A stretch of DNA of 64,000 bases from Alphaproteobacteria bacterium. GTDB taxonomy: Bacteria; Pseudomonadota; Alphaproteobacteria; Caulobacterales; Aquidulcibacteraceae. Position 1 is the stretch's first letter. Each line of letters opens with the position of its first letter. This document shows positions 1 to 64,000 of the stretch, in pieces. The stretch covers positions 2,501 through 66,500 of the forward strand of contig JAPLOL010000044.1 in the NCBI GenBank assembly GCA_026400735.1. Reading direction: 5' to 3'. The position numbers and the translations under genes were made by a program. Under the pieces are notes generated by a model. That model searched no databases and had not been told where the DNA came from. It saw nothing but the letters and a program-made list of their open reading frames with translations.

Positions 1-977
1 AAACGCGCCGCCTGGATGCGGCGACGGCGCTTGCTTGGGTTGGCGGACTTCTGTTCGGCATCGCGGTCATCGCGTTTATCGCGGCCAATTGGGACGTTAC
101 GCCGAAACTTGTACGTTTTGCGACGTTGCTCGTTGCGTTCTTGGGCTTTGCCGCGGGCGCCGCGTGGGCATCGCAAAAGCAGCGCCCCACGCTTTCAAAC
201 ATTCTGCTCACCGTCGCGGCGTTGGTGTTCGCAGCGTCGATTGGCCTGACGGGACAGATCTTCGACATCGCCGGCGATCCGCGCAGTGCAGCATACGGCG
301 CCGGGATTACGGCGTTCGCTTTGGCGATCGCCGGCCGCTCGACCGGCGCAGCACTCGTTGGCCTTGTGTTTATTGCGATTGGCGATTTCACCGAGCACCA
401 ATGGTTTTCTGGCGCAGAATCCGAAGCGCCGTGGATGTTGATCGGCGCGCCGCTTGCTGGCTATCTCGCTTTGCGTTGGGGTTCGGCCGCGCTCGCACAC
501 GCATCAGCGCTTGCGATCATCTATTGCTTCATCTGGTTCGCGACGAAGACCGAAGCGGAAACTGGCGTCTTTCTGTTCCTCGCAATTCTCATGGGCGCGA
601 TGGCCGCCGGCGCGCGTTGGCTGCACGCGCAAGATCGCGCATTTGCCGGAGTCTTTTATGGGTGGTTCACGGCTGGAGCCCTGCTCCTCTTCGCGATCGC
701 GGGATACTTGCCGTGGTTCGGCAGTGAGAGCGGCAATGGCGGCATCGCGCATCGCATTGCTTTGCTCGCCATTTCAGGCGGCGTTCTCGCGCTTGGTCGT
801 TTCGATCGGCACGGGCTTGTCACTGCGATTGGTGTTCTTGGTGTCATCGCATCGATCTGCGCCTTGCTGAGCGACCTCGGACTTGATCTGCTCGCAGCTG
901 CTGGCGTCTTCCTCATATGTGCTGTCGCCGCTTTGATTGGCGGCCTCTTGCTTCGCAACAAGAAGAGCGCCGCATGA
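1..977 (+). CDS. DUF2157 membrane protein, 5'-truncated by window edge
   Basis: The open frame runs in from the window edge (first full codon at 3), so the annotated start lies outside. Residues just before the first internal ATG (126) read GLLFGIAVIAFIAANWD, the typical opening of DUF2157 membrane proteins, followed by at least eight hydrophobic segments. The visible part is almost entirely transmembrane. It ends ATGA-overlapped with a GDYXXLXY-domain gene, its usual partner, which makes the family call firm. The molecular function of this pair is not known; it is a predicted inner-membrane protein. Confidence 0.8.
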   Translation, partial: TRRLDAATALAWVGGLLFGIAVIAFIAANWDVTPKLVRFATLLVAFLGFAAGAAWASQKQRPTLSNILLTVAALVFAASIGLTGQIFDIAGDPRSAAYGAGITAFALAIAGRSTGAALVGLVFIAIGDFTEHQWFSGAESEAPWMLIGAPLAGYLALRWGSAALAHASALAIIYCFIWFATKTEAETGVFLFLAILMGAMAAGARWLHAQDRAFAGVFYGWFTAGALLLFAIAGYLPWFGSESGNGGIAHRIALLAISGGVLALGRFDRHGLVTAIGVLGVIASICALLSDLGLDLLAAAGVFLICAVAALIGGLLLRNKKSAA

Positions 978-1555
978 AAATCCCAGCGCCACAACGCATT
1001 CTCGCAGTCGCCGGCCTTTGCGCCGCGGCACTCGTTGCGCTCGTTGTCACGGAAGGCTTCGCGCGCGAAGGCGGGCAAGAAATTACGTTGCCGATGGAGG
1101 CCGTCGATCCTCGCGCGCTTCTCAGCGGCCACTACGTGCAACTCAACTTTACCAATCGGCTTGAGGCGAACGACGTGTGCCCGTCCAACAGCGCCGGAGA
1201 ATGGGTCGCGCTTCGTCCTGAAAACAACATCTACGTCGCTGCCGGCTCCGCAGACTCTCGCGATCACGCAGAGCGTTTGGGCCCACTGCCGGTGAAAGGC
1301 ACGTTCACATGCTCAGCGCCGACGCCATCGCAAGACGGACTAGAAGCGATGCCGGGTTGGCTTGCGCTCGACCTTGGCGTCGATCGCTTCCATATCAACC
1401 AAGCCGACGCGCTGCGCATCGAACAGGTCTTGCGCGAACAACGGCCAAATGAAGAAACCCGTGCGTTCGCCGTTCTCTCTGTTGGGCGAGACGGTCGCGC
1501 GCGACTGCGCGCGCTGGTCATTGACGGCGAACGCTTCGATCTGCGCTGGCTTTAA
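974..1555 (+). CDS. GDYXXLXY-domain protein
   Basis: 193 residues starting at the ATG that overlaps the previous stop (ATGA). One N-terminal membrane segment (about residues 8-27) is followed by a periplasmic domain. The name-giving motif appears as SGHYVQLNF around residue 56, a degenerate GDYxxLxY. This family is found beside DUF2157 proteins, as here, and the two are presumably co-translated. The frame is open further upstream (to 917) but that part is antisense-like and overlaps the previous gene. No enzymatic role is known. Confidence 0.8.
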   Translation: MKIPAPQRILAVAGLCAAALVALVVTEGFAREGGQEITLPMEAVDPRALLSGHYVQLNFTNRLEANDVCPSNSAGEWVALRPENNIYVAAGSADSRDHAERLGPLPVKGTFTCSAPTPSQDGLEAMPGWLALDLGVDRFHINQADALRIEQVLREQRPNEETRAFAVLSVGRDGRARLRALVIDGERFDLRWL

Positions 1556-2193
1556 GCCCTCGTTTCGCGCGGTTGCAGTAGTGCGTACGCAACGCCACCG
1601 CCAATGAAACCGCCAAGGTGACCTTCCCACGCAATTGGAAAGAAGCCCGCCTCAGAGGCGATGCCCATCAACACGACGTTCACGAAGAAGAGCCCTCCGA
1701 GCGGCCCGCGCACTTGCGGATCGGCGAGCGCCTCGCGCCACGTGCGCCGTGTTGAGAAGAAGAATGCCGTCAACATCCCGCACACCCCGCCCGAGGCGCC
1801 AACCGCGGATGCGTTTGCATCATTCCAGTTGAGGACGAGGAATAGGATCGCGCCGCCAAGCACGGCCACAAAGTAAACGATAAGATAACGCACGGCGCCG
1901 AGCCGCAATGATGGCCAACGTGACGCGCCGAACAAGAAGAGCACATTGCCGCCGACGTGCCACCAGCCGAGGTGCAGGAACGAATGTCCGAACAACGGAC
2001 CAAGCGCCTCCCACCAATGATCGAAATGGGAGGGGCTTTCTGCGTGAAAGCGCGCCGGGCTTAGCGCGAAAGTATAGTCAACAAATTCTTGCGTTGATGC
2101 GGGCGCAGCAAGGAAGGCCAGATACGCCGCCACAATCGAGCCGGTTAACAGCCAAACAACAATAGGCGTCTTCGGTCTTACGTCTTCGTACAC
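1552..2193 (-). CDS. Rhomboid family intramembrane serine protease
   Basis: 213 residues with about six membrane segments. The rhomboid signature is complete: HVGGN (residues 79-83) in TM2, GASG with the catalytic serine at 134, and the catalytic histidine in EGHLGG (192). It cleaves membrane-anchored substrates within the bilayer; the substrate is unknown. It converges on the GDYXXLXY gene with a 4-base overlap and is divergent from hfaA, sharing about 150 bases of upstream region with the holdfast operon. A link to adhesin processing is possible but rests on position only. Confidence 0.9.
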   Translation of the reverse strand: MYEDVRPKTPIVVWLLTGSIVAAYLAFLAAPASTQEFVDYTFALSPARFHAESPSHFDHWWEALGPLFGHSFLHLGWWHVGGNVLFLFGASRWPSLRLGAVRYLIVYFVAVLGGAILFLVLNWNDANASAVGASGGVCGMLTAFFFSTRRTWREALADPQVRGPLGGLFFVNVVLMGIASEAGFFPIAWEGHLGGFIGGGVAYALLQPRETRA

Positions 2194-2347
2194 ATCTCAT
2201 CTCCCGCGCCGTTACGGGACGCTTGAACCAATATGGCAACGCCAAATTCACCATACTAGCGGCGATTTCGCGTCAGAAGCGCTCGCGTGTGTGTGGCACG
2301 CCCATTGCTTTCTCGCTCTGCAGACGAATTTTTGCGGAGCACACAAC

Positions 2348-2707
2348 GTGCGTACGTTCATTATCCTCGGCGCCCTCGCCTTCGCTAGCGCGGCCAACGC
2401 AGATCAAATTCCTGGCGGCGCTGGCGATTTCTCGCGCGGCTTCGGCATGGGCTACGAGTCGTTCGACACGCCAATCAACCCCGCCACGCGTGACGAAAAC
2501 GGCAACCGCACCATCGTCAACGGCCGGATGGAAATTGAAGGCTCTCTCACCGGCGGCCTTCAAGACAGCTTCGCCAGCGGCATCGGCGCTTCGAGCGCCA
2601 TCGGCAACCAACTCAACGTGATCACCCAGGGCAATTACAACACGGTGATCGTGGACTCTACCCAGATCAACAACGGCGACATCACCGCCGTCGTCGGAGA
2701 CGAATAA
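2348..2707 (+). CDS. hfaA: Holdfast anchoring protein HfaA
   Basis: 119 residues from a GTG start, chosen because GGAG (2336-2339) sits 8 bases upstream and the residues that follow form a signal peptide ending near ANA-DQ. The mature part carries SFDTPINPATRDENGNR then a V-N/D-G motif and a Gln/Asn-rich curlin-like tail (GNQLNVITQGNYNTVIVDSTQINNG), the pattern of Caulobacter HfaA, an outer-surface amyloid-like protein that anchors the polar holdfast. The stop overlaps the hfaB start (TAATG). An upstream ATG (2291) has no ribosome site and would put residues before the signal peptide. Confidence 0.85.
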   Translation: MRTFIILGALAFASAANADQIPGGAGDFSRGFGMGYESFDTPINPATRDENGNRTIVNGRMEIEGSLTGGLQDSFASGIGASSAIGNQLNVITQGNYNTVIVDSTQINNGDITAVVGDE

Positions 2708-3702
2708 TGCGCGCGCTGAAAACCTTCGCTGTCCTCGCGGCCACGACCGCTCTCACCGCGTGCGTCACGCCGTTCTCCGGCAATGATGGCATGTACGCGC
2801 TGCCGATCGGCGACGCACCTGTCACCGCGAACCCGACTGCCTACACACCGGCTCTCGATTGCCTGCATAGCTACGCCACGAGCAACAACGTTGCTGCGCC
2901 GCGCATCGCTGTTGGCCGCATCCTCGATTACACCGGTTCTGTCTCAGAAGAAGGCGGGCGCCGCATCACGCAAGGCGCTTCGCTGATGGCGATGTCGGCC
3001 TTTAACAAAGCCGGCGCACGCTTAGTTGAACGCTTCGATACGTCGGTCACGGAACTGGAACTCCGTTACGCGAACAATCGCTTGATCGGCCAAGAAGGCG
3101 CCAACGCGAACGACGAGAACGTCCGCCGCATCTATGCCGGCCAAATGCCGGGCTCCGACTATTACTTCGTCGGCGGCATCACCGAACTCAACTACAACAT
3201 CCGCTCGACCGGCATCGACGCCCAAGGCGGCCACACCGACGCACGCGACGGCGTCGGCAATGCCGGTGCGCGCCTCTACGTGATGAACATCGCGCTCGAC
3301 TTCCGCCTCATCGACACCCGCACGCTCGAAGTTGTCGACGTGATTTCGTATCAAAAGCAGATTATCGGCCGCGAACTGCGCGCTGGCGTGTTCTCGTTCT
3401 TCGACAACACCATTGTCGACATCGCTGGCGGTGAACGCGCTCTTGAGCCCGTTCAACTGGCCGTCCGCGCCGGTGTTGAGCGCGCTGTCGTGGAAGTAAT
3501 GAGCCGCTTCTACAACGTCAGCGACAGCGGCGTTTGCGCCACGGCGCTCCAGGCGTCGGGTGATCCGATGGGCCCTGGCACCACGCAAACCGCAGCGAAC
3601 GTCAGCCCCGCAACCGCCGCGATCGAGCAATCGCGCGCCAATCCGGACAGCTGGAACGATCATCGCGACAACAACTTCACCGGTCTGCGCGGCCGCTCGT
3701 AA
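2707..3702 (+). CDS. hfaB: Holdfast secretion/anchor lipoprotein HfaB (CsgG-like)
   Basis: 331 residues. A lipoprotein signal (LTAC, Cys19) targets it to the outer membrane. The middle is a CsgG/Curli-assembly domain: VGRILDYTGSVSEEGGRRITQGASLM, then GGITELNYNIRS, then DFRLIDTRTLEVVDVISYQKQIIGRE. CsgG-type proteins form oligomeric secretion pores; in Caulobacter HfaB secretes or stabilises HfaA and HfaD. Start overlaps the hfaA stop and hfaD follows 24 bases later, so the three are one operon. The C-terminal 50 residues are low-complexity. Confidence 0.9.
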   Translation: MRALKTFAVLAATTALTACVTPFSGNDGMYALPIGDAPVTANPTAYTPALDCLHSYATSNNVAAPRIAVGRILDYTGSVSEEGGRRITQGASLMAMSAFNKAGARLVERFDTSVTELELRYANNRLIGQEGANANDENVRRIYAGQMPGSDYYFVGGITELNYNIRSTGIDAQGGHTDARDGVGNAGARLYVMNIALDFRLIDTRTLEVVDVISYQKQIIGRELRAGVFSFFDNTIVDIAGGERALEPVQLAVRAGVERAVVEVMSRFYNVSDSGVCATALQASGDPMGPGTTQTAANVSPATAAIEQSRANPDSWNDHRDNNFTGLRGRS

Positions 3703-3726
3703 GAGCGCCGCAACGGAGCCCGCCAA

Positions 3727-4932
3727 ATGCGCGCCGTTCTTTCTCTGCTCGTCACCACAGCGCTCGTGAGTGCGCCGGCTGCCTACGCGCAGTCGAACAA
3801 CCAGTATCAAGGCGGCGACGCCACCGCCGTCACGGATGTCCAAGCTGGTTATGCCAATGACGCCGGCGCGACCGCCGTCGCCAGCGGCAACGCTGTGTCA
3901 ACGACGCAGGAAGACAGCGACACCGACTTGACCAGCTCCCAACACATGGATGGCGAGACCACTGCGGAAGCCAACGCCACCGTGTGGACCGCGACGAACA
4001 ATGTCGCCATTACCTCGGCGGCTGTCGGCAACGGTGGCACAGCTGTGATCAGTGGCGGCTCAAGCAACATCGAAGCTGAGCAACTCGGCCGCGGCAACGC
4101 CAACGCGACCACGACGCTGCGCAACGGGTACGCTTACAACGCAGCTGTCTCCTCCTCGGCCAGCAGCAACACTGCCGCTGTCTCGGCTCAGAACGCCGAA
4201 GTGCGCGTGCTGATGAACCAAGAGAGCACTGGTTCGGTGAATGCGTCGGCCGAGATGGACGCCGATTATGTCGAAGACCAAGCGGTTTCTGGCGTTATCG
4301 CGAGCGCCAACAATCTCAGCATCGGCGGTGAGACCTCCACGATCCTCAACGCCACGCGCCAAAACGCGACAGGCGAAAGCGTTACTGCACGCTCAGATCT
4401 CTACGTCGGCTTGGCCACGGATGCTTCGGGCAACGCGACCGCGAACGCCAACTCGACCACGATCGACAATCAATGGGGTTATGTGAACGCCGCGATCGAA
4501 CAGAATGCGACATCACAGGTTCAAGCTGACTCTTACGTGACGCTTGGCAGCGACTTCACCGGCTTTGCTTCGGCTGGCGCGTACGGCGTCGGCAACCAGG
4601 CGACCGTTGCCAATGTTGGCTCGGACACAGTTCTGGATGTCACGCAGTCCAATGGCGGCGGCGTTTCTGCAAATGCGGCTCTCGCCGGTGACGGCGGCGG
4701 CATGGCGCTCGCCTCTTCCGCAGCTTACGGCAATAGCATCAGCGGTTCGGTGTGCAATGGTTGCGACGCCACCGGCAACGTGCCTGGACTTTACGCCTCA
4801 AGCACGCAAACCAACGATGGCAACGTCTATTCTTCGTCGACGATCCGCACCAACGGCGCGGGCATAGTCGGCGCGACGTCCACCGCTATCGGCAACGCCG
4901 CCACCTACTCGGCGCGCCCGCCGGGCGGCTGA
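3727..4932 (+). CDS. hfaD: Holdfast anchor protein HfaD
   Basis: 401 residues with a clear signal peptide (cleavage near AYA-QSNNQ). The mature chain is very rich in Asn, Thr, Ala, Ser and Gly with irregular repeats of the type A-x-G-N-x-A-T/S-x-x, as expected for a beta-solenoid or amyloid-like surface adhesin. Cys residues are almost absent except CNGCDATG near residue 340. Together with hfaA and hfaB directly upstream it matches HfaD, the membrane-associated adhesin that ties the holdfast to the cell. The identification rests on operon position plus composition, because the sequence is low in conserved motifs. Confidence 0.8.
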   Translation: MRAVLSLLVTTALVSAPAAYAQSNNQYQGGDATAVTDVQAGYANDAGATAVASGNAVSTTQEDSDTDLTSSQHMDGETTAEANATVWTATNNVAITSAAVGNGGTAVISGGSSNIEAEQLGRGNANATTTLRNGYAYNAAVSSSASSNTAAVSAQNAEVRVLMNQESTGSVNASAEMDADYVEDQAVSGVIASANNLSIGGETSTILNATRQNATGESVTARSDLYVGLATDASGNATANANSTTIDNQWGYVNAAIEQNATSQVQADSYVTLGSDFTGFASAGAYGVGNQATVANVGSDTVLDVTQSNGGGVSANAALAGDGGGMALASSAAYGNSISGSVCNGCDATGNVPGLYASSTQTNDGNVYSSSTIRTNGAGIVGATSTAIGNAATYSARPPGG

Positions 4933-4955
4933 GGCTTCAGCCCAATAGCGCCTAA

Positions 4956-5765
4956 CTATTCGCCTTGGAAGTTCTGGTTCATCGCCTCGGCGGGCATCAC
5001 GCCTTCGCAACAAGGCCCGCCGATCGGCCGCGCTGGCACGCCAGCAACGGTGCAACGCGGCGACACGTCTTCGAGCACGACCGAACCTGCTGCGATGCGC
5101 GCATCTTCGCCGACTTCAATGTTGCCAAGCACCTTCGCGCCGGCCCCGATCATCACGCCGCGACGTATCTTCGGATGCCGATCGCCGCCCTCTTTACCAG
5201 TGCCACCAAGCGTCACTGAGTGGAGCATCGAGACATCATCTTCGACGACCGCCGTCTCGCCGATAACGATGCCATGCGCGTGGTCGATGAACACGCCGGC
5301 GCCAATCCTCGCATTCGGGTGGATGTCGACGGCGAACAATTCAGAGACGCGGCTTTGTAGGTGATACGCGAGGATCTCGCGCTCCTGACGCCAAAGCCAA
5401 TTGGCGATGCGATAGGACTGCAGCCCGCCGTATCCTTTAAAGTAGAGAAACGGCTGTAAGTACGTGCGGCACGCAGGATCGCGCTCACGCACGACGCGCA
5501 TGTCGCGGGTCGCTTGCGCAACCAACTCGGGCTCCGACTGATACGCTTCGCGAATCACTTCGCGGAGCTGGAGCGCCGGCAAATCGCCAGCGCCCAGCTT
5601 CTGCGCTAAGTGATACGAGAGCGCGTCCTCAATCCGATCGTGGTGCAAAATCGACGCGTGCAGATACGACGCCAGCAACGGCTCTTCCGCCGCAGCTTGC
5701 ATCGCCTCGACGCGCAGCTGCGCCCAGACACCGCCCGAAGCTTCAAACACGCGTGGCTCGGCCAT
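4956..5765 (-). CDS. cysE: Serine O-acetyltransferase
   Basis: 269 residues. The N-terminal helical SATase domain (residues 10-130) is followed by left-handed beta-helix hexapeptide repeats (about 145-250). Active-site motifs are present: DHAHGIVIGET (161 onward) and GGDRHPKI. It transfers acetyl from acetyl-CoA to L-serine, the first committed step of cysteine synthesis. The C-terminal tail is longer than in the shortest homologs (ends NQNFQGE) but lacks the terminal Ile that docks in CysK. It lies 3 bases downstream of the Nudix gene and is probably cotranscribed with it. Confidence 0.93.
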   Translation of the reverse strand: MAEPRVFEASGGVWAQLRVEAMQAAAEEPLLASYLHASILHHDRIEDALSYHLAQKLGAGDLPALQLREVIREAYQSEPELVAQATRDMRVVRERDPACRTYLQPFLYFKGYGGLQSYRIANWLWRQEREILAYHLQSRVSELFAVDIHPNARIGAGVFIDHAHGIVIGETAVVEDDVSMLHSVTLGGTGKEGGDRHPKIRRGVMIGAGAKVLGNIEVGEDARIAAGSVVLEDVSPRCTVAGVPARPIGGPCCEGVMPAEAMNQNFQGE

Positions 5766-5768
5766 CGC

Positions 5769-6377
5769 CTACTCTCCCTGCCGGAGCATCGCTGCAGTCA
5801 GCGCCGCCGGCAATTGTCCCGTCACCGCCATGTGGTGGGCGCGCAGCACCGCGGCAACCGTGAGGGAGTCGCGAATGTGACCGGCGGCAACTCGATCCAG
5901 CACCTTCAGAAAATGCGCTTTGCGGCGCTGCAGCACCTCAGTCGGGTCAGGATCGGCCTCGCCCGGGGACAAATCGGTCGCGATGAAGATCACAGCCTGC
6001 TCATCGGTCAGTGAGTTAGAGAGGTCCATTTCTAAGACCTGCACCCATTGCCGCGCACGCAGACCGGTCTCTTCTGCGAGTTCACGTTCCGCACATCCCC
6101 GCGCATCTTCGCCAGGTTCAGCGCCGCCTTCCGGTATTTCCCAAGAATATCGCGCGAGTGGAAACCGCCACTGGCCGACCAGATGGACGCAGCCTTCAGC
6201 ATCGATCGGCAACACGCCCACGGCCAAGCGGCGCACACGTATCACACCGTAATAACCCTTCGCGCCGTCAGGGCGTATGACGTCATGTTCGTCGATCCGG
6301 AACCAATCGTTCTCGAACGCGTGCGCCATACCCTTGACGATCCAAGGATTGCCGCCTTCATCCCATGTATCACTCAT
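5769..6377 (-). CDS. Nudix hydrolase, ADP-ribose pyrophosphatase type
   Basis: 202 residues. A canonical Nudix box GX5EX7REUXEEXGU is visible: GGAEPGE, then seven residues, then RELAEETGL. Upstream of it is the beta strand that gives the -LVGQWRFP-...SWEIPEGG pattern typical of the NudF/ADP-ribose pyrophosphatase group. The exact nucleotide-diphosphate substrate cannot be read from sequence. It precedes cysE by 3 bases on the same strand. Divergent from a nitroreductase gene. Confidence 0.85.
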   Translation of the reverse strand: MSDTWDEGGNPWIVKGMAHAFENDWFRIDEHDVIRPDGAKGYYGVIRVRRLAVGVLPIDAEGCVHLVGQWRFPLARYSWEIPEGGAEPGEDARGCAERELAEETGLRARQWVQVLEMDLSNSLTDEQAVIFIATDLSPGEADPDPTEVLQRRKAHFLKVLDRVAAGHIRDSLTVAAVLRAHHMAVTGQLPAALTAAMLRQGE

Positions 6378-6422
6378 CCTATCTGTCTAGCCTCGGGCGC
6401 GCGTCCGCGCCACGGAGAGAAC

Positions 6423-7052
6423 ATGCCCCTTCCGCTATCCGCCATTCCCTCTCAGCCGCACGAGAACGAGCCCGCTGACGCAGTGCATGAAAGCGCCGAG
6501 ACGCTCGCCCTGCTGGCGCGCCGCCGGTCGTTGAAGCTGATGCATTTGCAGGCGCCAGCGCCGAGTGCTGAAGAACTTGATGCGCTGATCAATCTAGCTG
6601 CACGCGTGCCGGATCATGGCAAACTCGGGCCGTGGCGTTTCGTGATCATCGATGGCGAAGGCCGCACACGCGCAGGCGCGGCGCTTGAGCAGGTCATCAG
6701 AAACGATGAGGGCGTTGATGATGCGCGCCGCGAATTTGTGCGCGGCTGGTTCAACCGTGCGCCAGCATGCGTGATGGTTGTGTCGTCGCCGCGGCCTAGC
6801 CCGAAAGTGCCAGAGTGGGAGCAAGTGCTCTCTGCAGGCGCCGTATGCTTCAACCTGCTCCTGGCGGCGCATGCGCTTGGCTATGCTGGCAGTTGGCTGA
6901 CCGAGTGGCCGACGTTTGACGAGCGCGCGCGCGTTGCGTTGGGCCTTGCCGCGGAAGAGCGCGTCGCTGGCTTTGTTTATCTCGGGACTGCCGCGCAGGG
7001 CGCAGCGGAGCGCGTGCGCGCTGATGTCAGCTCGCGGATTTCACGATTTTAG
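6423..7052 (+). CDS. Nitroreductase family protein (YdjA-like)
   Basis: 209 residues from ATG 6423, preceded by GGAGAG at good spacing. The frame is open far upstream but only as an antisense shadow of the Nudix gene. Motifs: RRSLKLM at the N-terminal FMN phosphate site, AARVPDHGKLGPWRFVII, and the C-terminal GYAGSWLTEWP. This is the short YdjA-like nitroreductase fold, FMN-dependent and dimeric; the physiological substrate is unknown. Its 3' end overlaps the convergent acyltransferase gene by 26 bases. Confidence 0.85.
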   Translation: MPLPLSAIPSQPHENEPADAVHESAETLALLARRRSLKLMHLQAPAPSAEELDALINLAARVPDHGKLGPWRFVIIDGEGRTRAGAALEQVIRNDEGVDDARREFVRGWFNRAPACVMVVSSPRPSPKVPEWEQVLSAGAVCFNLLLAAHALGYAGSWLTEWPTFDERARVALGLAAEERVAGFVYLGTAAQGAAERVRADVSSRISRF

Positions 7053-8121
7053 CGGCAGACTGCGAGGGCGAGGGCGCGCCGACATCGTTGCTGACTTCTG
7101 GGTTGCTGGCCTCTGGGCGATCTGCATCAACCCAGCAGCGCGCTACCGAACTCCAGCGCCGATCGCCGCCGAGCCACAGCACATATTGATCGGGCCGCTC
7201 GCCGATCCGCCGCTCCATCCAATCCAAGATTTCGTTGGTGATGCGGACGTCGGCTTCGGTGTCGTCGCGGTCCGGCGCGGGGATCACCGGGCTCCATTCC
7301 ATGATGAGGTGGCGATCGCTGACGATGAACGGCACGCACGTCACGATCGGCGTTTGACTAAGTCGCGACAATCGCGCCGTGCCGAGCGCGAATGTTTGCG
7401 AGGCATAGCCAGCAAAGGGTCGCGTAAGCCCGCCGCCCTTCTCTGCGCCCCATGAAGCATCGGACGCGATAGCCACCGCGCCACCAGGCTCACGCAAGTG
7501 GTGCAACAAGCGCACTAGGAACGATTTGCCCGCGACTTCGGCGATATCGACATTGCCTTCCCGCATGGAGCGGATGCCGGCGATCATCTCGCGCATCTGC
7601 AAACGCACGCGCAGCCCGCGCGGTGTCTTTGCCTGCGTCATCGGCGCGATAACCGTCGCCAGCCGGTGCGGAAGAATCCAGGGCATATAAATGCACGACA
7701 TCGCTTCACGCGAAAAATGCCCAGTCGCGATGATGAAAGATTGCTTGGGATCGTTCAGGAATGCGGGTGCGCCGCGCATGTCGACCGTCCACTCGCGTGA
7801 ACGCTCCAAGCCCGAAGCCACGCGGGTCGCGTTCACGTGATCGCGGAAGGGGCGACCGAGCCAATCGGCGGCTATGTCGTTGATCCTCTGCCCGGGCAGC
7901 GCCGCGCGCATATCCTTGCGTGCACGCATACCGACTGGCGAGGCAGCGAGCATCGCTTGGACGGCGTCTGCGAGCCCATAGGCCCATGAGCGCGGCAAAA
8001 TCAGCGTCGCGGTGCGCAAGATGATGAATAGCAGAGCGCGGAAAGCCTCGACGGCTTGCGTCAGGGCGACGCGGCGCATGCGCGCGCCGCTGGCCCAAAC
8101 TGACCGCATTCCCGTAAGCAT
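7027..8121 (-). CDS. LpxL/HtrB-like lipid A acyltransferase family protein
   Basis: 364 residues with a hydrophobic N-terminal segment (about 28-50). Belongs to the Kdo2-lipid A acyltransferase family, judging from FIIATGHFS..., the middle DASWGAEKGGGLTRPFAGYASQTFALGTARLSR (the family's D..xG..FFG..a...G block) and RPDQYVLWLGGDRRW at the end. The usual catalytic HX4D/E is off register: after His comes F-S-R-E, so the acidic residue is at +4, not +5. Hence it may acylate another lipid or use a shifted dyad. The C-terminal 40 residues are low-complexity. Other in-frame ATGs at 8109 and 8079 could be the start. Confidence 0.75.
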   Translation of the reverse strand: MLTGMRSVWASGARMRRVALTQAVEAFRALLFIILRTATLILPRSWAYGLADAVQAMLAASPVGMRARKDMRAALPGQRINDIAADWLGRPFRDHVNATRVASGLERSREWTVDMRGAPAFLNDPKQSFIIATGHFSREAMSCIYMPWILPHRLATVIAPMTQAKTPRGLRVRLQMREMIAGIRSMREGNVDIAEVAGKSFLVRLLHHLREPGGAVAIASDASWGAEKGGGLTRPFAGYASQTFALGTARLSRLSQTPIVTCVPFIVSDRHLIMEWSPVIPAPDRDDTEADVRITNEILDWMERRIGERPDQYVLWLGGDRRWSSVARCWVDADRPEASNPEVSNDVGAPSPSQSAAKIVKSAS

Positions 8122-8166
8122 TGCTCTGGTCCGTCGTAACCGGGCTTACAAAGCAACGACCGCGCC

Positions 8167-9702
8167 ATGCAGTCCGCGCGCGTTAAGCCTCTTGCGACGG
8201 CAAATCCCTTGCATAAGAGAATGCCGCCCGCCTGGCGGCGCGGTGCTTGGAGTTTACCGGTGGCCCTGAAGAGGATCGCGTTCGGCGTTGCGACGCTCTC
8301 GGCCGCGCGCGTGATCCAATTGGCGTCGAGCTTCGTCGCCATCCCCTTCTTGGCGCGTATGCTGACGCCAGTCGACTTCGGCTTGGCCGCACTCGCGCTC
8401 TCAATGGTGATGTTCTTCACGATGATCGGCGACGCAGGTCTTGGCCGATCGCTGGTGCGCGTGGATGCGAACGACACCGAGGCGTGGTCGAGTGCGTTCT
8501 GGGCGAGCGTGCTGCTGATGACGGCGCTCTCCGTCTTGTTCTTCCTCATTTCATGGCCGGCAGCGACCTTCTTCAACGAACCGCGCCTCGTCCCGATCAT
8601 GATGGTGCTTTCTCTCGCGCCGCTACTGATGGGGATCGCAGAGATCCCTGCAGCATCTCTACTGCAGAAAGAGAAGTTTCAGTGGCTCGCGGGGGCGGAG
8701 TTCTCTGCCGCCATAGGCGGCGTCATCGTCGCGCTGGTCGTCGCGTTCAATGGCGGCGGCGCTTGGGCGCTGGTTTGGCAACATCTAACGCAGCGCATCG
8801 TCAAAGGCGTCGTCGTTCAACTTGCCAGCCAGCTCTATCCGCGCCCGGTGCTGAACTTCGAGAAGCTCAAAGAGCACATGCGCTTCATGGTCGATACTGC
8901 GGCGTGGTCGATGACAATGTTCGTCAATCGACAGGCGGACACTCTCGTTGTGGGGAAATTCTTCGGCGCGGCGACGCTCGGCCTCTACAACATCGCCGTT
9001 CGCATCATGCAGCTGCCGGTGAGCATTCTCGGCGGCTCGCTTCACAGCGCTGTCTACCCCCGCTTCGTGAAGCTCCGCGATGACAACAAAGCGCTGCGCG
9101 AATTGGTGTTGTTCACGACGATGGCGCAAGCGGTATTCGTTTTCCCGCCAATCGCTGCCGTCGCGGCTGCGAGCCACGCCTTCTTTACGCTGCTCCTATC
9201 GGAACGGTGGCAGGCCTCCGGCGAGATTTTCACGCTGCTCGCGGGCACTGCTGCAATCCAAACCATCGTCGCGATCAATGGCTCGCTGCTGCAGGCCATC
9301 GGCCGCACAGGCACGCGCCTGCGGTTGACCGTTGAGTACGCAATCCTGTGGACGATCTCAGCGCTCGTCACCGCGCCATTCGGCATCCACGCGGTGGCGC
9401 TGGGATGTACGGTGACTTCGCTGCTCTATCTGCCGCGCCTGCTGCACCTCTATCTGCGTCCGATCGAATGTTCGCCGATGGATTTCATGCGCGTGCTTGC
9501 GGCGCCGACATTCGCCGCGGTGGTGCTGTTCATCGGCCATCGCCTGCTAATGAGCGTGATTGAAGTTGGGCTTTGGACCGAGATCGGGATCGTCATTCTG
9601 GAAACGATCGTCGCTTATGCAGCGCTCGTGCTCTTCCAGCGCCGCGAGATCATGGGGCAGATTAAGAGCGTTCGGGCACTACTCTCGCCGAGCGCGGCCT
9701 AG
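8167..9702 (+). CDS. Polysaccharide/lipopolysaccharide flippase (Wzx-like, MOP superfamily)
   Basis: 511 residues with about 12-14 membrane helices. The opening [39 protein letters not shown] is characteristic of the polysaccharide transport branch of the MOP exporters, which flip undecaprenyl-linked repeat units across the inner membrane. Divergent from the acyltransferase gene, with only 45 bases between the two starts. No glycosyltransferases are adjacent, so the glycan served (holdfast, LPS or capsule) cannot be told. Stop overlaps the convergent queF stop by 4 bases. Confidence 0.85.
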
Positions 9703-10148
9703 CCGCGCGAACGATACGTCGCCACGCCTTGATCCGGCAGCCACAAACCGTCGGGCGCGGCGCCAGTCTGCCAGAACACATCGATCGGCATGCCGCCGCG
9801 TGGATTCCAATAGCCGCCGATGCGCAACCACAACGGATCAATCGCTTCGACCACGCGCTTCGCAACACCGACGGTGCAATCTTCGTGAAAGGCGCCGTGG
9901 TTGCGGAAGCTCTGCAAGAAGAGCTTCAAGCTCTTCGATTCAACGATCCAATCCTTCGGCGCGTAGTCGAGCACTAACACGCCGAAATCAGGCTGCCCGG
10001 TGACGGGGCAAATGGATGTGAATTCCGGCGCTGTGAAACGCGCAAGATAAAGCGTGCCCACGTGCGGGTTCGGCGCACGATCAAGCTGGGCTTGATCAGG
10101 ACTCGCAGGAATTGCCGCTGCGTGACCGAGTTGTGTAAATTCGCTCAT
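9699..10148 (-). CDS. queF: NADPH-dependent 7-cyano-7-deazaguanine reductase (short QueF)
   Basis: 149 residues from the ATG at 10148 (a GTG two codons upstream is the alternative). The family motifs are intact: the catalytic Cys in [13 protein letters not shown] and [20 protein letters not shown]. It reduces preQ0 to preQ1 in queuosine synthesis. Length is that of the unimodular type I QueF. No other queuosine genes are nearby and I saw no preQ1 riboswitch fold upstream. Confidence 0.95.
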
Positions 10149-10193
10149 ACGCACGGCCTAACCCGCATGGGGCTGGCGCGACAAGTCCGCGAC

Positions 10194-10207
10194 TGACCGG
10201 ACGGTCA
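10194..10207. promoter_or_regulatory. Palindrome TGACCG-GA-CGGTCA, candidate operator
   Basis: Perfect 6-base arms separated by 2 bases, in the 278-base gap between queF (leftward) and a porin gene (rightward). Such short GC-rich dyads are typical of TetR-family operators, but no TetR gene is in the window. The rest of the gap holds a CTCACGG-CCT-CCGTGAG hairpin (10387-10403) in the porin leader and no further gene. Confidence 0.3.
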
Positions 10208-10426
10208 TCTTTGGCTGACGTAACGGCGCGTTTTGCATGCAACACCGCCTCAAGTTCGTGTTTCGCCCGAATTGACGCCAAGGGCCGCAAAACGCGCCGC
10301 CAAATTAGGCGACATGCGCCTGCTCAGCGCGACTTGCGCTCAACTCACTTTGCCGACGCGCACCCCTCTTCAAGCATGAAGCAGACCTCACGGCCTCCGT
10401 GAGTCTTGGAGCAAGCGGGGAAGCAA

Positions 10427-11158
10427 ATGAAGAAGAGTGCAAAGCTGTTGGGCGCGGCGGCCGTTGCGGTCGGCGCTATGTTTGCTGGCAGTGCGCCAGC
10501 GCAAGCAGACACGGACGTATCGTTCAATGTGGGACTTGCCACGGACTATCTGTTTCGCGGCATCGACCAGACCGGATATTACGATGAAGGCCAAGCGTTC
10601 GGCGGCGGCGATGCAACCAGCGGCGCCTTCTATGCTGGCGCATGGGTCAGCAACACCGGCACAAACCCGGCGCAATTTATCGAATATGATCTTTACGCGG
10701 GTTGGAAGCCGGTGGTCGGACCGGTGACGTTTGATCTTGGTCTCATCTATTACGGCTACACGGATAGCGATCTCGGCGGCAACGAATCCGATCTCAGCAC
10801 CTACGAACTGAAAGCCGGCGCCTCGTTCGCGGCGTCGGGCGTAACGTGGGGCGGCGCGGTCTATTGGACGCCGAACTTCAGCGGCGATTTCGACGGGTCC
10901 GACGACAACAGCGGCTTCTATTATGAAGTGAACGCCGCCTACACGTTCGAAAATTCCGCGACGTTGAGTGGCGCAATCGGCGCCGTCGATGTCGATGACT
11001 ACGCCATCGACGGCTACACGACCTGGAATGTCGGGGTCAGCTATCCGATCACGGAGCATCTCTCGATCGATGGGCGCTATGTAGACACGGACGACGATGC
11101 GTTCTTCTACGGCTTTGCAGGGGATCGCCTCGTCGGAACGCTAAAGGTCACGTTCTAA
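10427..11158 (+). CDS. TorF family putative porin
   Basis: 243 residues from ATG 10427, preceded by CGGGGAAG; the ATG-like codon at 10406 lacks a ribosome site. Signal peptide ends near AQA-DTD. The mature part has the TorF/TIGR02001 signature: SFNVGLATDYLFRGIDQT near the N-terminus and alternating beta strands to a C-terminal aromatic (KVTF) typical of outer-membrane barrels. Predicted outer-membrane porin of unknown substrate. A related porin follows at 11358, separated by a terminator. Confidence 0.85.
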   Translation: MKKSAKLLGAAAVAVGAMFAGSAPAQADTDVSFNVGLATDYLFRGIDQTGYYDEGQAFGGGDATSGAFYAGAWVSNTGTNPAQFIEYDLYAGWKPVVGPVTFDLGLIYYGYTDSDLGGNESDLSTYELKAGASFAASGVTWGGAVYWTPNFSGDFDGSDDNSGFYYEVNAAYTFENSATLSGAIGAVDVDDYAIDGYTTWNVGVSYPITEHLSIDGRYVDTDDDAFFYGFAGDRLVGTLKVTF

Positions 11159-11186
11159 AACAAAGAGATCACCACCCGTTCGTGAG

Positions 11187-11237
11187 ACGGCGTCGCCTCC
11201 GCGCGGCGCCGTTTTGCGTGTGGCGGCAACGCCACAC
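11187..11237 (+). terminator. Terminator after porin 1, with a second hairpin
   Basis: ACGGCG (11187) pairs with CGCCGT (11207-11212), followed by TTTT. Directly after it is a second perfect hairpin, GTGTGGCG-gcaa-CGCCACAC (11218-11237). Together they separate the two porin genes. Confidence 0.6.
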
Positions 11238-11357
11238 CGTGCCCCGCAGATCCGATTCTATCTGAACTCGTCACACTGCTTAACCAGACGTTTACGTTAC
11301 CAGGTGATTTTCCACGCTAACGCGGGACAAGCCTCGCGGCATTTAGGGGAAGTGATC

Positions 11358-12068
11358 ATGAAGAAGATCCTTGGTCTCGCCGTCCTTGCGACGGTGGCGA
11401 CTGCTGGCGTTGCAAGCGCCGAAGGCACCGTTACCGCGAACGTTCAATTGACCAGCGACTATGTCTTCCGCGGCATCTCGCTTTCGGACAACGGCCCCGC
11501 CCTTCAAGGCGGCGTCGATTACGTTGCTGACGCCTGGTATGCGGGCGTTTGGGGCTCCAACGTCACCGAAGGCCTTGAACTCGACGTGTATGCTGGCGTC
11601 ACACCGACCACCGGCCCGGTTGACTGGGACCTCGGCGTCATCGGCTACTTCTATCCGGGCGCTGACGACGACGGCGCAGAGTTCGACTATTACGAGCTCA
11701 AAGTCGGCGCGAGCCACGACTTCACCGAGCAGTTCACCGCCGGCGCGGCCGTCTACTACGCCCCGGAAAATTACGGCGACACTGGCGACGCGACCTACTG
11801 GGAAGTGAATGCGTCGTACGAGATCACCGACGCAATCGCGATCAACGGCGCCTACGGCAATCAAAACGTCGAAGAGCCTGCCGGTCCGGGCACGGAAGAC
11901 GATTACAACACGTGGAACGTCGGTGTGGGCTGGGCCATGCACGGCTTCCAGGTCGATCTGCGCTACCACGACACCGACATCGACGAAGGCACGAATATCG
12001 CCAACTACGCTTACGGCGACTCCAGCCACGACAGCGCGTTCGTGATCACGATTGGTCGCGAACTCTAG
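11358..12068 (+). CDS. TorF family putative porin, second copy
   Basis: 236 residues from ATG 11358, with AGGGGAAG upstream. Signal peptide ends near ASA-EGT. Same family as the gene before it: TANVQLTSDYVFRGISLSDN, then strand pairs containing TWNVGVGW. Compared with porin 1 it has shorter loops and ends FVITIGREL. Identity between the two copies is only partial, so the duplication is old. Acid-rich loops (DDDGAEFDYYE) face outward in the model of a barrel. Confidence 0.85.
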   Translation: MKKILGLAVLATVATAGVASAEGTVTANVQLTSDYVFRGISLSDNGPALQGGVDYVADAWYAGVWGSNVTEGLELDVYAGVTPTTGPVDWDLGVIGYFYPGADDDGAEFDYYELKVGASHDFTEQFTAGAAVYYAPENYGDTGDATYWEVNASYEITDAIAINGAYGNQNVEEPAGPGTEDDYNTWNVGVGWAMHGFQVDLRYHDTDIDEGTNIANYAYGDSSHDSAFVITIGREL

Positions 12069-12090
12069 TCACCTCATCACGATGTGAGGC

Positions 12091-12118
12091 AACGGCCGCT
12101 CTACGGAGCGGCCGTTTT
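12091..12118. terminator. Strong bidirectional terminator
   Basis: AACGGCCGCTC pairs perfectly with GAGCGGCCGTT across a TACG loop, followed by TT on the plus strand. It serves the porin gene; the stop codon of the convergent DUF998 gene lies at its loop (12101-12103). Confidence 0.85.
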
Positions 12119-12724
12119 CCTTTGTAAACCGAGATAAAGCGCACACGCGGCAATCCAGCTCAACATGCTGGCCTCAAGCACGCGCTGATAAAGGCCGACC
12201 TCTGGCGCGGTGGGATCGGCGATCCCGCTAAGCCCAACAAGCGCGCCGGCAGCGGCCACAAAGCTCAGCACGCAGAGCCACATCGCCCCTGGCCACTTCC
12301 AAGCAGCGAGCCCCAACAAGAGCAATGTCAGCGGCGCGAACAGATAGCCGGACAGACCGACCAGTTCATGCATGACTTGCGAGAGGCTCGGGTTGTCCGG
12401 CCGACAACCAAAGTCACATCGGAAGAAGGCCGACCCTACGTACCCTATCGAAAACAGAAACACGCCGATGAAACCGAGCGTCGCAAGCACAGAGCGTGGC
12501 GCGGCCATCCATCCAAAGCCGGCGAAGGCGCAAGTCAGCACGCCAATTGGAAAGAAGCCCAACCAGCTGACGTGCCAGCCATACGGCGCACCGTTAGCGC
12601 CCAGTTCGGAAATGTATTGCGCGACGTGGTCGTACCCCTCCCACGAGGCGCCGCCGATAACGACCATAGCGACGAGCCAGATGACACCCAGCAGACCGGT
12701 GATTAGCGCAAGCTTGCCGCTCAT
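12101..12724 (-). CDS. DUF998 membrane protein
   Basis: 207 residues from the ATG overlapping the HMG-CoA lyase stop (ATGA); an ATG three codons earlier is possible. Six or so membrane helices. Family features: ISELGANGAPYGW after TM1 and AFFRCDFGCRPDNPSLSQVMHE, the Cys-containing loop of DUF998 proteins. Function unknown. It is translationally coupled to the lyase gene, but no functional link is evident. Confidence 0.75.
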   Translation of the reverse strand: MSGKLALITGLLGVIWLVAMVVIGGASWEGYDHVAQYISELGANGAPYGWHVSWLGFFPIGVLTCAFAGFGWMAAPRSVLATLGFIGVFLFSIGYVGSAFFRCDFGCRPDNPSLSQVMHELVGLSGYLFAPLTLLLLGLAAWKWPGAMWLCVLSFVAAAGALVGLSGIADPTAPEVGLYQRVLEASMLSWIAACALYLGLQRKTAAP

Positions 12725-13623
12725 GCGGGCCACTTCGGTGCCCGGCTGACCATACCTGGCGTCTTGCGACCGAGCACGCCGCCGATGAACTGCGCACCCT
12801 CGATGGCGCGGTCGAGATTGACGCCAGTGTCAAAGCCCATGCGGTCGAACATGTAGAGCAAGTCCTCCGTCGGCACGTTGCCGGCGGCGCCAGGCGCAAA
12901 CGGGCAGCCGCCAATGCCGGCGAGTGACCCATCGAGCACACGTACTCCCTCTTCGACCGCGGCCACGGCGTTCGCCAGCGCGGTGTTGCGTGTATTATGA
13001 AAGTGCGCGCGCAACTGAATATGCGAAGGTGTCACTGACTTCACAGCGCGGACCCGCTCGCGCACGTCGCGTGGCGAACCCACGCCGATCGTATCCGCGA
13101 TCGCGAGTTCGAAGATGCTCTCAGCAACACAACGCCCAGCTACCTCCGCGACGCGGCTCACCGGCACTTCGCCGTCGAACGGGCAGCCGAATGCCGTCGA
13201 AATGGTCGCCGACAGACGCGCGCCGCCCGCCTTCGCGGCCGCGGCGACTTCTGGCCAAACTTTGAACGTCTCCGCAACCGTGCCGCCATTGTTGCGGATC
13301 GAGAAGCCATCGGAGGCGCAGAAGACGTAGTTGATCTCTTTCGCGCCGGCCGCAATCGCGCGCTCGACGCCGCGAAGGTTCAGCGCAAGCGCTATGAAGG
13401 TAGCGTCATCGCGCTTTGGCACACCGGCGAACACGGCGTCGCCGTCAGCCATCTGCGGCACCTTCTTCGGATTGACGAAGCTCCCCGCCTCCAATCGGCG
13501 GAACCCAGCAGCCAGAATGTGATCAATCAAAGCGAGCTTGTTTTCGGTCGAGACGATATCCGGCTCGTTCTGCAGCCCGTCGCGCGGGCTGACCTCTACC
13601 AGCTCAAGCTTTTCCTTTGTCAC
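12721..13623 (-). CDS. mvaB: Hydroxymethylglutaryl-CoA lyase
   Basis: 300 residues from GTG 13623, chosen because GGAG lies 6 bases upstream and the length fits the family; a longer frame to 13683 has no support. HMGL-like TIM barrel: EVSPRDGLQNE with the catalytic Arg-Asp, AHFHNTRN with metal-binding histidines, and the Cys-containing GCPFAPGAAGN loop. It cleaves HMG-CoA to acetoacetate and acetyl-CoA, the last step of leucine degradation. The start lies 20 bases inside the 3' end of the TRIC gene. Confidence 0.93.
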   Translation of the reverse strand: MTKEKLELVEVSPRDGLQNEPDIVSTENKLALIDHILAAGFRRLEAGSFVNPKKVPQMADGDAVFAGVPKRDDATFIALALNLRGVERAIAAGAKEINYVFCASDGFSIRNNGGTVAETFKVWPEVAAAAKAGGARLSATISTAFGCPFDGEVPVSRVAEVAGRCVAESIFELAIADTIGVGSPRDVRERVRAVKSVTPSHIQLRAHFHNTRNTALANAVAAVEEGVRVLDGSLAGIGGCPFAPGAAGNVPTEDLLYMFDRMGFDTGVNLDRAIEGAQFIGGVLGRKTPGMVSRAPKWPA

Positions 13624-14245
13624 GTTTGTCTCCGAACGCGGGCAGCGCCCAGCCATAATGTATGGCGCCGGCGCGCAATCCAAAACCCGCGACCGCGCCC
13701 GTAACCCCGGCCCAAAGCGGCGGAACCCCAGCGAATATCAGCGCCACGAAGCCAGATGCGGACAAAAGCGCGGCCGAGATAGTGATCTCGCGCTTCAGAA
13801 GCGCCGAAGGTTGTTCCGCGAGCACGTCGCGGATGACGCCGCCAAAGCACGCCGTCAGCACGCCCATGGCAATCGCCACGAAGGGGCCGACGCCGAAGGA
13901 GATGGCCTTCGCGGCGCCGATCACTGCGTAGACGGCGAGCCCCAGCGCATCGAGCCAGATCAAAGTCTTGGCGCGCTCCAAGTGCGGCGCGGCAAACCAA
14001 ACAGCGATTGCCGCGAGCAGACCGATGCCCAGATACGTTGCGTTGCCGATCCAGAAGACCGGCGCATCGATGAGCAAATCACGCAACGTTCCGCCGCCGA
14101 TGCCGGTGACAACGGCGAAAAACCAGAACGTGACAATGTCTTGCTTGTCGCGAGCGGCCGCGAGCGCGCCCGTTAGCGCGAAGACGGTAACGCCCGCATA
14201 ATCGAGCGCGGGCGGTAAAACGATGAGCGACTCAGAGCCAAACAC
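13604..14245 (-). CDS. TRIC-type cation channel / UPF0126 membrane protein
   Basis: 213 residues, about seven membrane helices arranged as two repeats. Each repeat carries the family motif G-x-G-G-x-x-R-D: GIGGGTLRDLLI near 48 and CFGGVIRDVLAE near 135. Bacterial homologs (YadS/YicG group) form trimeric monovalent-cation channels. The physiological role is unknown. It is followed by the HMG-CoA lyase gene with a 20-base overlap. Confidence 0.85.
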   Translation of the reverse strand: MFGSESLIVLPPALDYAGVTVFALTGALAAARDKQDIVTFWFFAVVTGIGGGTLRDLLIDAPVFWIGNATYLGIGLLAAIAVWFAAPHLERAKTLIWLDALGLAVYAVIGAAKAISFGVGPFVAIAMGVLTACFGGVIRDVLAEQPSALLKREITISAALLSASGFVALIFAGVPPLWAGVTGAVAGFGLRAGAIHYGWALPAFGDKRDKGKA

Positions 14246-14311
14246 GCCGCACCCTGCCGCGTTTGCGCTGAATCAGTCCACCCTAGTGGCGCCATACATG
14301 GAGGCGCCGAC

Positions 14312-14554
14312 ATGTTTTTCTCAGAGACGCTTGGTCCTGCCATCACCCGTCGCGCAGGCGCGGCGTTGTTCGAGCACGTGCAGGTCAAATTTGGTGGGCG
14401 CAAATCAGCGTCAGCCGAAGAGCTGCGCGCCATCGTCACGGAATTCATAGTCAACCATCGCATGCTGCTGAAACCCGACGCGGCAATACAATGGCTCGCC
14501 GCGAATGGCTGCTTGGCGCAGCAAGACGCGAGGACGTTCCGGCTGGCCGCTTAA
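14312..14554 (+). CDS. Small hypothetical protein (80 aa)
   Basis: 80 residues from ATG 14312, with GGAGG about 7 bases upstream, so translation is likely. Predicted helical; EELRAIVTEFIVNHRMLL...AIQWLAANGCLAQQDARTFRLAA suggests a small winged-helix-like or all-helical domain. I recognise no family. It is in a short gap between TRIC (divergent) and an alcohol dehydrogenase gene. Confidence 0.6.
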   Translation: MFFSETLGPAITRRAGAALFEHVQVKFGGRKSASAEELRAIVTEFIVNHRMLLKPDAAIQWLAANGCLAQQDARTFRLAA

Positions 14555-14591
14555 GCCTTGCCAATGCCGACACGCGCCCGATAGTAGCGCG

Positions 14592-15632
14592 ATGAAAGCT
14601 CAAGCAATGACGGCATTCGGCGAACCGCTGAAGCCGATGGATCTAACACCGCAAAAGCCCGGTCCGGGCGAAGCGCTGGTGCGCGTCACGCGCGCAGGTC
14701 TCTGCCACTCTGATCTCCATATCCACGATGGCTATTTCGACTTTGGCGACGTCCGCCAACCCGTCGCCGTGAATATGCCGGCTGTGTTGGGCCACGAGAT
14801 CGAAGGCGAAGTCGCTGAACTCGGCGACAACGCGAGCGACCCTGCTGTCGGCACGCGCGTCGCGGTCTATCCATGGCTCGGCTGCAATGCGTGCGACACG
14901 TGCCGCGCAGGCGATCAACAGCTTTGCATCGCGCTGCCACGCCGCGCGCTCGGCGTCGCGCAATGGGGCGGCATGGCCGAATACGTGCACGTGCCGTTTG
15001 CTGACGCGCTTATCCCGATCGGCGATCTCGCGCCAGGCCTTGGCGCACTCGCGATGTGCTCGGGGCTGACTGCCTACTCCGCGCTGCGCAAGATCGGCAC
15101 GCCGCCTCCCGAACAGCCTGTGGTGCTCCTCGGCATGGGCGGCGTCGGCTTGATGGCGATGGCGTTGGCAAAGAGTGTGTTGCCGAACCCAATCATCGCC
15201 GTCGACATCGACACCACTAAGCGCGAGGCCGCGTTAAAGTACGGCGCAGTCGATGCGATTGAGCCTTCCTCTGATGGCTGGAAGGAAGTTGCCGGGCGTC
15301 GCGGTGCGGCAGCGGCAGTCATCGATTTCGTTGGCGCGCCAGCGACATTCGGTTTCGGCACGGCAGCCGTGCGACGGGGCGGCAAGTACATCATCGTCGG
15401 TCTCTTTGGTGGTAAAGCTTCGCTACCGCTTGCCTCACTCCCACTGAAGCCGTTCTCTATCATCGGTTCCTATGTCGGCCGACTGGACGAAGCCCGCGAA
15501 CTCATAACGCTTTTGCGCAATGGCGCGGCGCCCGCCCCGCCGATGCACGAGCGCCCGCTTGACCAAGCGAACAGCGCCATCGACGACTTACGCGCGGGGA
15601 AAGTTCTCGGACGCGTGCTCCTGAAACCGTGA
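14592..15632 (+). CDS. Zinc-dependent alcohol dehydrogenase
   Basis: 346 residues from ATG 14592 (MKAQAM), as the frame upstream is shared with the small gene before it. MDR fold: catalytic-zinc ligands in GLCHSDLHIHDG and GHEIEGEV, a structural-zinc lobe CNACDTCRAGDQQLC, and the Rossmann glycine motif GMGGVG in the second half. Oxidises alcohols or reduces aldehydes with NAD(P); the substrate is not readable. Weak ribosome site. No operon partner. Confidence 0.88.
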   Translation: MKAQAMTAFGEPLKPMDLTPQKPGPGEALVRVTRAGLCHSDLHIHDGYFDFGDVRQPVAVNMPAVLGHEIEGEVAELGDNASDPAVGTRVAVYPWLGCNACDTCRAGDQQLCIALPRRALGVAQWGGMAEYVHVPFADALIPIGDLAPGLGALAMCSGLTAYSALRKIGTPPPEQPVVLLGMGGVGLMAMALAKSVLPNPIIAVDIDTTKREAALKYGAVDAIEPSSDGWKEVAGRRGAAAAVIDFVGAPATFGFGTAAVRRGGKYIIVGLFGGKASLPLASLPLKPFSIIGSYVGRLDEARELITLLRNGAAPAPPMHERPLDQANSAIDDLRAGKVLGRVLLKP

Positions 15633-15675
15633 GCGCTGGACTAAGCCGGGCAAACTGAGACATACCCCGGCACGT

Positions 15676-15762
15676 GCGAGCGTGGCGAAATTGGTAGACG
15701 CACCGGACTTAAAATCCGTTCGCCGCAAGGCGGTGCGGGTTCAAGTCCCGCCGCTCGCACCA
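15676..15762 (+). tRNA. tRNA-Leu (UAA)
   Basis: 87 bases including an encoded CCA. The acceptor stem GCGAGCG pairs with CGCTCGC, the T arm reads GCGGGTTCAAGTCCCGC, and the long variable arm (CGCCGCAAGGCG) is typical of a class II tRNA. The anticodon loop CTTAAAA gives anticodon TAA. The 3' end is 4 bases from the stop codon of the borosin methyltransferase gene on the opposite strand. Confidence 0.95.
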
Positions 15763-15766
15763 TTCC

Positions 15767-16552
15767 TCAGGCCGCCGCGAGGCGTGCTTCGATCAAAGCA
15801 AGCCGTTGCGGCGACGCCTTTGCCTCGCCGACCGGCGGCACTATCAAAGTAGATTCCTGCGTGATCTCCGCTTCGGCCAATCGGCTAAGCGGCAACGTCT
15901 GCACCTGCGGCTCACCAATCGGCAGCGTGGCCGCGCCGTACACTTTGACCTGATGGTCGGCTGGATAGTCCTCCATCAGGACTTCCGCGAGCAACGCTAT
16001 GCGGCGCGGATCGGACTCGAACACGCGCAACGTCCGATCTCCGACTAGCGCAATCTGCCAAAGAATGAGCACCGCGGTGGGATCGAATTTGCGAGCGTTG
16101 ATGACGAAGTCCGTCGCCTCAAAACTCTGACAACCCAGCCAACCTGGATCGAAACCGAGATCCGCAAAGATGCAAGCGTCGGCGGATACTGCGGGCAGCA
16201 TCTCCGCTTCGAACCCTTCCTCGCGCGCGCGCCGCACACTTTCATGCGACGGGTACACATAGACGCCCGGGTGTCCGTAGAAGGCCGCGCACACACGCTT
16301 CCCCGCCCTCACGGCTCCAAGAATGGTCTCGATCATGCTCTCATATGTATCACTGCGCGCGCGATCACGGCCGTAGAGGTGCTGAAGCGAGACTACGTTT
16401 TGATTGAGCGACAGCAGGAAACTTTGCGCGAGCCGATCGCCGACGACCTCAAATACAATATCGGCTGACTCAATATGATAGCGCGCTTCGATCGTGCACT
16501 GGTTTGCGATTTTGATGCCCGTCCCGACCACCACTAAGCTTCCACGCGCCAT
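15767..16552 (-). CDS. Split-borosin peptide alpha-N-methyltransferase
   Basis: 261 residues, a SAM-dependent tetrapyrrole-methylase fold. The start GSLVVVGTGIK, then YGHPGVYVYPSH (92 on), then LPAVSADACIFADLGFDP and GCQSFEATDF follow OphMA and SonM, which methylate peptide backbone nitrogens. The residues reported as catalytic in OphMA (Tyr66, Arg72, Tyr76, Tyr98) match Tyr60, Arg66, Tyr70 and Tyr92 with identical spacing. Unlike fungal OphMA there is no fused core peptide, so this is the split type acting on a separate precursor, encoded at 19346-19570. It is the last gene of a five-gene operon, 10 bases after the cyclase gene. Confidence 0.88.
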   Translation of the reverse strand: MARGSLVVVGTGIKIANQCTIEARYHIESADIVFEVVGDRLAQSFLLSLNQNVVSLQHLYGRDRARSDTYESMIETILGAVRAGKRVCAAFYGHPGVYVYPSHESVRRAREEGFEAEMLPAVSADACIFADLGFDPGWLGCQSFEATDFVINARKFDPTAVLILWQIALVGDRTLRVFESDPRRIALLAEVLMEDYPADHQVKVYGAATLPIGEPQVQTLPLSRLAEAEITQESTLIVPPVGEAKASPQRLALIEARLAAA

Positions 16553-16562
16553 ATCTCACACC

Positions 16563-19304
16563 TCACAGCTTCAACGTGTCCATTTCCGCTTCTTCGATCA
16601 GCTCGTTGAGCAAATCCTGCACCGTGATTGGCGCGAAATTCGCAATTTCGCCGCCAGCAAGTTGCGCCATCAAGGCATCGTAATCCGCCTGCATGTCGCC
16701 TAGATCGCCCCCGGCCAGCGCGCTGACGAGCCGCCGCGCGCCAGCAATGTTGTCCGCCGCCAACTCCACCTGCGCCAATTCCAGTAGTCCGCGGGAGAGA
16801 CACGGCTGCATTCCAAGTGTCATGCTGAGGCGTACGCCGCGCAACAAACTCTGCCGCGCAGCCGCCATATCTCCAATCAAGCGCTGGTCGTTTCCCACTT
16901 CGATCAGCGCATGGACGCACGTGCGTTGATCGCCGCCGTCGCGCGCGAGATCGTACGCTTGCTGATGATGGGCCAATGCAGCCGGCCGATCGCCGCGTAA
17001 TGCAAACAACGTCCCAAGACGGCGATGAAGCATGGAGCGAAACTGGGGATGGGGCGCCGCGTCTTCGAGGCGCAGGCTCATCTCATAATTGTCGCGCGCA
17101 TCGTCCAGCCGCTCTTCGAGCGCCGCCAGATCGCCCGCGTAGACGTGCGAGGCCATCATGCCGAACGTGTCGCCAATCTGGCGCGCGAGCCGGAACCCAC
17201 GCCGAATTTGCAGCCGCGCGCTATCAATCCGAGCGAACAAAAGATGGAGCGCGCTTGACGAGATGCTCGCGTAACAACAACCGCGCAAATCGCCGACGCT
17301 TTCGCGCAAATCGAAGGCGGCAGCGTAGAGCGCATCACTCGCTTCGAAATCGCCCCTCATGTGAGCGAGATTGGCCAGCGCGTGACTGGCGTGCGCGCGT
17401 GCGAGCACAACCTCGCTCGGCACGGTCAGCACACTCGATGCAGCGACGCTGGCGCCTTCCGCATCACCCTGATGCACAAGAAAGTTTGCGCGGATGCCCG
17501 CGAAATGACTTTTAAGCGATGGATCTGCGATGTCGGCGCTAAAAATCTCGACGGCTTCGCGCATCATCGAACGGGTATACAGGAAGTAGCACAGCGGTTC
17601 GACGACGCCCTGCAACAAAGCATTGGCCTGGGTTTCCGCCGCATAAAACCACGCCGCCCGGATTTCGAGGAAGCCCAGGCGCAACTGCTCCAACGCCGCG
17701 CCGCGCGTCGGCACCGCGGCGCTTTGCATGCAGTCACGGACCGCTTCCAAGTAATAGGTGGCGTGCCGTGCGCGAGTCGACGCCTCCTCGGTCGCATTCT
17801 CTCCGAGGCGCTCCTTTGCGAATTCGCGCACCATCACATGCATAGCGAAGCGGCCATGCGAAGCGCGCACCAAAAGACCTTTGCGTTCGAGCCCCGAAAA
17901 TGTTTCCAGATCTACTTCGGAGATATTCGAGGCCGCCGCGAGATCAAACGCCTTTACGAAAACCGAGAGGCGAGCGAGCGCCGTCTGCTGCACGGGAGTC
18001 ATCAAACGCCAGACACCCTCGAAAACACCGCGCAGGCTTTGGCGCTGTTCGCCATCGCTTGCTGGCGCCAAGAATGTGATGCTTTGCTGAATCCGCTCGA
18101 GGATTTCCTCCAACGACAAGACCGGTGTCCATTGCGCGGTTAGACGCAACGCCAGCGGCGAGCCGTCCACCAATGCACTGATCTTTCGAAAGATTGCCCG
18201 CTGCGCCTTTGATACAGCGAAGTCCGGAGCCTTCTGACGAGCTTCGTGCACAAACAGCTCAAGCGCCGGAGAGTCGCTCCCCCCAGATGATGCAAGCCCT
18301 TCCACGTGCAGGAGCGTCTCGCCTGCAAAACCCAGAGGCTCGCGGCTCGTCACCAACACTGAAAGCCAGGCGCATTGCACGACCCACGCGCCGATGAACT
18401 CCGCCTGACTCGCAATCGTCTCGGCGTTGTCGAGCACGAGCAGCATTTGCTTGTCGCGGAGATAGTCGACGATCTGTTCATCGACACCGCGAGCGGCGTT
18501 CAGCCTCAGGCCAAGAGCGGACGCAACGATCGCGGCGGCCTCTGCCTCATTCGCGACGGTTTCTAACGATGCAAAACAAACCGGCCGGCTCGACGCAACT
18601 TCCGCCCCGACGCGCAACGCCAGTCGCGTCTTACCGTTTCCACCTGGCCCCACGAGAGTCAGCAACCGCGACTGCGTCAGCTTCGATAGGATTTCGCCAA
18701 GTTCTCGCGTGCGTCCGAAGATTGGACCTGCGAGCGCTTCCGGTCCGCCGCCCTCGAACAACAAGGAGCGCAACGGTGGAAACTCCGTCCGCTTGAGTTT
18801 TGGGTGGACCAGCGAGGCAAGTCGCAGCGGCTCTCTCACGCCTTTGAACCGGCTGAGACCGAGGTCCAACAGTTCCGCGTCCCGCGGCGCAGGAAAACCT
18901 GCAACCGCCTCGTCGCTCACGACGATCTGACCGCCCCAACCGCTCGACATGATGCGTCCGCCACGATTGGCGACGGCGCGATCGACCTGCCCCACACCAT
19001 CGTCTTCGCAAGCATGCACGCCGATACGCAAATCGAGGCCACCGACCGCGGTCCAATCTTGGCGCTGCATTGTCAGTTGCATCTCAAGTGCGCACTGCAA
19101 GGGATTGCCCGACCTAAACGTTGCGAAGACGCCATCGCCGGACCGGTCCTGGATGACGCCACCGTGGCGCGCAATGAGCTCATCAGTGAGAGCGTCCAAC
19201 CGCGCGATTGCGATTTGCATTTGCGCCGGCGCCTTCTCCCAGCGCTCGGTGCTGCCTTCGATATCGGCGAAGAGATACCCAACCGGCGGCCCTGATGTTC
19301 CCAT
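16563..19304 (-). CDS. Class III cyclase domain / STAND ATPase / TPR protein
   Basis: 913 residues from ATG 19304. Domain 1 (8-165) is a class III nucleotidyl cyclase: metal Asp in FADIEGST (D14) and GDGVFATF (D57), transition-state Asn113 and Arg117 in ANRGGRI. The base-selecting Lys is replaced by Asp53. Domain 2 (about 195-560) is an NB-ARC/STAND ATPase with Walker A GPGGNGKT (219-226) and Walker B LLVLDNAE (D292). The remainder is helical TPR-like. No DNA-binding domain is visible at the C-terminus, unlike many related regulators. It lies between precursor and methyltransferase genes, so it is probably a sensor or signal-generating protein of the borosin operon. Confidence 0.8.
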   Translation of the reverse strand: MGTSGPPVGYLFADIEGSTERWEKAPAQMQIAIARLDALTDELIARHGGVIQDRSGDGVFATFRSGNPLQCALEMQLTMQRQDWTAVGGLDLRIGVHACEDDGVGQVDRAVANRGGRIMSSGWGGQIVVSDEAVAGFPAPRDAELLDLGLSRFKGVREPLRLASLVHPKLKRTEFPPLRSLLFEGGGPEALAGPIFGRTRELGEILSKLTQSRLLTLVGPGGNGKTRLALRVGAEVASSRPVCFASLETVANEAEAAAIVASALGLRLNAARGVDEQIVDYLRDKQMLLVLDNAETIASQAEFIGAWVVQCAWLSVLVTSREPLGFAGETLLHVEGLASSGGSDSPALELFVHEARQKAPDFAVSKAQRAIFRKISALVDGSPLALRLTAQWTPVLSLEEILERIQQSITFLAPASDGEQRQSLRGVFEGVWRLMTPVQQTALARLSVFVKAFDLAAASNISEVDLETFSGLERKGLLVRASHGRFAMHVMVREFAKERLGENATEEASTRARHATYYLEAVRDCMQSAAVPTRGAALEQLRLGFLEIRAAWFYAAETQANALLQGVVEPLCYFLYTRSMMREAVEIFSADIADPSLKSHFAGIRANFLVHQGDAEGASVAASSVLTVPSEVVLARAHASHALANLAHMRGDFEASDALYAAAFDLRESVGDLRGCCYASISSSALHLLFARIDSARLQIRRGFRLARQIGDTFGMMASHVYAGDLAALEERLDDARDNYEMSLRLEDAAPHPQFRSMLHRRLGTLFALRGDRPAALAHHQQAYDLARDGGDQRTCVHALIEVGNDQRLIGDMAAARQSLLRGVRLSMTLGMQPCLSRGLLELAQVELAADNIAGARRLVSALAGGDLGDMQADYDALMAQLAGGEIANFAPITVQDLLNELIEEAEMDTLKL

Positions 19305-19345
19305 CGCGATCTCCCACGAGAGGGAGCCGCCGGAGGGCCAGTCGC

Positions 19346-19570
19346 CTACTCGCTCTTGGAACTTCTGGTCAGTCCAAGCAGAAAGCATAGCGGCTGTTCG
19401 CCGGTCAGCAATTTCTTGATCTCGGACGCGCTTGCGGAAGCAACCGCAGCGGCATCCGCCCCGGTTAGGCCAAATGCCCGCATGACGCTCATCTTGTCCT
19501 TCGCGTAGCTACGCTGCAGCCCCATGTCCTGCGACAGGGCGTTGAACATGGCGATCGTTGCTGTCGTCAT
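19346..19570 (-). CDS. Split-borosin precursor peptide
   Basis: 74 residues from ATG 19570, with AAGGAG 9 bases upstream; a TTG two codons earlier is less likely. Residues 1-57 form a small helical leader: KMSVMRAFGLTGADAAAV then EIKKLLTG resembles the leader of Shewanella SonA (MRAHGLTDEQINAV..., KLKTLSG), known to bind the borosin methyltransferase. The last 17 residues follow as a short tail, EQPLCFLLGLTRSSKSE, with a hydrophobic LCFLLGL stretch that is the likely methylated core. The 5' end overlaps the flavoenzyme gene by 62 bases; the cyclase gene follows 41 bases later. The identification rests on leader pattern, size and context. Confidence 0.75.
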   Translation of the reverse strand: MTTATIAMFNALSQDMGLQRSYAKDKMSVMRAFGLTGADAAAVASASASEIKKLLTGEQPLCFLLGLTRSSKSE

Positions 19571-21113
19571 TTGCAATTACTCCTTTTTCATCGACCTCGA
19601 ACTGAAAGTCAGGATCTGAGATCCAGCTCGGCCGCATGAGACCAAGCCGTTCGAGGGTTCGCTCTGCTGAGTTGATTGCGCCTTCGACCCAGCCGTTACG
19701 CTGGGAGTACGCCTCGCCACAGATGTAGAGGTCGAGGCCGGGATTCGGCTGGCGCATAAACGGCCGAATGTCCCAACTCTTGTAGTGCGGCGCCCACGCG
19801 TGCCAGGCGCCGCCAAAGGGATCGCTGCCCCAATCAAAATAGAGCGCGCCGGTCGGCAACTGCGCGGTTTCGTGACCGCGCAATATGCTCAACTGCGGTT
19901 GAAGCGAACCGATGAGCGCGTCTGAAGCCTTCAAGGCGCTGACGTCTTCTGCATTGAGCGCAGAGGATGGAAACGAGGAACGATCGCCGGCAAGCGGCGG
20001 CCAGAACGACGCCGAAATATCATCCGCGTACGCGGCCATCAGTATCGCAGGCTGATCCACTTCGGCCTGCCCAAAGCTATAGCATTGCTGCATCGGCAGA
20101 TCGGTGTAGCGCGCAGCGATACGGCTCGGCGTGGCTGCGTCACTGCCCCACCACGCACGATCGTAAGCAAAGAAGACTTTGCACGAGCGCATCGGCCGCA
20201 CGGCGCCATCGCGTATCCGCTCAAACGCGCCGTTAGTGAGCGCCGCATCGAACGCTAGTGATTGCAGCGCACGCTGCGGCAGCGCCAAAATGACTTGTCG
20301 AGCCTGCAATTTAGCTTCGGCGCCGTCCGCGTCGACAAACGTCAGCGAAAATTCATCGCCTCGGCGCGCGACACAGCGCAGGCGTTGGTTTGTATGTATC
20401 GCTGCGCCTGCGCATTCGGCGCGTCGTTTCAGTTCGAGCGGTAGACTTTGGTAGCCATCGATGAGGCGAAACCCTTGCCCATCGCCGAGCTCATGAAGAA
20501 GGCTCCAGACGCCGTCGAAGGCATTTACCGAACGAATAAGCGACGCTGAGCCGAGTGTAGCCGCGAGAAGCGCGTATGCTTCAGTGCTGATAACATCGCT
20601 GAGCACATTCCAGAGCGCATACTCGTGGAGAGGACGCCCGCGATGACGGACACCACGCAAAAAAGCGAAGGTCTGTTGCGCTGAGTACGGCGCGCGATTG
20701 ATCGGCCATTGCTGCGTCGAACCAGGCGCCAGTCTTTCTAGAGCATGGGCCAGGAGCGCCGCTGGTCCGCTCTTGCGCTCATCATCAGGCAGCGCGAACG
20801 GCAACGTGGGCGATTTGAAATCACCGTCCTGAAAGAAGCGGCCGCGCGCGAACTGTCCATCGCGCACAAATTGAACGGGCTCGGCAACGAGGCCGAGATG
20901 GCGCACAAGTTCGCACACGCTGCGCTGGTTCTCGCGGAAAAACATGCCGCCGATTTCGGCGAGCCCGCCCCCGCGCAAAGGCACGGACCAGAGCCGGCCG
21001 CCAATGCGGCCACTGCCCTCGAACAGCGCAACGCTCCGGCCATCGCGGCCGGCGAGCCGATAGGCGCAATAGCACCCAGCAACGCCTCCGCCGATGACCG
21101 CGACATCCAGCAA
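19509..21113 (-). CDS. Flavin amine-oxidase-like FAD oxidoreductase
   Basis: 534 residues from a TTG start (GGGAG 8 bases upstream). FAD-binding Rossmann motif VAVIGGGVAG followed by LFEGSGRIGGRL, the second dinucleotide motif of the monoamine-oxidase family, and C-terminal GEAYSQRNGWVEGAINSAERTLERL that closes the FAD site. Substrate oxidation of a C-N or C-C bond is expected. In this operon it may modify the borosin product or a precursor amino acid; this is inference from position. The last 20 residues are translated from the leader region of the precursor gene and look like non-conserved extension. Located between the LuxR-type gene and the precursor. Confidence 0.8.
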   Translation of the reverse strand: MLDVAVIGGGVAGCYCAYRLAGRDGRSVALFEGSGRIGGRLWSVPLRGGGLAEIGGMFFRENQRSVCELVRHLGLVAEPVQFVRDGQFARGRFFQDGDFKSPTLPFALPDDERKSGPAALLAHALERLAPGSTQQWPINRAPYSAQQTFAFLRGVRHRGRPLHEYALWNVLSDVISTEAYALLAATLGSASLIRSVNAFDGVWSLLHELGDGQGFRLIDGYQSLPLELKRRAECAGAAIHTNQRLRCVARRGDEFSLTFVDADGAEAKLQARQVILALPQRALQSLAFDAALTNGAFERIRDGAVRPMRSCKVFFAYDRAWWGSDAATPSRIAARYTDLPMQQCYSFGQAEVDQPAILMAAYADDISASFWPPLAGDRSSFPSSALNAEDVSALKASDALIGSLQPQLSILRGHETAQLPTGALYFDWGSDPFGGAWHAWAPHYKSWDIRPFMRQPNPGLDLYICGEAYSQRNGWVEGAINSAERTLERLGLMRPSWISDPDFQFEVDEKGVIANDDSNDRHVQRPVAGHGAAA

Positions 21114-21185
21114 AACGACTGCTCCCGCTTAACGGGAACTTCCGTACCACTAAACCTTAACGTGTTCTAGGCCTATACTGCAACT

Positions 21186-22199
21186 TTAAGATGTTGTTCG
21201 TGCCGGCCGTCTGAACGGTGCGGAGCGGCTTAGCCGGGCTGCGGCTTCGGCTTGGCTGGAGACATTCAGACGCTCGAACATCCGCTTGGTTTGTGAGCGC
21301 ACCGTCTCAATTGAGACGCCGCGCTCGGTGGCGATGTCGTTGATCCGGCGGCCTGAAACCAAGCCTTCGGCGATAATGAGTTCGCACTCCGTGAGGTCGA
21401 ACATAGCGCGCCAGATATCAGAGCCTGGTGAGGGTTCTTCGTCGGGATCTGCGATCATGAGAAGACAATGCTCCAAAGCCCGCGCTCCACCGCGCGGCGC
21501 GACCAGTCTCACGACGTAGGGCTGCGCACCTTTGGCCCGTTGGACCTTTAAGAGCGCCACGTTCAGTTCGCCGTCCAAAGCTCGAGCGACCGCCGTCACA
21601 AGGGCCGCTTGATCGCTGGGATCGCGGCAAACCAATTTATCCTGGCTCGCGGTCATGCCATCACCACGCGCAAGCAATGCGCCAAATGCTTCGTTGCGTT
21701 CGGCGATGCGAACCTGGCGATCGACGATCACGGTGCCGAACGGCAGCTGATCAAAGGCGGCGGTTTTCAAATCCGATGTCGCACGGACATGACCAAGCCG
21801 CGCCCGCGTGGCCACGGCGATTGACGCGACCAGCGCGGTCTCGCGCATCAACACCGGATCAACGGGCGCGTCCGACAACGTGAAGTAGCCAAGCTCGCCT
21901 GGCGTTTCCCCATCCAGCCAGACGTGCGTCCAACTCAGCTGACCAAGCCTTGTTTGAGCACATGAGAAGACTTCAGTGCTGCTCTGCGACGTGAGGTCGC
22001 CACAGAACCGGGCAAATTCCGCGGTTCCTTGCAAACCCAATCGGACAGGCGTGCTCTCCCCCACTCCCATCCACGTGATCAAAGCGGAGCCCGCGTCCAG
22101 CGCGCGCGCGCTCTCGCGCAGCGGCCGCAGCCAGTCGCCGTCCTGAACAGCTTGCATCCAGCCATCCAGTCCCAGTCTTCCGGCGTAAGAACTGCGCAT
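21186..22199 (-). CDS. LuxR-type transcriptional regulator of the borosin operon
   Basis: 337 residues from ATG 22199, preceded by GGAGGTGAC, an excellent ribosome site. The open frame continues to 22988 but that part is antisense to the crp-like gene and is rejected. The middle contains a PAS-like segment (DQLPFGTVIVDRQVRIAERNEAF); the C-terminus is a LuxR/GerE helix-turn-helix, ECELIIAEGLVSGRRINDIA...VSIETVRSQTKRMFERLNV. No autoinducer- or receiver-domain residues are recognised. First gene of the operon; the flavoenzyme starts 72 bases later. Likely an activator responsive to an unknown signal. Confidence 0.85.
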   Translation of the reverse strand: MRSSYAGRLGLDGWMQAVQDGDWLRPLRESARALDAGSALITWMGVGESTPVRLGLQGTAEFARFCGDLTSQSSTEVFSCAQTRLGQLSWTHVWLDGETPGELGYFTLSDAPVDPVLMRETALVASIAVATRARLGHVRATSDLKTAAFDQLPFGTVIVDRQVRIAERNEAFGALLARGDGMTASQDKLVCRDPSDQAALVTAVARALDGELNVALLKVQRAKGAQPYVVRLVAPRGGARALEHCLLMIADPDEEPSPGSDIWRAMFDLTECELIIAEGLVSGRRINDIATERGVSIETVRSQTKRMFERLNVSSQAEAAARLSRSAPFRRPARTTS

Positions 22200-22244
22200 G
22201 TCACCTCCGCCGTATATCTCGGCGAAGGCAGCCCGACGCCGCCA

Positions 22245-22260
22245 TGTGAAATTTCGCACA
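22245..22260. promoter_or_regulatory. CRP-type operator TGTGA-N6-GCACA
   Basis: TGTGAAATTTCGCACA matches the CRP consensus TGTGA-N6-TCACA at 9 of 10 informative bases. It lies midway between the divergent starts of the LuxR-type gene (22199) and the Crp/Fnr gene (22311). The Crp/Fnr protein encoded beside it has the Arg-Glu-x3-Arg recognition helix that reads TGTGA. Promoter boxes could not be assigned with confidence, so activation or repression is undecided. Confidence 0.6.
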
Positions 22261-22310
22261 CTGCGGGGGCTATGTGGCGCCGCAGCAGAAAGTGCGCGAG
22301 AAGTACCCCG

Positions 22311-23054
22311 ATGGACGAGGCACTCACCCCCGAGCAAGAGCGCGACGGCCTGCGTGGCGTTCGGATTCTTGCCAGCGTGAAGGACACCGACCTCGATATC
22401 CTGGCGCAAACACTCGTCTGGCGGCGGGTGCGAGCCGGCGATGAAGTGGTTTCGCATCTCGATCGGGGCACTCAGGTGTTCTTCGCTGTCGACGGCGCGT
22501 TCAGCGCCAAGCTGCAGACTGCATTCGGTCGTCAGGTCGCTATCCGACAGCTGCCCGCTGGCAGCCATTTTGGAGAGATCGCCGCCATCACCGACACGCC
22601 GCGCTCGCTGAGCATCGTGGCAGAGGCGGACGGCTTGCTTGCTGAATGTCCCGCCGAGGCATTTTTGAGCTTGATGGCTCGTGACGGCGTTTTCGCCACC
22701 GCTGTCGCCGCACACCTTGCGCGCAACGTCGTTCAGTTGACCGATCGCGTGTTTGAGTTGGCTGCGCTTGAGACGCGGTTTCGCGTCTATGCGGAACTGC
22801 TTCGGTTGGCGGCAACCGGCGAGCCAATAGAACAAGGGATCCTCATCCGCGACGCGCCGACGCACGAGGCAATTGCCGCAGCCATCGGCGCACAACGCGA
22901 GGCCGTAAACCGCGAACTGCGCGTGCTCGCCAGCGCTGGTTTGATTGAGCAAGGCCGCCGCGAACTGGTGATCCTTGATGTGGAGCAATTGCGCGATGAA
23001 TTGCGCCGGCGCGCGGGCACCACAACCTCAGATGCGGTCGATTGGCGCCTTTGA
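22311..23054 (+). CDS. Crp/Fnr family transcriptional regulator
   Basis: 247 residues if the ATG at 22311 is used; ATG 22272 would add 13. N-terminal cyclic-nucleotide domain with a full phosphate-binding cassette, FGEIAAITDTPRSLS (87-101), including the Arg-Ser pair, so cAMP or cGMP binding is plausible. A long dimer helix follows, then the HTH with AQREAVNRELRVLASAGLI: R196, E197 and R201 match CRP R180, E181, R185. No FNR iron-sulfur cysteines. Divergent from the borosin operon with a CRP-type site between them. Confidence 0.88.
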   Translation: MDEALTPEQERDGLRGVRILASVKDTDLDILAQTLVWRRVRAGDEVVSHLDRGTQVFFAVDGAFSAKLQTAFGRQVAIRQLPAGSHFGEIAAITDTPRSLSIVAEADGLLAECPAEAFLSLMARDGVFATAVAAHLARNVVQLTDRVFELAALETRFRVYAELLRLAATGEPIEQGILIRDAPTHEAIAAAIGAQREAVNRELRVLASAGLIEQGRRELVILDVEQLRDELRRRAGTTTSDAVDWRL

Positions 23055-23190
23055 CGTAACGTCGTCACCCAAATGCGTGAAACGCCCATCCTGAGTTTAT
23101 CCCAAGGTGGCTTGGGGCTGCGGGAATGTGCGGCGGTGTCGACCCAGTTCTCGCCGCCGCACGGACCGCGCCCACCCCTTCGTGACCTAT

Positions 23191-23215
23191 GCGGCGACGC
23201 TTTTGGCGTCGCCGC
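23191..23215 (+). terminator. Perfect hairpin in the gap after the crp-like gene
   Basis: GCGGCGACGC-TTTTG-GCGTCGCCGC, a 10-bp stem, in the 216-base gap between the crp-like gene and the next coding region. It is not followed by a T run on the plus strand, so it may be a weak or Rho-assisted terminator. The rest of the gap shows no gene. Confidence 0.4.
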
Positions 23216-23270
23216 AACCTTGTGGCGAGCGGACCTTTGCCCGGACCGTGAGCGGCGATAAGAAGCTCAT

Positions 23271-23951
23271 GTGAGCGGCCACCCACTCGACAACCCCATT
23301 TGGAACGCCCTTGGCTCGCGGTTGGCGCGGTTTGGCGAAGGCGACGCGAGCGCCCGGCGGTTCATGCCTGACGTTAGTCCGTTCGCCGCCGCGATCGACC
23401 CATCGCCAGCGGCCGTGACGGCCCTCGGCGCCCTCGCGCCCGAAGCTGGCGACATATCGCTTCTACAGGTCGCCCCACCCGCGCCGCCGGCCGGAGTCAC
23501 CGTCACCATGAGCGCGCTCGGGGTTCAGATGATCGCGGCCGCTATAACGCGAAACGAGAAGAACTTCCCGATCGAGCACCTGGGCGATGCCGAGGCCGCC
23601 GAGATGCTGGCGCTGGCGACGCTCACACGTCCTGGCCCATTCCGCACGCGCACGCATGCGCTGGGCCGCTTCGTTGGCATTCGCGACAACGGCATGCTCG
23701 TTGCGATGGCGGGTGAGCGCTTGCAAACCGACGAATTCATCGAGATCAGCGCGGTCTGCACGCACCCCGACTATCGCGGCCGCGGGTACGGCGCAGCGCT
23801 GATGCGCACAGTTGGCGCGCGCATTATCGCCGATGGAGCGACGCCTTTCCTCCATAGCTATGCAGACAACACAACTGCGATCGCGCTCTACAAGAGCTTG
23901 GGCTTCGAAACCCGCTGTGAAGTCATCCACGCAGTATGGGCGCGCAGCTGA
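23271..23951 (+). CDS. GNAT family N-acetyltransferase
   Basis: 226 residues from a GTG start. The N-terminal 80 residues are of no recognised type. The C-terminal domain is a GNAT fold: motif A ISAVCTHPDYRGRGYGAALM binds acetyl-CoA, and DNTTAIALYKSLGFETRCEV is motif B. Resembles the FR47/YncA-like group; the acceptor is unknown. The stop overlaps the DUF1345 start. Confidence 0.85.
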   Translation: MSGHPLDNPIWNALGSRLARFGEGDASARRFMPDVSPFAAAIDPSPAAVTALGALAPEAGDISLLQVAPPAPPAGVTVTMSALGVQMIAAAITRNEKNFPIEHLGDAEAAEMLALATLTRPGPFRTRTHALGRFVGIRDNGMLVAMAGERLQTDEFIEISAVCTHPDYRGRGYGAALMRTVGARIIADGATPFLHSYADNTTAIALYKSLGFETRCEVIHAVWARS

Positions 23952-24610
23952 TGGCTTGGCTGCGCGCATTCTGGCGCCACACCCCGCTTATGCTCGGGCT
24001 CGCGATTGGTATCGGCCTCTACGTCGTCCTCACATTCGGGCACAGCTTCTCCGACTTAACGCGCATGCTCATCGCGTGGGACGCGGCGATCGCGAGCTAC
24101 CTCGTCGCGATTTGGTGGCAGACCCGCAGCATCACGCCCCAACACATGATCAAGCACGCTGCCGAAGTGGATGAAGGCCGGTTCTTCGTGCTCTTCGTTT
24201 CCATCGCCGGCGTTCTCGCCAGCCTAACTGCAATCGTCCTGGAGCTTCAGTCCAAACTTGAACCAGGTATGACCAAGAACGCGCATGTCGCGTTCGTGTT
24301 CGCTACTGTCGCGCTCTCCTGGCTGTTTGTGCACACGAGCTTTGCCAAACACTATGCGCACGAATTTTACGGGCCGGCAGACGGTGCCGGCATTCGCAAA
24401 GGTCTCATCTTTCCCGGATGCGACGATCCGGACTTCGCGGATTTCTTCCACTTCGCCATCGTCATAGGCGTCGCGTCACAAACGGGAGACATCCAGATTT
24501 CCGGCAGAGCCATTCGCCGTATCGTCACATTGCACGGCGTGTTGGCATTCTTGTTCAACACAGTGATCCTGGCGTTGACCATTAATCTCGCCGCCAGTCT
24601 CTTCGGCTAG
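23951..24610 (+). CDS. DUF1345 membrane protein
   Basis: 219 residues from the ATG overlapping the GNAT stop (TGATG); an ATG at 23936 is the alternative. About five to six membrane helices and the family signature FADFFHFAIVIGVASQTGDIQISGRAIRR. Predicted inner-membrane protein of unknown function. Translational coupling to the acetyltransferase is likely. The 189 bases after it hold no gene that I can support. Confidence 0.8.
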   Translation: MAWLRAFWRHTPLMLGLAIGIGLYVVLTFGHSFSDLTRMLIAWDAAIASYLVAIWWQTRSITPQHMIKHAAEVDEGRFFVLFVSIAGVLASLTAIVLELQSKLEPGMTKNAHVAFVFATVALSWLFVHTSFAKHYAHEFYGPADGAGIRKGLIFPGCDDPDFADFFHFAIVIGVASQTGDIQISGRAIRRIVTLHGVLAFLFNTVILALTINLAASLFG

Positions 24611-24799
24611 TTGCGAGTCATTTGCGCCGATTTTCTCTTTTCGCCCGGCTGGCGCTTCCCATAGCGACGGAAATCGAAGGCGTGCGCTAGCTTCAAATCC
24701 GCAAGTGCTGCGTCAGCGCGAGATTGAGCGCTGGAACGGCCAATGCCCGCTCGACAGCCAAACGTGCGTGATCGGCGGCAACGCTCTGGTCAACACCAA

Positions 24800-25567
24800 C
24801 TAAGCCGCGTCGCCGACCTCTTCCGGCTCTACTCCGCGCGAGCGGATCAGGGCCGAGAGGTCGGCGATAGCCTTTTCGAGCGCCTCTGGATCGGCGGACC
24901 GCGCCACGAGATGAACGCCGAAGCCTTCAGGGGTAAACCAAGGATATGAGCCGAACGAAACCACGCCGTTCGTCGCTTCCTCCAACGCACCCAGACCATC
25001 GGCGATATCGCCTTCCGGCACGCCCTTCGCGCGCATCGTCCGCGAGCGGACAACGGCGCCGCCTTCGATGCGATGACCAATGTCCTGCAACATTCCACGC
25101 GTGATCGACGGCACGCCCGCCATCACGAAGACGTTGCCGAGCTGGAATCCCGGCGCCTTCGAAACCGGGTTATCAATCAACGATGCGCCATCGGGAATGC
25201 GCGCCATGCGCAGCCGTGATTCATTGAGGCTCGTTCGGCCCTTATAGTGCGCTTCCAAAATCGCGCGCGCATCATCTCGGACATCGATGCCAACACCGAA
25301 GGCGGCAGCTACCGCGTCTGCAGTCTTATCGTCATGCGTCGGGCCGATGCCACCAGTGGTGAAGACGTAGTCGTAGGTTGCGCGCAGCGCATTCACGGCG
25401 GCGATGATTTCTTCCGGCACGTCCGCGACGACACGCGCCTCCGCGACTTGCACGCCCAATGGGGCGAGATACTTGGCGATCGCTTGCAAATTCACATCTT
25501 GTGTGCGCCCGGAGAGAAGCTCGTCCCCGATCAACAAAACGGCGGCTTTGACTTGGCGTTGCGTCAT
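24800..25567 (-). CDS. CinA-like molybdopterin-binding domain protein
   Basis: 255 residues. This is the MoCF-biosynthesis fold found as the N-terminal part of CinA: AAVLLIGDELLSGRTQDVN at the start, FTTGGIGPTHDDKTADAVAAAFG, and PGFQLGNVFVMAGVPSI. The C-terminal deamidase domain of full CinA is absent, which is a common stand-alone form in alphaproteobacteria. Homologs are linked to nicotinamide-nucleotide or ADP-ribose hydrolysis; the activity here is unproven. Divergent from the thioesterase gene. Confidence 0.85.
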   Translation of the reverse strand: MTQRQVKAAVLLIGDELLSGRTQDVNLQAIAKYLAPLGVQVAEARVVADVPEEIIAAVNALRATYDYVFTTGGIGPTHDDKTADAVAAAFGVGIDVRDDARAILEAHYKGRTSLNESRLRMARIPDGASLIDNPVSKAPGFQLGNVFVMAGVPSITRGMLQDIGHRIEGGAVVRSRTMRAKGVPEGDIADGLGALEEATNGVVSFGSYPWFTPEGFGVHLVARSADPEALEKAIADLSALIRSRGVEPEEVGDAA

Positions 25568-25602
25568 GCGCGCATACTAGCACAAAGCTGCGGAGATTTC
25601 CG

Positions 25603-26022
25603 ATGAGCGAACCAGATTACGTTCAGCAATTGACGGAACGACAACAGGGCTTCTTGCCCGGGCTGCTCGGTCTTGAATGGCTCGAAGCGCGCCCGGGCTT
25701 CATCAAGGGCCGCTTCGACGTAAAGTCGCACCACCTCGCGCCTAACACGTTCCTCCATGCCGCCAGCGTCATCGCGCTCGCCGACAGCGCCAGCGGCTAT
25801 GGCTGCGTCATCTCCCTGCCGCCCGGCGCGCAGAACTTCACCACCATCGAACTCAAATCGAACTTCCTTGGCACCACGCGCGCGGGCGGTGTTGGCGTCG
25901 AAGCAACCCTTGTGCATGGTGGCCGCACAACACAGGTGTGGGACGCCGTCGTTACCGCGGAAGCCTCGGGCAAAACCATGGCCCTCTTCCGCTGCACGCA
26001 GATGATCCTTTACCCAAAATAA
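25603..26022 (+). CDS. PaaI family thioesterase (hotdog fold)
   Basis: 139 residues, a single hotdog domain. H-x-x-x-L-A-D-S-A-S-G-Y-G and NFTTIELKSNFLGTTRAG show the PaaI-type thioesterase pattern. It likely hydrolyses an acyl-CoA. Ribosome site GGAG upstream. An SDR gene follows 14 bases later and may be cotranscribed. Confidence 0.85.
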   Translation: MSEPDYVQQLTERQQGFLPGLLGLEWLEARPGFIKGRFDVKSHHLAPNTFLHAASVIALADSASGYGCVISLPPGAQNFTTIELKSNFLGTTRAGGVGVEATLVHGGRTTQVWDAVVTAEASGKTMALFRCTQMILYPK

Positions 26023-26036
26023 GAACGAGGAAACGC

Positions 26037-26885
26037 ATGGGCCGTCTAGAAGGCAAGGTCGCTGTCATCACCGGTGCAGCGTCAGGGATCGGTCGCGGGA
26101 CCGTCGATCTGTTTGTGAAGGAAGGCGCGAAAGTCATCGCCGCCGACATTCAGGACGATAAAGGCGCGCGCATGCTGGAAGAGCATGGTGAAGCGCTGCG
26201 CTACATACGCTGCGATGTCACCAGCGAAGCAGACGTCAAAGCGGCAATCGATCTGGCGACTAGTGCGTTCGGAAAACTAGATTGCATCTTCAACAATGCT
26301 GGCACTGCGAGCATGGGTGAGAGCAGCGAAAGCGTTACGGCTGAGACGTTCGACGCCGTTATGCACCTTCACGTGCGCGCAGCAATGTTCGGCATAAAAC
26401 ACGCGGCGCCGATCATGCGCGCGCAAGGCGGCGGCTCCATCATCTCAACGGCGTCGATCGCCGGCTTGCAGCTCGGCTACGGCCCGTATCTCTATTCCGT
26501 CGCGAAGGCGGCCATAAAACACATGACGACAATCGCTGCCGGCGAACTTGGCCCATCGAACATTCGCGTGAACTGCATTTGCCCTGGATTCATCGCCACG
26601 CCGATTTTCGCGCGCGCGATCGGACTCGCGACGCAAGTTGCGGATCAAACCGTTCAAGGCGTCGCAGAAGTGGCGAAACATGCGCAGCCGATTCCGAAAG
26701 CCGGCATGCCCTCCGACATCGCTGAAGCGGCACTCTTCCTCGCGTCAGACGGATCGAGCTTCGTCACGGGGCAAGCGCTGACAGTTGATGGCGGCATGAC
26801 GCTTGGGCGGCCGGTCGGTCAATCGAGCGCATTCGAACCGCTCATCAAAGCCATGGGCCTCGATCCGGCGAGTCTGCAACCATAG
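26037..26885 (+). CDS. Short-chain dehydrogenase/reductase
   Basis: 282 residues from ATG 26037 (AACGAGGAAACGC upstream); the longer frame overlaps the thioesterase gene. Classical SDR: NAD-binding TGAASGIGRG near residue 13, NNAGTAS, and the catalytic Ser with Y-x3-K in YLYSVAKAA. ISTASIAG and CPGFIATPIF are normal. Substrate unknown. Longer than the 250-residue classical form at the C-terminus (FEPLIKAMGLDPASLQP). Confidence 0.88.
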   Translation: MGRLEGKVAVITGAASGIGRGTVDLFVKEGAKVIAADIQDDKGARMLEEHGEALRYIRCDVTSEADVKAAIDLATSAFGKLDCIFNNAGTASMGESSESVTAETFDAVMHLHVRAAMFGIKHAAPIMRAQGGGSIISTASIAGLQLGYGPYLYSVAKAAIKHMTTIAAGELGPSNIRVNCICPGFIATPIFARAIGLATQVADQTVQGVAEVAKHAQPIPKAGMPSDIAEAALFLASDGSSFVTGQALTVDGGMTLGRPVGQSSAFEPLIKAMGLDPASLQP

Positions 26886-26895
26886 TAGCGCGCAG

Positions 26896-26926
26896 CAAAA
26901 AGGGCGCAGACCCAAGCCTACGCCCC
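26896..26926 (-). terminator. Terminator of rpmG
   Basis: On the minus strand an imperfect hairpin GGGCGtAG...CTgCGCCC is followed by TTTTT (26896-26901 on the plus strand reads AAAAA). Confidence 0.55.
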
Positions 26927-26952
26927 ATCACTTCAGCAGCGCTAACGCGTGC

Positions 26953-27120
26953 TTACTTAATCTTACCTTCGACGAACTCCACGTGCTTCTTGGCAATCGG
27001 ATCGTACTTGTTGAACTTCAACTTTTCCGTCTTCGTGCGCGGGTTCTTCTTCGTCACGTAGAAATAGCCCGTGTCCGCCGACGAGTTCAGGCGGATCTTG
27101 ATGACAGTCGGCTTAGCCAT
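26953..27120 (-). CDS. rpmG: 50S ribosomal protein L33
   Basis: 55 residues, beginning [20 protein letters not shown] and ending [10 protein letters not shown]. It is the Cys-free (non-zinc) form typical of proteobacteria, with the [11 protein letters not shown] and KYDPIAKKH motifs. Part of the large ribosomal subunit near the E site. Encoded alone, with its own terminator downstream. Confidence 0.95.
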
Positions 27121-27183
27121 GGTCGGGCTCGAAATTCTCTAGGTTCAAGGAAGCGGCGGAAAATAGGGGCGAACGCCCCAAAG

Positions 27184-27852
27184 TCAACTCGTAAGCCGCT
27201 CTAAAGAGTGTGCGCCGCGGCTCCAGCGCAGGAATGGGGGCTGAACCGCCTCCCCGGCGAGCCGCGCCTCCACCTCTTTAAGCACAAATCGGGTGATCGA
27301 CGGCAGGTCCAGGGCGTTGGCGTCGGCCAAGCTAAACCACCGTACATGCAGCAATTCTTCGCCCTCGGCGGGCTTATCGTCGGCCAAAACCGCCTCGGCG
27401 TCAGCCATGAAAAACCGGGCGTCGAACCTGCGCGGGCGGTACGGGGGCGTAATGGCTCGGGCGACGAAACTGAGCTTATCCAGTTCGGGGCCGGACGACC
27501 CGCCAACGCTAAGCCCGGTCTCTTCCAGGGTCTCCCGGGTCGCGGCGAGGGCAAACGCACGCACTGGCCGGCGGCTGATGGTGCCCTTTTTGAGCAGCGC
27601 CTCGGTCTCAGCCGTGAGCTCCGTTGCGGCCTTGGCGCGAGCATCTCCTGGATCAACTCGGCCACCTGGAAACACCCACTTATCGGGCATGAAGACGTGG
27701 CCCTTTGAACGCTGGCCCATCATCACTTCGCGGCCGCCGCGCACGAGTATAAGCGTCGCGGCATCGCGCGGACGCGTCGCCTTCGGCTTGTCGGCATCGG
27801 GCTTATCGAACGGTTGTTCGTCAGCGTTGAGCTTAAATTCGTTGGCGCTCAT
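27184..27852 (-). CDS. Nudix hydrolase (NUDT19/CoA-type)
   Basis: 222 residues. RDAATLILVRGG, then GHVFMPDKWVFPGGRVDPGD and, after an insert of about 35 residues, ALAATRETLEETGLSV. The Nudix box is split by that insert, as in NUDT19-like diphosphatases. Substrate is uncertain (CoA or related). The 60-residue spacing to rpmG shows no other feature. Start 27852. Confidence 0.82.
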   Translation of the reverse strand: MSANEFKLNADEQPFDKPDADKPKATRPRDAATLILVRGGREVMMGQRSKGHVFMPDKWVFPGGRVDPGDARAKAATELTAETEALLKKGTISRRPVRAFALAATRETLEETGLSVGGSSGPELDKLSFVARAITPPYRPRRFDARFFMADAEAVLADDKPAEGEELLHVRWFSLADANALDLPSITRFVLKEVEARLAGEAVQPPFLRWSRGAHSLERLTS

Positions 27853-27938
27853 GCGCCCCTCCTAGCACGGCAACCGCTTCCGCTTGGAACGGGAACCGCA
27901 CGCGCCTATCGTCGCGCGCAAGAAAAGGGAGTGGCAAG

Positions 27939-28745
27939 ATGGCGCGACGTAAACCTGGCGAAGGCCAAACTGTATTGGTCACAGGCGCCTCCGCCGGTAT
28001 CGGCGTCGACCTCGCCGAGTGCTTCGCCAAGGACGGTTACGACCTCATTCTGACGGCGCGTAGCGAAGGCGCGCTCCAAGAAGTGGCCAATCGGCTTTCA
28101 GCGGCACATGGCGTGCAGGCACACACTGTCGCGCAAGACCTTGGCGCGAACGGCGGCGGCTCTGCTGTCGCCGCAGCCATCGCCGCAAAAGGTCTGAACG
28201 TCGACGTCGTCGTGAACAATGCCGGCTACGGCCACGCTGGCGCTCTCACTTCGTCTGACATGCAAACGCAACTCGGCATGATCGATCTCAACGTCCGCGC
28301 GCTTGTTGAACTCACTTACATCTACTGGGACCGCATGCTCGCCAACAAACGCGGCGGCGTTATAAACGTTGCGTCGACGGCCGCGTTTCAGCCTGGCCCA
28401 CTCATGGCGAACTATTACGCATCAAAAGCCTACGTCCTCTCCTTCTCCGAAGCGATGTGGGAAGAAGCGCGCGGCACCGGCGTACACGTAAGCTGCCTCT
28501 GCCCCGGCCCCACCGTTTCAAAATTCCGCGAACGCGCCGGCACCGGCAAAACGAAACTCGCGAAGAACGCGGGCGCCGCGATGGCTTCGATGCCGGTCGC
28601 CCGCGCCGGCTACAATGCGTGGAGACAAAACCGCGCCGTCATCGTCACCGGCGGCCGCAATGCGTTCCAGGCCGGGCTGGTAAAATACATCCCGCGCAAG
28701 ACCCTGCTGAAGATGGTCCGCAACATGCAATCGCCTGCGACGTAG
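27939..28745 (+). CDS. Short-chain dehydrogenase/reductase
   Basis: 268 residues with AAGGGAGTGG upstream. Glycine motif TGASAGIGVDLAE, NNAGYG and YYASKAYVLSFSE. The latter motif and CLCPGPTVSKF are typical of the DltE/YqjQ-like group of SDRs (PRK-type oxidoreductases of unknown substrate). The stop overlaps the GTG of the lipoprotein gene that follows. Confidence 0.88.
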   Translation: MARRKPGEGQTVLVTGASAGIGVDLAECFAKDGYDLILTARSEGALQEVANRLSAAHGVQAHTVAQDLGANGGGSAVAAAIAAKGLNVDVVVNNAGYGHAGALTSSDMQTQLGMIDLNVRALVELTYIYWDRMLANKRGGVINVASTAAFQPGPLMANYYASKAYVLSFSEAMWEEARGTGVHVSCLCPGPTVSKFRERAGTGKTKLAKNAGAAMASMPVARAGYNAWRQNRAVIVTGGRNAFQAGLVKYIPRKTLLKMVRNMQSPAT

Positions 28746-29836
28746 TGCGGGCCGCCGTCTTCGCGGTTGCATTGCTCGCAGCGTGCGCGAGCGCTCCCAC
28801 TCCTCAGACTGGCGAGCGCGCCCCGCCGTTGCCGCCCCCAATCATCGACGCGGCTCTTGCTCCCGCTCGCGAAAATGACGGCGGCACGCGCGCTCAAGCA
28901 TTCGGGTTTGTCGGACGCGAAGACCTAGCAGGCCCTGATTATCGACCAGTGTGCGCGGGCCTCAGTGTCGACCCGATCACCGAAATCGTTCGCCAGTCCG
29001 CCGGGCATCGTGTGGTGATAATCAACGAGGCGCACGACGCCCCCAGAGATCGCGCGTTCATTGCTGATCTCGCCACGGCGCTTCGCCGTGAGGGCTTCTC
29101 AATCTATGCGGCCGAAACTCTCTTTCCTCGTACTGGCGCTACGCACAATTGGCCGTCCATCAACGAGGGTTGGTACACGCGCGAGCCGATATTCGCTCAG
29201 CTGCTGCGGCAGACGCGCTCTGAAGGTTGGCGCTTTGGACCGTACGACGACATGTCAACGCCCAGCGAAATGACCGACGCGGCAGAGCAGATGGCCTATC
29301 GCGAAACGCGCCAAGCGGAAAACTTACAAGCGCTTCTCACCGCCAATCCTGACGCGCGCATGTTGGTGCACGTCGGTTACGACCATCTGCTTGAAACGCC
29401 GGAAGAAGGCGGTCTCGCAATGATGGCCGAACGCCTGAGGGCTTCAACATCGCTCGATCCTCTCACCATAGATCAGACGCGCAACGTCGCATCCGGAGAT
29501 CGCTACGTCGTTTGTGATCCATCGCGTCTAGCCCCCGCAGGGATAGATATTCGCTTGGGCAGCCCGCGGCTCACGTTCGCAGATGGTCGCCCGGCATGGC
29601 GCCAAGCGGCGGGTCAAAAACCGGTCTATCTAGCGGCAATGGCCAATCCGAGTGTGCCGACGATTTGGGAAGCGCGGCGCGCCGACGAGCCGAACGACGC
29701 CGTGCCCATTGACCGCATCATGATCCGCAGCGGCGAGAGATTGCCCTTTCTTCTGCCACCGGGCCGCTACCGCGCCGAAAGTTGGTCGGTTGAAAACGGC
29801 TGGTCCGCTTCACCAATCCAATTCAGAGTCGAATAA
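28745..29836 (+). CDS. Lipoprotein with ChaN/EreA-like domain (putative)
   Basis: 363 residues from a GTG overlapping the SDR stop (TAGTG). Lipobox LLAAC gives Cys14. The domain RVVIINEAHDAPRDRAFIADLATAL, then YAAETLFPRTG..., then ARMLVHVGYDHLLETPEEGG resembles the ChaN/EreA (Tiki) fold, which carries metal- or haem-linked activities. I do not recognise a specific enzyme. Longer frame upstream is a shadow of the SDR gene. The nitroreductase gene follows 8 bases later. Confidence 0.6.
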   Translation: MRAAVFAVALLAACASAPTPQTGERAPPLPPPIIDAALAPARENDGGTRAQAFGFVGREDLAGPDYRPVCAGLSVDPITEIVRQSAGHRVVIINEAHDAPRDRAFIADLATALRREGFSIYAAETLFPRTGATHNWPSINEGWYTREPIFAQLLRQTRSEGWRFGPYDDMSTPSEMTDAAEQMAYRETRQAENLQALLTANPDARMLVHVGYDHLLETPEEGGLAMMAERLRASTSLDPLTIDQTRNVASGDRYVVCDPSRLAPAGIDIRLGSPRLTFADGRPAWRQAAGQKPVYLAAMANPSVPTIWEARRADEPNDAVPIDRIMIRSGERLPFLLPPGRYRAESWSVENGWSASPIQFRVE

Positions 29837-29844
29837 GGACGAAC

Positions 29845-30522
29845 ATGCAATTTGACGACGTGATCCGCGGACGCCGGAGCATTCGCGGATACAAACCCGA
29901 TCCCGTGCCGAAAGAACTGATCGAAGAAATCCTCGCGCTCGCAATGCGCGCGCCTTCTTCGATGAACACGCAGCCATGGAATTTCTACGTCATCACCGGC
30001 GAGCCGTTGAACCGGATACGCGCGGGCAACACCGAGCGCATGGTTGGCGGCGTACCGCAATCGCGGGAGTTTCGCACCGGTCCGGCGTTTGCGGGCCAGC
30101 ACCGCGAGCGACAGATCGGCGTCGCCAAGCAACTGTTCTCGGCAATGGGCATCGCGCGCGAGGATGCGGAGCGCCGCCAAGATTGGGTGCTGCGCGGCTT
30201 TCGCCAGTTCGACGCGCCGGTGTGCGTGATCGTGACCTATGATCGCGTGCTGGACGGGAGCGATGATACGCCGTTCGATTGCGGCGCGGTGACCAATGCG
30301 CTGGTGAACGCGGCGTGGTCGCGCGGCCTTGGCGCTGTGATCAACAGCCAAGGCATCATGCAATCGCCAGTCGTGCGCGAACACGCAGGCATCGCCGACA
30401 ATCAAGTGATCATGAAGAGTATCGCGCTAGGCTGGCCAGATGACAGCTTCCCGGCCAATGCCGTGGTGTCAGAACGCAAATCCGTGAAAGACGCAACGAC
30501 CTTCGTCGGCTTCGAAGACTAA
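29845..30522 (+). CDS. Nitroreductase family protein
   Basis: 225 residues. FDDVIRGRRSIRGYKPDPVPKELIEEIL, APSSMNTQPWNFYVITGEP and GLGAVINSQGIMQSPVVREHAGI are the FMN-binding nitroreductase blocks. Substrate unknown. Directly follows the lipoprotein gene and probably shares its transcript. Ends with a 4-base overlap onto the convergent DUF4287 gene. Confidence 0.88.
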   Translation: MQFDDVIRGRRSIRGYKPDPVPKELIEEILALAMRAPSSMNTQPWNFYVITGEPLNRIRAGNTERMVGGVPQSREFRTGPAFAGQHRERQIGVAKQLFSAMGIAREDAERRQDWVLRGFRQFDAPVCVIVTYDRVLDGSDDTPFDCGAVTNALVNAAWSRGLGAVINSQGIMQSPVVREHAGIADNQVIMKSIALGWPDDSFPANAVVSERKSVKDATTFVGFED

Positions 30523-31127
30523 CCCTTAGCCCAAGCCAGCTTCAGCAAGCGCTTCACTTCAGCATCGACCTCTTTCGGCGACGATAGTTCCAGGATCGCC
30601 GTGTGCTTCTCCGCCCACGGGCGGCTCTTCATCGGTGACAAGCGCTTGCTCGCACTCACAGGCAGCGGCAGCCCGATCTCGGCTTTGCCGCCACGCGCTG
30701 GGAGGATGCCTGCGAATTGGATCTTGCGTGAGAACGAGACGAAAGTCTTGCGCGGACCGATGACGGCATCGGGAAACTCCTTGCGCACGAGCTTGGCGAC
30801 AGCCTCATAAATCGCGCGCGCCTCTCTTTCCTTCCAGAGCTGATCGAGCAATGCGTCTGGCTCATCCCAGCTCGGGCCATCAGGGAACGCCACAGAGACA
30901 ATATGCGCGATGCGGTTGACGCCGAGGCCATAGTTTTCGCGAAACCATTGCGTGCGTTTACGCGGCGCCGTCTCAGGGCATTTCTTGGCGATTTTGATCC
31001 ATTCGGCGATCGACTTGCCGGTATCGCGCTCCAGGCTGGCTTCGACGCTGGCGAACCATTTCTGTTGGCGCTCGGTAAGAACCGATTTTGCCACGGCCTT
31101 CTTCGCCTTTTCACCGCTCACGCCCAT
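30519..31127 (-). CDS. DUF4287/DUF5655-type protein
   Basis: 202 residues from ATG 31127 with GGAGG 7 bases upstream. N-terminal DUF4287 (ERDTGKSIAEWIKIAKKC... YGLGVNRIAHIV) followed by a DUF5655-like domain (EFPDAVIGPRKTFVSFSRKIQFAGI). Both are widespread in proteobacteria and without known function. Residues 1-20 are basic. The gene is convergent with the nitroreductase gene. Confidence 0.7.
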   Translation of the reverse strand: MGVSGEKAKKAVAKSVLTERQQKWFASVEASLERDTGKSIAEWIKIAKKCPETAPRKRTQWFRENYGLGVNRIAHIVSVAFPDGPSWDEPDALLDQLWKEREARAIYEAVAKLVRKEFPDAVIGPRKTFVSFSRKIQFAGILPARGGKAEIGLPLPVSASKRLSPMKSRPWAEKHTAILELSSPKEVDAEVKRLLKLAWAKG

Positions 31128-31159
31128 CGCTACACCTCCGCACATAGGAGCTTCGCCCC

Positions 31160-31594
31160 ATGAGCCTACACGGGACCTACGACGACGATAACCTCTTCGC
31201 CAAGATTCTGCGCGGCGAAATTCCGTCGGTAAAAGTCTATGAGGACGACGAGGCGCTCGCGTTCATGGACATTTTTCCGCAGACGCGCGGGCATGTGCTG
31301 GTTGTGCCGAAGAATGTTCGGGCGCGCAATTTTCTGGAGCTGCCCACAGATCGCGTCGGACCGCTGATGGAGCGTGTACACAAGCTTGCGATCGCCACAG
31401 AGAAGGCGCTGAAGCCGGACGGCGTGACAGTCACGCAGTTCAACGGCGAAGATGCAGGCCAAACCATCTTCCACCTGCACTTCCACATCATCCCGCGCTA
31501 TGCCTGCCAGCGGCTCGCAGGCCACAGCCACGGGCAGAAGGCTGACATCGCCGAGCTTGAGGCGATCGCTAGGGAGATTGCGGCGGCTCTATGA
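31160..31594 (+). CDS. HIT family nucleotide hydrolase
   Basis: 144 residues, the histidine triad HLHFHIIPRY (catalytic His the middle one) plus FMDIFPQTRGHVLVVPK. Hint-type enzymes hydrolyse AMP-linked phosphoramidates or dinucleoside polyphosphates. GGAGC upstream. ATGA-overlaps the next gene. Confidence 0.92.
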   Translation: MSLHGTYDDDNLFAKILRGEIPSVKVYEDDEALAFMDIFPQTRGHVLVVPKNVRARNFLELPTDRVGPLMERVHKLAIATEKALKPDGVTVTQFNGEDAGQTIFHLHFHIIPRYACQRLAGHSHGQKADIAELEAIAREIAAAL

Positions 31595-32049
31595 GCACGT
31601 TGATCGTCCGCTTCACGCGCCTCAACCCGACGCACCATCTTTTCGAAGCGATCCGCGCAGATGGAACGCGTGACGAGCGTGAGTTCGAGACGCGCAGCAT
31701 CCTCTTGCACGACTTCGTGCACTTTGCCGTCGAGAGCGAAGCAAAGCTACGCGGCGGTTTCTACGGCACGATTGCAGATGGCATGGGCTATGACGCGGCG
31801 CGACCTGGAAGCGAGGCCGCGCAGGTGGAGTATGTCGTCGGGCCGCTGCAAGGCGCGCTGAAGAGCGAGATCGATCCAGAAGCGTTCGTCGCGCGATTGC
31901 GTTCGGTGCAATCGAGTATGGGCCATGACGTGCCGACGTGGCTGACAGCGGAAATGATCCGCGGCGCGCTTGAGCGCTTGCGACAGCTACAAGGGCAATG
32001 GAAAGCCACGCCATTCGGGCGGACGATGGAATTGCGTTTCGAGGCTTAG
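31591..32049 (+). CDS. Conserved hypothetical protein after HIT
   Basis: 152 residues, starting in an ATGA overlap with the HIT stop. No domain that I recognise. LHDFVHFAVESEAKLRGGFYGTIADGMGY resembles helical stretches of uncharacterised proteobacterial proteins. No signal peptide or membrane segment. Translational coupling suggests a role in the same context. Ends 4 bases into the convergent cupin gene. Confidence 0.55.
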   Translation: MSTLIVRFTRLNPTHHLFEAIRADGTRDEREFETRSILLHDFVHFAVESEAKLRGGFYGTIADGMGYDAARPGSEAAQVEYVVGPLQGALKSEIDPEAFVARLRSVQSSMGHDVPTWLTAEMIRGALERLRQLQGQWKATPFGRTMELRFEA

Positions 32050-32477
32050 TGCGTCGCGCACAGGCCTGGCGCCACCGCTTCCAACGGACGTGTATCTGCG
32101 TATTTCTTTTCGATGATCAGATAGCGCGTCGTCTGCGTGCCGACGTTGAGCGCGGCGTGCTGGATTTCCGCGTCGTTGGAAAACGACGTCCCGGCTCGCA
32201 CTGGACGATCGACCACGCCACTTGCTGTCGTGATCCGCATTACGCTGTCGCCTTCAAGCACGTAGCCGAAGTGCGGCGGATGGTAGTGCATCTCGTGGCC
32301 GACGCCAGGTGGAAACGTACAGCGCAGGACGCGGATCTGCGCGTCTTCCTGCAACAACTCACACACGCGCTCGCCTTGCCAGCCGGCGCAGAGCGCCATC
32401 GGCAGCGGCGCGATCTGCGCCGACGCGCTTGCGCAAGCGCCGAGCAGAGCCGCGACGATGAGCGTGTGAGCTTTCAT
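32046..32477 (-). CDS. Secreted cupin-domain protein
   Basis: 143 residues with a signal peptide (cleavage near SASA-QIA). The beta-barrel cupin is shown by GHEMHYHPPHFGYVLEGDSVMRI (metal-binding histidines HxHxxxE-like) and later AEIQHAALN. Periplasmic, function unknown. Downstream is the clpA terminator of the same strand. Confidence 0.7.
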   Translation of the reverse strand: MKAHTLIVAALLGACASASAQIAPLPMALCAGWQGERVCELLQEDAQIRVLRCTFPPGVGHEMHYHPPHFGYVLEGDSVMRITTASGVVDRPVRAGTSFSNDAEIQHAALNVGTQTTRYLIIEKKYADTRPLEAVAPGLCATH

Positions 32478-32490
32478 GCTTCCCCCAAAG

Positions 32491-32522
32491 CAAAACGGCG
32501 ACCGCGAAAGCGGCCGCCGTTT
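32491..32522 (-). terminator. Terminator downstream of clpA
   Basis: On the minus strand AACGGCG/CGCCGTT stem with inner CCGC/GCGG and a GAAA-type loop, followed by TTTTG. It separates clpA from the cupin gene. Confidence 0.7.
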
Positions 32523-32545
32523 GTTAGCACACTTGGTGATGTGAG

Positions 32546-34864
32546 TTAGGCTTTCTCGGGTTTGCGTCCAAAGCTCAGTAGGCCGCGCTGCTCTTGGGAA
32601 TACGCGAACTTGAGCTTGTCGGCGTCGACCGGATCGATGTCTATCTTGACGATGCCGCCGTCTTTGAGCTTGCCGAAGAGCAGCTCGTCAGCCATCGGCT
32701 TCTTCACATACTCATTGATGATCCGCGCCAATGGACGTGCGCCAAAGCTCTCATCGTAACCACGCTTAGCAAGCCAATCTGCCGCCTTGTCCGTGATCTC
32801 GATCTGCACGTTGCGTTCAGCGAGCTGGCCTTCGAGTTGAATGATGAACTTCTGCACGACATTGCGCACCACTTCCGGCGGCAGACCGCTGAAGTGAATG
32901 GTGGCGTCCAGGCGGTTGCGGAACTCGGGCGTGAAGAGGCGTTTGATTTCCTCATCATTCATGTGATCGCGCTTGCCCGCACCGAAACCGATGCCTTGCT
33001 TGGCGGCATCGGAAGCGCCGGCGTTCGTCGTCATGATCAGGATCACGTTCCTGAAATCGACTTTCTTGCCGTTCGAGTCGGTGAGCGTGCCGTGATCCAT
33101 CACTTGCAGCAGGATGTTGAACAGCTGCGGGTGGGCCTTTTCGATTTCGTCCAGCAGCAACACGCAGTGCGGGTGCTGGTCGACACCGTCCGTCAGTAGA
33201 CCGCCCTGATCGTAGCCAACATATCCCGGAGGCGCGCCGATGAGGCGACTGACCGTGTGCTGCTCCATGTACTCCGACATGTCGAAGCGCAGGAGTTCGA
33301 TGCCCATGATGTTGGCGAGCGAGCGCGCAACTTCGGTTTTGCCGACGCCGGTGGGGCCCGCAAACAAATAGCTGCCGATCGGCTTCTGCGGTTCGCGCAA
33401 GCCTGCACGCGCCATCTTGATGGCGGCAGCAAGCTGATCAATCGCATCGTTCTGACCGAACACCACGCGCTTGAGATCGTCCGGCAAGGACGCCAGCATT
33501 TCGCTGTCGTTCTTCGAGACCGATTTGGGCGGAATGCGCGCCATACGCGACACGACTTCCTCGACCTCAGTGACGTCGATGACCTGTTTGCGATCCTTCG
33601 GGGCCAGCAACATCATCGAGGCGCCGCTTTCATCGATCACGTCGATCGCTTTATCCGGCAGCTTCCGATCACCGATGTGGCGCGCTGAGAGCTCGACGGC
33701 GGTTTTGATCGCTTCGTCGCTGTACTTCACCTTGTGATACTCTTCGAAGTAGGGCTTCAGACCCATGAGGATCTTGATCGTATCCGGGATTGACGGCTCA
33801 GCGACGTCGATCTTCTGGAACCGACGCGCGAGCGCACGGTCCTTTTCGAAGTGCTGGCGATATTCCTTGTAGGTCGTCGAGCCCATGCAGCGCAGTTGGC
33901 CGCTCTGAAGCGCCGGCTTCAGCAGGTTCGACGCATCCATCGCGCCGCCGCTGGTCGCGCCAGCGCCAATGACAGTGTGAATTTCGTCGATGAACAAGAT
34001 CGCTTTCGGGTGGTTCTCCAACTCCTTCATCACGCTCTTTAAACGCTCTTCAAAGTCACCGCGATACCGCGTGCCGGCGAGTAGCGAGCCCATGTCGAGC
34101 GAGAAGATCGTCGCGTCTTCGAGAATTTCGGGAACTTGCTTCTCGTTGATCTTGCGCGCCAAGCCTTCGGCGATGGCCGTTTTGCCAACGCCAGGATCGC
34201 CCACAAGCAACGGATTGTTCTTTTGGCGGCGGCAAAGGATCTGGATCGCACGCAGCACTTCGGCTTCGCGGCCAATGAGCGGATCGATCTTCCCTTCCTT
34301 GGCCTTCTTGTTGAGGTTGACGCAGTACGCGGCGAGCGCTTCAGAGCCCTGCTTCACGACGCGTTCGCCATCTTCGCCTTCTTGCGCGCCACGCACCGGG
34401 CGCGGCTGAGCAGCGCCGGCGCGCTTCGGCATGCCGTGGGCGATGAAGTTGACCGCGTCATAGCGGGTCATGTCCTGCTCTTGCAGGAAGTACGCAGCGT
34501 GGCTCTCGCGTTCGCTGAACAGTGCGACCAGTACGTTGGCGCCGGTGACTTCGCGGCCGCCACTTGAATCAACATGAAGCATCGCGCGCTGCAGCACGCG
34601 CTGGAAGCCGGCGGTCGGGCGCGGCTCTTCGTGCTCGCGGTTTTGCACGCGCAGCGCATCGAGTTCGTTCTCAAGATACGCTTCAAGGTTCTGACGCAGC
34701 TTATCGAGATCAACCTTGCACGCGTGCATCACGCCGGATGCATCGTCATCGTCGACCAGCGAAAGCAGCAAGTGCTCAAGCGTCACGTATTCGTGGCTGT
34801 GATCTGTCGCCAGCGACAGGGCACGGCGCAACGTGTGCTCAAGCGTACGGGAGAATGTCGCCAT
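32546..34864 (-). CDS. clpA: ATP-dependent Clp protease ATP-binding subunit ClpA
   Basis: 772 residues. N-terminal Clp repeat domain (1-140), first AAA with Walker A GDPGVGKT, second with GPTGVGKT, and the ClpP-contact loop IGF in KQGIGFGAGKRD. ClpA unfolds substrates and feeds them to ClpP. The N-terminal domain binds the adaptor encoded immediately upstream (clpS, 6 bases). The usual order clpS-clpA is kept. No clpP in the window. Confidence 0.95.
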   Translation of the reverse strand: MATFSRTLEHTLRRALSLATDHSHEYVTLEHLLLSLVDDDDASGVMHACKVDLDKLRQNLEAYLENELDALRVQNREHEEPRPTAGFQRVLQRAMLHVDSSGGREVTGANVLVALFSERESHAAYFLQEQDMTRYDAVNFIAHGMPKRAGAAQPRPVRGAQEGEDGERVVKQGSEALAAYCVNLNKKAKEGKIDPLIGREAEVLRAIQILCRRQKNNPLLVGDPGVGKTAIAEGLARKINEKQVPEILEDATIFSLDMGSLLAGTRYRGDFEERLKSVMKELENHPKAILFIDEIHTVIGAGATSGGAMDASNLLKPALQSGQLRCMGSTTYKEYRQHFEKDRALARRFQKIDVAEPSIPDTIKILMGLKPYFEEYHKVKYSDEAIKTAVELSARHIGDRKLPDKAIDVIDESGASMMLLAPKDRKQVIDVTEVEEVVSRMARIPPKSVSKNDSEMLASLPDDLKRVVFGQNDAIDQLAAAIKMARAGLREPQKPIGSYLFAGPTGVGKTEVARSLANIMGIELLRFDMSEYMEQHTVSRLIGAPPGYVGYDQGGLLTDGVDQHPHCVLLLDEIEKAHPQLFNILLQVMDHGTLTDSNGKKVDFRNVILIMTTNAGASDAAKQGIGFGAGKRDHMNDEEIKRLFTPEFRNRLDATIHFSGLPPEVVRNVVQKFIIQLEGQLAERNVQIEITDKAADWLAKRGYDESFGARPLARIINEYVKKPMADELLFGKLKDGGIVKIDIDPVDADKLKFAYSQEQRGLLSFGRKPEKA

Positions 34865-34870
34865 TCGACG

Positions 34871-35209
34871 TTATTCCTTTTCCATCGTGCACTGCAGCGG
34901 ATGTTCATGCCGCCGCGCGAGATCCAAAACTTGTGCGACCTTTGTCTCGGCCACTTCGTACGTGAACACACCGCACAGCCCGACACCGTTTTGGTGGACG
35001 TGCAGCATGATCGTTGTCGCCTCTTCTTGGTTCTTCTGAAAGAAGCGCTCCAAAATATAGACGACGAATTCCATGGGCGTGTAATCGTCGTTCAGGAGCA
35101 ACACACGGTAGAGCGATGGCTTTTTTGTGCGGGTGACAGTCTGGGTTCCGACGCGGCCATCAGCCCCGCCTTCCCGTTCCTCGTCATCCCAATTGCCGCC
35201 GCCGCTCAT
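34871..35209 (-). CDS. clpS: ClpS adaptor protein
   Basis: 112 residues. Typical Clp[29 protein letters not shown] and the C-terminal [23 protein letters not shown]. The DDYTP loop binds N-degron residues. N-terminal 30 residues are unstructured and Gly/Asp-rich. It delivers N-end-rule substrates to ClpA. The 211 bases to the left-hand phasin terminator contain no other gene. Confidence 0.94.
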
Positions 35210-35340
35210 TGAAGTCCGCTTGCTGGAGCCAGAACCCGACTCGTTGCCATGAGCCTTGGCTCACATGCTGAACAATTTATGGATCATGCGCGCAGATGGA
35301 AGGCCTTGCGCGCGCGTACTCGCAGCCTATGGCGCAGTGC

Positions 35341-35378
35341 AAAAGAAATGGGCCCGGCTCGTAAGAGCCAGGCCCATC
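35341..35378 (-). terminator. Terminator after the phasin gene
   Basis: ATGGGCCcGGCTC-gtaa-GAGCCaGGCCCAT, nearly perfect, followed on the minus strand by TTTCTTTTG. Confidence 0.85.
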
Positions 35379-35420
35379 CCTAATCAGCCCCTCGGGAGCA
35401 AAGCCCCCGAAGCTTAGTTC

Positions 35421-35879
35421 TTAGCGACCAACGTTCTGCACGAGCTGGCCAACTGCGTTCACGCGCTCGTTGATCGGCTGCAGCGTTTCCTTCGCGAGGC
35501 CCTGGACCAGCTCAGAAACTTCAGTCACTTCCGCGACATAGGCCTCGAAGGCGCCCTTGGCGTAGTCATTTTGCTTTTCAGCGAATTCTTGGACGCTCTT
35601 CGAGGTCATGAGCGACTTCGTCACCGCGACATGATTTTCAATGGCGGCCTTTTGGAAGGCGACAGCGCGCGCCGACAGGGTCTCGAAGCCCTTTTGAGCG
35701 GCGGTAGCCGAAGCAACCCAAGCTTCCAGGTTTTGCTTGCCGAAAGACGAGGCTTCCGAGAACGCAGCGATGCTGCGGTCAATGTTCTCGCGGACCGTTT
35801 CGGTCGACGTCGAGGTGAAGGTTTCGAAAGCTTCCGTTGCCGACTTGGCGGCGCGGGGGGCGGTCTTCGCAGTGGCCAT
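35421..35879 (-). CDS. Phasin family protein
   Basis: 152 residues, almost entirely helical, with FASTKSVQEFAEKQNDYAKGAFEAYVAEVTEVSELVQGLAKETLQPINERV-like periodic amphipathic helices. Phasins coat polyhydroxyalkanoate granules. N-terminal Ala/Lys-rich 15 residues. No PHA polymerase gene lies in this window. Confidence 0.88.
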   Translation of the reverse strand: MATAKTAPRAAKSATEAFETFTSTSTETVRENIDRSIAAFSEASSFGKQNLEAWVASATAAQKGFETLSARAVAFQKAAIENHVAVTKSLMTSKSVQEFAEKQNDYAKGAFEAYVAEVTEVSELVQGLAKETLQPINERVNAVGQLVQNVGR

Positions 35880-36262
35880 GATGGACTCCGTTCAGTTGCC
35901 TAGGCCGCTGCCGGCCCAGAATGAATGATGAGCCACCGGGGAAGCGGCGACTCTGTGGAGCCTATATGTTATGCTGCACCTGCGAAGTCAACGATAATTA
36001 TGCTGCAACGCAACATGCAGCCCTGCCCCGCCAATTCTGCATGTTCCCGTCAGATTGTTCATCTCGCGTTAACCACGTTTTCCACACCCTCTACGTGTAG
36101 GACTGAATCAGCTTCGCCAGATCAGAAACATTAACCCCGCTAAAGAACTGCATCTTAAGTCGGTCTAATGAATCTGTAAGCTGCACACGGCACGCGATTT
36201 GCCTGAAATAGTCCGTGATTGTGCGGGATTGGTCATCGATGACGTCAGCGGGTGGTTCGAAG
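35880..36262. other. Intergenic region, phasin to carboxypeptidase
   Basis: 383 bases with no gene I can support. It is the shared promoter zone of the leftward phasin gene and the rightward carboxypeptidase gene. Two related ATGCTGCA-containing stretches occur at 35969 and 36001, which could be half-sites but are not a clear motif. Confidence 0.5.
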
Positions 36263-37297
36263 ATGCGGATGGTTGCGGGCGCCTTCGTGGCGCTCATTGC
36301 GTTCGGCTTTGTCGCGCCGGCCTCGGCGCAGGATCGCTACTCCGCGATCGTCGTGGATGCGCGCACCAATGAGGTGCTGCTTGAGGATCAGGCCGACGAG
36401 GCCCGCTTCCCAGCATCGCTCACGAAGATGATGACATTGTACATGCTGTTCGAGGCGATCGAGCGCGGTGACATGACGCTCGATACCCGCCTCACAGCCT
36501 CGCGCAACGCCGCCCGTCAGCCTCCGTCACGTCTAGGCCTTGCCTGTTCGCGCCGCCGCGGCTGTGACTCTATTACGGTCGACCAGGCGATCCGCGCGCT
36601 CGCAGTTCAATCAGCAAACGACGTCGCCGTGATGGTGGCCGAACGCCTCGGCGGCACCGAGTCGCGTTTCTCCGCCAACATGACAGCGCGCGCTCGCGAA
36701 CTTGGCATGAGCAACACGCGCTTCGCCAATGCCAGCGGCCTTCCGGACACCGCGCACCGCACGACGGCGCGCGACATGGCAACGCTCTCAGAGGCCCTGT
36801 GGCGCGACTTTCCGCAATATTATCACTACTTCCAAACGCCGAGCTTCGCCTGGCGCCGCACGAACGGCCGCAACCACAACCGCTTGCTGGGCAGCGTTGA
36901 AGGCGTCGATGGCATCAAGACCGGCTACACCCGCGCCTCAGGCTTTAACTTGGCGACGATGACTGAGCGTGGCGGACGTCGCGTGATCGTAGTCGTCCTT
37001 GGTGGCGAGACCGCCGCTGCGCGCGACGCTCAAGTCGCCTATCTGATCGAAGGCGCCTACCAAGAGTATGCTCGTCGCGCCGATCCGAACGCTGCTCAGT
37101 TCGCGTCGCTGCCAACGCGCCGCTTGGACGTTCAGCTCGCGCCAGGCACGCTTCAAGCCAACAGCGTGACGCCGCTGCCGCCCTCACCGTACCAGCTGTC
37201 GCAAGGCATGGTCATCGAGACGCTGTCGCCGGTCCGCGCGCCGATCGATGAACCAGTTGGCCAAGGCGACGAAGGCACCACCGAAGAAATGGAATAA
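36263..37297 (+). CDS. D-alanyl-D-alanine carboxypeptidase (PBP5/6 type)
   Basis: 344 residues from ATG 36263 (GGTGG 7 bases upstream); ATGs at 36215, 36239 and 36269 are alternatives. Signal peptide ends PASA-QDR. Serine-protease-like motifs: SLTKMM (Ser-x-x-Lys), SAN and KTGYT. It removes the terminal D-Ala of peptidoglycan stem peptides in the periplasm. Between the SxxK and SxN motifs the loop has two cysteines, LACSRRRGCDSI, where homologs usually have a short turn; they could form a disulfide. Confidence 0.9.
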   Translation: MRMVAGAFVALIAFGFVAPASAQDRYSAIVVDARTNEVLLEDQADEARFPASLTKMMTLYMLFEAIERGDMTLDTRLTASRNAARQPPSRLGLACSRRRGCDSITVDQAIRALAVQSANDVAVMVAERLGGTESRFSANMTARARELGMSNTRFANASGLPDTAHRTTARDMATLSEALWRDFPQYYHYFQTPSFAWRRTNGRNHNRLLGSVEGVDGIKTGYTRASGFNLATMTERGGRRVIVVVLGGETAAARDAQVAYLIEGAYQEYARRADPNAAQFASLPTRRLDVQLAPGTLQANSVTPLPPSPYQLSQGMVIETLSPVRAPIDEPVGQGDEGTTEEME

Positions 37298-37301
37298 GCG
37301 C

Positions 37302-37733
37302 CTAGCGCTTCTTCTTCAGCAAACGATCCCGCGCGGCTGTGAGCCGCGCGGCTTCGTTATGGGTGCCGCCACGATCGGGATGTGCTTGGGTCATCTTGGA
37401 CCGATAGGCGCGGCGGATCTCATCAGGGCCGGCAGTCGGGCCCACCCCAAGCAGCCTCCGAGCTGCTAAATCTTCCGGCGCATCTTGTGCTGGCGATACC
37501 GGGGCGGGCGCGCGCCAGCGCTCGATCTGAGGCCACAAAACCCAGCTCAACGCCGCTAGACTCGCGAAGGTGATCGCGGGACTGATCAGTCCGCGCAGCA
37601 GACAAACTAATGCTGCACCTGCGAGCAATACGGTAGGCCAACGCCGCATAAGTTCCGCGCGATGGATGCCGCCAAGCCGCGTCAGAAACAGAACCCCGAA
37701 AATCAGGGTGAGGGCAAGCAGGACCGGTAGCAA
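37302..37733 (-). CDS. Membrane-anchored J-domain protein
   Basis: 143 residues: two or three membrane helices, then a C-terminal J domain with HPD in YRSKMTQAHPDRGGTH. The J domain stimulates DnaK; the membrane anchor restricts it to the inner membrane. DjlA-like but shorter. Convergent with the carboxypeptidase gene, 4 bases apart. mipZ lies upstream on the same strand. Confidence 0.82.
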   Translation of the reverse strand: MLPVLLALTLIFGVLFLTRLGGIHRAELMRRWPTVLLAGAALVCLLRGLISPAITFASLAALSWVLWPQIERWRAPAPVSPAQDAPEDLAARRLLGVGPTAGPDEIRRAYRSKMTQAHPDRGGTHNEAARLTAARDRLLKKKR

Positions 37734-37787
37734 AGGACCTCCGCGACCGTGCGACGTCGGCCAAGGAGGCGCGTTAGCACGCCCTGG

Positions 37788-38657
37788 TTAGAATTTCAGC
37801 GCTTCGCCGTCGAAGCCGGGCAGCTTCAAGGTGATGAACAAATCGCGCAGCTCTTGGCGGGCCGCCACGTGCGCCATGCGCATGTCCACGGGGACGCCCT
37901 CGCCGTCGAGGTCGAGCAGCGTCAGTCCTTGAGGGAAAAGCTCCCGAAAAATCACGCGCTCAGAAAGACCGGGCGCCAACCGGAAGCCAATGCGGCTGGA
38001 GAGCGTCGACAGCGCTTTTCCGACACGCTGTTTATTCTTGGCTTCGATCTTTGATGTCGCCGTACGGTTGCGCAGCACCACCCAGTCGATCGGCGTGCGC
38101 GCGGCGAGTGCCTTCTTCTTGCGGCTCTCCCAGACCATTTCGCTGTAGATCGACGGACGCACGATATCGGCGCAGTTCTCGTCGATATCTCCCAACAGGT
38201 CGAAATCCACAAAACTGTCGTTGAGCGGCGTGATCAAGGTATCCGCCCAAGAGTGAGCGAGCCGAGCCAGATAGGAATCACCGCCAGGGCTATCGATGAC
38301 GATGAAGTCACAAGTCTCGGCGAGCCGCTTCAGAGCAGAGCGGAAAGCTGCATCCTCCTCGGCCTCCGCGTCGTCCATCGAGCGCTGTGCGCTTTCCTGC
38401 AGCTCCAGGATCTGAGGCGACGGCAGGTGCGCGCCGCGCGTTGCGATCCAGCGTGAGCGGTTCTCGATATAGCGGGTGAGCGAACGCTGGCGGACATCGA
38501 GATCAAGCACGCCGGTCCGGCGTCCCATCCGCATCAACGCCACGATCACGTGCATCGCGACAGTCGACTTGCCGGCGCCGCCCTTTTGGTTGCCGACAAC
38601 GATCACATGCGCGCGACGCGGTTCAAGTTCAGGCTCGAAGGCATGGGCAAGGCTCAC
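37788..38657 (-). CDS. mipZ: Division-plane positioning ATPase MipZ
   Basis: 289 residues from a GTG at 38657; the open frame also allows a GTG at 38756 and others, so the N-terminus is uncertain. Deviant Walker A VVGNQKGGAGKST, SPGGDSYLARLAHSWAD and ITPLNDSFVDFDLLGDID match Caulobacter MipZ (VVGNEKAGAGKST, NDSFVDFDMLG). It forms polar gradients that inhibit FtsZ polymerisation and so places the septum. Supports a Caulobacterales-like host. Divergent from panC. Confidence 0.92.
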   Translation of the reverse strand: MSLAHAFEPELEPRRAHVIVVGNQKGGAGKSTVAMHVIVALMRMGRRTGVLDLDVRQRSLTRYIENRSRWIATRGAHLPSPQILELQESAQRSMDDAEAEEDAAFRSALKRLAETCDFIVIDSPGGDSYLARLAHSWADTLITPLNDSFVDFDLLGDIDENCADIVRPSIYSEMVWESRKKKALAARTPIDWVVLRNRTATSKIEAKNKQRVGKALSTLSSRIGFRLAPGLSERVIFRELFPQGLTLLDLDGEGVPVDMRMAHVAARQELRDLFITLKLPGFDGEALKF

Positions 38658-38802
38658 CGGCGCGCCCCGCCCAGCTGGACGGGCGCTGCGCTCTTGAACT
38701 GAGCTGCTGCGCCGACACACATGCGTTAAACCTCGTTGATCGAGGTTAAGGCACACTTAAGCGGCTTGACGCCCGCTCGCCTCCCATGGATTGCGAACCG
38801 GA

Positions 38803-39651
38803 ATGATCACTCCCCTGCCAGTCGTCCGCGACGTTCCCTCGCTCCGCAAAGAGATCGTGACCTGGCGCGCGTCGGGCTTGAGGGTGGGCTTGGTGCCGAC
38901 GATGGGCGCTCTTCACGAAGGCCATCTCTCACTTGTGCGCACGGCGAAAGAGAAGTGCGATCGTGTCGTCACGACTTTGTTCGTCAACCCGCGCCAATTT
39001 GCGCCTCATGAGGATTTCGAGCGTTATCCGCGCGACGAAGCGGGTGATTCAGCGTTGCTCGCCAGCGCAGGGTGCGATTTGCTCTACGCGCCAGAGCGCG
39101 CCGTGATGTACCCGGAGGGCTTCGCCACCAATGTCATCGTCAGCGATGTCTCGACGCCGCTCGAAGGCGAATTTCGCCCGCACTTCTTTGGCGGCGTCGC
39201 CACTGTGGTCGCCAAGCTATTGCTGCAGTCTCTGCCCGACGCGGCGTTCTTCGGTGAAAAGGATTACCAGCAACTCCAAGTGATCGAGCGCATGACGCGT
39301 GATCTCGACATCCCCGTGGCGATTGAAGGTTGCGCAACGGTGCGTGAGCATGACGGCCTCGCGATGAGCTCACGCAACGCATATCTCAACGCCTATGAGC
39401 GCCGCATCGCGGCGCGGCTAAATCATATCATGCACGACGCCATTAAGGCGGTGCGAGGCGGTGCGGCGATTGCAGCCACGGAGGCTGAAGCGGCTCGCCA
39501 CCTCCTCGCCGCCGGCTTTACCAGCGTGGACTACATAGCTATTCGCGACGCGGAAACGCTTTCGTCGATCACCGACCTCTCGCGACCCGCGCGCATTCTC
39601 GCGGCCGCCTGGCTGGGCAAGACGCGGCTTATCGACAACATGGCAGTCTGA
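38803..39651 (+). CDS. panC: Pantoate-beta-alanine ligase
   Basis: 282 residues from ATG 38803; a TTG at 38791 is the alternative. Motifs: PTMGALHEGHLSLV (ATP-binding HxGH), FVNPRQFAPHEDFERYPR, FFGEKDYQQL and MSSRNAYL. It makes pantothenate from pantoate and beta-alanine. No panB is next to it in the window. The 148 bases after it are the promoter zone of the receptor gene. Confidence 0.95.
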   Translation: MITPLPVVRDVPSLRKEIVTWRASGLRVGLVPTMGALHEGHLSLVRTAKEKCDRVVTTLFVNPRQFAPHEDFERYPRDEAGDSALLASAGCDLLYAPERAVMYPEGFATNVIVSDVSTPLEGEFRPHFFGGVATVVAKLLLQSLPDAAFFGEKDYQQLQVIERMTRDLDIPVAIEGCATVREHDGLAMSSRNAYLNAYERRIAARLNHIMHDAIKAVRGGAAIAATEAEAARHLLAAGFTSVDYIAIRDAETLSSITDLSRPARILAAAWLGKTRLIDNMAV

Positions 39652-39799
39652 TTAGGGCGTGCGCTAGGCGTATTCCCTCGATAGCGCCGCCGAATTTTCC
39701 CCGCTCAGGCGTTTGGAACGGAACTGCGGCGCGCGCCGGTTAATCCTTACCGGCAGGGCGCACCTGGGAGAGTGTGGCGCCGTCGAGGGGAGCCAAATA

Positions 39800-42196
39800 A
39801 TGACCCGCAAACGCAAATGGGCGTATGCAGTCAGCGCGATCGCGATCGCACTGATGCTGACGCCAAATCTCGTCTGGGCGCAGGATGCTGCACCGGTCGA
39901 AGAAGAAGAAATCATCGTCACAGCCACGCACCGCGCACAATCGATTCAAGACGTGCCGTTCTCCGTGAACGCGCAAACGCAAGAAGACATCGAGCGCAGC
40001 GGCGCGACGTCGCTGGAAGATCTGAGCCGCAACGTAGCCGGCATGAGCGTTCAAAACCTCGGACCTGGCCAAAGCCAAGTCTCGCTCCGCGGCGTCTCCG
40101 CCGGTCAAATCGTTCGCGACCAGCCGGGCGTCAAAGAACAAGTCGGCGTCTATCTTGATGACTCGGTCATCTCGCTCTCGCTCTTCACGCCGGACCTTGA
40201 TCTCTACGATCTGAACCGCGTCGAGACTCTGCGCGGCCCGCAAGGCACGCTGTTCGGTTCCGGCAATGTCGGCGGCACGATCCGCTACATCACCAACCAA
40301 CCTGATCTCGATGTGTTCGAAGGCTCGCTCGAAGGCCAGCTGAACATGATCGAAGATGGCGGCGAAGGCGGCCATCTCAAAGGCATGATCAACGTGCCGC
40401 TCGTGCCGGGCGTTCTCGCCATGCGCGCTGTAGGCTATCACACAGAATACGGCGGCTTCATCGATGCGCTCCGCGAAGGCGGGGGCGTCAGCGAAGACGT
40501 CAACGATGGTGAGCGTTCGGGCGTGCGCCTCGCGTTCGCGATCCAACCGTCGCCGAACCTCTCGATCACCCCGCGCTTCATCTATCAGAACGTGCAAGTG
40601 AACGGGTTCAATCGCCAAGAGGTGTTCAACCTCTTCGCCAACCCCTTTACCGGCGCCCTTCCCGGCGGTCGCACCCCGGTGATGTTCCAAGAGCGTCAAC
40701 AATATCTGTTGCTCGACGAAGAGTTCAGCGACGAGATGTTCCTGGCTGACCTCAATGTGAATTATGACTTCGGCAACGTGCAGCTCACCTCGGTGACCAG
40801 CTACGTCAACCGCAGCATTCTCGCGAGCCGCGACGCCAGCGCGCTCACGGGCAGCGTCTCGGTGGACCTCGGTTTCCCGAATGCGGCCGTCGTGCTGCCG
40901 TCGAACCTGCGTGACACCACCGACCTGGAGCAATTCACGCAAGAAGTGCGCTTGGCTTCGGATTACGACTCGCCATTCCAGTGGCTTGTCGGCGCCTTCT
41001 ACTCAGACGTTGACCGCTCGTATCGTCAACGTCTGCCAACGCCCGGCTACGATGCGTTCACTGACGCTACGCTTGGCGCCGGCACATCGGCAGCGGTTGC
41101 AAACGGCTTCCCGGCCAACTCGCCGTACAATTCCGACCTGCCCTACAACATCCGTCAGTGGGCGTTGTTCGGTGAAGCAAGCTATGACCTAACCGAGCGT
41201 CTGACGGTCACCGCTGGCGCGCGTTACTACCAATTCGACGAAAAGCGTGACTTCGTCTCCGGCGGCCTCTTCGCCAACGGCGACCGTCGCCACGACGAAA
41301 CGTCGTCGAACGGCATCACGCCGCGCATCATTGCCAGCTACGACCTGACGCCTGAAGTTGCCTTGAACGTTCAGGCCAGCCAAGGCTTCCGTCTGGGTGG
41401 CGTCAACGATCCGCTGAACATCCCGCTCTGCTCAGCTGCGGACGTCGCTATCTTCGGCGGCTATCAAAGCTACCAGGACGAAACGTCGTGGAATTACGAA
41501 GCTGGCGTGAAGGTGACGCGTCCGCGCTACACCTTCAACGGGGCCGTGTACTACAACGACATCAGCGACCTGCAGGTCACGCTCGACGCGGGCTCATGTT
41601 CATCGCGCGTTGTCTTCAACGTGCCGGACGCTCACGCGGCCGGTGTCGAAGTTGAGTTCGGTTGGGAGCCAGTTGATGGCTTGCAACTAAGCCTGGCTGG
41701 CGGCTGGACCGAAGCCCAATTCGACTCGACGGTTGTCGACGGTCTCGGCAACGTTCTGGGCGGCATCCAAAAGGGCAACCGCTTGGCGTCAGTTCCGGAA
41801 TGGCAAGCTTCGGCGACGGCCGCCTATTATTGGCCGATCAGCTGGGGTGAAGGCATGGAAGCCTTCGTCGCTGGCTCAGTCCAGCACATCGGCAACCGCT
41901 TCACGCAACCGGGCGACCAAGTCCCAGGCGCGGGCAACTTCCGTTCAAACCTGGCCTTCGGCGGCGCCACCGGCACGGGCGTGACGGCGCTCAACCTCGA
42001 ACTGGAAGAGTACACGCTGCTCAACCTGAACGCGGGCGTTCAAAACGACGATTGGGGCGTCACGCTCTTCGTCAACAATGCAACGGATGAGAATGCCAAT
42101 CTCTCGTTCGACCGCGAACGTGGCGGCCGGGCGCGCTTGGCCTTCTCGACCAACCAACCTCGGACGATCGGCGTAACCGTTCGCCGCAACTTCTAA
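39800..42196 (+). CDS. TonB-dependent receptor
   Basis: 798 residues from ATG 39800, with GAGGGGAG upstream. Signal peptide ends VWA-QDA. A TonB box-like EEEIIVTATHR is followed by plug domain DVPFSVNAQ..., RVETLRGPQGTLFGSGNVGGTIRYITNQP, and a C-terminal barrel ending in F (VTVRRNF). No N-terminal signalling extension. Outer-membrane transporter of unknown ligand, typical of the many receptors in this group. Strong terminator follows. Confidence 0.92.
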   Translation: MTRKRKWAYAVSAIAIALMLTPNLVWAQDAAPVEEEEIIVTATHRAQSIQDVPFSVNAQTQEDIERSGATSLEDLSRNVAGMSVQNLGPGQSQVSLRGVSAGQIVRDQPGVKEQVGVYLDDSVISLSLFTPDLDLYDLNRVETLRGPQGTLFGSGNVGGTIRYITNQPDLDVFEGSLEGQLNMIEDGGEGGHLKGMINVPLVPGVLAMRAVGYHTEYGGFIDALREGGGVSEDVNDGERSGVRLAFAIQPSPNLSITPRFIYQNVQVNGFNRQEVFNLFANPFTGALPGGRTPVMFQERQQYLLLDEEFSDEMFLADLNVNYDFGNVQLTSVTSYVNRSILASRDASALTGSVSVDLGFPNAAVVLPSNLRDTTDLEQFTQEVRLASDYDSPFQWLVGAFYSDVDRSYRQRLPTPGYDAFTDATLGAGTSAAVANGFPANSPYNSDLPYNIRQWALFGEASYDLTERLTVTAGARYYQFDEKRDFVSGGLFANGDRRHDETSSNGITPRIIASYDLTPEVALNVQASQGFRLGGVNDPLNIPLCSAADVAIFGGYQSYQDETSWNYEAGVKVTRPRYTFNGAVYYNDISDLQVTLDAGSCSSRVVFNVPDAHAAGVEVEFGWEPVDGLQLSLAGGWTEAQFDSTVVDGLGNVLGGIQKGNRLASVPEWQASATAAYYWPISWGEGMEAFVAGSVQHIGNRFTQPGDQVPGAGNFRSNLAFGGATGTGVTALNLELEEYTLLNLNAGVQNDDWGVTLFVNNATDENANLSFDRERGGRARLAFSTNQPRTIGVTVRRNF

Positions 42197-42219
42197 TCAC
42201 GCAAAGATCAACCTCCTCG

Positions 42220-42248
42220 GGGCCGCGGCAAAAGCTGCGGCCCTTTTT
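42220..42248 (+). terminator. Terminator of the TonB receptor gene
   Basis: GGGCCGCGGC-AAAA-GCTGCGGCCC with one mismatch, followed by TTTTT. Confidence 0.9.
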
Positions 42249-42278
42249 CTTTGCGATTGGCCCGCTTAGGCTCGGCGC

Positions 42279-43826
42279 ATGAGCTGGGACAAAGACATTG
42301 AAGAACTCCGCCGCCGCGAAGCGTTGGCTGAGCGGATGGGCGGCGATGATCGCGTCGCACGCCAGAAGGCATCGGGAAAACTGACGGCGCGCGAGCGCGT
42401 CGACGCGCTGCTCGATCGGGGCAGCTTTCACGAGACCGGCAAGATCGCCGGCAAAGCGGAATACGGCGCCGACAACCAACTCGCATCATTTCGCGCCACG
42501 CCGTTCGTGATCGGTCGCGGAGAAATCGATGGCCGCCCGGTGTGCGTGCAATCGGATGACTTCTCTGTCCGCGGCGGGGCCGCCGATGCGGGCATATGGC
42601 AGAAGCTGGTCTTCGCCGAGCAGATGGCGAACGAATATCGCATGCCGCTCATACGCATGGTCGACGGCACCGGCGGCGGCGGCTCCGTGAAAATGTTGGA
42701 GAAAGATCCGCGCACTTACATTCCGCAGACCCCGGGCTGGGAATGGGTCGTCGCGAATATGGCGAGCGTGCCGGTCGTGGCGCTCGCGCTTGGGCCATGC
42801 GCCGGCTTGGGCGCGGGTCGCGTGGCGGCAAGCCACTACAGCGTCATGGTCCAAGGCCTGAGCCAAGTGTTCGTCGCAGGCCCTCCCGTTGCAAAGGCGA
42901 TTGGTGAGAACGTCGACAAGGAAGGGCTCGGCGGCGCTGACATCAACGGCAAGAACGGCGTCGTCGATGACATCGTCGCCACTGAAGGCGAAGCATTTGC
43001 CGCTGCGCGAAAATTTCTCTCGTACCTGCCCGCTTCGATCCACGAACGCCCGGCGCGCATAGAGACAAACGATCCAATCGATCGACGCGACGACACTTTG
43101 ATCAACGCCGTGCCGCGCGATCGACGCGTGCCCTATCGCATGCGCCGCATCGTAGAGGCGTGCGTGGATGCCGGCACATTCTTCGAAACCGGCCGCCAAT
43201 GGGGCCGGGGCCTCATCACCGGTTTCGCGCGCATCGATGGCTACAGCGTCGCCGTGCTCGCAGGTGATCCGCACTTCATGGGCGGCGCGTGGACCGCGGA
43301 CGTGTGCCGCAAGCTCATCAAGCACGTAGACCTCGCGCAGACATTCCATTTGCCAGTCGTCCACTTCGTCGACTGCCCAGGGTTCGCTGTCGGCGTAAAG
43401 CACGAGCGCGCGGCGACAGTGAAACTCGGCGTGCAAGCAATGGCCGCCGTTTATCAAGCGCGCGTGCCGTGGTGCTCCATCGTCGTGCGCCAAGCGTTCG
43501 GCCTTGCAGGCTCCGCGATGATGAATCCAACGCGCACCAAGTTGCGCTATTGCTGGCCATCCGGCGATTGGGGTTCGCTGCCGCTTGAAGGCGGCATCGA
43601 GGCTGCGTTCAAAGCGGAACTCGAAGCCCACGCCGATCCCGCTACGCGCCTTGCCGAAATCCGCGCCTGGGCCGAAGCATTGCGCTCGCCCTTCCGCACT
43701 GCCGAGAGCTTCTACGCGGAAGAGATCATTGACCCGCGCGATACGCGAGCCCTGTTATGCGAGTGGGCGACCCTGGCGCAGCGCGCGACGGAAACCGGTC
43801 CAAGCAGCTTTGGCATGAGGCCATAA
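42279..43826 (+). CDS. Acyl-CoA carboxylase carboxyltransferase subunit
   Basis: 515 residues, the two-lobed carboxyltransferase fold. GKLTARERVDALLD is the family opening; SDDFSVRGGAADA and GPCAGLGAGRVA lie in the first lobe, and the second has GDPHFMGGAW, CPGFAVGVKHE and RQAFGLAGSAM. These match propionyl-/methylcrotonyl-/geranyl-CoA carboxylase beta subunits. No biotin carboxylase alpha subunit is adjacent, so the acyl substrate is open; leucine catabolism genes elsewhere in the window make methylcrotonyl-CoA one option. Confidence 0.85.
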   Translation: MSWDKDIEELRRREALAERMGGDDRVARQKASGKLTARERVDALLDRGSFHETGKIAGKAEYGADNQLASFRATPFVIGRGEIDGRPVCVQSDDFSVRGGAADAGIWQKLVFAEQMANEYRMPLIRMVDGTGGGGSVKMLEKDPRTYIPQTPGWEWVVANMASVPVVALALGPCAGLGAGRVAASHYSVMVQGLSQVFVAGPPVAKAIGENVDKEGLGGADINGKNGVVDDIVATEGEAFAAARKFLSYLPASIHERPARIETNDPIDRRDDTLINAVPRDRRVPYRMRRIVEACVDAGTFFETGRQWGRGLITGFARIDGYSVAVLAGDPHFMGGAWTADVCRKLIKHVDLAQTFHLPVVHFVDCPGFAVGVKHERAATVKLGVQAMAAVYQARVPWCSIVVRQAFGLAGSAMMNPTRTKLRYCWPSGDWGSLPLEGGIEAAFKAELEAHADPATRLAEIRAWAEALRSPFRTAESFYAEEIIDPRDTRALLCEWATLAQRATETGPSSFGMRP

Positions 43827-43841
43827 TTGTGTGGCGGCGCC

Positions 43842-43860
43842 GTAATGTAACGGACATTAC
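43842..43860. promoter_or_regulatory. Inverted repeat GTAATGT-N5-ACATTAC, candidate operator
   Basis: Perfect 7-base arms, 5-base spacer, in the 109-base gap between the carboxyltransferase and the TylF-like gene. Its AT-rich sequence stands out from the surroundings. Confidence 0.35.
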
Positions 43861-43935
43861 CGCTCGTCGCGTGGGCCGGTTGATCAATCGCAAGGCCTGC
43901 GCGGCAAGGACACTGCGTCGGCTAGCACGCTCCCG

Positions 43936-44703
43936 ATGGGGAGCCCAAAATCACAGATAGAACTGCCGTCTGACGCTGCTCAGAATGCGTACATCGACCT
44001 GCTCAAGCGCTCTGTCACGAACTACCCCTATCTCGGCGGGGACACGCCGTTCGAGCGCTTTCGCTGCATCGTCCACTACGATCTCCCGCGCGCGCAGTGG
44101 ACAATCGACCCACTTGCCCGACCGATCACTTTGCTGACGAAGGGTCAGCTCGACCTCGTCGAACATTCGATCCTCTCCGTTGAACAACGCGGCGTACCGG
44201 GCGACTTCATCGAAGCAGGCATCTGGCGTGGCGGCGTGATCATTCTCATGCGCGCCATGCTGAATGTTCATGGCATCACCACCCGGCGCGTGTTCGCAGC
44301 CGACTCATTCGAAGGCATCCCAAAGAACACCCGCGCCTTGAACGACCCGGTCGATGCCTGGCGCGACCGCTGGTCAGCATCTTTGGAAGAAGTAAAGGGC
44401 AACATCGAACGCTTCGGCCTGCTCGATGATCGCATCGAGTTCGTGCCGGGCTACTTCGCCGACACGCTACCGAAGTTCACAGATCAAAAATTCGTGCTGA
44501 TGCGCCTGGATTCCGATTCCTACGACTCCGTCGAAGAGTCGCTCGTCTATCTCTATCCACGCCTCTCAAGGGGCGGCATCATCATCATCGATGATTGGCA
44601 TTTGGTCGGCTGCAAAGCCGCAGTCGAAAACTATCGCGCGCGGCACGGCGTTCACGAAGAGCTAAAAGTCCACGACGGCAACGCTTATTGGATGAAGAGC
44701 TAG
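43936..44703 (+). CDS. TylF/MycF-type methyltransferase
   Basis: 255 residues. Class I SAM methyltransferase of the macrocin O-methyltransferase group: GVPGDFIEAGIWRGGVIILMRAML (SAM-binding glycines), AADSFEGIPK, DSDSYDSVEESLVYLYPRLSRGGIIIIDDWHLVG with the metal-binding Asp-Asp and His. Acts on sugar or polyketide hydroxyls in known cases; here, outside any such cluster, the substrate is unknown. Start at ATG 43936 lacks a strong ribosome site. Stop overlaps the convergent gene. Confidence 0.82.
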   Translation: MGSPKSQIELPSDAAQNAYIDLLKRSVTNYPYLGGDTPFERFRCIVHYDLPRAQWTIDPLARPITLLTKGQLDLVEHSILSVEQRGVPGDFIEAGIWRGGVIILMRAMLNVHGITTRRVFAADSFEGIPKNTRALNDPVDAWRDRWSASLEEVKGNIERFGLLDDRIEFVPGYFADTLPKFTDQKFVLMRLDSDSYDSVEESLVYLYPRLSRGGIIIIDDWHLVGCKAAVENYRARHGVHEELKVHDGNAYWMKS

Positions 44704-45473
44704 CGCGCGCTCTCAACACGACGCCGCTGAATGGTCGTCGTATTTGTCCTTTGCTCTGTAGCACCGTGCGCATCAGTCAAAGCGACCTCTGAAACGACTA
44801 TTCGCTGGGTCACCCAACCATCAGAGTCTGCCTCATATCGCGTGGTGATTGTGCCCTCATAGCGGTCGGCCGCACGCCCCCGCAGCGCTGCCTCCATAGA
44901 CAGTGCGGGTTCCCCCACCATTTGAGCGACAGCGATATCGGTCTCGGCAAGCTCGCGACGCAGCGCTTCTGAATCTATCGGCTCCACCCGTGTGCTCGCA
45001 TCTCCAGGACGGAGATCGAACGCTTCCAGCGTACGTAAAACGGATTGTGGATCGCATTCGATTTTGATCGACGTCCACGTGAATATCCAACGCCCGCACG
45101 CGGACTCCGGAATTTCCGCGTACACCAGCCACGCCCTGAGGCGCTCTTCCAACTCTGACGCGTTAAGCAACTGAAATGCGCCGCCTGCTGGCTTGAACAC
45201 GCGTGCCGGAAATTGCCAATTGCGCGTCCGATCCTCTGCAGCGCTAGCGGGCAGATCGAACTCCAACTCGACGCCGCCATCGCGCACCGCGACCACACGC
45301 TCAACGAGAGTTGAACGCGAATGCGAGCTTCCCTGTGAACCCTCACCTCGAGATTCGGAGACAGTCTCGAGCCGGATTTCATTGAGATCGCCGACATGAT
45401 CGACGCTTTGAGCAAACGCCGACGGCGCGAGCAGCAGCGCCATCGCAGCGAGCAAACCCTGCATCAGCTGCAT
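44700..45473 (-). CDS. Secreted hypothetical protein
   Basis: 257 residues from ATG 45473, with GGGAGAGG upstream. Signal peptide ends AFA-QSV. The rest is rich in Glu/Arg and has no domain that I recognise; segments such as GGVELEFDLPASA and YEGTITTRYEADSDGWVTQRIVVSEVALTD suggest a beta-sandwich. Stop overlaps the TylF-like stop. A terminator lies between it and the next upstream gene. Confidence 0.55.
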   Translation of the reverse strand: MQLMQGLLAAMALLLAPSAFAQSVDHVGDLNEIRLETVSESRGEGSQGSSHSRSTLVERVVAVRDGGVELEFDLPASAAEDRTRNWQFPARVFKPAGGAFQLLNASELEERLRAWLVYAEIPESACGRWIFTWTSIKIECDPQSVLRTLEAFDLRPGDASTRVEPIDSEALRRELAETDIAVAQMVGEPALSMEAALRGRAADRYEGTITTRYEADSDGWVTQRIVVSEVALTDAHGATEQRTNTTTIQRRRVESAR

Positions 45474-45520
45474 CGCGATCCTCTCCCTCAACGCAATACT
45501 AGGCAGACGCGGCCAAATAG

Positions 45521-45553
45521 CAAAAGGGCCGCTGGCTTTCGCCAACGGCCCTT
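45521..45553 (-). terminator. Terminator of the gene at 45579-46637
   Basis: AAGGGCCG...CGGCCCTT with inner GGC/GCC on the minus strand, followed by TTTTG. It isolates the downstream gene. Confidence 0.75.
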
Positions 45554-45578
45554 CCGTTAGTCCTTCGCTTGATCAGCG

Positions 45579-46637
45579 TTACGGCGTCGTCGTGGCCGGA
45601 ACCGGCGCGGTCGTCGCCGGAGCTTCGGCCGCCGGCGCGTTGGCCGGGACTGCCGCTGCTTCGCTCGCCGGAGCGATGCGGGTCAGCGCGCTGATGTCCA
45701 CGCCTTGCGGCACGACGTAGTAGATTTCGCGATTGCGCGAGCCACCGGCTTGCGTCGCGTCGTCGTGGTACACTTCGTACGTGACCCAATCGTCTTCACG
45801 CGTCGCCGGGTTGTCGAGGTGCGCGGCGCCGAGGAGTGCATCCATCGGGTCGTACACTTGGCCAATGACGTTGGCTTCCTCGCCCGTGTAAACAACGCGG
45901 AGTGCTTGGCCGGCCGGCGTTTCGCCAGTCTTGCCGATCAGCAGTGCGCGCGGCTGGCGGCCCGAATATGGGTAGCCGATTTGATAGCAATATTGATTCG
46001 AGACGACACGCGGCTCGACTGCCATCAGATCGCCGTTCACGCTCAGGCGGTTCGCCGACATGACTGGCGGGATCGCGACCACCGCTTGGCCGACGATCGA
46101 GCTGACTGATTCAGGCGACGTGTCCGAGCAATTTTCGACATAGAAGAACGGACGCGCGGTCAGATCGACGACGTTGTACTGAAGGCCAGCAAACGTAGCG
46201 TTCGGCAGCGCATTCAGATCGGTTTCGACAGCGCTCGCTGCACCAGCGATCAGAGGCGCAACTTCACCACCGGTGAAAGCCGCAACGCGGTTCAGCGGGT
46301 TGGCGCCGAGGTCTTGTTCGAGCTTCACGTTGACGTTCGAGCCTTCGCCAGCAGCGGTGACCGTGTAGGTCACGCGGCCAGTGCCACCCGCAGCGTACGC
46401 GACCGGTGCGGTCACAGTGTCGCCTTCGGTGGTTGGGGCTTCGGCAATGGTCACGCCTTCAACGACCGTGGCGCCCACTGGCGTCGAAGAAAGACGAGCG
46501 AGAACCGTTGCGGCCGGACGCTCAATCTCAAGCGTTTGGCTGCGGCTCGCGGTCTTCGGACCCAAGAAATACAGCGCAGCGCCAAGTCCCAGCACTACGA
46601 CTACAGCGATTAGAATTGTGCGTCCCACAGCGGCCAT
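45579..46637 (-). CDS. Membrane-anchored hypothetical protein (SRPBCC-like)
   Basis: 352 residues: one N-terminal membrane helix (7-26) then a periplasmic domain. The SRPBCC-like stretch QTLEIERPAATVLARLSS..., EQDLGANPLNRVAAFTGGEVAPL and later a low-complexity tail (PANAPAAEAPATTAPVP). No catalytic motif. Function unknown. Divergent from the kynA gene. Confidence 0.55.
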   Translation of the reverse strand: MAAVGRTILIAVVVVLGLGAALYFLGPKTASRSQTLEIERPAATVLARLSSTPVGATVVEGVTIAEAPTTEGDTVTAPVAYAAGGTGRVTYTVTAAGEGSNVNVKLEQDLGANPLNRVAAFTGGEVAPLIAGAASAVETDLNALPNATFAGLQYNVVDLTARPFFYVENCSDTSPESVSSIVGQAVVAIPPVMSANRLSVNGDLMAVEPRVVSNQYCYQIGYPYSGRQPRALLIGKTGETPAGQALRVVYTGEEANVIGQVYDPMDALLGAAHLDNPATREDDWVTYEVYHDDATQAGGSRNREIYYVVPQGVDISALTRIAPASEAAAVPANAPAAEAPATTAPVPATTTP

Positions 46638-46695
46638 TTACGCCTGCCCTCCTTGAGCTTCTGCCCCCTCGGCGGCGCTTCACTACCAAATCGGG

Positions 46696-46706
46696 TGGTA
46701 TGACCA
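46696..46706. promoter_or_regulatory. TGGT-ATG-ACCA, candidate GntR-type operator
   Basis: Perfect 4-base arms with 3-base spacer upstream of the tryptophan dioxygenase gene (start 46812). The FadR branch of GntR regulators binds TGGTnnnACCA. The nearby TACCA-N7-TGGTA (46684-46700) overlaps it. No GntR gene is near. Confidence 0.35.
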
Positions 46707-46811
46707 AACCGAATAATGTGGGAACCAGGGTTGCAGCCGGCTCTCCGAGAGCTTTTCCGCTGCGGCGCCACATGCTCTAAGGCCGTGATTCAGCGGAAGG
46801 AACGCCGGAAA

Positions 46812-47600
46812 ATGAGCAAGGGCGTCACATATGGCGACTATCTGCGATTGCCGGAACTTTTGGCTGCGCAACGACCGCAAACTGCCGAACACGACGAGCT
46901 CCTTTTCGTCATTCTGCATCAAACGATGGAACTGTGGATGAAGCAGGCCATCCATGAACTCGGCGCGGCCCAAGCTGAAGTGAGAACCGGAAACCTCGTC
47001 CCTGCGTACAAACACATGGCGCGCATTTCGCGCATCCAAGCCGTGATGACGCAAACCTGGGACATCCTCGCGACGATGACGCCGGCGGACTATCTCAACT
47101 TCCGCAACTTGCTCGGCACGAGCTCAGGCTTTCAGTCGGCGCAGTTTCGGGTGCTGGAATACAAACTCGGCATCAAAGACGAGTCGTTCCTCAAGTTTCA
47201 CGACGCCGGCAGCGACGATCGCAAGATGCTCGAAGACGCGCTCAATGCGCCCAGCCTCTATGACGACGCGCTGCGCCAACTCGCCAAAGAATTCGAAATT
47301 CCGAAATCCGCCTACGAACGCTCGCCCGGTGCGCCATATGCGCCAAGCGAAGTCGTCGAGAATGCATGGCTCGAAGTGTATCGTGACACAGCGAAGTATT
47401 GGTCGCTATACCAACTCGCTGAAAAACTGATCGATCTCGACGACGCATTCCTCACCTGGCGGCACAAGCACGTGCTGACCGTCGAACGCATCATCGGCCG
47501 CAAGCGCGGCACTGGCGGCACCGAGGGCGTCGGTTATCTACAGCAAACGCTAACCCGCCGCGCCTTCCCCGAGATTTGGTCACTTCGGACGAAACTATGA
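46812..47600 (+). CDS. kynA: Tryptophan 2,3-dioxygenase
   Basis: 262 residues from ATG 46812, with GGAAGG upstream. All-helical haem dioxygenase: TYGDYLRLPELL, TAEHDELLFVILHQTMELWMKQ and SSGFQSAQFRVLEYKLG (substrate and haem contacts), and LTWRHKHVLTVERIIG with the haem-ligand His. It converts Trp to N-formylkynurenine. Coupled to kynU by an ATGA overlap. Confidence 0.93.
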   Translation: MSKGVTYGDYLRLPELLAAQRPQTAEHDELLFVILHQTMELWMKQAIHELGAAQAEVRTGNLVPAYKHMARISRIQAVMTQTWDILATMTPADYLNFRNLLGTSSGFQSAQFRVLEYKLGIKDESFLKFHDAGSDDRKMLEDALNAPSLYDDALRQLAKEFEIPKSAYERSPGAPYAPSEVVENAWLEVYRDTAKYWSLYQLAEKLIDLDDAFLTWRHKHVLTVERIIGRKRGTGGTEGVGYLQQTLTRRAFPEIWSLRTKL

Positions 47601-48769
47601 AAAGCTACAAGCACCTCTTCTCTCGCGCGCTCGCCGCCTCCGCCGGCCGCATCCACTTCGCGGCGCACTCGCACCATCTGTGGCCGGACGCGTCCTACGA
47701 AGGCCATCTTGCGGCGTGGGACGACGCGGCTCTGCTGGCGGATCGCAAATGGGAAAAAGTGTTTGGTGAAGTGATCCCGGAATCGCAACGCCATGTTGCG
47801 TCGGAGCTCAAACTTCCTGATCCGAAGACCTTAGCCTTCACAGCCAACACCCACGAATTCCTATCGCGCATCTTCACGAGCAAATGGAACGGCAAGCCGA
47901 TTGATGTGCTGACAAGCGACGGTGAATTTCATGCTTTCCGTCGCCAAAGCGCGCGCTGGGAAGAGCGTGGCTTCGTGAAGCGCCGCATCGTGCCGTGCGA
48001 ACCATTCGGCACATTCACTCAGCGTTTCCTGGCCGCCATGCGCGAACAGCCGGCTGAAGTAGCGTTCCTGAGCCACGTCATGTTCCGGACCGGATTGCGC
48101 TTCGACGGAGCCGAAGAGCTTGCGAGTTACGCGTCATCTGACGGACCGTGGGTCGTGCTCGATCTTTATCACTCGTTCATGGCGATGCCGTGCGACTTCT
48201 CGAAAGTTGCAGATCGCGCGTTCCTCCTTGGCGGCGGCTACAAGTACGCGATGGCCGGCGAGAACGCGGCCTACCTGCACGCGCCGCACGGCTACGCACC
48301 GCGTCCCACGCAAACCGGCTGGTTCGCAGATTTCGGCTCCATGGAAGGCAAGCAAGGCGAAGTCGGCTACAACCAGGATGGCTCGCGCTTCCTGGGCGCC
48401 ACCTACGATCCGACGGGCCTGTACCGCTTCAATGCCATCCGCCGCATGCTCGACAACGAAGGCCTCGACACCGCCTCGATTGCACAACGCTGCGAAACTC
48501 TGCGCGCGCAAATGATGACCGCGATCGAAGCTGGCGAAGCCGGCGCCGCGCTGCGCGACGCCGAATTGCTGAAGCCCAACGCCACCGGTCCGCAATCGCG
48601 CTTCGTCTCGGTACGCCACCCGAAAGCGGTCGAATACAAATCCGCGCTCATGGCGAACAACATTTACACCGATGCGCGAGACGACATCCTACGCATCGGC
48701 GTTGCGCTCTATCACGAGGAAGCGGACGTCAGCGCCTTCTGTGCCGGCGCGGCGAAAGTGCTGGGTTAA
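47597..48769 (+). CDS. kynU: Kynureninase-type PLP enzyme
   Basis: 390 residues from ATG 47597, overlapping the kynA stop. Aspartate-aminotransferase fold type I: FTANTHEFLSRIF, VLDLYHSFMAMP and the PLP lysine in LLGGGYKYAMAGENA, with EVGYNQDGSRFLGATYDPTGLYR near the active site. It cleaves kynurenine to anthranilate and alanine. Shorter-clade sequence, so the call rests partly on the pair with kynA. No formamidase gene is next to it. Confidence 0.82.
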   Translation: MKSYKHLFSRALAASAGRIHFAAHSHHLWPDASYEGHLAAWDDAALLADRKWEKVFGEVIPESQRHVASELKLPDPKTLAFTANTHEFLSRIFTSKWNGKPIDVLTSDGEFHAFRRQSARWEERGFVKRRIVPCEPFGTFTQRFLAAMREQPAEVAFLSHVMFRTGLRFDGAEELASYASSDGPWVVLDLYHSFMAMPCDFSKVADRAFLLGGGYKYAMAGENAAYLHAPHGYAPRPTQTGWFADFGSMEGKQGEVGYNQDGSRFLGATYDPTGLYRFNAIRRMLDNEGLDTASIAQRCETLRAQMMTAIEAGEAGAALRDAELLKPNATGPQSRFVSVRHPKAVEYKSALMANNIYTDARDDILRIGVALYHEEADVSAFCAGAAKVLG

Positions 48770-48830
48770 CTTCCCTTGGACTGCGCGTCTTCAGACGCGC
48801 AAGCGGACATGAAGGGTCCGCGGTCCAAGA

Positions 48831-49265
48831 TCACCAGGCGCCGAGTTCGACCAGCTGCCGCCGCAGATGCTCCGGCAAATCCGCGCCGCCTTGCGCCTCA
48901 CCTAGGTCGGCGGGCGCATCTTTCACATCCAAATAGCGCCAACCCTGAAACGCGCGTCGCGGCTGCGGCACAGTGCGGTAGAGATGGCCGTCGAGGTACA
49001 ATCCGCAGCGTTCGCCATGATCGTCTGTCACGTCGTCCACGGCGATGATCTTTTGGCGCACCGTCACAACGCCCTTTATCACCCAATAGAGCGACCCACC
49101 CTTCAGCACGTCATCGACGCGCTTCGGCCACATTCGCGTACCGCAGACCGGCGCCACAATTTTCCGCTTTTCCTTCTTGGCGCGTTTGATCTGGCCGATT
49201 TGCCACTCGGCCAAATCCTCGACGCTCTCAGCGCCAACGCACAACTTTACGATATGAACCGTCAC
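48831..49265 (-). CDS. DUF1489 family protein
   Basis: 144 residues. DUF1489 features: VHIVKLCVGAESVEDL at the start, TRMWPKRVDDVLKGGSLYWVIKGVVTVRQKI and GWRYLDVKDAPADL. Alphaproteobacterial family of unknown function, similar in length here. Overlaps the TerB-like stop by one base. Confidence 0.88.
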   Translation of the reverse strand: MTVHIVKLCVGAESVEDLAEWQIGQIKRAKKEKRKIVAPVCGTRMWPKRVDDVLKGGSLYWVIKGVVTVRQKIIAVDDVTDDHGERCGLYLDGHLYRTVPQPRRAFQGWRYLDVKDAPADLGEAQGGADLPEHLRRQLVELGAW

Positions 49266-49969
49266 TAAGCGGCAAGTGCCTCAACCTTGCGCCGCAAAGC
49301 AAGCGTCACGCGCACGCCATCCAGAAGTCTTTGCTCTTCGGACGACACATCACCGTCCGCATTCGCGATTGCAACGAGGTAGTCGTAGACGCGCTGACGC
49401 GCATCGTCCGACAGCACGTTCCGAAGCAGGCCCGCGAGAATGTACGGATCGTCAGGCACGCGATTGGCCTTGATCACATTTTCGAACTCAGCCGGATCGA
49501 ATCCCGGAATGAGCTGGCCACCGAGGCGGTTCGCGGTTTCGATTTCTGCCGGATCAACTTTCCCGTCAGCGCGTATCATCGTCGCCGCGAGCGCGTAGCA
49601 CGCCTTCATCACGTCAACCGCATCGCCCGGATCGGGGATCCCTGCTTCAGACAACAATCGGCGCACGCCATCGGGATTTGGCGCAACGAACAAGCCACGC
49701 ACGAGCCCGTAGGTGATGAAGAGCGGATTGGCGATCAACGCCACGGGGCTAAACCAGCCGACGAGAAGCGAGAGCCCCTGCTGTTTGTAGATCTCACTGC
49801 GAACGCACTGCACGCAACCGACCAGCCGCTTGTGGCCGATGGTGTAAGCGATCAACATGCCGCGCACGTAGGGCACGTTGGCTCGCGTCTGTAGATTGCG
49901 ACGATTGCAGTACGGGCACGGATAATCGATCTCGCCCTTCGTTGCGTATCCTGCTTCTTCTTTGGCCAT
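49265..49969 (-). CDS. TerB-like protein with N-terminal zinc ribbon
   Basis: 234 residues. CPYCNRRN...CVQC forms a probable zinc ribbon, followed by a hydrophobic hairpin (about 65-90), then a TerB helical domain (DVMKACYALAATMIRADGKVDPAEIETANRL... ANADGDVSSEEQRLLDG). TerB domains bind metals and occur in stress-response systems; a tellurite role is not implied. Upstream of DUF1489 in one unit. Confidence 0.75.
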   Translation of the reverse strand: MAKEEAGYATKGEIDYPCPYCNRRNLQTRANVPYVRGMLIAYTIGHKRLVGCVQCVRSEIYKQQGLSLLVGWFSPVALIANPLFITYGLVRGLFVAPNPDGVRRLLSEAGIPDPGDAVDVMKACYALAATMIRADGKVDPAEIETANRLGGQLIPGFDPAEFENVIKANRVPDDPYILAGLLRNVLSDDARQRVYDYLVAIANADGDVSSEEQRLLDGVRVTLALRRKVEALAA

Positions 49970-50024
49970 GGATCTCCCCCTCCATTCCGAGGGAGTTTAG
50001 CGCGGCTTTGCGGGGGCGCTAGAT

Positions 50025-50672
50025 TCAATTGCCGTCTGGGTCGTCAGACAGGGCGCGTGTTTCGCGCATGAGCGCCGCCACTTCATGCGCCATTGGCTCG
50101 TCGCCTGCGGTCATGCCGCGCTCCACGCCGCCGAAATCCGCGTCGCTCTTGTTTTGCGACAATTTGCGTTTGGCTTCGACCCGTTCGGCCTTGAGCGTGA
50201 CGCCGATGAAGCCCCGCAGCAGCGCATCTATGTAAGGTCGCGGCGCATCTTCGATGGTCCACGGTACGGCGCGGCCATGTTCGTGCACGGATGAGAGTTG
50301 ACGCACCAACGTTTCCAAGCGCGCCGCGTCATCGAACCATTCGACGTCACCTGTGAGATGCACAGCTTCGTAATTCCAAGTTGGCACGGTCTTTCCGTGT
50401 TCGGCTTTCGACAGATACCAGCTGGGCGTGACGTAGGCCTCCGGCCCTTTAAGCACTATCAGGCCTTTGCCGGGTCCCTGTTTCCACTGCGGATTGGCTC
50501 GCGCGATGTGGCCGGTCGCGATGCGTTTCTCAGCATCCCACAGGATCGGAATGTGCGACGCGACAGGGGCGCCGTCCGAGTCGATCGTGATCAGCGTGCC
50601 AGACCAGCGCCGCGAGAGGCGCGCGATTATCGCGTCTGCATCGCCCGCCGCGAAGTGCTGAGGAAGGTACAC
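50025..50672 (-). CDS. PaiB-like FMN-binding negative regulator
   Basis: 215 residues from a GTG start. Split-barrel FMN fold: MYLPQHFAA, GAPVASHIPILWD, YVTPSWYLSKAEHGKTVPTWNYEAVHLTGDV and PRPYIDALLRGFIGVTLKAERVEAK. Homolog of Bacillus PaiB. Regulatory function inferred; binding to DNA is not proven for the family. The sterol desaturase-like gene precedes it by 3 bases. Confidence 0.88.
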   Translation of the reverse strand: MYLPQHFAAGDADAIIARLSRRWSGTLITIDSDGAPVASHIPILWDAEKRIATGHIARANPQWKQGPGKGLIVLKGPEAYVTPSWYLSKAEHGKTVPTWNYEAVHLTGDVEWFDDAARLETLVRQLSSVHEHGRAVPWTIEDAPRPYIDALLRGFIGVTLKAERVEAKRKLSQNKSDADFGGVERGMTAGDEPMAHEVAALMRETRALSDDPDGN

Positions 50673-50675
50673 GAT

Positions 50676-51611
50676 TTACTCCGCAGCGACCGCCGTTGCC
50701 TGTGAGGCGTCTTGTTGGCGTCGCGCCCACTCTGCTTTGATCGAAGCGCTCGTTTTCCGGGACCCATCCGGACTCCAGCCAGGCGGGCCGAACACATAGC
50801 CGAGCACATGACTCAGCTTCCTTGCGTGCGTTACGTCGCGCCAGATGCCAGCCCATTCGTGGAAGGCAATGCGGAACGGATTGAAGGTGCCGAGTTGGCT
50901 GATGATGCCGTAGTGCGGCTTCTCTTTGGCATCCTCAGGCACGAACGTGCCGAACATGCGATCCCAAATGATCAGGACGCCGGCGTAGTTCGCATCGAGA
51001 TACTTTGCGTTGGTCGCATGGTGAACGCGGTGATGCGACGGCGTGTTGAAGATCCACTCGAACGGACCCATCCGGTCGATCAGCTCGGTATGAATCCAGA
51101 ACTGATAGACGAGGCTGATCGAGGAGAACATCAGCACCATCAATGGCGGGAAGCCGATATAGAGCATCGGCAACCAGAAGATGAAATTGAGACCAAGCGT
51201 GCCGGTCCAAGTCTGGCGCAGCGCTGTCGTGAGATTGTAGTGCTGCGACGAGTGATGGACGATGTGACTGGCCCAGAAGAAGCGCCGCTCGTGCGCAACA
51301 CGGTGGAACCAGTAATACGCGAGGTCTTCTGCAAAAAAGCACGCGACCATCACCGGCCACGTCCAACCCAGATTGAATAGCCTGAACTGATAGACGCCGA
51401 AATACGCGAACACCATCAAGCTGCCGACGGCGATCCCGAACACGCGATTGCCCAAACCCATCGCAAGGCTCGAGGCGCTGTCGCGATACTCGTAGCGCCC
51501 CTTCTTGGTGAGCTTCACTACAATCATCTCAATGATGATAAGCAGCACGAAGCCGGGCACCGCGTAGGTGATGATAGGTGGAATTTCGAACGGCGCTGCT
51601 GGAGGCGTCAC
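50676..51611 (-). CDS. Sterol desaturase/fatty acid hydroxylase family protein
   Basis: 311 residues, four to five membrane helices. The di-iron histidine boxes are complete: HRVAHE, HIVHHSSQH and HHRVHH. It hydroxylates or desaturates a membrane lipid or sterol-like molecule. ATGA overlap with the next upstream gene. C-terminal 40 residues are soluble and charged. Confidence 0.88.
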   Translation of the reverse strand: MTPPAAPFEIPPIITYAVPGFVLLIIIEMIVVKLTKKGRYEYRDSASSLAMGLGNRVFGIAVGSLMVFAYFGVYQFRLFNLGWTWPVMVACFFAEDLAYYWFHRVAHERRFFWASHIVHHSSQHYNLTTALRQTWTGTLGLNFIFWLPMLYIGFPPLMVLMFSSISLVYQFWIHTELIDRMGPFEWIFNTPSHHRVHHATNAKYLDANYAGVLIIWDRMFGTFVPEDAKEKPHYGIISQLGTFNPFRIAFHEWAGIWRDVTHARKLSHVLGYVFGPPGWSPDGSRKTSASIKAEWARRQQDASQATAVAAE

Positions 51612-52027
51612 GGTTTATCTCCGCCGCCGCTGAATTCGTTCAGCCAAGCGGGCGAGTCATCGAGACGCATCTTTAGCGGCGGGAACCCAGTGTCGGCAAA
51701 CGTTGCGTTCAGACGCCGCGCCTTGACGTTGAGTTTTACAGCCTTCGCAGATGCAAAACGAGCGCTCACGTCCGCGCCCATGACGCGCGCGACCATCACC
51801 CGGCCATCGCTCAACCGCGCCAGCGCGGTCCGGCCGTTCTGGGCGATCACAGAACCCTCGACCCGCACACCTTCAGCGCCAGCCAAGCGCGTCAGCTCGC
51901 CGTCATCGATCCGCGCCGACATGCGAAATCCGAGCACCGCCGCCACGCCGATCATCAACAGCACGACGCCAGCCGAGCCGCCAAGCTCCACGAGTTCGGC
52001 GATGCCGAAGGGATTTTCGAATTGCAT
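51608..52027 (-). CDS. Membrane-anchored hypothetical protein
   Basis: 139 residues with one helix (17-35), then a small soluble domain (DDGELTRLAGAEGVRVEGSVIAQNGRTALARLSDGRVMVARVMG) that looks like a beta barrel. No family recognised. Coupled to the desaturase-like gene by overlap and preceded 3 bases earlier by the DUF3667 gene, so the four genes 53308-50025 look like one operon. Confidence 0.55.
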   Translation of the reverse strand: MQFENPFGIAELVELGGSAGVVLLMIGVAAVLGFRMSARIDDGELTRLAGAEGVRVEGSVIAQNGRTALARLSDGRVMVARVMGADVSARFASAKAVKLNVKARRLNATFADTGFPPLKMRLDDSPAWLNEFSGGGDKP

Positions 52028-52030
52028 CTG

Positions 52031-53308
52031 TTAACCCGCGAGACCGAGTACGATGACCAGAACCGTAAACGTGGTCGCGACGATGTACGAGAAGTTGAGC
52101 ATAAGGATCGTCCGCCACGTGGCCGACCACCAACCGAGCGCGTACGCGCCTTTCAGGTGAAACCACATGTGGACGGGAAGCGCGAGCAACAGCCATGCTG
52201 CGCTCCATCCGATGAAGGAAATCTCGCCGAGCAACACCGCGGCCGAGAAAAGAAGTGCCGCGAAGGCCAACGCATAAAGTGCGTACGCCATGTGATCATA
52301 GAGCGTGATGCCCCGCTTCCACAGGAACAACAACGCAATAAAGGGCAACGAGAGCGGCGCAAGCAGGAACGAGAATTTCGAGGCTGCATCCTGGATTTGA
52401 TAAAGCGCCAAATCCGGGTTCTGCAGCTTGCTCTTCACGCGCTGATTCAATTCCTCGTTCGCGCCACCGAAAACGACGAAGTCGTCACTTGCGCCCAGCG
52501 CACGTAACCCATCCTGCCACGTCTCGATCTGTTGATCATTCTCATTCGCCGGCGCGTCTGGGGCGGCAGGCTGAGGCGGAGCCGCCCCATCGGTTGCTGG
52601 CGGGACGACCGGCGGCGTTGCGGACGGCGTCGCTGCCGGTTCATTCGCGCCATCGACACTGATGCGAACCGGCGGATTCTCTGCCTGCGCACGAGCGCGC
52701 TCAGCCTCGCGCGCCTGGGCTTGCGTCAATTGACGTTCGAGACGGTCAACATGCGCTTGCGCGAGGCGCACCGCGTTTTCGGCAAGGCTCACCTCTAGCC
52801 CCACTGGCTCATCTGGATCGGGATGCGCGCGTGCGCTCTCAAGCTCAGCTTGCACCTGTGACAATTCCTGCCGCGCCTCGGCCAGGTCTTGCTGCGTCAC
52901 TTGCACTTCGTTGTCGCGAATGTTCTGCGGCGGGTTGATGGTCGAGAACGCGAAGAACATCAGGAAGATCGCGAACAGAAACATCGTCAGCGGCGCGAGG
53001 TAGCGTGCGCGTTTGCCGTATACGTAATTGCGCGTGAGCGTGCCTGGCCGGGCGACCAACATCGGAATAGTGCGCCAGGCTTTGGTGTCGAAGTTCCAGA
53101 GACCGTGCAGAAATTCGGTGATGACACCCGTAAGCTTTCGGTTCGGATGCGCGTGCTGACCGCAATTGCTGCAGAAGCGCCCCGCTATCTTGGTGCCGCA
53201 ATTTGGACAATCGCCCTCGCCCGGAGCGCCGCCCTCACGGCCCTCGATCGCTGCGCCTACGACGCCTGCCGTCGCCAAGGCGCCGGCTGCTTCAATTTCC
53301 CCGCTCAT
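52031..53308 (-). CDS. DUF3667-type membrane protein
   Basis: 425 residues. N-terminal zinc ribbon CPNCGTKIAGRFCSNCGQ, then NFDTKAWRTIPMLVARPGTLTRNYVYGKRARYLAPLTMFLF typical of DUF3667, several membrane helices. Between TM1 and the rest is an extended insert of about 190 residues rich in Glu/Gln/Ala then Pro (coiled coil plus linker), longer than usual for the family. Function unknown. Confidence 0.82.
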   Translation of the reverse strand: MSGEIEAAGALATAGVVGAAIEGREGGAPGEGDCPNCGTKIAGRFCSNCGQHAHPNRKLTGVITEFLHGLWNFDTKAWRTIPMLVARPGTLTRNYVYGKRARYLAPLTMFLFAIFLMFFAFSTINPPQNIRDNEVQVTQQDLAEARQELSQVQAELESARAHPDPDEPVGLEVSLAENAVRLAQAHVDRLERQLTQAQAREAERARAQAENPPVRISVDGANEPAATPSATPPVVPPATDGAAPPQPAAPDAPANENDQQIETWQDGLRALGASDDFVVFGGANEELNQRVKSKLQNPDLALYQIQDAASKFSFLLAPLSLPFIALLFLWKRGITLYDHMAYALYALAFAALLFSAAVLLGEISFIGWSAAWLLLALPVHMWFHLKGAYALGWWSATWRTILMLNFSYIVATTFTVLVIVLGLAG

Positions 53309-53340
53309 GGTTCAGAGTCTCCCGCGCGACGCGGGCCGGA

Positions 53341-53652
53341 TCAAGCCCGCGCGTCGCGGCGCGAGGGGCCTTCGGCGCCGGTTTCGCCGTCCAGGCGCTG
53401 CAGGAAGCCCAATTCGCCCCTGGCGACAGCCGCAGGCTCGCGCCGGGGCGCTGCCGCTGGAGCGCATTTCTTGGCGTCGCAGGTCAGCGCTTCCAGGCCC
53501 TCACCCTCGACGGCCAGCGCCGCCAGGCCCTCCGCCTCCTCGATCGTACGGGCCCAGACGTAAATCGGCGCGACTGCGGACTCGAAACGGCGTGGCCAAT
53601 TCTTTGCGCGGCGGTCCAGACGGGCTTCCACTACCACGCGCCAGAACGGCAT
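53341..53652 (-). CDS. Small conserved hypothetical protein
   Basis: 103 residues if ATG 53652 is used; a GTG at 53730 would add 26 and overlap the hydratase gene. MPFWRVVVEARLDRRAKNWP then APIYVWARTIEEAEGLAALA and HYPOTHETICAL-like C-terminal Arg/Glu-rich tail. I know no function. The C-terminus includes CDAKKCAP, a Cys pair. Confidence 0.5.
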   Translation of the reverse strand: MPFWRVVVEARLDRRAKNWPRRFESAVAPIYVWARTIEEAEGLAALAVEGEGLEALTCDAKKCAPAAAPRREPAAVARGELGFLQRLDGETGAEGPSRRDARA

Positions 53653-53717
53653 ATGCGCACGCGCGAGTTTTGCACGGTAGAGGTAAGCCCAAATCCGACT
53701 GAGGCCGCGCTTCAGTT

Positions 53718-54515
53718 TCAAGAATTCCACTCCGGCTTGCGCTTCTCCAGAAACGCCGCGAGCCCTTCACGTCCTTCCGATGATGCACGCCTTTTTGCAA
53801 TTCGGCGAGCCGTTTCCTTCAGCAGATGATCGTCGATCGCATGCGTCGCGACGTGCCGCACGAGCGCTTTCGAGTCCGCAACGGCGCCAGGCGCAGCGGC
53901 GAGCGCCAATTCTGACAAATGTTCCATCATCGACGTCAAACCAGCTTCGTCATCGACCGTGTATTGCGTTAGGCCAATCTTCTCGGCGTAGGCGCCGTCA
54001 AAGCCTTCGGCCGTAGCGAACAGCGCGCGCGCCATGCGCGGCCCGATCGCTTCAATAACGTAGGGTGAGATGGTGGCGGGCGTGAGGCCCAAACGGACTT
54101 CACTGAAGCGGAATTTCGCAGTCTTCACGGCAACCGCGACATCACACGCCGCAACGAGCCCACCTCCGCCGCCCATCGCGGCGCCTTGCACCAAAGCTAC
54201 GGTCAGCTGAGGCAGATCGTGCAAATGCTTCAGCATCCGCGCAAGCGAGAGCGCGTCCGCTTGATTGTCTTCCTCGTCGCGCTCGCCGCCGCGCCGCATC
54301 CAGTCGATGTCCGCGCCTGCGCAGAAAGTCTCGCCGGAGCCGCGGATGAAGACGGCGCGGACGTGATCAGCGCCTTTCAAGCTCTCGAAATGCTCACTCA
54401 AGCCCGCGATCATCAATTCGTCGAAAGCGTTGCGTTTTGCGGGCCGGTTCAGCGTTATGACGGCAATGCCTTCGCTCGAAACGTCGAGCAGAACGGGATC
54501 CGGTTCGAGGCTCAT
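53718..54515 (-). CDS. liuC: Enoyl-CoA hydratase family, methylglutaconyl-CoA hydratase-like
   Basis: 265 residues, crotonase fold. SGETFCAGADIDWMRRGGERDEEDNQADALSLARML and GAAMGGGGGLVAACDVAV and SEVRLGLTPATISPYVIEAIGPRMARALFATAEGFDG match LiuC/AUH-type 3-methylglutaconyl-CoA hydratases rather than general enoyl-CoA hydratases. It makes HMG-CoA, the substrate of the lyase at 12721. Overlaps the TIR gene stop by 4 bases (ATGA). Confidence 0.8.
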   Translation of the reverse strand: MSLEPDPVLLDVSSEGIAVITLNRPAKRNAFDELMIAGLSEHFESLKGADHVRAVFIRGSGETFCAGADIDWMRRGGERDEEDNQADALSLARMLKHLHDLPQLTVALVQGAAMGGGGGLVAACDVAVAVKTAKFRFSEVRLGLTPATISPYVIEAIGPRMARALFATAEGFDGAYAEKIGLTQYTVDDEAGLTSMMEHLSELALAAAPGAVADSKALVRHVATHAIDDHLLKETARRIAKRRASSEGREGLAAFLEKRKPEWNS

Positions 54516-55693
54516 GCGGCGGCTCCCAGAATTCGCACGAGCGCCTCAGAACGCTCGTCTTCCGGCGTGTCATAGAGGTTCAGCGATTGAACGCCCGCGA
54601 AAAAGTACTCGAAATCCTCCGGCGGATCGGCCTGTTCGATGAACACCGGCACGAGCTTCTTTTTGTAGCGATCCGCCAAATAGATCTCGCGCTTCACATG
54701 ATCGCTCTCGAAGGCGGCCTTCGAACACATGACGACAACACCGCCCGCTGCTTTGATCGCGCGCACGATCTCGCCCGCCCAGCCATCGCCGGCGCTGATG
54801 CCTTGCTGGTCTAACCAGAACTTGCGTCCCGCGCGCTTGGCGGCCTCCACCAACGGCAGCACCGTCATGTCATTGGCGCGCGCGTAGGAGACGAACACCG
54901 CGTCCGAAGACGGCGTAGCGCCCCGCGGACGCCGAGCGCGCGGACGCGGTACATTGCGCGGCAGCACTTCTGCCTCGGGCTTCTTGCTGAACAGCCCAAA
55001 CACGATGAGCCCAATCACACCGACGAACACTGCAATCGACAGCGTGAACAGCCATGGCGTGATGCCATTCGGCAGCCCATAGCGCGTGCCGAAGCCATTG
55101 ATGCCCGAAATGAGTTCAGGCCATCCGCCCGGTGTCGGCCCAATACGATTGGCCAGCCAGATCGAGACTGTTGCCGAGATTGCAAGCAGACCGGGCAGCA
55201 GCAGGATCGGGAAGAGCAACGCGCCGAGGCCGATGCCTCCCGCCTTCGCTGGCCTCTGCGCAGGCGGCGCTGGCGATTGAGGCGCGTCGCCACCTTCGTC
55301 GTGATCTCCGGCCTCGGGCTCGGGCGGCGCGCGCACGATCTTGGTGACCGCATCAGCGACTTCATTCCACTTGAACTCGCGCGCGGCTTCGAACGTCGCG
55401 TCGATCGTGGGTAGATCACGCAAGCCCACCGGCGCGATGCCATGGTCCAACTTCAGAACAACAAGGCGCCCCTGCGCCCACGCGTCGAGCGCGCGTTGCT
55501 CAAGCCGCAAGCGCGCAGTAGCGAATGTCAGAGCCTGCGAGACGAGCAACACAAAGGCGTCGCCATTACCCACCGGCTTCAGCGCCGTCTGGCCATCATC
55601 GAGTTCGCAAAACTGACCGCGTCGTTCGATAACCTTTTCAATCGCCTCGGCGGTATTGCGGTCAGCGGGGGCGTGGGCGAGGAATACGGTCAT
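54512..55693 (-). CDS. Membrane protein with two TIR-type domains
   Basis: 393 residues from ATG 55693 (a TTG at 55729 is possible). N-terminal TIR-like domain (FLAHAPADRNTAEAI, VSQALTFATARLRLEQRAL), a Pro/Glu-rich linker, two membrane helices (GLGALLFPILLLPGLLAIS and WLFTLSIAVFVGVIGLIVFG), and a C-terminal TIR domain (VFVSYARAND, WLDQQGISAGDGWAGEI, CSKAAFESDHVKREI). The Glu in SDHVKREI sits at the NADase glutamate position. Either a signalling or a defence protein. Cotranslated with LiuC-like, which is odd. Confidence 0.78.
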   Translation of the reverse strand: MTVFLAHAPADRNTAEAIEKVIERRGQFCELDDGQTALKPVGNGDAFVLLVSQALTFATARLRLEQRALDAWAQGRLVVLKLDHGIAPVGLRDLPTIDATFEAAREFKWNEVADAVTKIVRAPPEPEAGDHDEGGDAPQSPAPPAQRPAKAGGIGLGALLFPILLLPGLLAISATVSIWLANRIGPTPGGWPELISGINGFGTRYGLPNGITPWLFTLSIAVFVGVIGLIVFGLFSKKPEAEVLPRNVPRPRARRPRGATPSSDAVFVSYARANDMTVLPLVEAAKRAGRKFWLDQQGISAGDGWAGEIVRAIKAAGGVVVMCSKAAFESDHVKREIYLADRYKKKLVPVFIEQADPPEDFEYFFAGVQSLNLYDTPEDERSEALVRILGAAA

Positions 55694-55803
55694 GGGATGG
55701 GTCTTACGGCCCTGCCCCCCGGCCCGCAAACCGGCTACGGCGCCTAACCCACACTTGTTCTCATTGCGCCTTAATAATCGGCCCCTATCCTTGGCCGATC
55801 ACC

Positions 55804-57600
55804 ATGAAACCCAGTCTTTCCGAAGCAACCGCACTTGAAGGCATCTCGCCCGACGTCCTCGGCGCGCTTGATGCCGTGGCCGAGTGGTTCTCGGTGCCAG
55901 CAGGCTGGCCGCTCCTTGCTGCGGGCGAGCCGCCGGATGGGGTCTACTTCCTCGTGTCCGGATCATTGGCGGCGTTCAAGCCGAGCAGCCGCGGCGGACA
56001 CGATCTGCTCGGCTACATACGCCCGGGCGAACCTGTCGGCGAAATGGCGATGATCGCGCGTGAGCCGCACTCATCGAGCGTGTTCGCAATGCGCGACAGC
56101 GAGTTGCTAAAGCTTCCGCCCGCCGCCTTCGATCTTCTCGTGCATACGCACCCAGCCATGATGGAGCACATCGCGCGCATAATGCTGACGCGCGCGCGCT
56201 CCAACAGTAAGTCCAGTCCGCGCGCCGATCCCAAAGTTTACGCGATGATCTCGACATCGCCGACGATCGACATTGAGCTGCGCGCACGGACGCTGCAAGG
56301 CGCCCTGAAGCGGCTCGGCGCGCGCGCTGTCGTAATCACTGAAGCTGACGTCCTGGCAATTTCGAGCGAAGGCATGAACAGCGCTTGGTTCGACGCGCTC
56401 GAGCAGAAAAACGACGCTGTCTTCCTCGTATCGCCGATTGCTGACACCCGCTGGTTCCGCACCTGCATTCGCCAAGCCGACCGCATTTGGTTCTTCGCGC
56501 GCGCCGACGCGGTGCCATCGACGCCACTGCTGCCGCCAGAAGAGCCCTCGCCCGCACGCCAATTCCGGCTTGTGGATGTCATCCTCTTGCACCACGGCAT
56601 GGATCGCAAAGCCGTCACCACAAACCAGTGGCGCGTGGCCTGCGATGCGTCGCGGCTGTTTCACTGGCGCGGCTTGGAAGACGACGACGCGGCGCGCTTG
56701 GCGCGCGTCATTGCACGCCGTTCGATCGGCCTCGTCCTCTCCGGCGGAGGCGCGCGCGCCTACGCTCATATCGGCGTCGTGCGCGCATTGCGCGAAGCTG
56801 GACTGCCGTTCGACGTGATCGGCGGCACCTCAATGGGTGCGGTCGTCGCTGCTTGCGTTGCGATGGGTTGGGACACTGAGGAAATCGAGCGACGGATCAC
56901 AAAGGCGTTCGTCGAGACCAATCCGCTCGGTGACTACGTCATCCCCGTTGTTGGGTTCTCGCGTGGAAAGCGCGTGGACGACCGACTTGAGGAGAATTTC
57001 GGAGAGACGTTGATCGAGGACTTGGAAGTGCCGTTCTTCGCGGTCTCGACTGACTTGGTCTCCGGTACGGCGCGCATCCATCGCGGCGGATCATTGCGGC
57101 GCGCGCTTCGCGGCTCGATCGCTCTGCCCGGCATCTTGCCGCCTGTCGTCGACGGCGAGCACGGTTTGTTGGTCGACGGCGCAGTTTTGAAAAACTTCCC
57201 AGTCGATGTTATGCGCGACTTGCATCGCGGACCGATCATCGGCGTCGACGTCGCGCGCCGTGACGGTATCGACATCGAAGACTTCCGTTCGCCGCCGGGC
57301 TTCCTCGGTTGGATTGCGGCGCATGGCTGGCAATCGCCTCCGCCGATCGCGTCGCTATTGATGCGCGCCGCGACGCTGACAATCGATCCATGGGAAGGCC
57401 GTTCCGGCGCCGACTTGTTGATCGCGCCAGAGATGCCCGACATAGACATGCGCGACTGGAAGCGTTTCGATGACGCTGTGACGGCAGGATACGAGGCCGC
57501 GGTTGCTGCGTTGCAGCGGCCCCACGGCTTGTTCCAACAACCCGAGACCGACGCGATCGGTTCGCTTGCGGGTTGGTCGTCGCTGGAAACGGCTGAATAG
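55804..57600 (+). CDS. Patatin-like phospholipase with N-terminal cNMP domain
   Basis: 598 residues. N-terminal cNMP-binding-like fold (about 20-130), a middle segment, then a patatin domain (about 300-520): GGGARAYAHIGV (oxyanion), GTSMG (Ser of the Ser-Asp dyad) and DGAVLKN (Asp). NTE/YchK family; hydrolyses lysophospholipids at the membrane. In the cNMP cassette, GEMAMIAREPHSSS, the Arg that binds the phosphate in CRP is His, so nucleotide binding is doubtful. Confidence 0.88.
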   Translation: MKPSLSEATALEGISPDVLGALDAVAEWFSVPAGWPLLAAGEPPDGVYFLVSGSLAAFKPSSRGGHDLLGYIRPGEPVGEMAMIAREPHSSSVFAMRDSELLKLPPAAFDLLVHTHPAMMEHIARIMLTRARSNSKSSPRADPKVYAMISTSPTIDIELRARTLQGALKRLGARAVVITEADVLAISSEGMNSAWFDALEQKNDAVFLVSPIADTRWFRTCIRQADRIWFFARADAVPSTPLLPPEEPSPARQFRLVDVILLHHGMDRKAVTTNQWRVACDASRLFHWRGLEDDDAARLARVIARRSIGLVLSGGGARAYAHIGVVRALREAGLPFDVIGGTSMGAVVAACVAMGWDTEEIERRITKAFVETNPLGDYVIPVVGFSRGKRVDDRLEENFGETLIEDLEVPFFAVSTDLVSGTARIHRGGSLRRALRGSIALPGILPPVVDGEHGLLVDGAVLKNFPVDVMRDLHRGPIIGVDVARRDGIDIEDFRSPPGFLGWIAAHGWQSPPPIASLLMRAATLTIDPWEGRSGADLLIAPEMPDIDMRDWKRFDDAVTAGYEAAVAALQRPHGLFQQPETDAIGSLAGWSSLETAE

Positions 57601-57655
57601 GCTGGCGCCGCCGCTTTCGTTTTGTATGGTTCGCCGAATTTCCTGGGGGCGCTCC

Positions 57656-58225
57656 ATGCGTTTTGTTCTGATTGCGGCAGCGCTCGCGCTGAGTGGGTGC
57701 ACGTTCTCCACCAACACCGCAGGAACACAGAATGCATCGGGCTGCGAGCGGACGGCGACACACAACGTGACTTGGTCGACAGACGGCGCGGACGACACGA
57801 TCACCACGCGCTCTGATGGACCAACTTGCGCACAAGCCGTCGTCACGTTTGTGGCGCGCAACTCCGCCGGTGATCCGCTCTGGGTGTTTGCGTCGACCTA
57901 TTACGACATGACCTCTGGCGGCATTCCGCCTGAAGGCGCGCCCGCAATCACTGACGAGCAGATGGATACGTTCCTAGCGGGATGGGCTAACGTGACGTTG
58001 CAGCGCTCCGGCGAATTGCCCGCATGGCGCGAAGGCTTCGACTCGTTGAGCGCAAGCGCACAGACGTTTTCCTACGACACGCCGTTTGACCGCGAAACGT
58101 ACGAAGCGATGCGAGCACGCAATCTGCAGATGATCTGCTATGCCGCAGCCGTCGAGGCGACCCAGTGTCTGATCATTGATCCATCTTCGCACGCGCCGAT
58201 TATGATCGTGGCGTACGGTCCGTGA
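57656..58225 (+). CDS. Lipoprotein, first of three tandem paralogs
   Basis: 189 residues from ATG 57656, with GGGGGC upstream. Lipobox ALSGC (Cys15). The mature part: TITTRSDGPTCAQAVVTF, DPLWVFASTYYD, LPAWREGFDSL and YEAMRARNLQMICYAAAVEATQCLI. The same elements recur in the next two genes. Unknown function; probably periplasmic. Frame upstream of 57656 is antisense to the patatin gene end. Confidence 0.65.
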   Translation: MRFVLIAAALALSGCTFSTNTAGTQNASGCERTATHNVTWSTDGADDTITTRSDGPTCAQAVVTFVARNSAGDPLWVFASTYYDMTSGGIPPEGAPAITDEQMDTFLAGWANVTLQRSGELPAWREGFDSLSASAQTFSYDTPFDRETYEAMRARNLQMICYAAAVEATQCLIIDPSSHAPIMIVAYGP

Positions 58226-58740
58226 TGCGGCTCCTGCTTCTCGGCGCGCTTTTGATCGCGACGTCTTGCACATCGCAAGCCGCACGCTGCGACTTCTCGC
58301 ACACGCGCGAGGTGTCATTCACTGGCGGCAGCGCGTCGGATCGCATCACCGTGCGGACGTTCGGCGTCTCCTGCGACAAGGCCATCGGCGTCTACGAGAT
58401 CATCGACGGCGAAGGGCATCCCATTTGGGCCTGGGCGACACCGCTGCCGCGCGCGTTTGGCGATGCGTTCAAAGCCGAGGAACCCGAACACGTGGAGACG
58501 TTCCTGGAAGAGTGGTCACAGCCTGTAATTATTTCGACGCAGGAGGCGCCGGAATGGGCTCTGCTGGCGCCAGGCCAAACAACTCTGGACGAACTCACAT
58601 ATACCGACATCCGCGCGCGCGACCTGCCGATGTTATGCCACTTTTCGGGAACAGCACGGCAGACGTGCGTGTTTTGGGAGCCTGTCGCCGGCGGCGCAGG
58701 ACATCTGTTTGATCGTGACGTCGAGGAGACGGTGGAATGA
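58225..58740 (+). CDS. Lipoprotein, second tandem paralog
   Basis: 171 residues from ATG 58225 overlapping the previous stop (TGATG); GTG 58222 is possible. Lipobox IATSC. Shared pattern with its neighbours: RITVRTFGVSCDKAIGVYEIIDGEGHPIWAWATPLP, PEWALLAPG and YTDIRARDLPMLCHFSGTARQTCVFW. The next gene starts in an ATGA overlap. Unknown function. Confidence 0.65.
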   Translation: MRLLLLGALLIATSCTSQAARCDFSHTREVSFTGGSASDRITVRTFGVSCDKAIGVYEIIDGEGHPIWAWATPLPRAFGDAFKAEEPEHVETFLEEWSQPVIISTQEAPEWALLAPGQTTLDELTYTDIRARDLPMLCHFSGTARQTCVFWEPVAGGAGHLFDRDVEETVE

Positions 58741-59318
58741 TGCGAGTGGGCGTGAGTTTGTTAGCGTTGGGTTTGGTGGCATGCACGCCCCCCGCACCGG
58801 AGGCGCCCGCAACGACGACGACCGCCGAGATTCCGGCAGCGAGTACGTCCGGTCGTTTGGGATGCGATGCAAACTCCTCACGCGATTGGTCTGCCGTTGG
58901 CAGCCAGTATTACATCGTTGAGGCCGAGGCGCATGGCGCGACCTGCGGTGAAGCCACGGCGACGATCCGCATCAAGTCGACCGAAGGCGCAGTGCTGTTC
59001 ACGCACGATTACCCAACCCGCGACGTGTCGCTCGCGTTCAATCCGAACAGCGATCAAACCGGGCTCCGTGAAGAGATCGAATCGTGGACGCAGAACGTTT
59101 CCGAGACCGGCGCGGCGAACGAACTCCCGGCCTGGCCCGCGGGCGCAGCCGCCCCTCCAGGGTTTACACCTGCCGTCGCGCGCAACGTCTATGAACAAGC
59201 GCGCGGCAATCAGAGCGCCCTCTTCTGCTATCCTGACGGTGGCGAAAGCAACGCGTGCGTCGCAGTTGCGGGCACGAGAGCGACGCTCCTAGGCTCGAAA
59301 ACGCCAGAGCGCGGCTAG
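58737..59318 (+). CDS. Lipoprotein, third tandem paralog
   Basis: 193 residues. Lipobox GLVAC then a Thr/Pro linker. Pattern of the family: EAEAHGATCGEATATIRIKSTEGAVLFTHDYPT, LPAWPAGAAAP and NVYEQARGNQSALFCYPDGGESNACVAVAG. More diverged than the other two. The three genes form one co-translated unit. Ends 4 bases into the convergent LprI-like gene. Confidence 0.65.
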   Translation: MMRVGVSLLALGLVACTPPAPEAPATTTTAEIPAASTSGRLGCDANSSRDWSAVGSQYYIVEAEAHGATCGEATATIRIKSTEGAVLFTHDYPTRDVSLAFNPNSDQTGLREEIESWTQNVSETGAANELPAWPAGAAAPPGFTPAVARNVYEQARGNQSALFCYPDGGESNACVAVAGTRATLLGSKTPERG

Positions 59319-59773
59319 TTCGCGATCAGGCCGATTGCGCGGGAGGACGTAAGCTCAAGGTCGCAGGTAACGCGATCGTATTGCTCGCCTGACCCGCCAC
59401 CGAACTCGTACGCGCGATACGAGCACTCCGCTTCGCGCCAATCTGTCCATGCGTTGTTCGCCGCGGCGAGTAACGCGCCGTCGGCGGGATCGGCGGCGGT
59501 GATGCGCTCCGTCGCTGCTTCGATGATTGCGTTCCAGGCCAACGACTCCGATGAGCGGCAGAGTACGTCTGTCATCGAATTGGAACCGCCCTCCGCCTCA
59601 ATGCACACGCGCGTCATGACGCCAACGCATTGCTGCAGCGCTACACGGTCACCGCTCGCCTGAGCGATACACGCGTCAAGGATGCGCGCATCAGATTGCA
59701 GCACATCGGCGCGCGCCGGCAGCGTGACGCAAGCGGTGACCAACAACGCAAGTGCGAAAAACAATTGCCGCAA
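59315..59773 (-). CDS. LprI-like (lysozyme-inhibitor-type, DUF1311) protein
   Basis: 152 residues with signal peptide (VTACVTLPARA-DV). The domain has the Cys pattern of DUF1311: LDACIAQASGDRVALQQCVG, SLAWNAIIEAATE, NNAWTDWREAECSYRAYEF and CDLELTSSRAIGLI. Mycobacterial LprI inhibits lysozyme; here the role is not shown. Upstream region 59774 onward contains the plus-strand unit described below. Confidence 0.78.
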   Translation of the reverse strand: MRQLFFALALLVTACVTLPARADVLQSDARILDACIAQASGDRVALQQCVGVMTRVCIEAEGGSNSMTDVLCRSSESLAWNAIIEAATERITAADPADGALLAAANNAWTDWREAECSYRAYEFGGGSGEQYDRVTCDLELTSSRAIGLIAN

Positions 59774-59838
59774 TTTCGCCTCCTGTCGTCAGCGTGCCAC
59801 GCGAGTTCGCCTGACGCATCAGGTATTAGCCATGGCGC

Positions 59839-59866
59839 TTGCGAGACGTCGCGAAGCACTTATCTT
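59839..59866 (+). promoter_or_regulatory. Possible promoter TTGCGA-N16-TATCTT
   Basis: A sigma70-like -35/-10 pair with 16-base spacer would start transcription near 59873. It reads into the small ORF at 59916 and ends at the strong terminator at 60015. Read by eye only. Confidence 0.35.
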
Positions 59867-59915
59867 GGTAGTCCTCCAGCGACTTCCGCTGGTTTTGCAA
59901 GAAAGGAGGTGATCC

Positions 59916-59984
59916 ATGTCTCATTGTCACTCTGTAGGGGCACTGTCGCAGGCTTGGACCACCTCGGGTGGGACCAGCGCTTAA
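59916..59984 (+). CDS. 22-codon ORF with 17-nt complement of the 16S tail
   Basis: ATG at 59916 follows AGAAAGGAGGTGATCCA (59900-59916), a perfect 17-base complement of the 3' end of bacterial 16S rRNA. The peptide would be MSHCHSVGALSQAW plus TTSGGTSA. No homology is known to me. Upstream is a hairpin CCAGCG-acttc-CGCTGG followed by TTTT (59876-59896), and CCTCC (59873-59877) could pair with the GGAGG of the site, so an on/off fold is conceivable. A strong terminator lies 31 bases after the stop. It may be a leader peptide, an sRNA that binds the ribosome, or both. Confidence 0.45.
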   Translation: MSHCHSVGALSQAWTTSGGTSA

Positions 59985-60014
59985 GCTTTGCCCCGCACGG
60001 GACAGACAATGGAA

Positions 60015-60046
60015 GGGCCGCATCGGGATCCGATGCGGCCCTTTTT
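60015..60046. terminator. Strong terminator
   Basis: GGGCCGCATCGG with CCGATGCGGCCC, then TTTTT on the plus strand; on the minus strand the AAAAA/CTTCC side is used by the DUF3008 gene. Confidence 0.9.
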
Positions 60047-60047
60047 G

Positions 60048-60365
60048 CTAGCTGCGCTTCTTAGCTTTTTTTGCCGCTGATTTCTTCGCAGCGCTCGTCG
60101 GCCTGGAGGCGTTCTTCGCGCGCGTTTTGGCTGCCTTCTTCGCGGCACGCTTGCGGGCAGCCTTCTTCGCCGGGATCGGACTATCAGGCGTGTAGTTCGG
60201 TTTGCCTTTGCGCTTAGTCGAGGCGAATTCGTCGAGCTGCTTTTCGCTCATTGAATCGTACATCTGCTTGGACGCGCCCTTGAGCGCGGAACGTTTGGTC
60301 TCTCCGCGTTTGGCTGAGAGCGCCGCGCCGGCGGCTTTCTGTTGGGCTTTGGACTTTGCGGGCAT
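60048..60365 (-). CDS. DUF3008-like protein with Lys/Ala-rich tail
   Basis: 105 residues from ATG 60365, with GGAG upstream (AAGGAGATGCTC). N-terminal MPAKSKAQQKAAGAALSAKRG... and LKGASKQMYDSMSEKQLDEFASTKRKG are DUF3008. The last 45 residues are a histone H1-like run of AKKAARKRAAKKAAK-type repeats, so a nucleic-acid-binding role is plausible. A longer frame upstream is not supported. Confidence 0.8.
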   Translation of the reverse strand: MPAKSKAQQKAAGAALSAKRGETKRSALKGASKQMYDSMSEKQLDEFASTKRKGKPNYTPDSPIPAKKAARKRAAKKAAKTRAKNASRPTSAAKKSAAKKAKKRS

Positions 60366-60474
60366 TGAGCATCTCCTTGTGGAGTGAATGCGCGCAGCGA
60401 TTTTGCCGTTCCGAAAAAAGATGAGGGCGGGATCGCTCCCGCCCTCTGGCTCACCAGCCAAGAGAAATCTGTGT

Positions 60475-61548
60475 TTAGCCTTCGACGCTGACCGGCTTCA
60501 CGCGCGGGGCGCGCCACAAGCCGAACGCGGACATCAGCACCGCGGCGATGCCTGGTGCGCCCAGCGCCGCAGCGCCGGCATATTCAGCGACGTCGCCGGT
60601 GTTGGAGATCAGAAGCGAGACGGCGGTGGCCAAGAGGCCAAGACCGAAAAGCATGAGAGCCGCGAGGCCGAGATTTTCAAAGGTCGGCAACTTCAGGGTC
60701 GCGAGCTTGCGCATATTGTGAAGGCGCTGATCGGCGCCAGTGGGAACAGCCGGCTTGACGCGATTGAACCAATTTTGCTTTTCCGGCTTCGGTTTTTCGC
60801 TACGGCGCGGCGCGATGCGCGGTTCGAAATCGTAGCGCGCGACCGGCTTGGCGTGTGCAGTGAAGATCTCGCCATCGTCTTCGACGGCTTCCGGCGCGAC
60901 GACTTGCGTCAGCAACAACGCTTCGGTCGCCGGCTCGCTCTTCAGGATTTCTGTGAGACGCTCGGTCGGTTCCGGCTTTGCCGGCGCGGGCGCGATGGAG
61001 CCGACTTCCGGCGTGGCGACATAAGTCACCGGCGCGCCGAGGATCGAAGCGGCGTGATCAAGCTGTGGACGCACGAAAACCGACGGCGCAGATACGCGCG
61101 GCAGCTCCTTCAAGAAGAGCGCCTTCTCGGCCGTGCGGCGGCGCACGAGCGCGTCAATGATAACGAGTTCGCCACTGACATCGCTCTTGCGCCAGGCATC
61201 CATCGCGCAGGCCGCGGAGACGTAGTCACCAGCATTGACGCGGCGCAGGACTTGGCTCCGGCCGAAAGCTTCGGCGCCGACTGAGAATGCAAAAGAGACC
61301 AATGCATCGAACTGGGTCTGGGTGAGAGGCTGAGTAACCTGCGTGTTCACCAAGCTCTCGAATGCAGCCAGATCGCCGGTAAGGAGCTCAACGGCATCGT
61401 TCTCGTTAACTGCCTCACCCGGTTCGGTTGCGCGGACGTGGCTATAGCCAACAACCCAACCACCAGTCGGCAGCTGTTTCGGTTCGGCCTGAAAGCCTTC
61501 CAGCTCTTGGATAAGAGCGAGGCCTTGGGCGGAGATGGCGTTCGTCAT
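60475..61548 (-). CDS. spmX: Polar scaffold SpmX (muramidase-like domain)
   Basis: 357 residues from ATG 61548 (ATG 61572 possible). N-terminal lysozyme-like GH24 domain (about 1-150): LEGFQAEPKQLPTGGWVVGYSH, PLTQTQFDALVSFAFSVGAEAF, VLRRVNAGDYVSAACAMDAWRKSD and IDALVRRRTAEKALFL match Caulobacter SpmX. A Pro/Glu-rich linker follows, then two C-terminal membrane helices (about 290-340). The T4-lysozyme Asp and Thr of the triad are not present (LPT, WVVG). In Caulobacter SpmX recruits DivJ to the stalk pole. Supports a stalked host. Confidence 0.85.
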   Translation of the reverse strand: MTNAISAQGLALIQELEGFQAEPKQLPTGGWVVGYSHVRATEPGEAVNENDAVELLTGDLAAFESLVNTQVTQPLTQTQFDALVSFAFSVGAEAFGRSQVLRRVNAGDYVSAACAMDAWRKSDVSGELVIIDALVRRRTAEKALFLKELPRVSAPSVFVRPQLDHAASILGAPVTYVATPEVGSIAPAPAKPEPTERLTEILKSEPATEALLLTQVVAPEAVEDDGEIFTAHAKPVARYDFEPRIAPRRSEKPKPEKQNWFNRVKPAVPTGADQRLHNMRKLATLKLPTFENLGLAALMLFGLGLLATAVSLLISNTGDVAEYAGAAALGAPGIAAVLMSAFGLWRAPRVKPVSVEG

Positions 61549-61676
61549 GAGCTTTGCCTTTGTATTTCTCATGCCGGCGTCCCGTTTTGGCGTTGGGAGA
61601 CGCGCGGCTTTCCCCTTTCAGGCAAGTGCGGCGCCAAAGCGCGTGTTGAGAGGTGAACCGCCATTAGCCATCGCCG

Positions 61677-61724
61677 CACGCGCGCGAGCGCTGCGGTGAT
61701 GCTTAACGTTCGCGAGCGCGCGTG
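61677..61724. terminator. Long hairpin, possible terminator
   Basis: CACGCGCGC (61677-61685) pairs with GCGCGCGTG (61716-61724), 30-base loop, no T run. It sits just after the stop of the gene at 61731-63116. Confidence 0.3.
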
Positions 61725-61730
61725 CCGCCA

Positions 61731-63116
61731 CTATTGCGGCTGAGCAGCTGCCGCGGCGACGCGCTCGGCCATCGCGTCATTTACGGCTGATGGCTGCGTT
61801 GCGCTGAACTCGCTCCAGCCCGAATTAGCGACACGACCGATGTATTGGCCGTCGCACGGGATCCGGTAACCGTTTTGGTATGAGACGCGCGTTAGCCGCG
61901 TCTTGGTGGCGTCGTCTGCTTGCAGGGCGGTCCGCGCCGCTTCGAAATTATCGGCGATGGCGACGCGGAGATCAGCGCGCATGCGGTTATCCATCCCGCT
62001 GTTGATGTTGGCGAGCGGGTTGAAGAGCACGCCAGTCGGGATGCCCTGGGGGCGCAGCACGTAGTCGCCGAGATAAGCGACATCCCCTTCGCGCACTTCG
62101 AACGTCACCGTGCTGAGACACGCATTGAGCGGCCCCATATTGCTCAACACGTAGCGGCCAGCGGGGATCACAAATGTGCTGTAGCGCGAGTCAGCGAAGT
62201 CACCCGCGAGCGTAGGATCGCGGCGGCGATTGGGATTGAAGAAGGAATTTGCCGAGAAGGTCACCGTTTGCTGCAGCAAGCCGATGAAATCACCTGTCTC
62301 CGTCACGCGACGAAAGCGAAAGGTATCGCCAGCCCACGGTCCCTGCATCGCGCCGGTACGCTGACTCGCGCCGACAACAACGATGGCTGAGCCTGGCTGC
62401 CGCGTCGCCATTTCACCAGGCGCAAGACGTGCCACGGCGCCAGGCATGATCACGATTGGCGTGGGTTCCATGCCGAGCCCAAGTTCACCATTCAATGCCG
62501 GATTCGCGGCAACTGCCGCGGCCATTTCCTCTGCCGTCGGCGGCGCAGCACGTTCAACCGGTGGCCGTGGCGCAGGATTCTGATAAGCGCTCTCGGCGAG
62601 CTCTGCGTTGTAATAGTTGCGCTCGACTTCGCCGGTGTTGAGACGGCCATCCGCAGGGGTGCTGGCCGCCACGAGCGACGCGAAACCGTGATCCGCCTCG
62701 GCGCTGAAGCGCGCGCGATCACTTTCGCCCATCCGGTAGTGGCGATAACCAAGCGCGACCGCGCAATCGCGAAATTCGATTTGTTCGATTGAGCCGTTGT
62801 AACGTGCGTCTTGGATCGCAAACATGATCGACGCGATGCCGACGGCCGCACCGGCGACGACCGGATCATACGCACCCGTAGATGTGAAGGCAGCTCCGCC
62901 ACTGACGTGCGTATTGGTATTCCGAACCACCTTGAGTCGAGAAGCCTCGACGCGGCACGCTGTCATATCATTGGTGGCGCGCGCGAGATCAATGCCAGGG
63001 CGATTGTAGAACCCATCAGCGTCAAACCACGGCGCGAGCGCGGTTTGCGCCAAGGCGGGTTGTACCAAAACCAGCGCGACAAGCGATGCGGCGATTGCGG
63101 TTTGATGAAGTCTCAT
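61731..63116 (-). CDS. Secreted hypothetical protein
   Basis: 461 residues from ATG 63116 (GGGGGAC upstream); ATG-like codon 63143 would be longer. Signal peptide ends ALA-QTA. N-terminal third carries CRVEASRLKVV and a glycine-rich VVAGAAVGIASIMFAIQDARYNG helix, which could be a membrane segment; the C-terminal half is beta-rich (SRYSTFVIPAGRYVLSNMGPLNACLSTVTFEVREGDVAYLGDYVL). No family recognised. Likely periplasmic. Confidence 0.5.
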   Translation of the reverse strand: MRLHQTAIAASLVALVLVQPALAQTALAPWFDADGFYNRPGIDLARATNDMTACRVEASRLKVVRNTNTHVSGGAAFTSTGAYDPVVAGAAVGIASIMFAIQDARYNGSIEQIEFRDCAVALGYRHYRMGESDRARFSAEADHGFASLVAASTPADGRLNTGEVERNYYNAELAESAYQNPAPRPPVERAAPPTAEEMAAAVAANPALNGELGLGMEPTPIVIMPGAVARLAPGEMATRQPGSAIVVVGASQRTGAMQGPWAGDTFRFRRVTETGDFIGLLQQTVTFSANSFFNPNRRRDPTLAGDFADSRYSTFVIPAGRYVLSNMGPLNACLSTVTFEVREGDVAYLGDYVLRPQGIPTGVLFNPLANINSGMDNRMRADLRVAIADNFEAARTALQADDATKTRLTRVSYQNGYRIPCDGQYIGRVANSGWSEFSATQPSAVNDAMAERVAAAAAQPQ

Positions 63117-63211
63117 ATGTCCCCCAGCAAACGTGTAGCGCACATTTTGCCTTTTGGGAGCCCAAAGCGGAAGGTAAGCCCAGGCCGCGACACCTCAAAT
63201 GTCGGTGAGCG

Positions 63212-64000
63212 TCAACTGAGCAAGATCACTGTCGCCAGGCCGAGGAAAGCCATGAAACCCACGATGTCGGTCACAAAAGTCACGAACACCGATGACGAGA
63301 CCGCGGGGTCGGCGCCGACGCGGCGCAACGTTAGCGGCACGAGAATGCCGGCAAGGCCCGCGCAGGCAAAATTGATCAAAATGGCGAGCGCGATGGCGAG
63401 CGATAGCAACGGTGTCTCCGGAAACCAGATGAAGACGACGACCGCCAACACGATCGCGAAGATCACGCCGTTAGACATCGCCGTCATCGCTTCGCGCACG
63501 ACGTAACGCGGCGCGTTGGATTCTGTGAGATCGCGCGAAGCGATCGCGCGCACGGCGACGGCAAGCGTTTGTGTGCCGGCATTGCCGCCCATCGAGGCGA
63601 CGATCGGCATCAGCACCGCGAGCGCGATCAGCTGATTGATCGAACCTTCAAAGTTCGAGATCACCCACGACGCGATCACGGCGGTGCCGAGGTTGACCAG
63701 CAGCCACGGCGCGCGGGCGCGAACGGATTTGAACACGCTGTCGGTTTGCGCGGCTTCGCTAACGCCGGCGAGCTTCAGCAAATCCTCTTCGGATTCTTCG
63801 GTGATGATGTCGACGATGTCATCGACGGTGACCATGCCCTTGATGCGCCCCGCTTCATCGACCACCGGCGCCGAGGCCATGTGATACTTCTGGAAGGTCT
63901 GGGCGACCTCTTCCTGGTCCATACCGGTACGGATCAAAATGAGCGGCGAGCGCATTATGTCGGCCAGCGGAGTATCACGGCTGGCGCGAATAAGGCTGGA
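63212..64000 (-). CDS. mgtE: Magnesium transporter MgtE, 3' part
   Basis: The open frame continues past the window end, so the start is not seen; the visible part is the second half of MgtE. The CBS domain (MASAPVVDEAGRIKGMVTVDDIVDII, EESEEDLLKLAG) is followed by five membrane helices and the ion-path motif LMPIVASMGGNAGTQTLAVAVRAI, with NFACAGLAGILVPLTLRRVGADPAVSSSVFVTFVTD. MgtE channels gate Mg2+ by CBS sensing. Encoded on the minus strand alone. Confidence 0.92.
   Translation of the reverse strand, partial: SSLIRASRDTPLADIMRSPLILIRTGMDQEEVAQTFQKYHMASAPVVDEAGRIKGMVTVDDIVDIITEESEEDLLKLAGVSEAAQTDSVFKSVRARAPWLLVNLGTAVIASWVISNFEGSINQLIALAVLMPIVASMGGNAGTQTLAVAVRAIASRDLTESNAPRYVVREAMTAMSNGVIFAIVLAVVVFIWFPETPLLSLAIALAILINFACAGLAGILVPLTLRRVGADPAVSSSVFVTFVTDIVGFMAFLGLATVILLS

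Follow-up and report, generated by a model that had tools for sequence, protein, structure and literature searches.

CC2171 (RF01867) is filed in Rfam under the sRNA gene type as "caulobacter sRNA". A family member of Mesorhizobium huakuii, MH_s33, is among the predicted sRNAs with RNA-seq support (PMC5596092). A paper describing the function of CC2171 was not found in our literature search, and searches on the motif and on "MSHCH" returned nothing useful. Two other described systems concern extended ribosome pairing and short coding transcripts. As outlined in the report on Staphylococcus aureus, extended Shine-Dalgarno (SD) sites pair with the anti-SD over an extended length at translation starts, those of small ORFs included (PMC13009471), and Pos19 of Rhodobacter sphaeroides is introduced in its abstract as a small coding RNA (PMC5036791). 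Here we describe a compact unit that carries an exceptionally long complement to the 16S rRNA tail, located in a 64,000-nt stretch of alphaproteobacterial DNA (the window), and compare it with these systems.

The predicted transcription unit and its 16S-tail complement

The predicted transcript of ca. 174 nt, a divergent CC2171 (RF01867) RNA, lies at 59873–60046 (+) according to the RF01867 match, the fold, and same-genus conservation. The preliminary description had bounded this unit by a possible promoter at 59839 and a strong terminator, and both boundaries were predicted again. A promoter-like pair, TTGCGA (59839–59844) and TATCTT (59861–59866) with a 16-nt spacer, occupies 59839–59866 (+), and the predicted transcription start near 59873 was placed from this pair. 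TATCTT was found again in most same-genus copies, and the upstream regions of 143 family members, which are related to each other, outscored shuffles as promoters (9.9 vs 8.6, z 12.7). A 5′ leader hairpin (CCAGCG..CGCTGG, 59876–59892, +) was predicted by folding and is a feature of the own genus, whose copies carry similar inverted repeats. The terminator (60012–60046, +) consists of a 15-bp stem (60012–60026/60030–60044) and a U tract; an equivalent hairpin was present in the aligned copies, including a similar one in the same-genus copies whose 3′ end was read, and a generic terminator scan did not have the 60012–60044 hairpin among its predictions. The predicted fold of the whole unit had a z of −4.96 relative to shuffles. 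The window copy is probably transcribed as a small RNA.

The unit is flanked by an LprI-domain gene in divergent orientation (59315–59773, −) and by a DUF3008 gene in convergent orientation (60048–60461, −). Farther upstream, three neighbouring small ORFs of 190, 172, and 193 aa with lipoprotein-like starts and without a Pfam match were found at 57653–59318 (+), and the third of them is kept near the element throughout the genus.

AGAAAGGAGGTGATCCA at 59900–59916 (+) complements 17 nt of the alphaproteobacterial 16S 3′ tail. This match, reported in the preliminary description, was confirmed by genome and window scans, family comparison, and duplex energy. The 17-mer occurs once in the 3.58-Mb draft genome (control matches, 0), and it is the single site within the window even when up to three mismatches are allowed (0.05 expected). 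At the seven other GGAGGTGATC sites of the genome, the complement reaches just 10 nt. The organism's own 16S 3′ end was not found in the searched genomes, those of its own genus included, and we therefore infer the match of AGAAAGGAGGTGATCCA to its own ribosome. As a stand-in for the own-genus 16S end, we used plasmid-borne 16S copies from Rhodobacter, Rhizobium, Azospirillum, Sphingomonas, and others. When the 3′ end ...GCGGCTGGATCACCTCCTTTCT was checked against them, 25 matches were listed, every one alphaproteobacterial, and among these listed matches the end ...GGCTGGATCACCTCCTTTCT, which AGAAAGGAGGTGATCCA complements, was 100% identical in 25/25 copies.

The computed energy of the duplex between the SD strand and the 16S tail was −26.8 kcal/mol vs −11.6 kcal/mol for a plain SD core. 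When the window RNA was co-folded with the 16S end, the predicted gain was 29 kcal/mol, and the terminator and the long-range helix described below (A:A′) were predicted to remain formed; over 137 copies, the predicted net co-fold gain averaged about −26 kcal/mol. A compact, independent transcript unit bearing an extreme 16S-tail complement is well supported.

Membership in the CC2171 family and distribution

A permissive Rfam scan placed RF01867 at 59898–60042 (61.4 bits, E 1.2e-12), with the window copy aligned over model positions 1–159. Since this score is below the RF01867 gathering cut-off of 75 bits, default Rfam scans miss the copy, and our default scan of the window gave no match. Relatives exceed the cut-off (e.g., L068 with 119.8 bits), a graded series of copies links the window copy to RF01867 members, and the window copy has the CAUUGUC/GACAAUG long-range helix and the terminal hairpin of RF01867. 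Of 386 genomes sampled across the class, 89 had a match to RF01867, and just 13 of these 89 reached the cut-off, indicating that the cut-off is strict rather than that the window copy is false; a threshold of 75 bits hides most family members. We conclude that the unit almost certainly belongs to the CC2171 (RF01867) family despite falling short of the curated cut-off. The RNA gene is real and deeply conserved, it diverges from the catalogued family to which it is related, and it has relatives across Alphaproteobacteria; the earlier statement that it has no known relatives was wrong.

A BLAST-type search of 30 same-genus genomes found the element in 28, its own genome among them, and, once the element was reduced to its core, the matches extended to further genera and families within the order. 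Scanning named genomes with a core pattern matched at least 120 stretches, and the matches listed include Methylobacterium, Bosea, Microvirga, Brevundimonas, Roseomonas, Kaistia, Rhodospirillales, and others. Among 14 named control genomes, Caulobacter vibrioides alone matched RF01867. The strict core pattern was present in 81 of 386 genomes of the class, with no matches of the reversed control, and a phylum-wide sample of 398 genomes yielded 75 alphaproteobacterial matches and one genome of another class; this sole match outside the class, AAGGAGGTGATCCTTTTGTC, is without the start block. These results indicate that the element occurs across Alphaproteobacteria and is essentially absent from the other sampled classes.

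No class-wide conserved neighbours were found; the neighbours change at the genus level, and the element therefore behaves as an independent gene. In some genomes (G663, G670, and G525; loci L257 and L258), two or three copies of the element were present. In Bosea, the element adjoins a gene that, judged by eye from the sequence, looks RNase R-like, and in Microvirga one that looks peptide-release-factor-3-like (e.g., the Bosea/Microvirga loci L175 and L178). These neighbours are translation or RNA-decay genes, and the link is one at the genus level only. A phage search gave no match for the element. The core pattern was seen in two IMG/VR contigs (L333 and L334), which may be chromosomal flanks of prophages.

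Conserved SD block, long-range helix, and reading frame

We compared 214 copies of the family. GAAAGGAGGTGATCC, corresponding to 59901–59915 in the window copy, was near-invariant, and the bases on either side varied. A complement lost between conserved flanks had been named beforehand as the result that would speak against the unit; the opposite was observed, the 15-nt core being the most conserved part. GAAAGGAGGTGATCC is the exact complement of the entire free 16S tail GGATCACCTCCTTTC after helix 45, with the helix boundary as generally described for 16S. The conserved complement spans the tail from helix 45 to its last or next-to-last base, and a start codon (GTG, ATG, or rarely TTG) follows the block at normal SD spacing.

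The second conserved part is the long-range helix. Strand A (CATTGTC, 59922–59928, +) covers codons 3–5 of the ORF, and strand A′ (GACAATG, 60005–60011, +) lies just before the terminator; the pair probability is about 0.95. CATTGTC/GACAATG is the version of the main subclass and part of the Rfam consensus structure. In other lineages, the strands differ and still pair. Both strands of L248 are altered in step (ATGAGATT/AATCTCAT), and CATGAAT/ATTCATG, GTGATT/AATCAC, and CACCAAA/TTTGGTG were found in L249, L250, and L319, respectively. Across 72 distinct A types, own partners gave better duplex energies than swapped partners (z −13), and the same held for the 41 A types without CATTG (z −11), both values coming from related copies and thus not being independent; none of 20,000 permutations reached either value. 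A count of ungapped, fixed-length helix pairs was less clear than this duplex-energy comparison (7.06 matched vs 6.32 mismatched, pairs of 10) because the helix registers differ. A covaries strongly with A′.

As stated earlier, the complement opens a 22-codon ORF, MSHCHSVGALSQAWTTSGGTSA (59916–59984, +), which appears in the ORF list and shares the family constraint on frame and length. The family ORFs are mostly 20–26 codons long. In 178 representatives, the coefficient of variation of the stop distance was 0.29 in frame 0, compared with 1.04 and 0.63 for the two alternative frames, and the ORF stop preceded the terminator in every one. The reading frame and its length are under selection, and a family filed as sRNA carries a constrained reading frame. 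The peptide sequence itself changes almost freely. Own-genus substitutions by codon position were 44/50/37, showing no third-position excess, and no such excess was found in two of three other groups; purifying selection on the peptide was accordingly not detected. The peptide subclasses (MSHCH..TW..AS, MSSE..EQPS, and others) have Met-Ser alone in common, and Pfam and NCBIfam searches with six family peptides gave no match. A toxin-like ORF, one of the readings in the preliminary description, is unsupported: the peptide varies between lineages, does not resemble the hydrophobic small toxins, and is without a family match.

Within the ORF, TGGACCACCTC (59955–59965, +) mimics the 16S tail (TGGATCACCTC) and could form a duplex with the SD strand. 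In the window copy, this duplex was calculated at −15.9 kcal/mol (z −2.8 when dinucleotides were shuffled and −2.9 when codons were). Such a mimic is frequent in the family ORFs; the mean duplex z was −1.35 over 171 copies, 41% of them at p ≤ 0.05, in copies that are related and values that are not independent. Pairing of the SD strand with the mimic would cross A:A′ and would therefore require an alternative fold or a pseudoknot; in the window copy, the closed fold was predicted to be favoured over it by 7.8 kcal/mol, and many copies show it weakly or not at all.

Some copies depart from this plan. In L251, L281, and L284, the same ultra-strong SD block precedes a longer ORF of 55–58 aa whose product resembles a secreted protein with a signal peptide. 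In the divergent copies L278, L279, L285, L286, L303, and L306, the SD block is kept before other ORFs (e.g., VSTSKELLAAVAALGIADVSEGHLV), suggesting a superfamily wider than RF01867 describes.

Possible engagement of the 30S subunit and comparison with known systems

Among the three readings in the preliminary description, an sRNA that engages the 30S subunit fits best, as far as can be judged from sequence. Our leading reading, at about even odds, is that the unit is an autonomous small RNA gene engaging free 30S subunits through its full-tail complement and acting as their sensor, decoy, or regulator. In the ca. 174-nt transcript, 15–17 nt would be available to pair with the single-stranded 16S tail over its full length, and a free 30S subunit could dock there through a duplex whose computed strength is more than double that of a plain SD core. 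Translation of the ca. 22-codon ORF by the docked subunit might then be governed by the A:A′ helix, which joins codons 3–5 to the pre-terminator region, and possibly also by the internal mimic competing for the SD strand. A docked subunit would meet a helix that begins six bases downstream of the initial nucleotide of the start codon, so it could dock in one step and initiate in another. The docked RNA would be translated briefly, and the conserved output would be engagement of the 30S subunit, not a particular peptide. Conservation of the tail complement, the helix, and the ORF length contrasts with a nearly unconstrained peptide, from which we infer that selection maintains this engagement. 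Titration, sensing of free 30S subunits, and a signal in trans are candidate effects in the cell. By ribosome profiling, Caulobacter ncRNA regions, among which CC2171 is not named, were mostly untranslated (Schrader et al., PMC4117421), which counts against translation. More tentatively, and with somewhat less than even confidence, we propose a class-wide regulatory RNA directed at the ribosome itself, whose role would be to cap the free 16S 3′ tail or to sense it. The covarying start-codon helix and the mimic would form its switch, and a throw-away ORF would be translated as its read-out or reset.

The strongest alternative, which we consider unlikely but serious, is a small mRNA in which the strong SD secures high output of a functional 20–26-residue peptide, with an RNA structure that serves only to stabilise or tune this message. 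The start codon at normal SD spacing and the constrained in-frame stop distance agree with this, and an SD of such strength could do no more than drive translation. However, a normal SD would suffice for that, whereas the conserved complement coincides exactly with the tail at both ends; moreover, the own-genus third-position excess is absent and the subclasses have just Met-Ser in common. In the main subclass, with its common pattern MSHCH..TW..AS, 90 of 98 copies have the Trp codon in frame, and a functional small peptide may be made there. That this codon is kept for RNA pairing alone was considered as well and is not proven, the motif being out of frame in just 8 of 98 copies.

Less probable still, though more so than the readings that follow, is an ordinary base-pairing sRNA acting on mRNAs through other conserved stretches, the SD-like block being a binding site or incidental. 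Such a role would suit a stand-alone unit catalogued as sRNA with a strong terminator, and the invariant TCTCATTGTC could act as a seed. But A covaries with A′ between lineages, as expected of an internal helix and not of a fixed target, and the invariant part is the one matching 16S. A guide or checkpoint for 16S 3′-end maturation, which would test the completeness of the tail by full pairing, would account for a complement spanning helix 45 to the last or next-to-last base; we consider it very unlikely, as it leaves the ORF constraint unexplained and its sole link to a maturation gene is the RNase R-like neighbour recognised from sequence in Bosea only. An attenuator or leader peptide for a downstream gene, also suggested earlier, is highly improbable: a short ORF followed by a terminator has the expected form, but the unit ends in that terminator, the next gene (60048–60461, −) is convergent here and downstream genes are so in most genus-level clusters, and with neither a same-strand downstream gene at the locus nor a conserved one elsewhere this candidate was rejected. 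A chance match in intergenic DNA is refuted by the class-wide conservation, the 0.05 sites expected in the window with three mismatches, and the absence of control matches, and its probability is negligible.

If engagement of the free 30S subunit is the right reading, Alphaproteobacteria, whose genes are often SD-less (24.6% of Caulobacter CDSs have an SD; PMC4117421), would maintain a single gene, its SD near-maximal, to gauge or brake their ribosomes, and an RNA family for which we found no function in the literature searched would gain a concrete target, the 16S tail of free 30S subunits.

Pos19 and the predicted window transcript are both short and alphaproteobacterial, likened here by description only, and the abstract on Pos19 makes no mention of a 16S-tail complement (PMC5036791). 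The extended SD of S. aureus is presented in outline as a general mRNA feature in a Gram-positive organism (PMC13009471). Unlike those sites, the alphaproteobacterial element is one stand-alone gene per genome with a whole-tail complement and a long-range helix. Our analysis adds to the Rfam entry the full-tail 16S complement, the constraint on the ORF, the helix strands that differ between lineages, and the distant relatives of MSSE type, none of which we found described in the literature searched. The 5′ block, the CAUUGUC/GACAAUG helix, and the terminator are common to RF01867 and the window copy, and the two are homologous.
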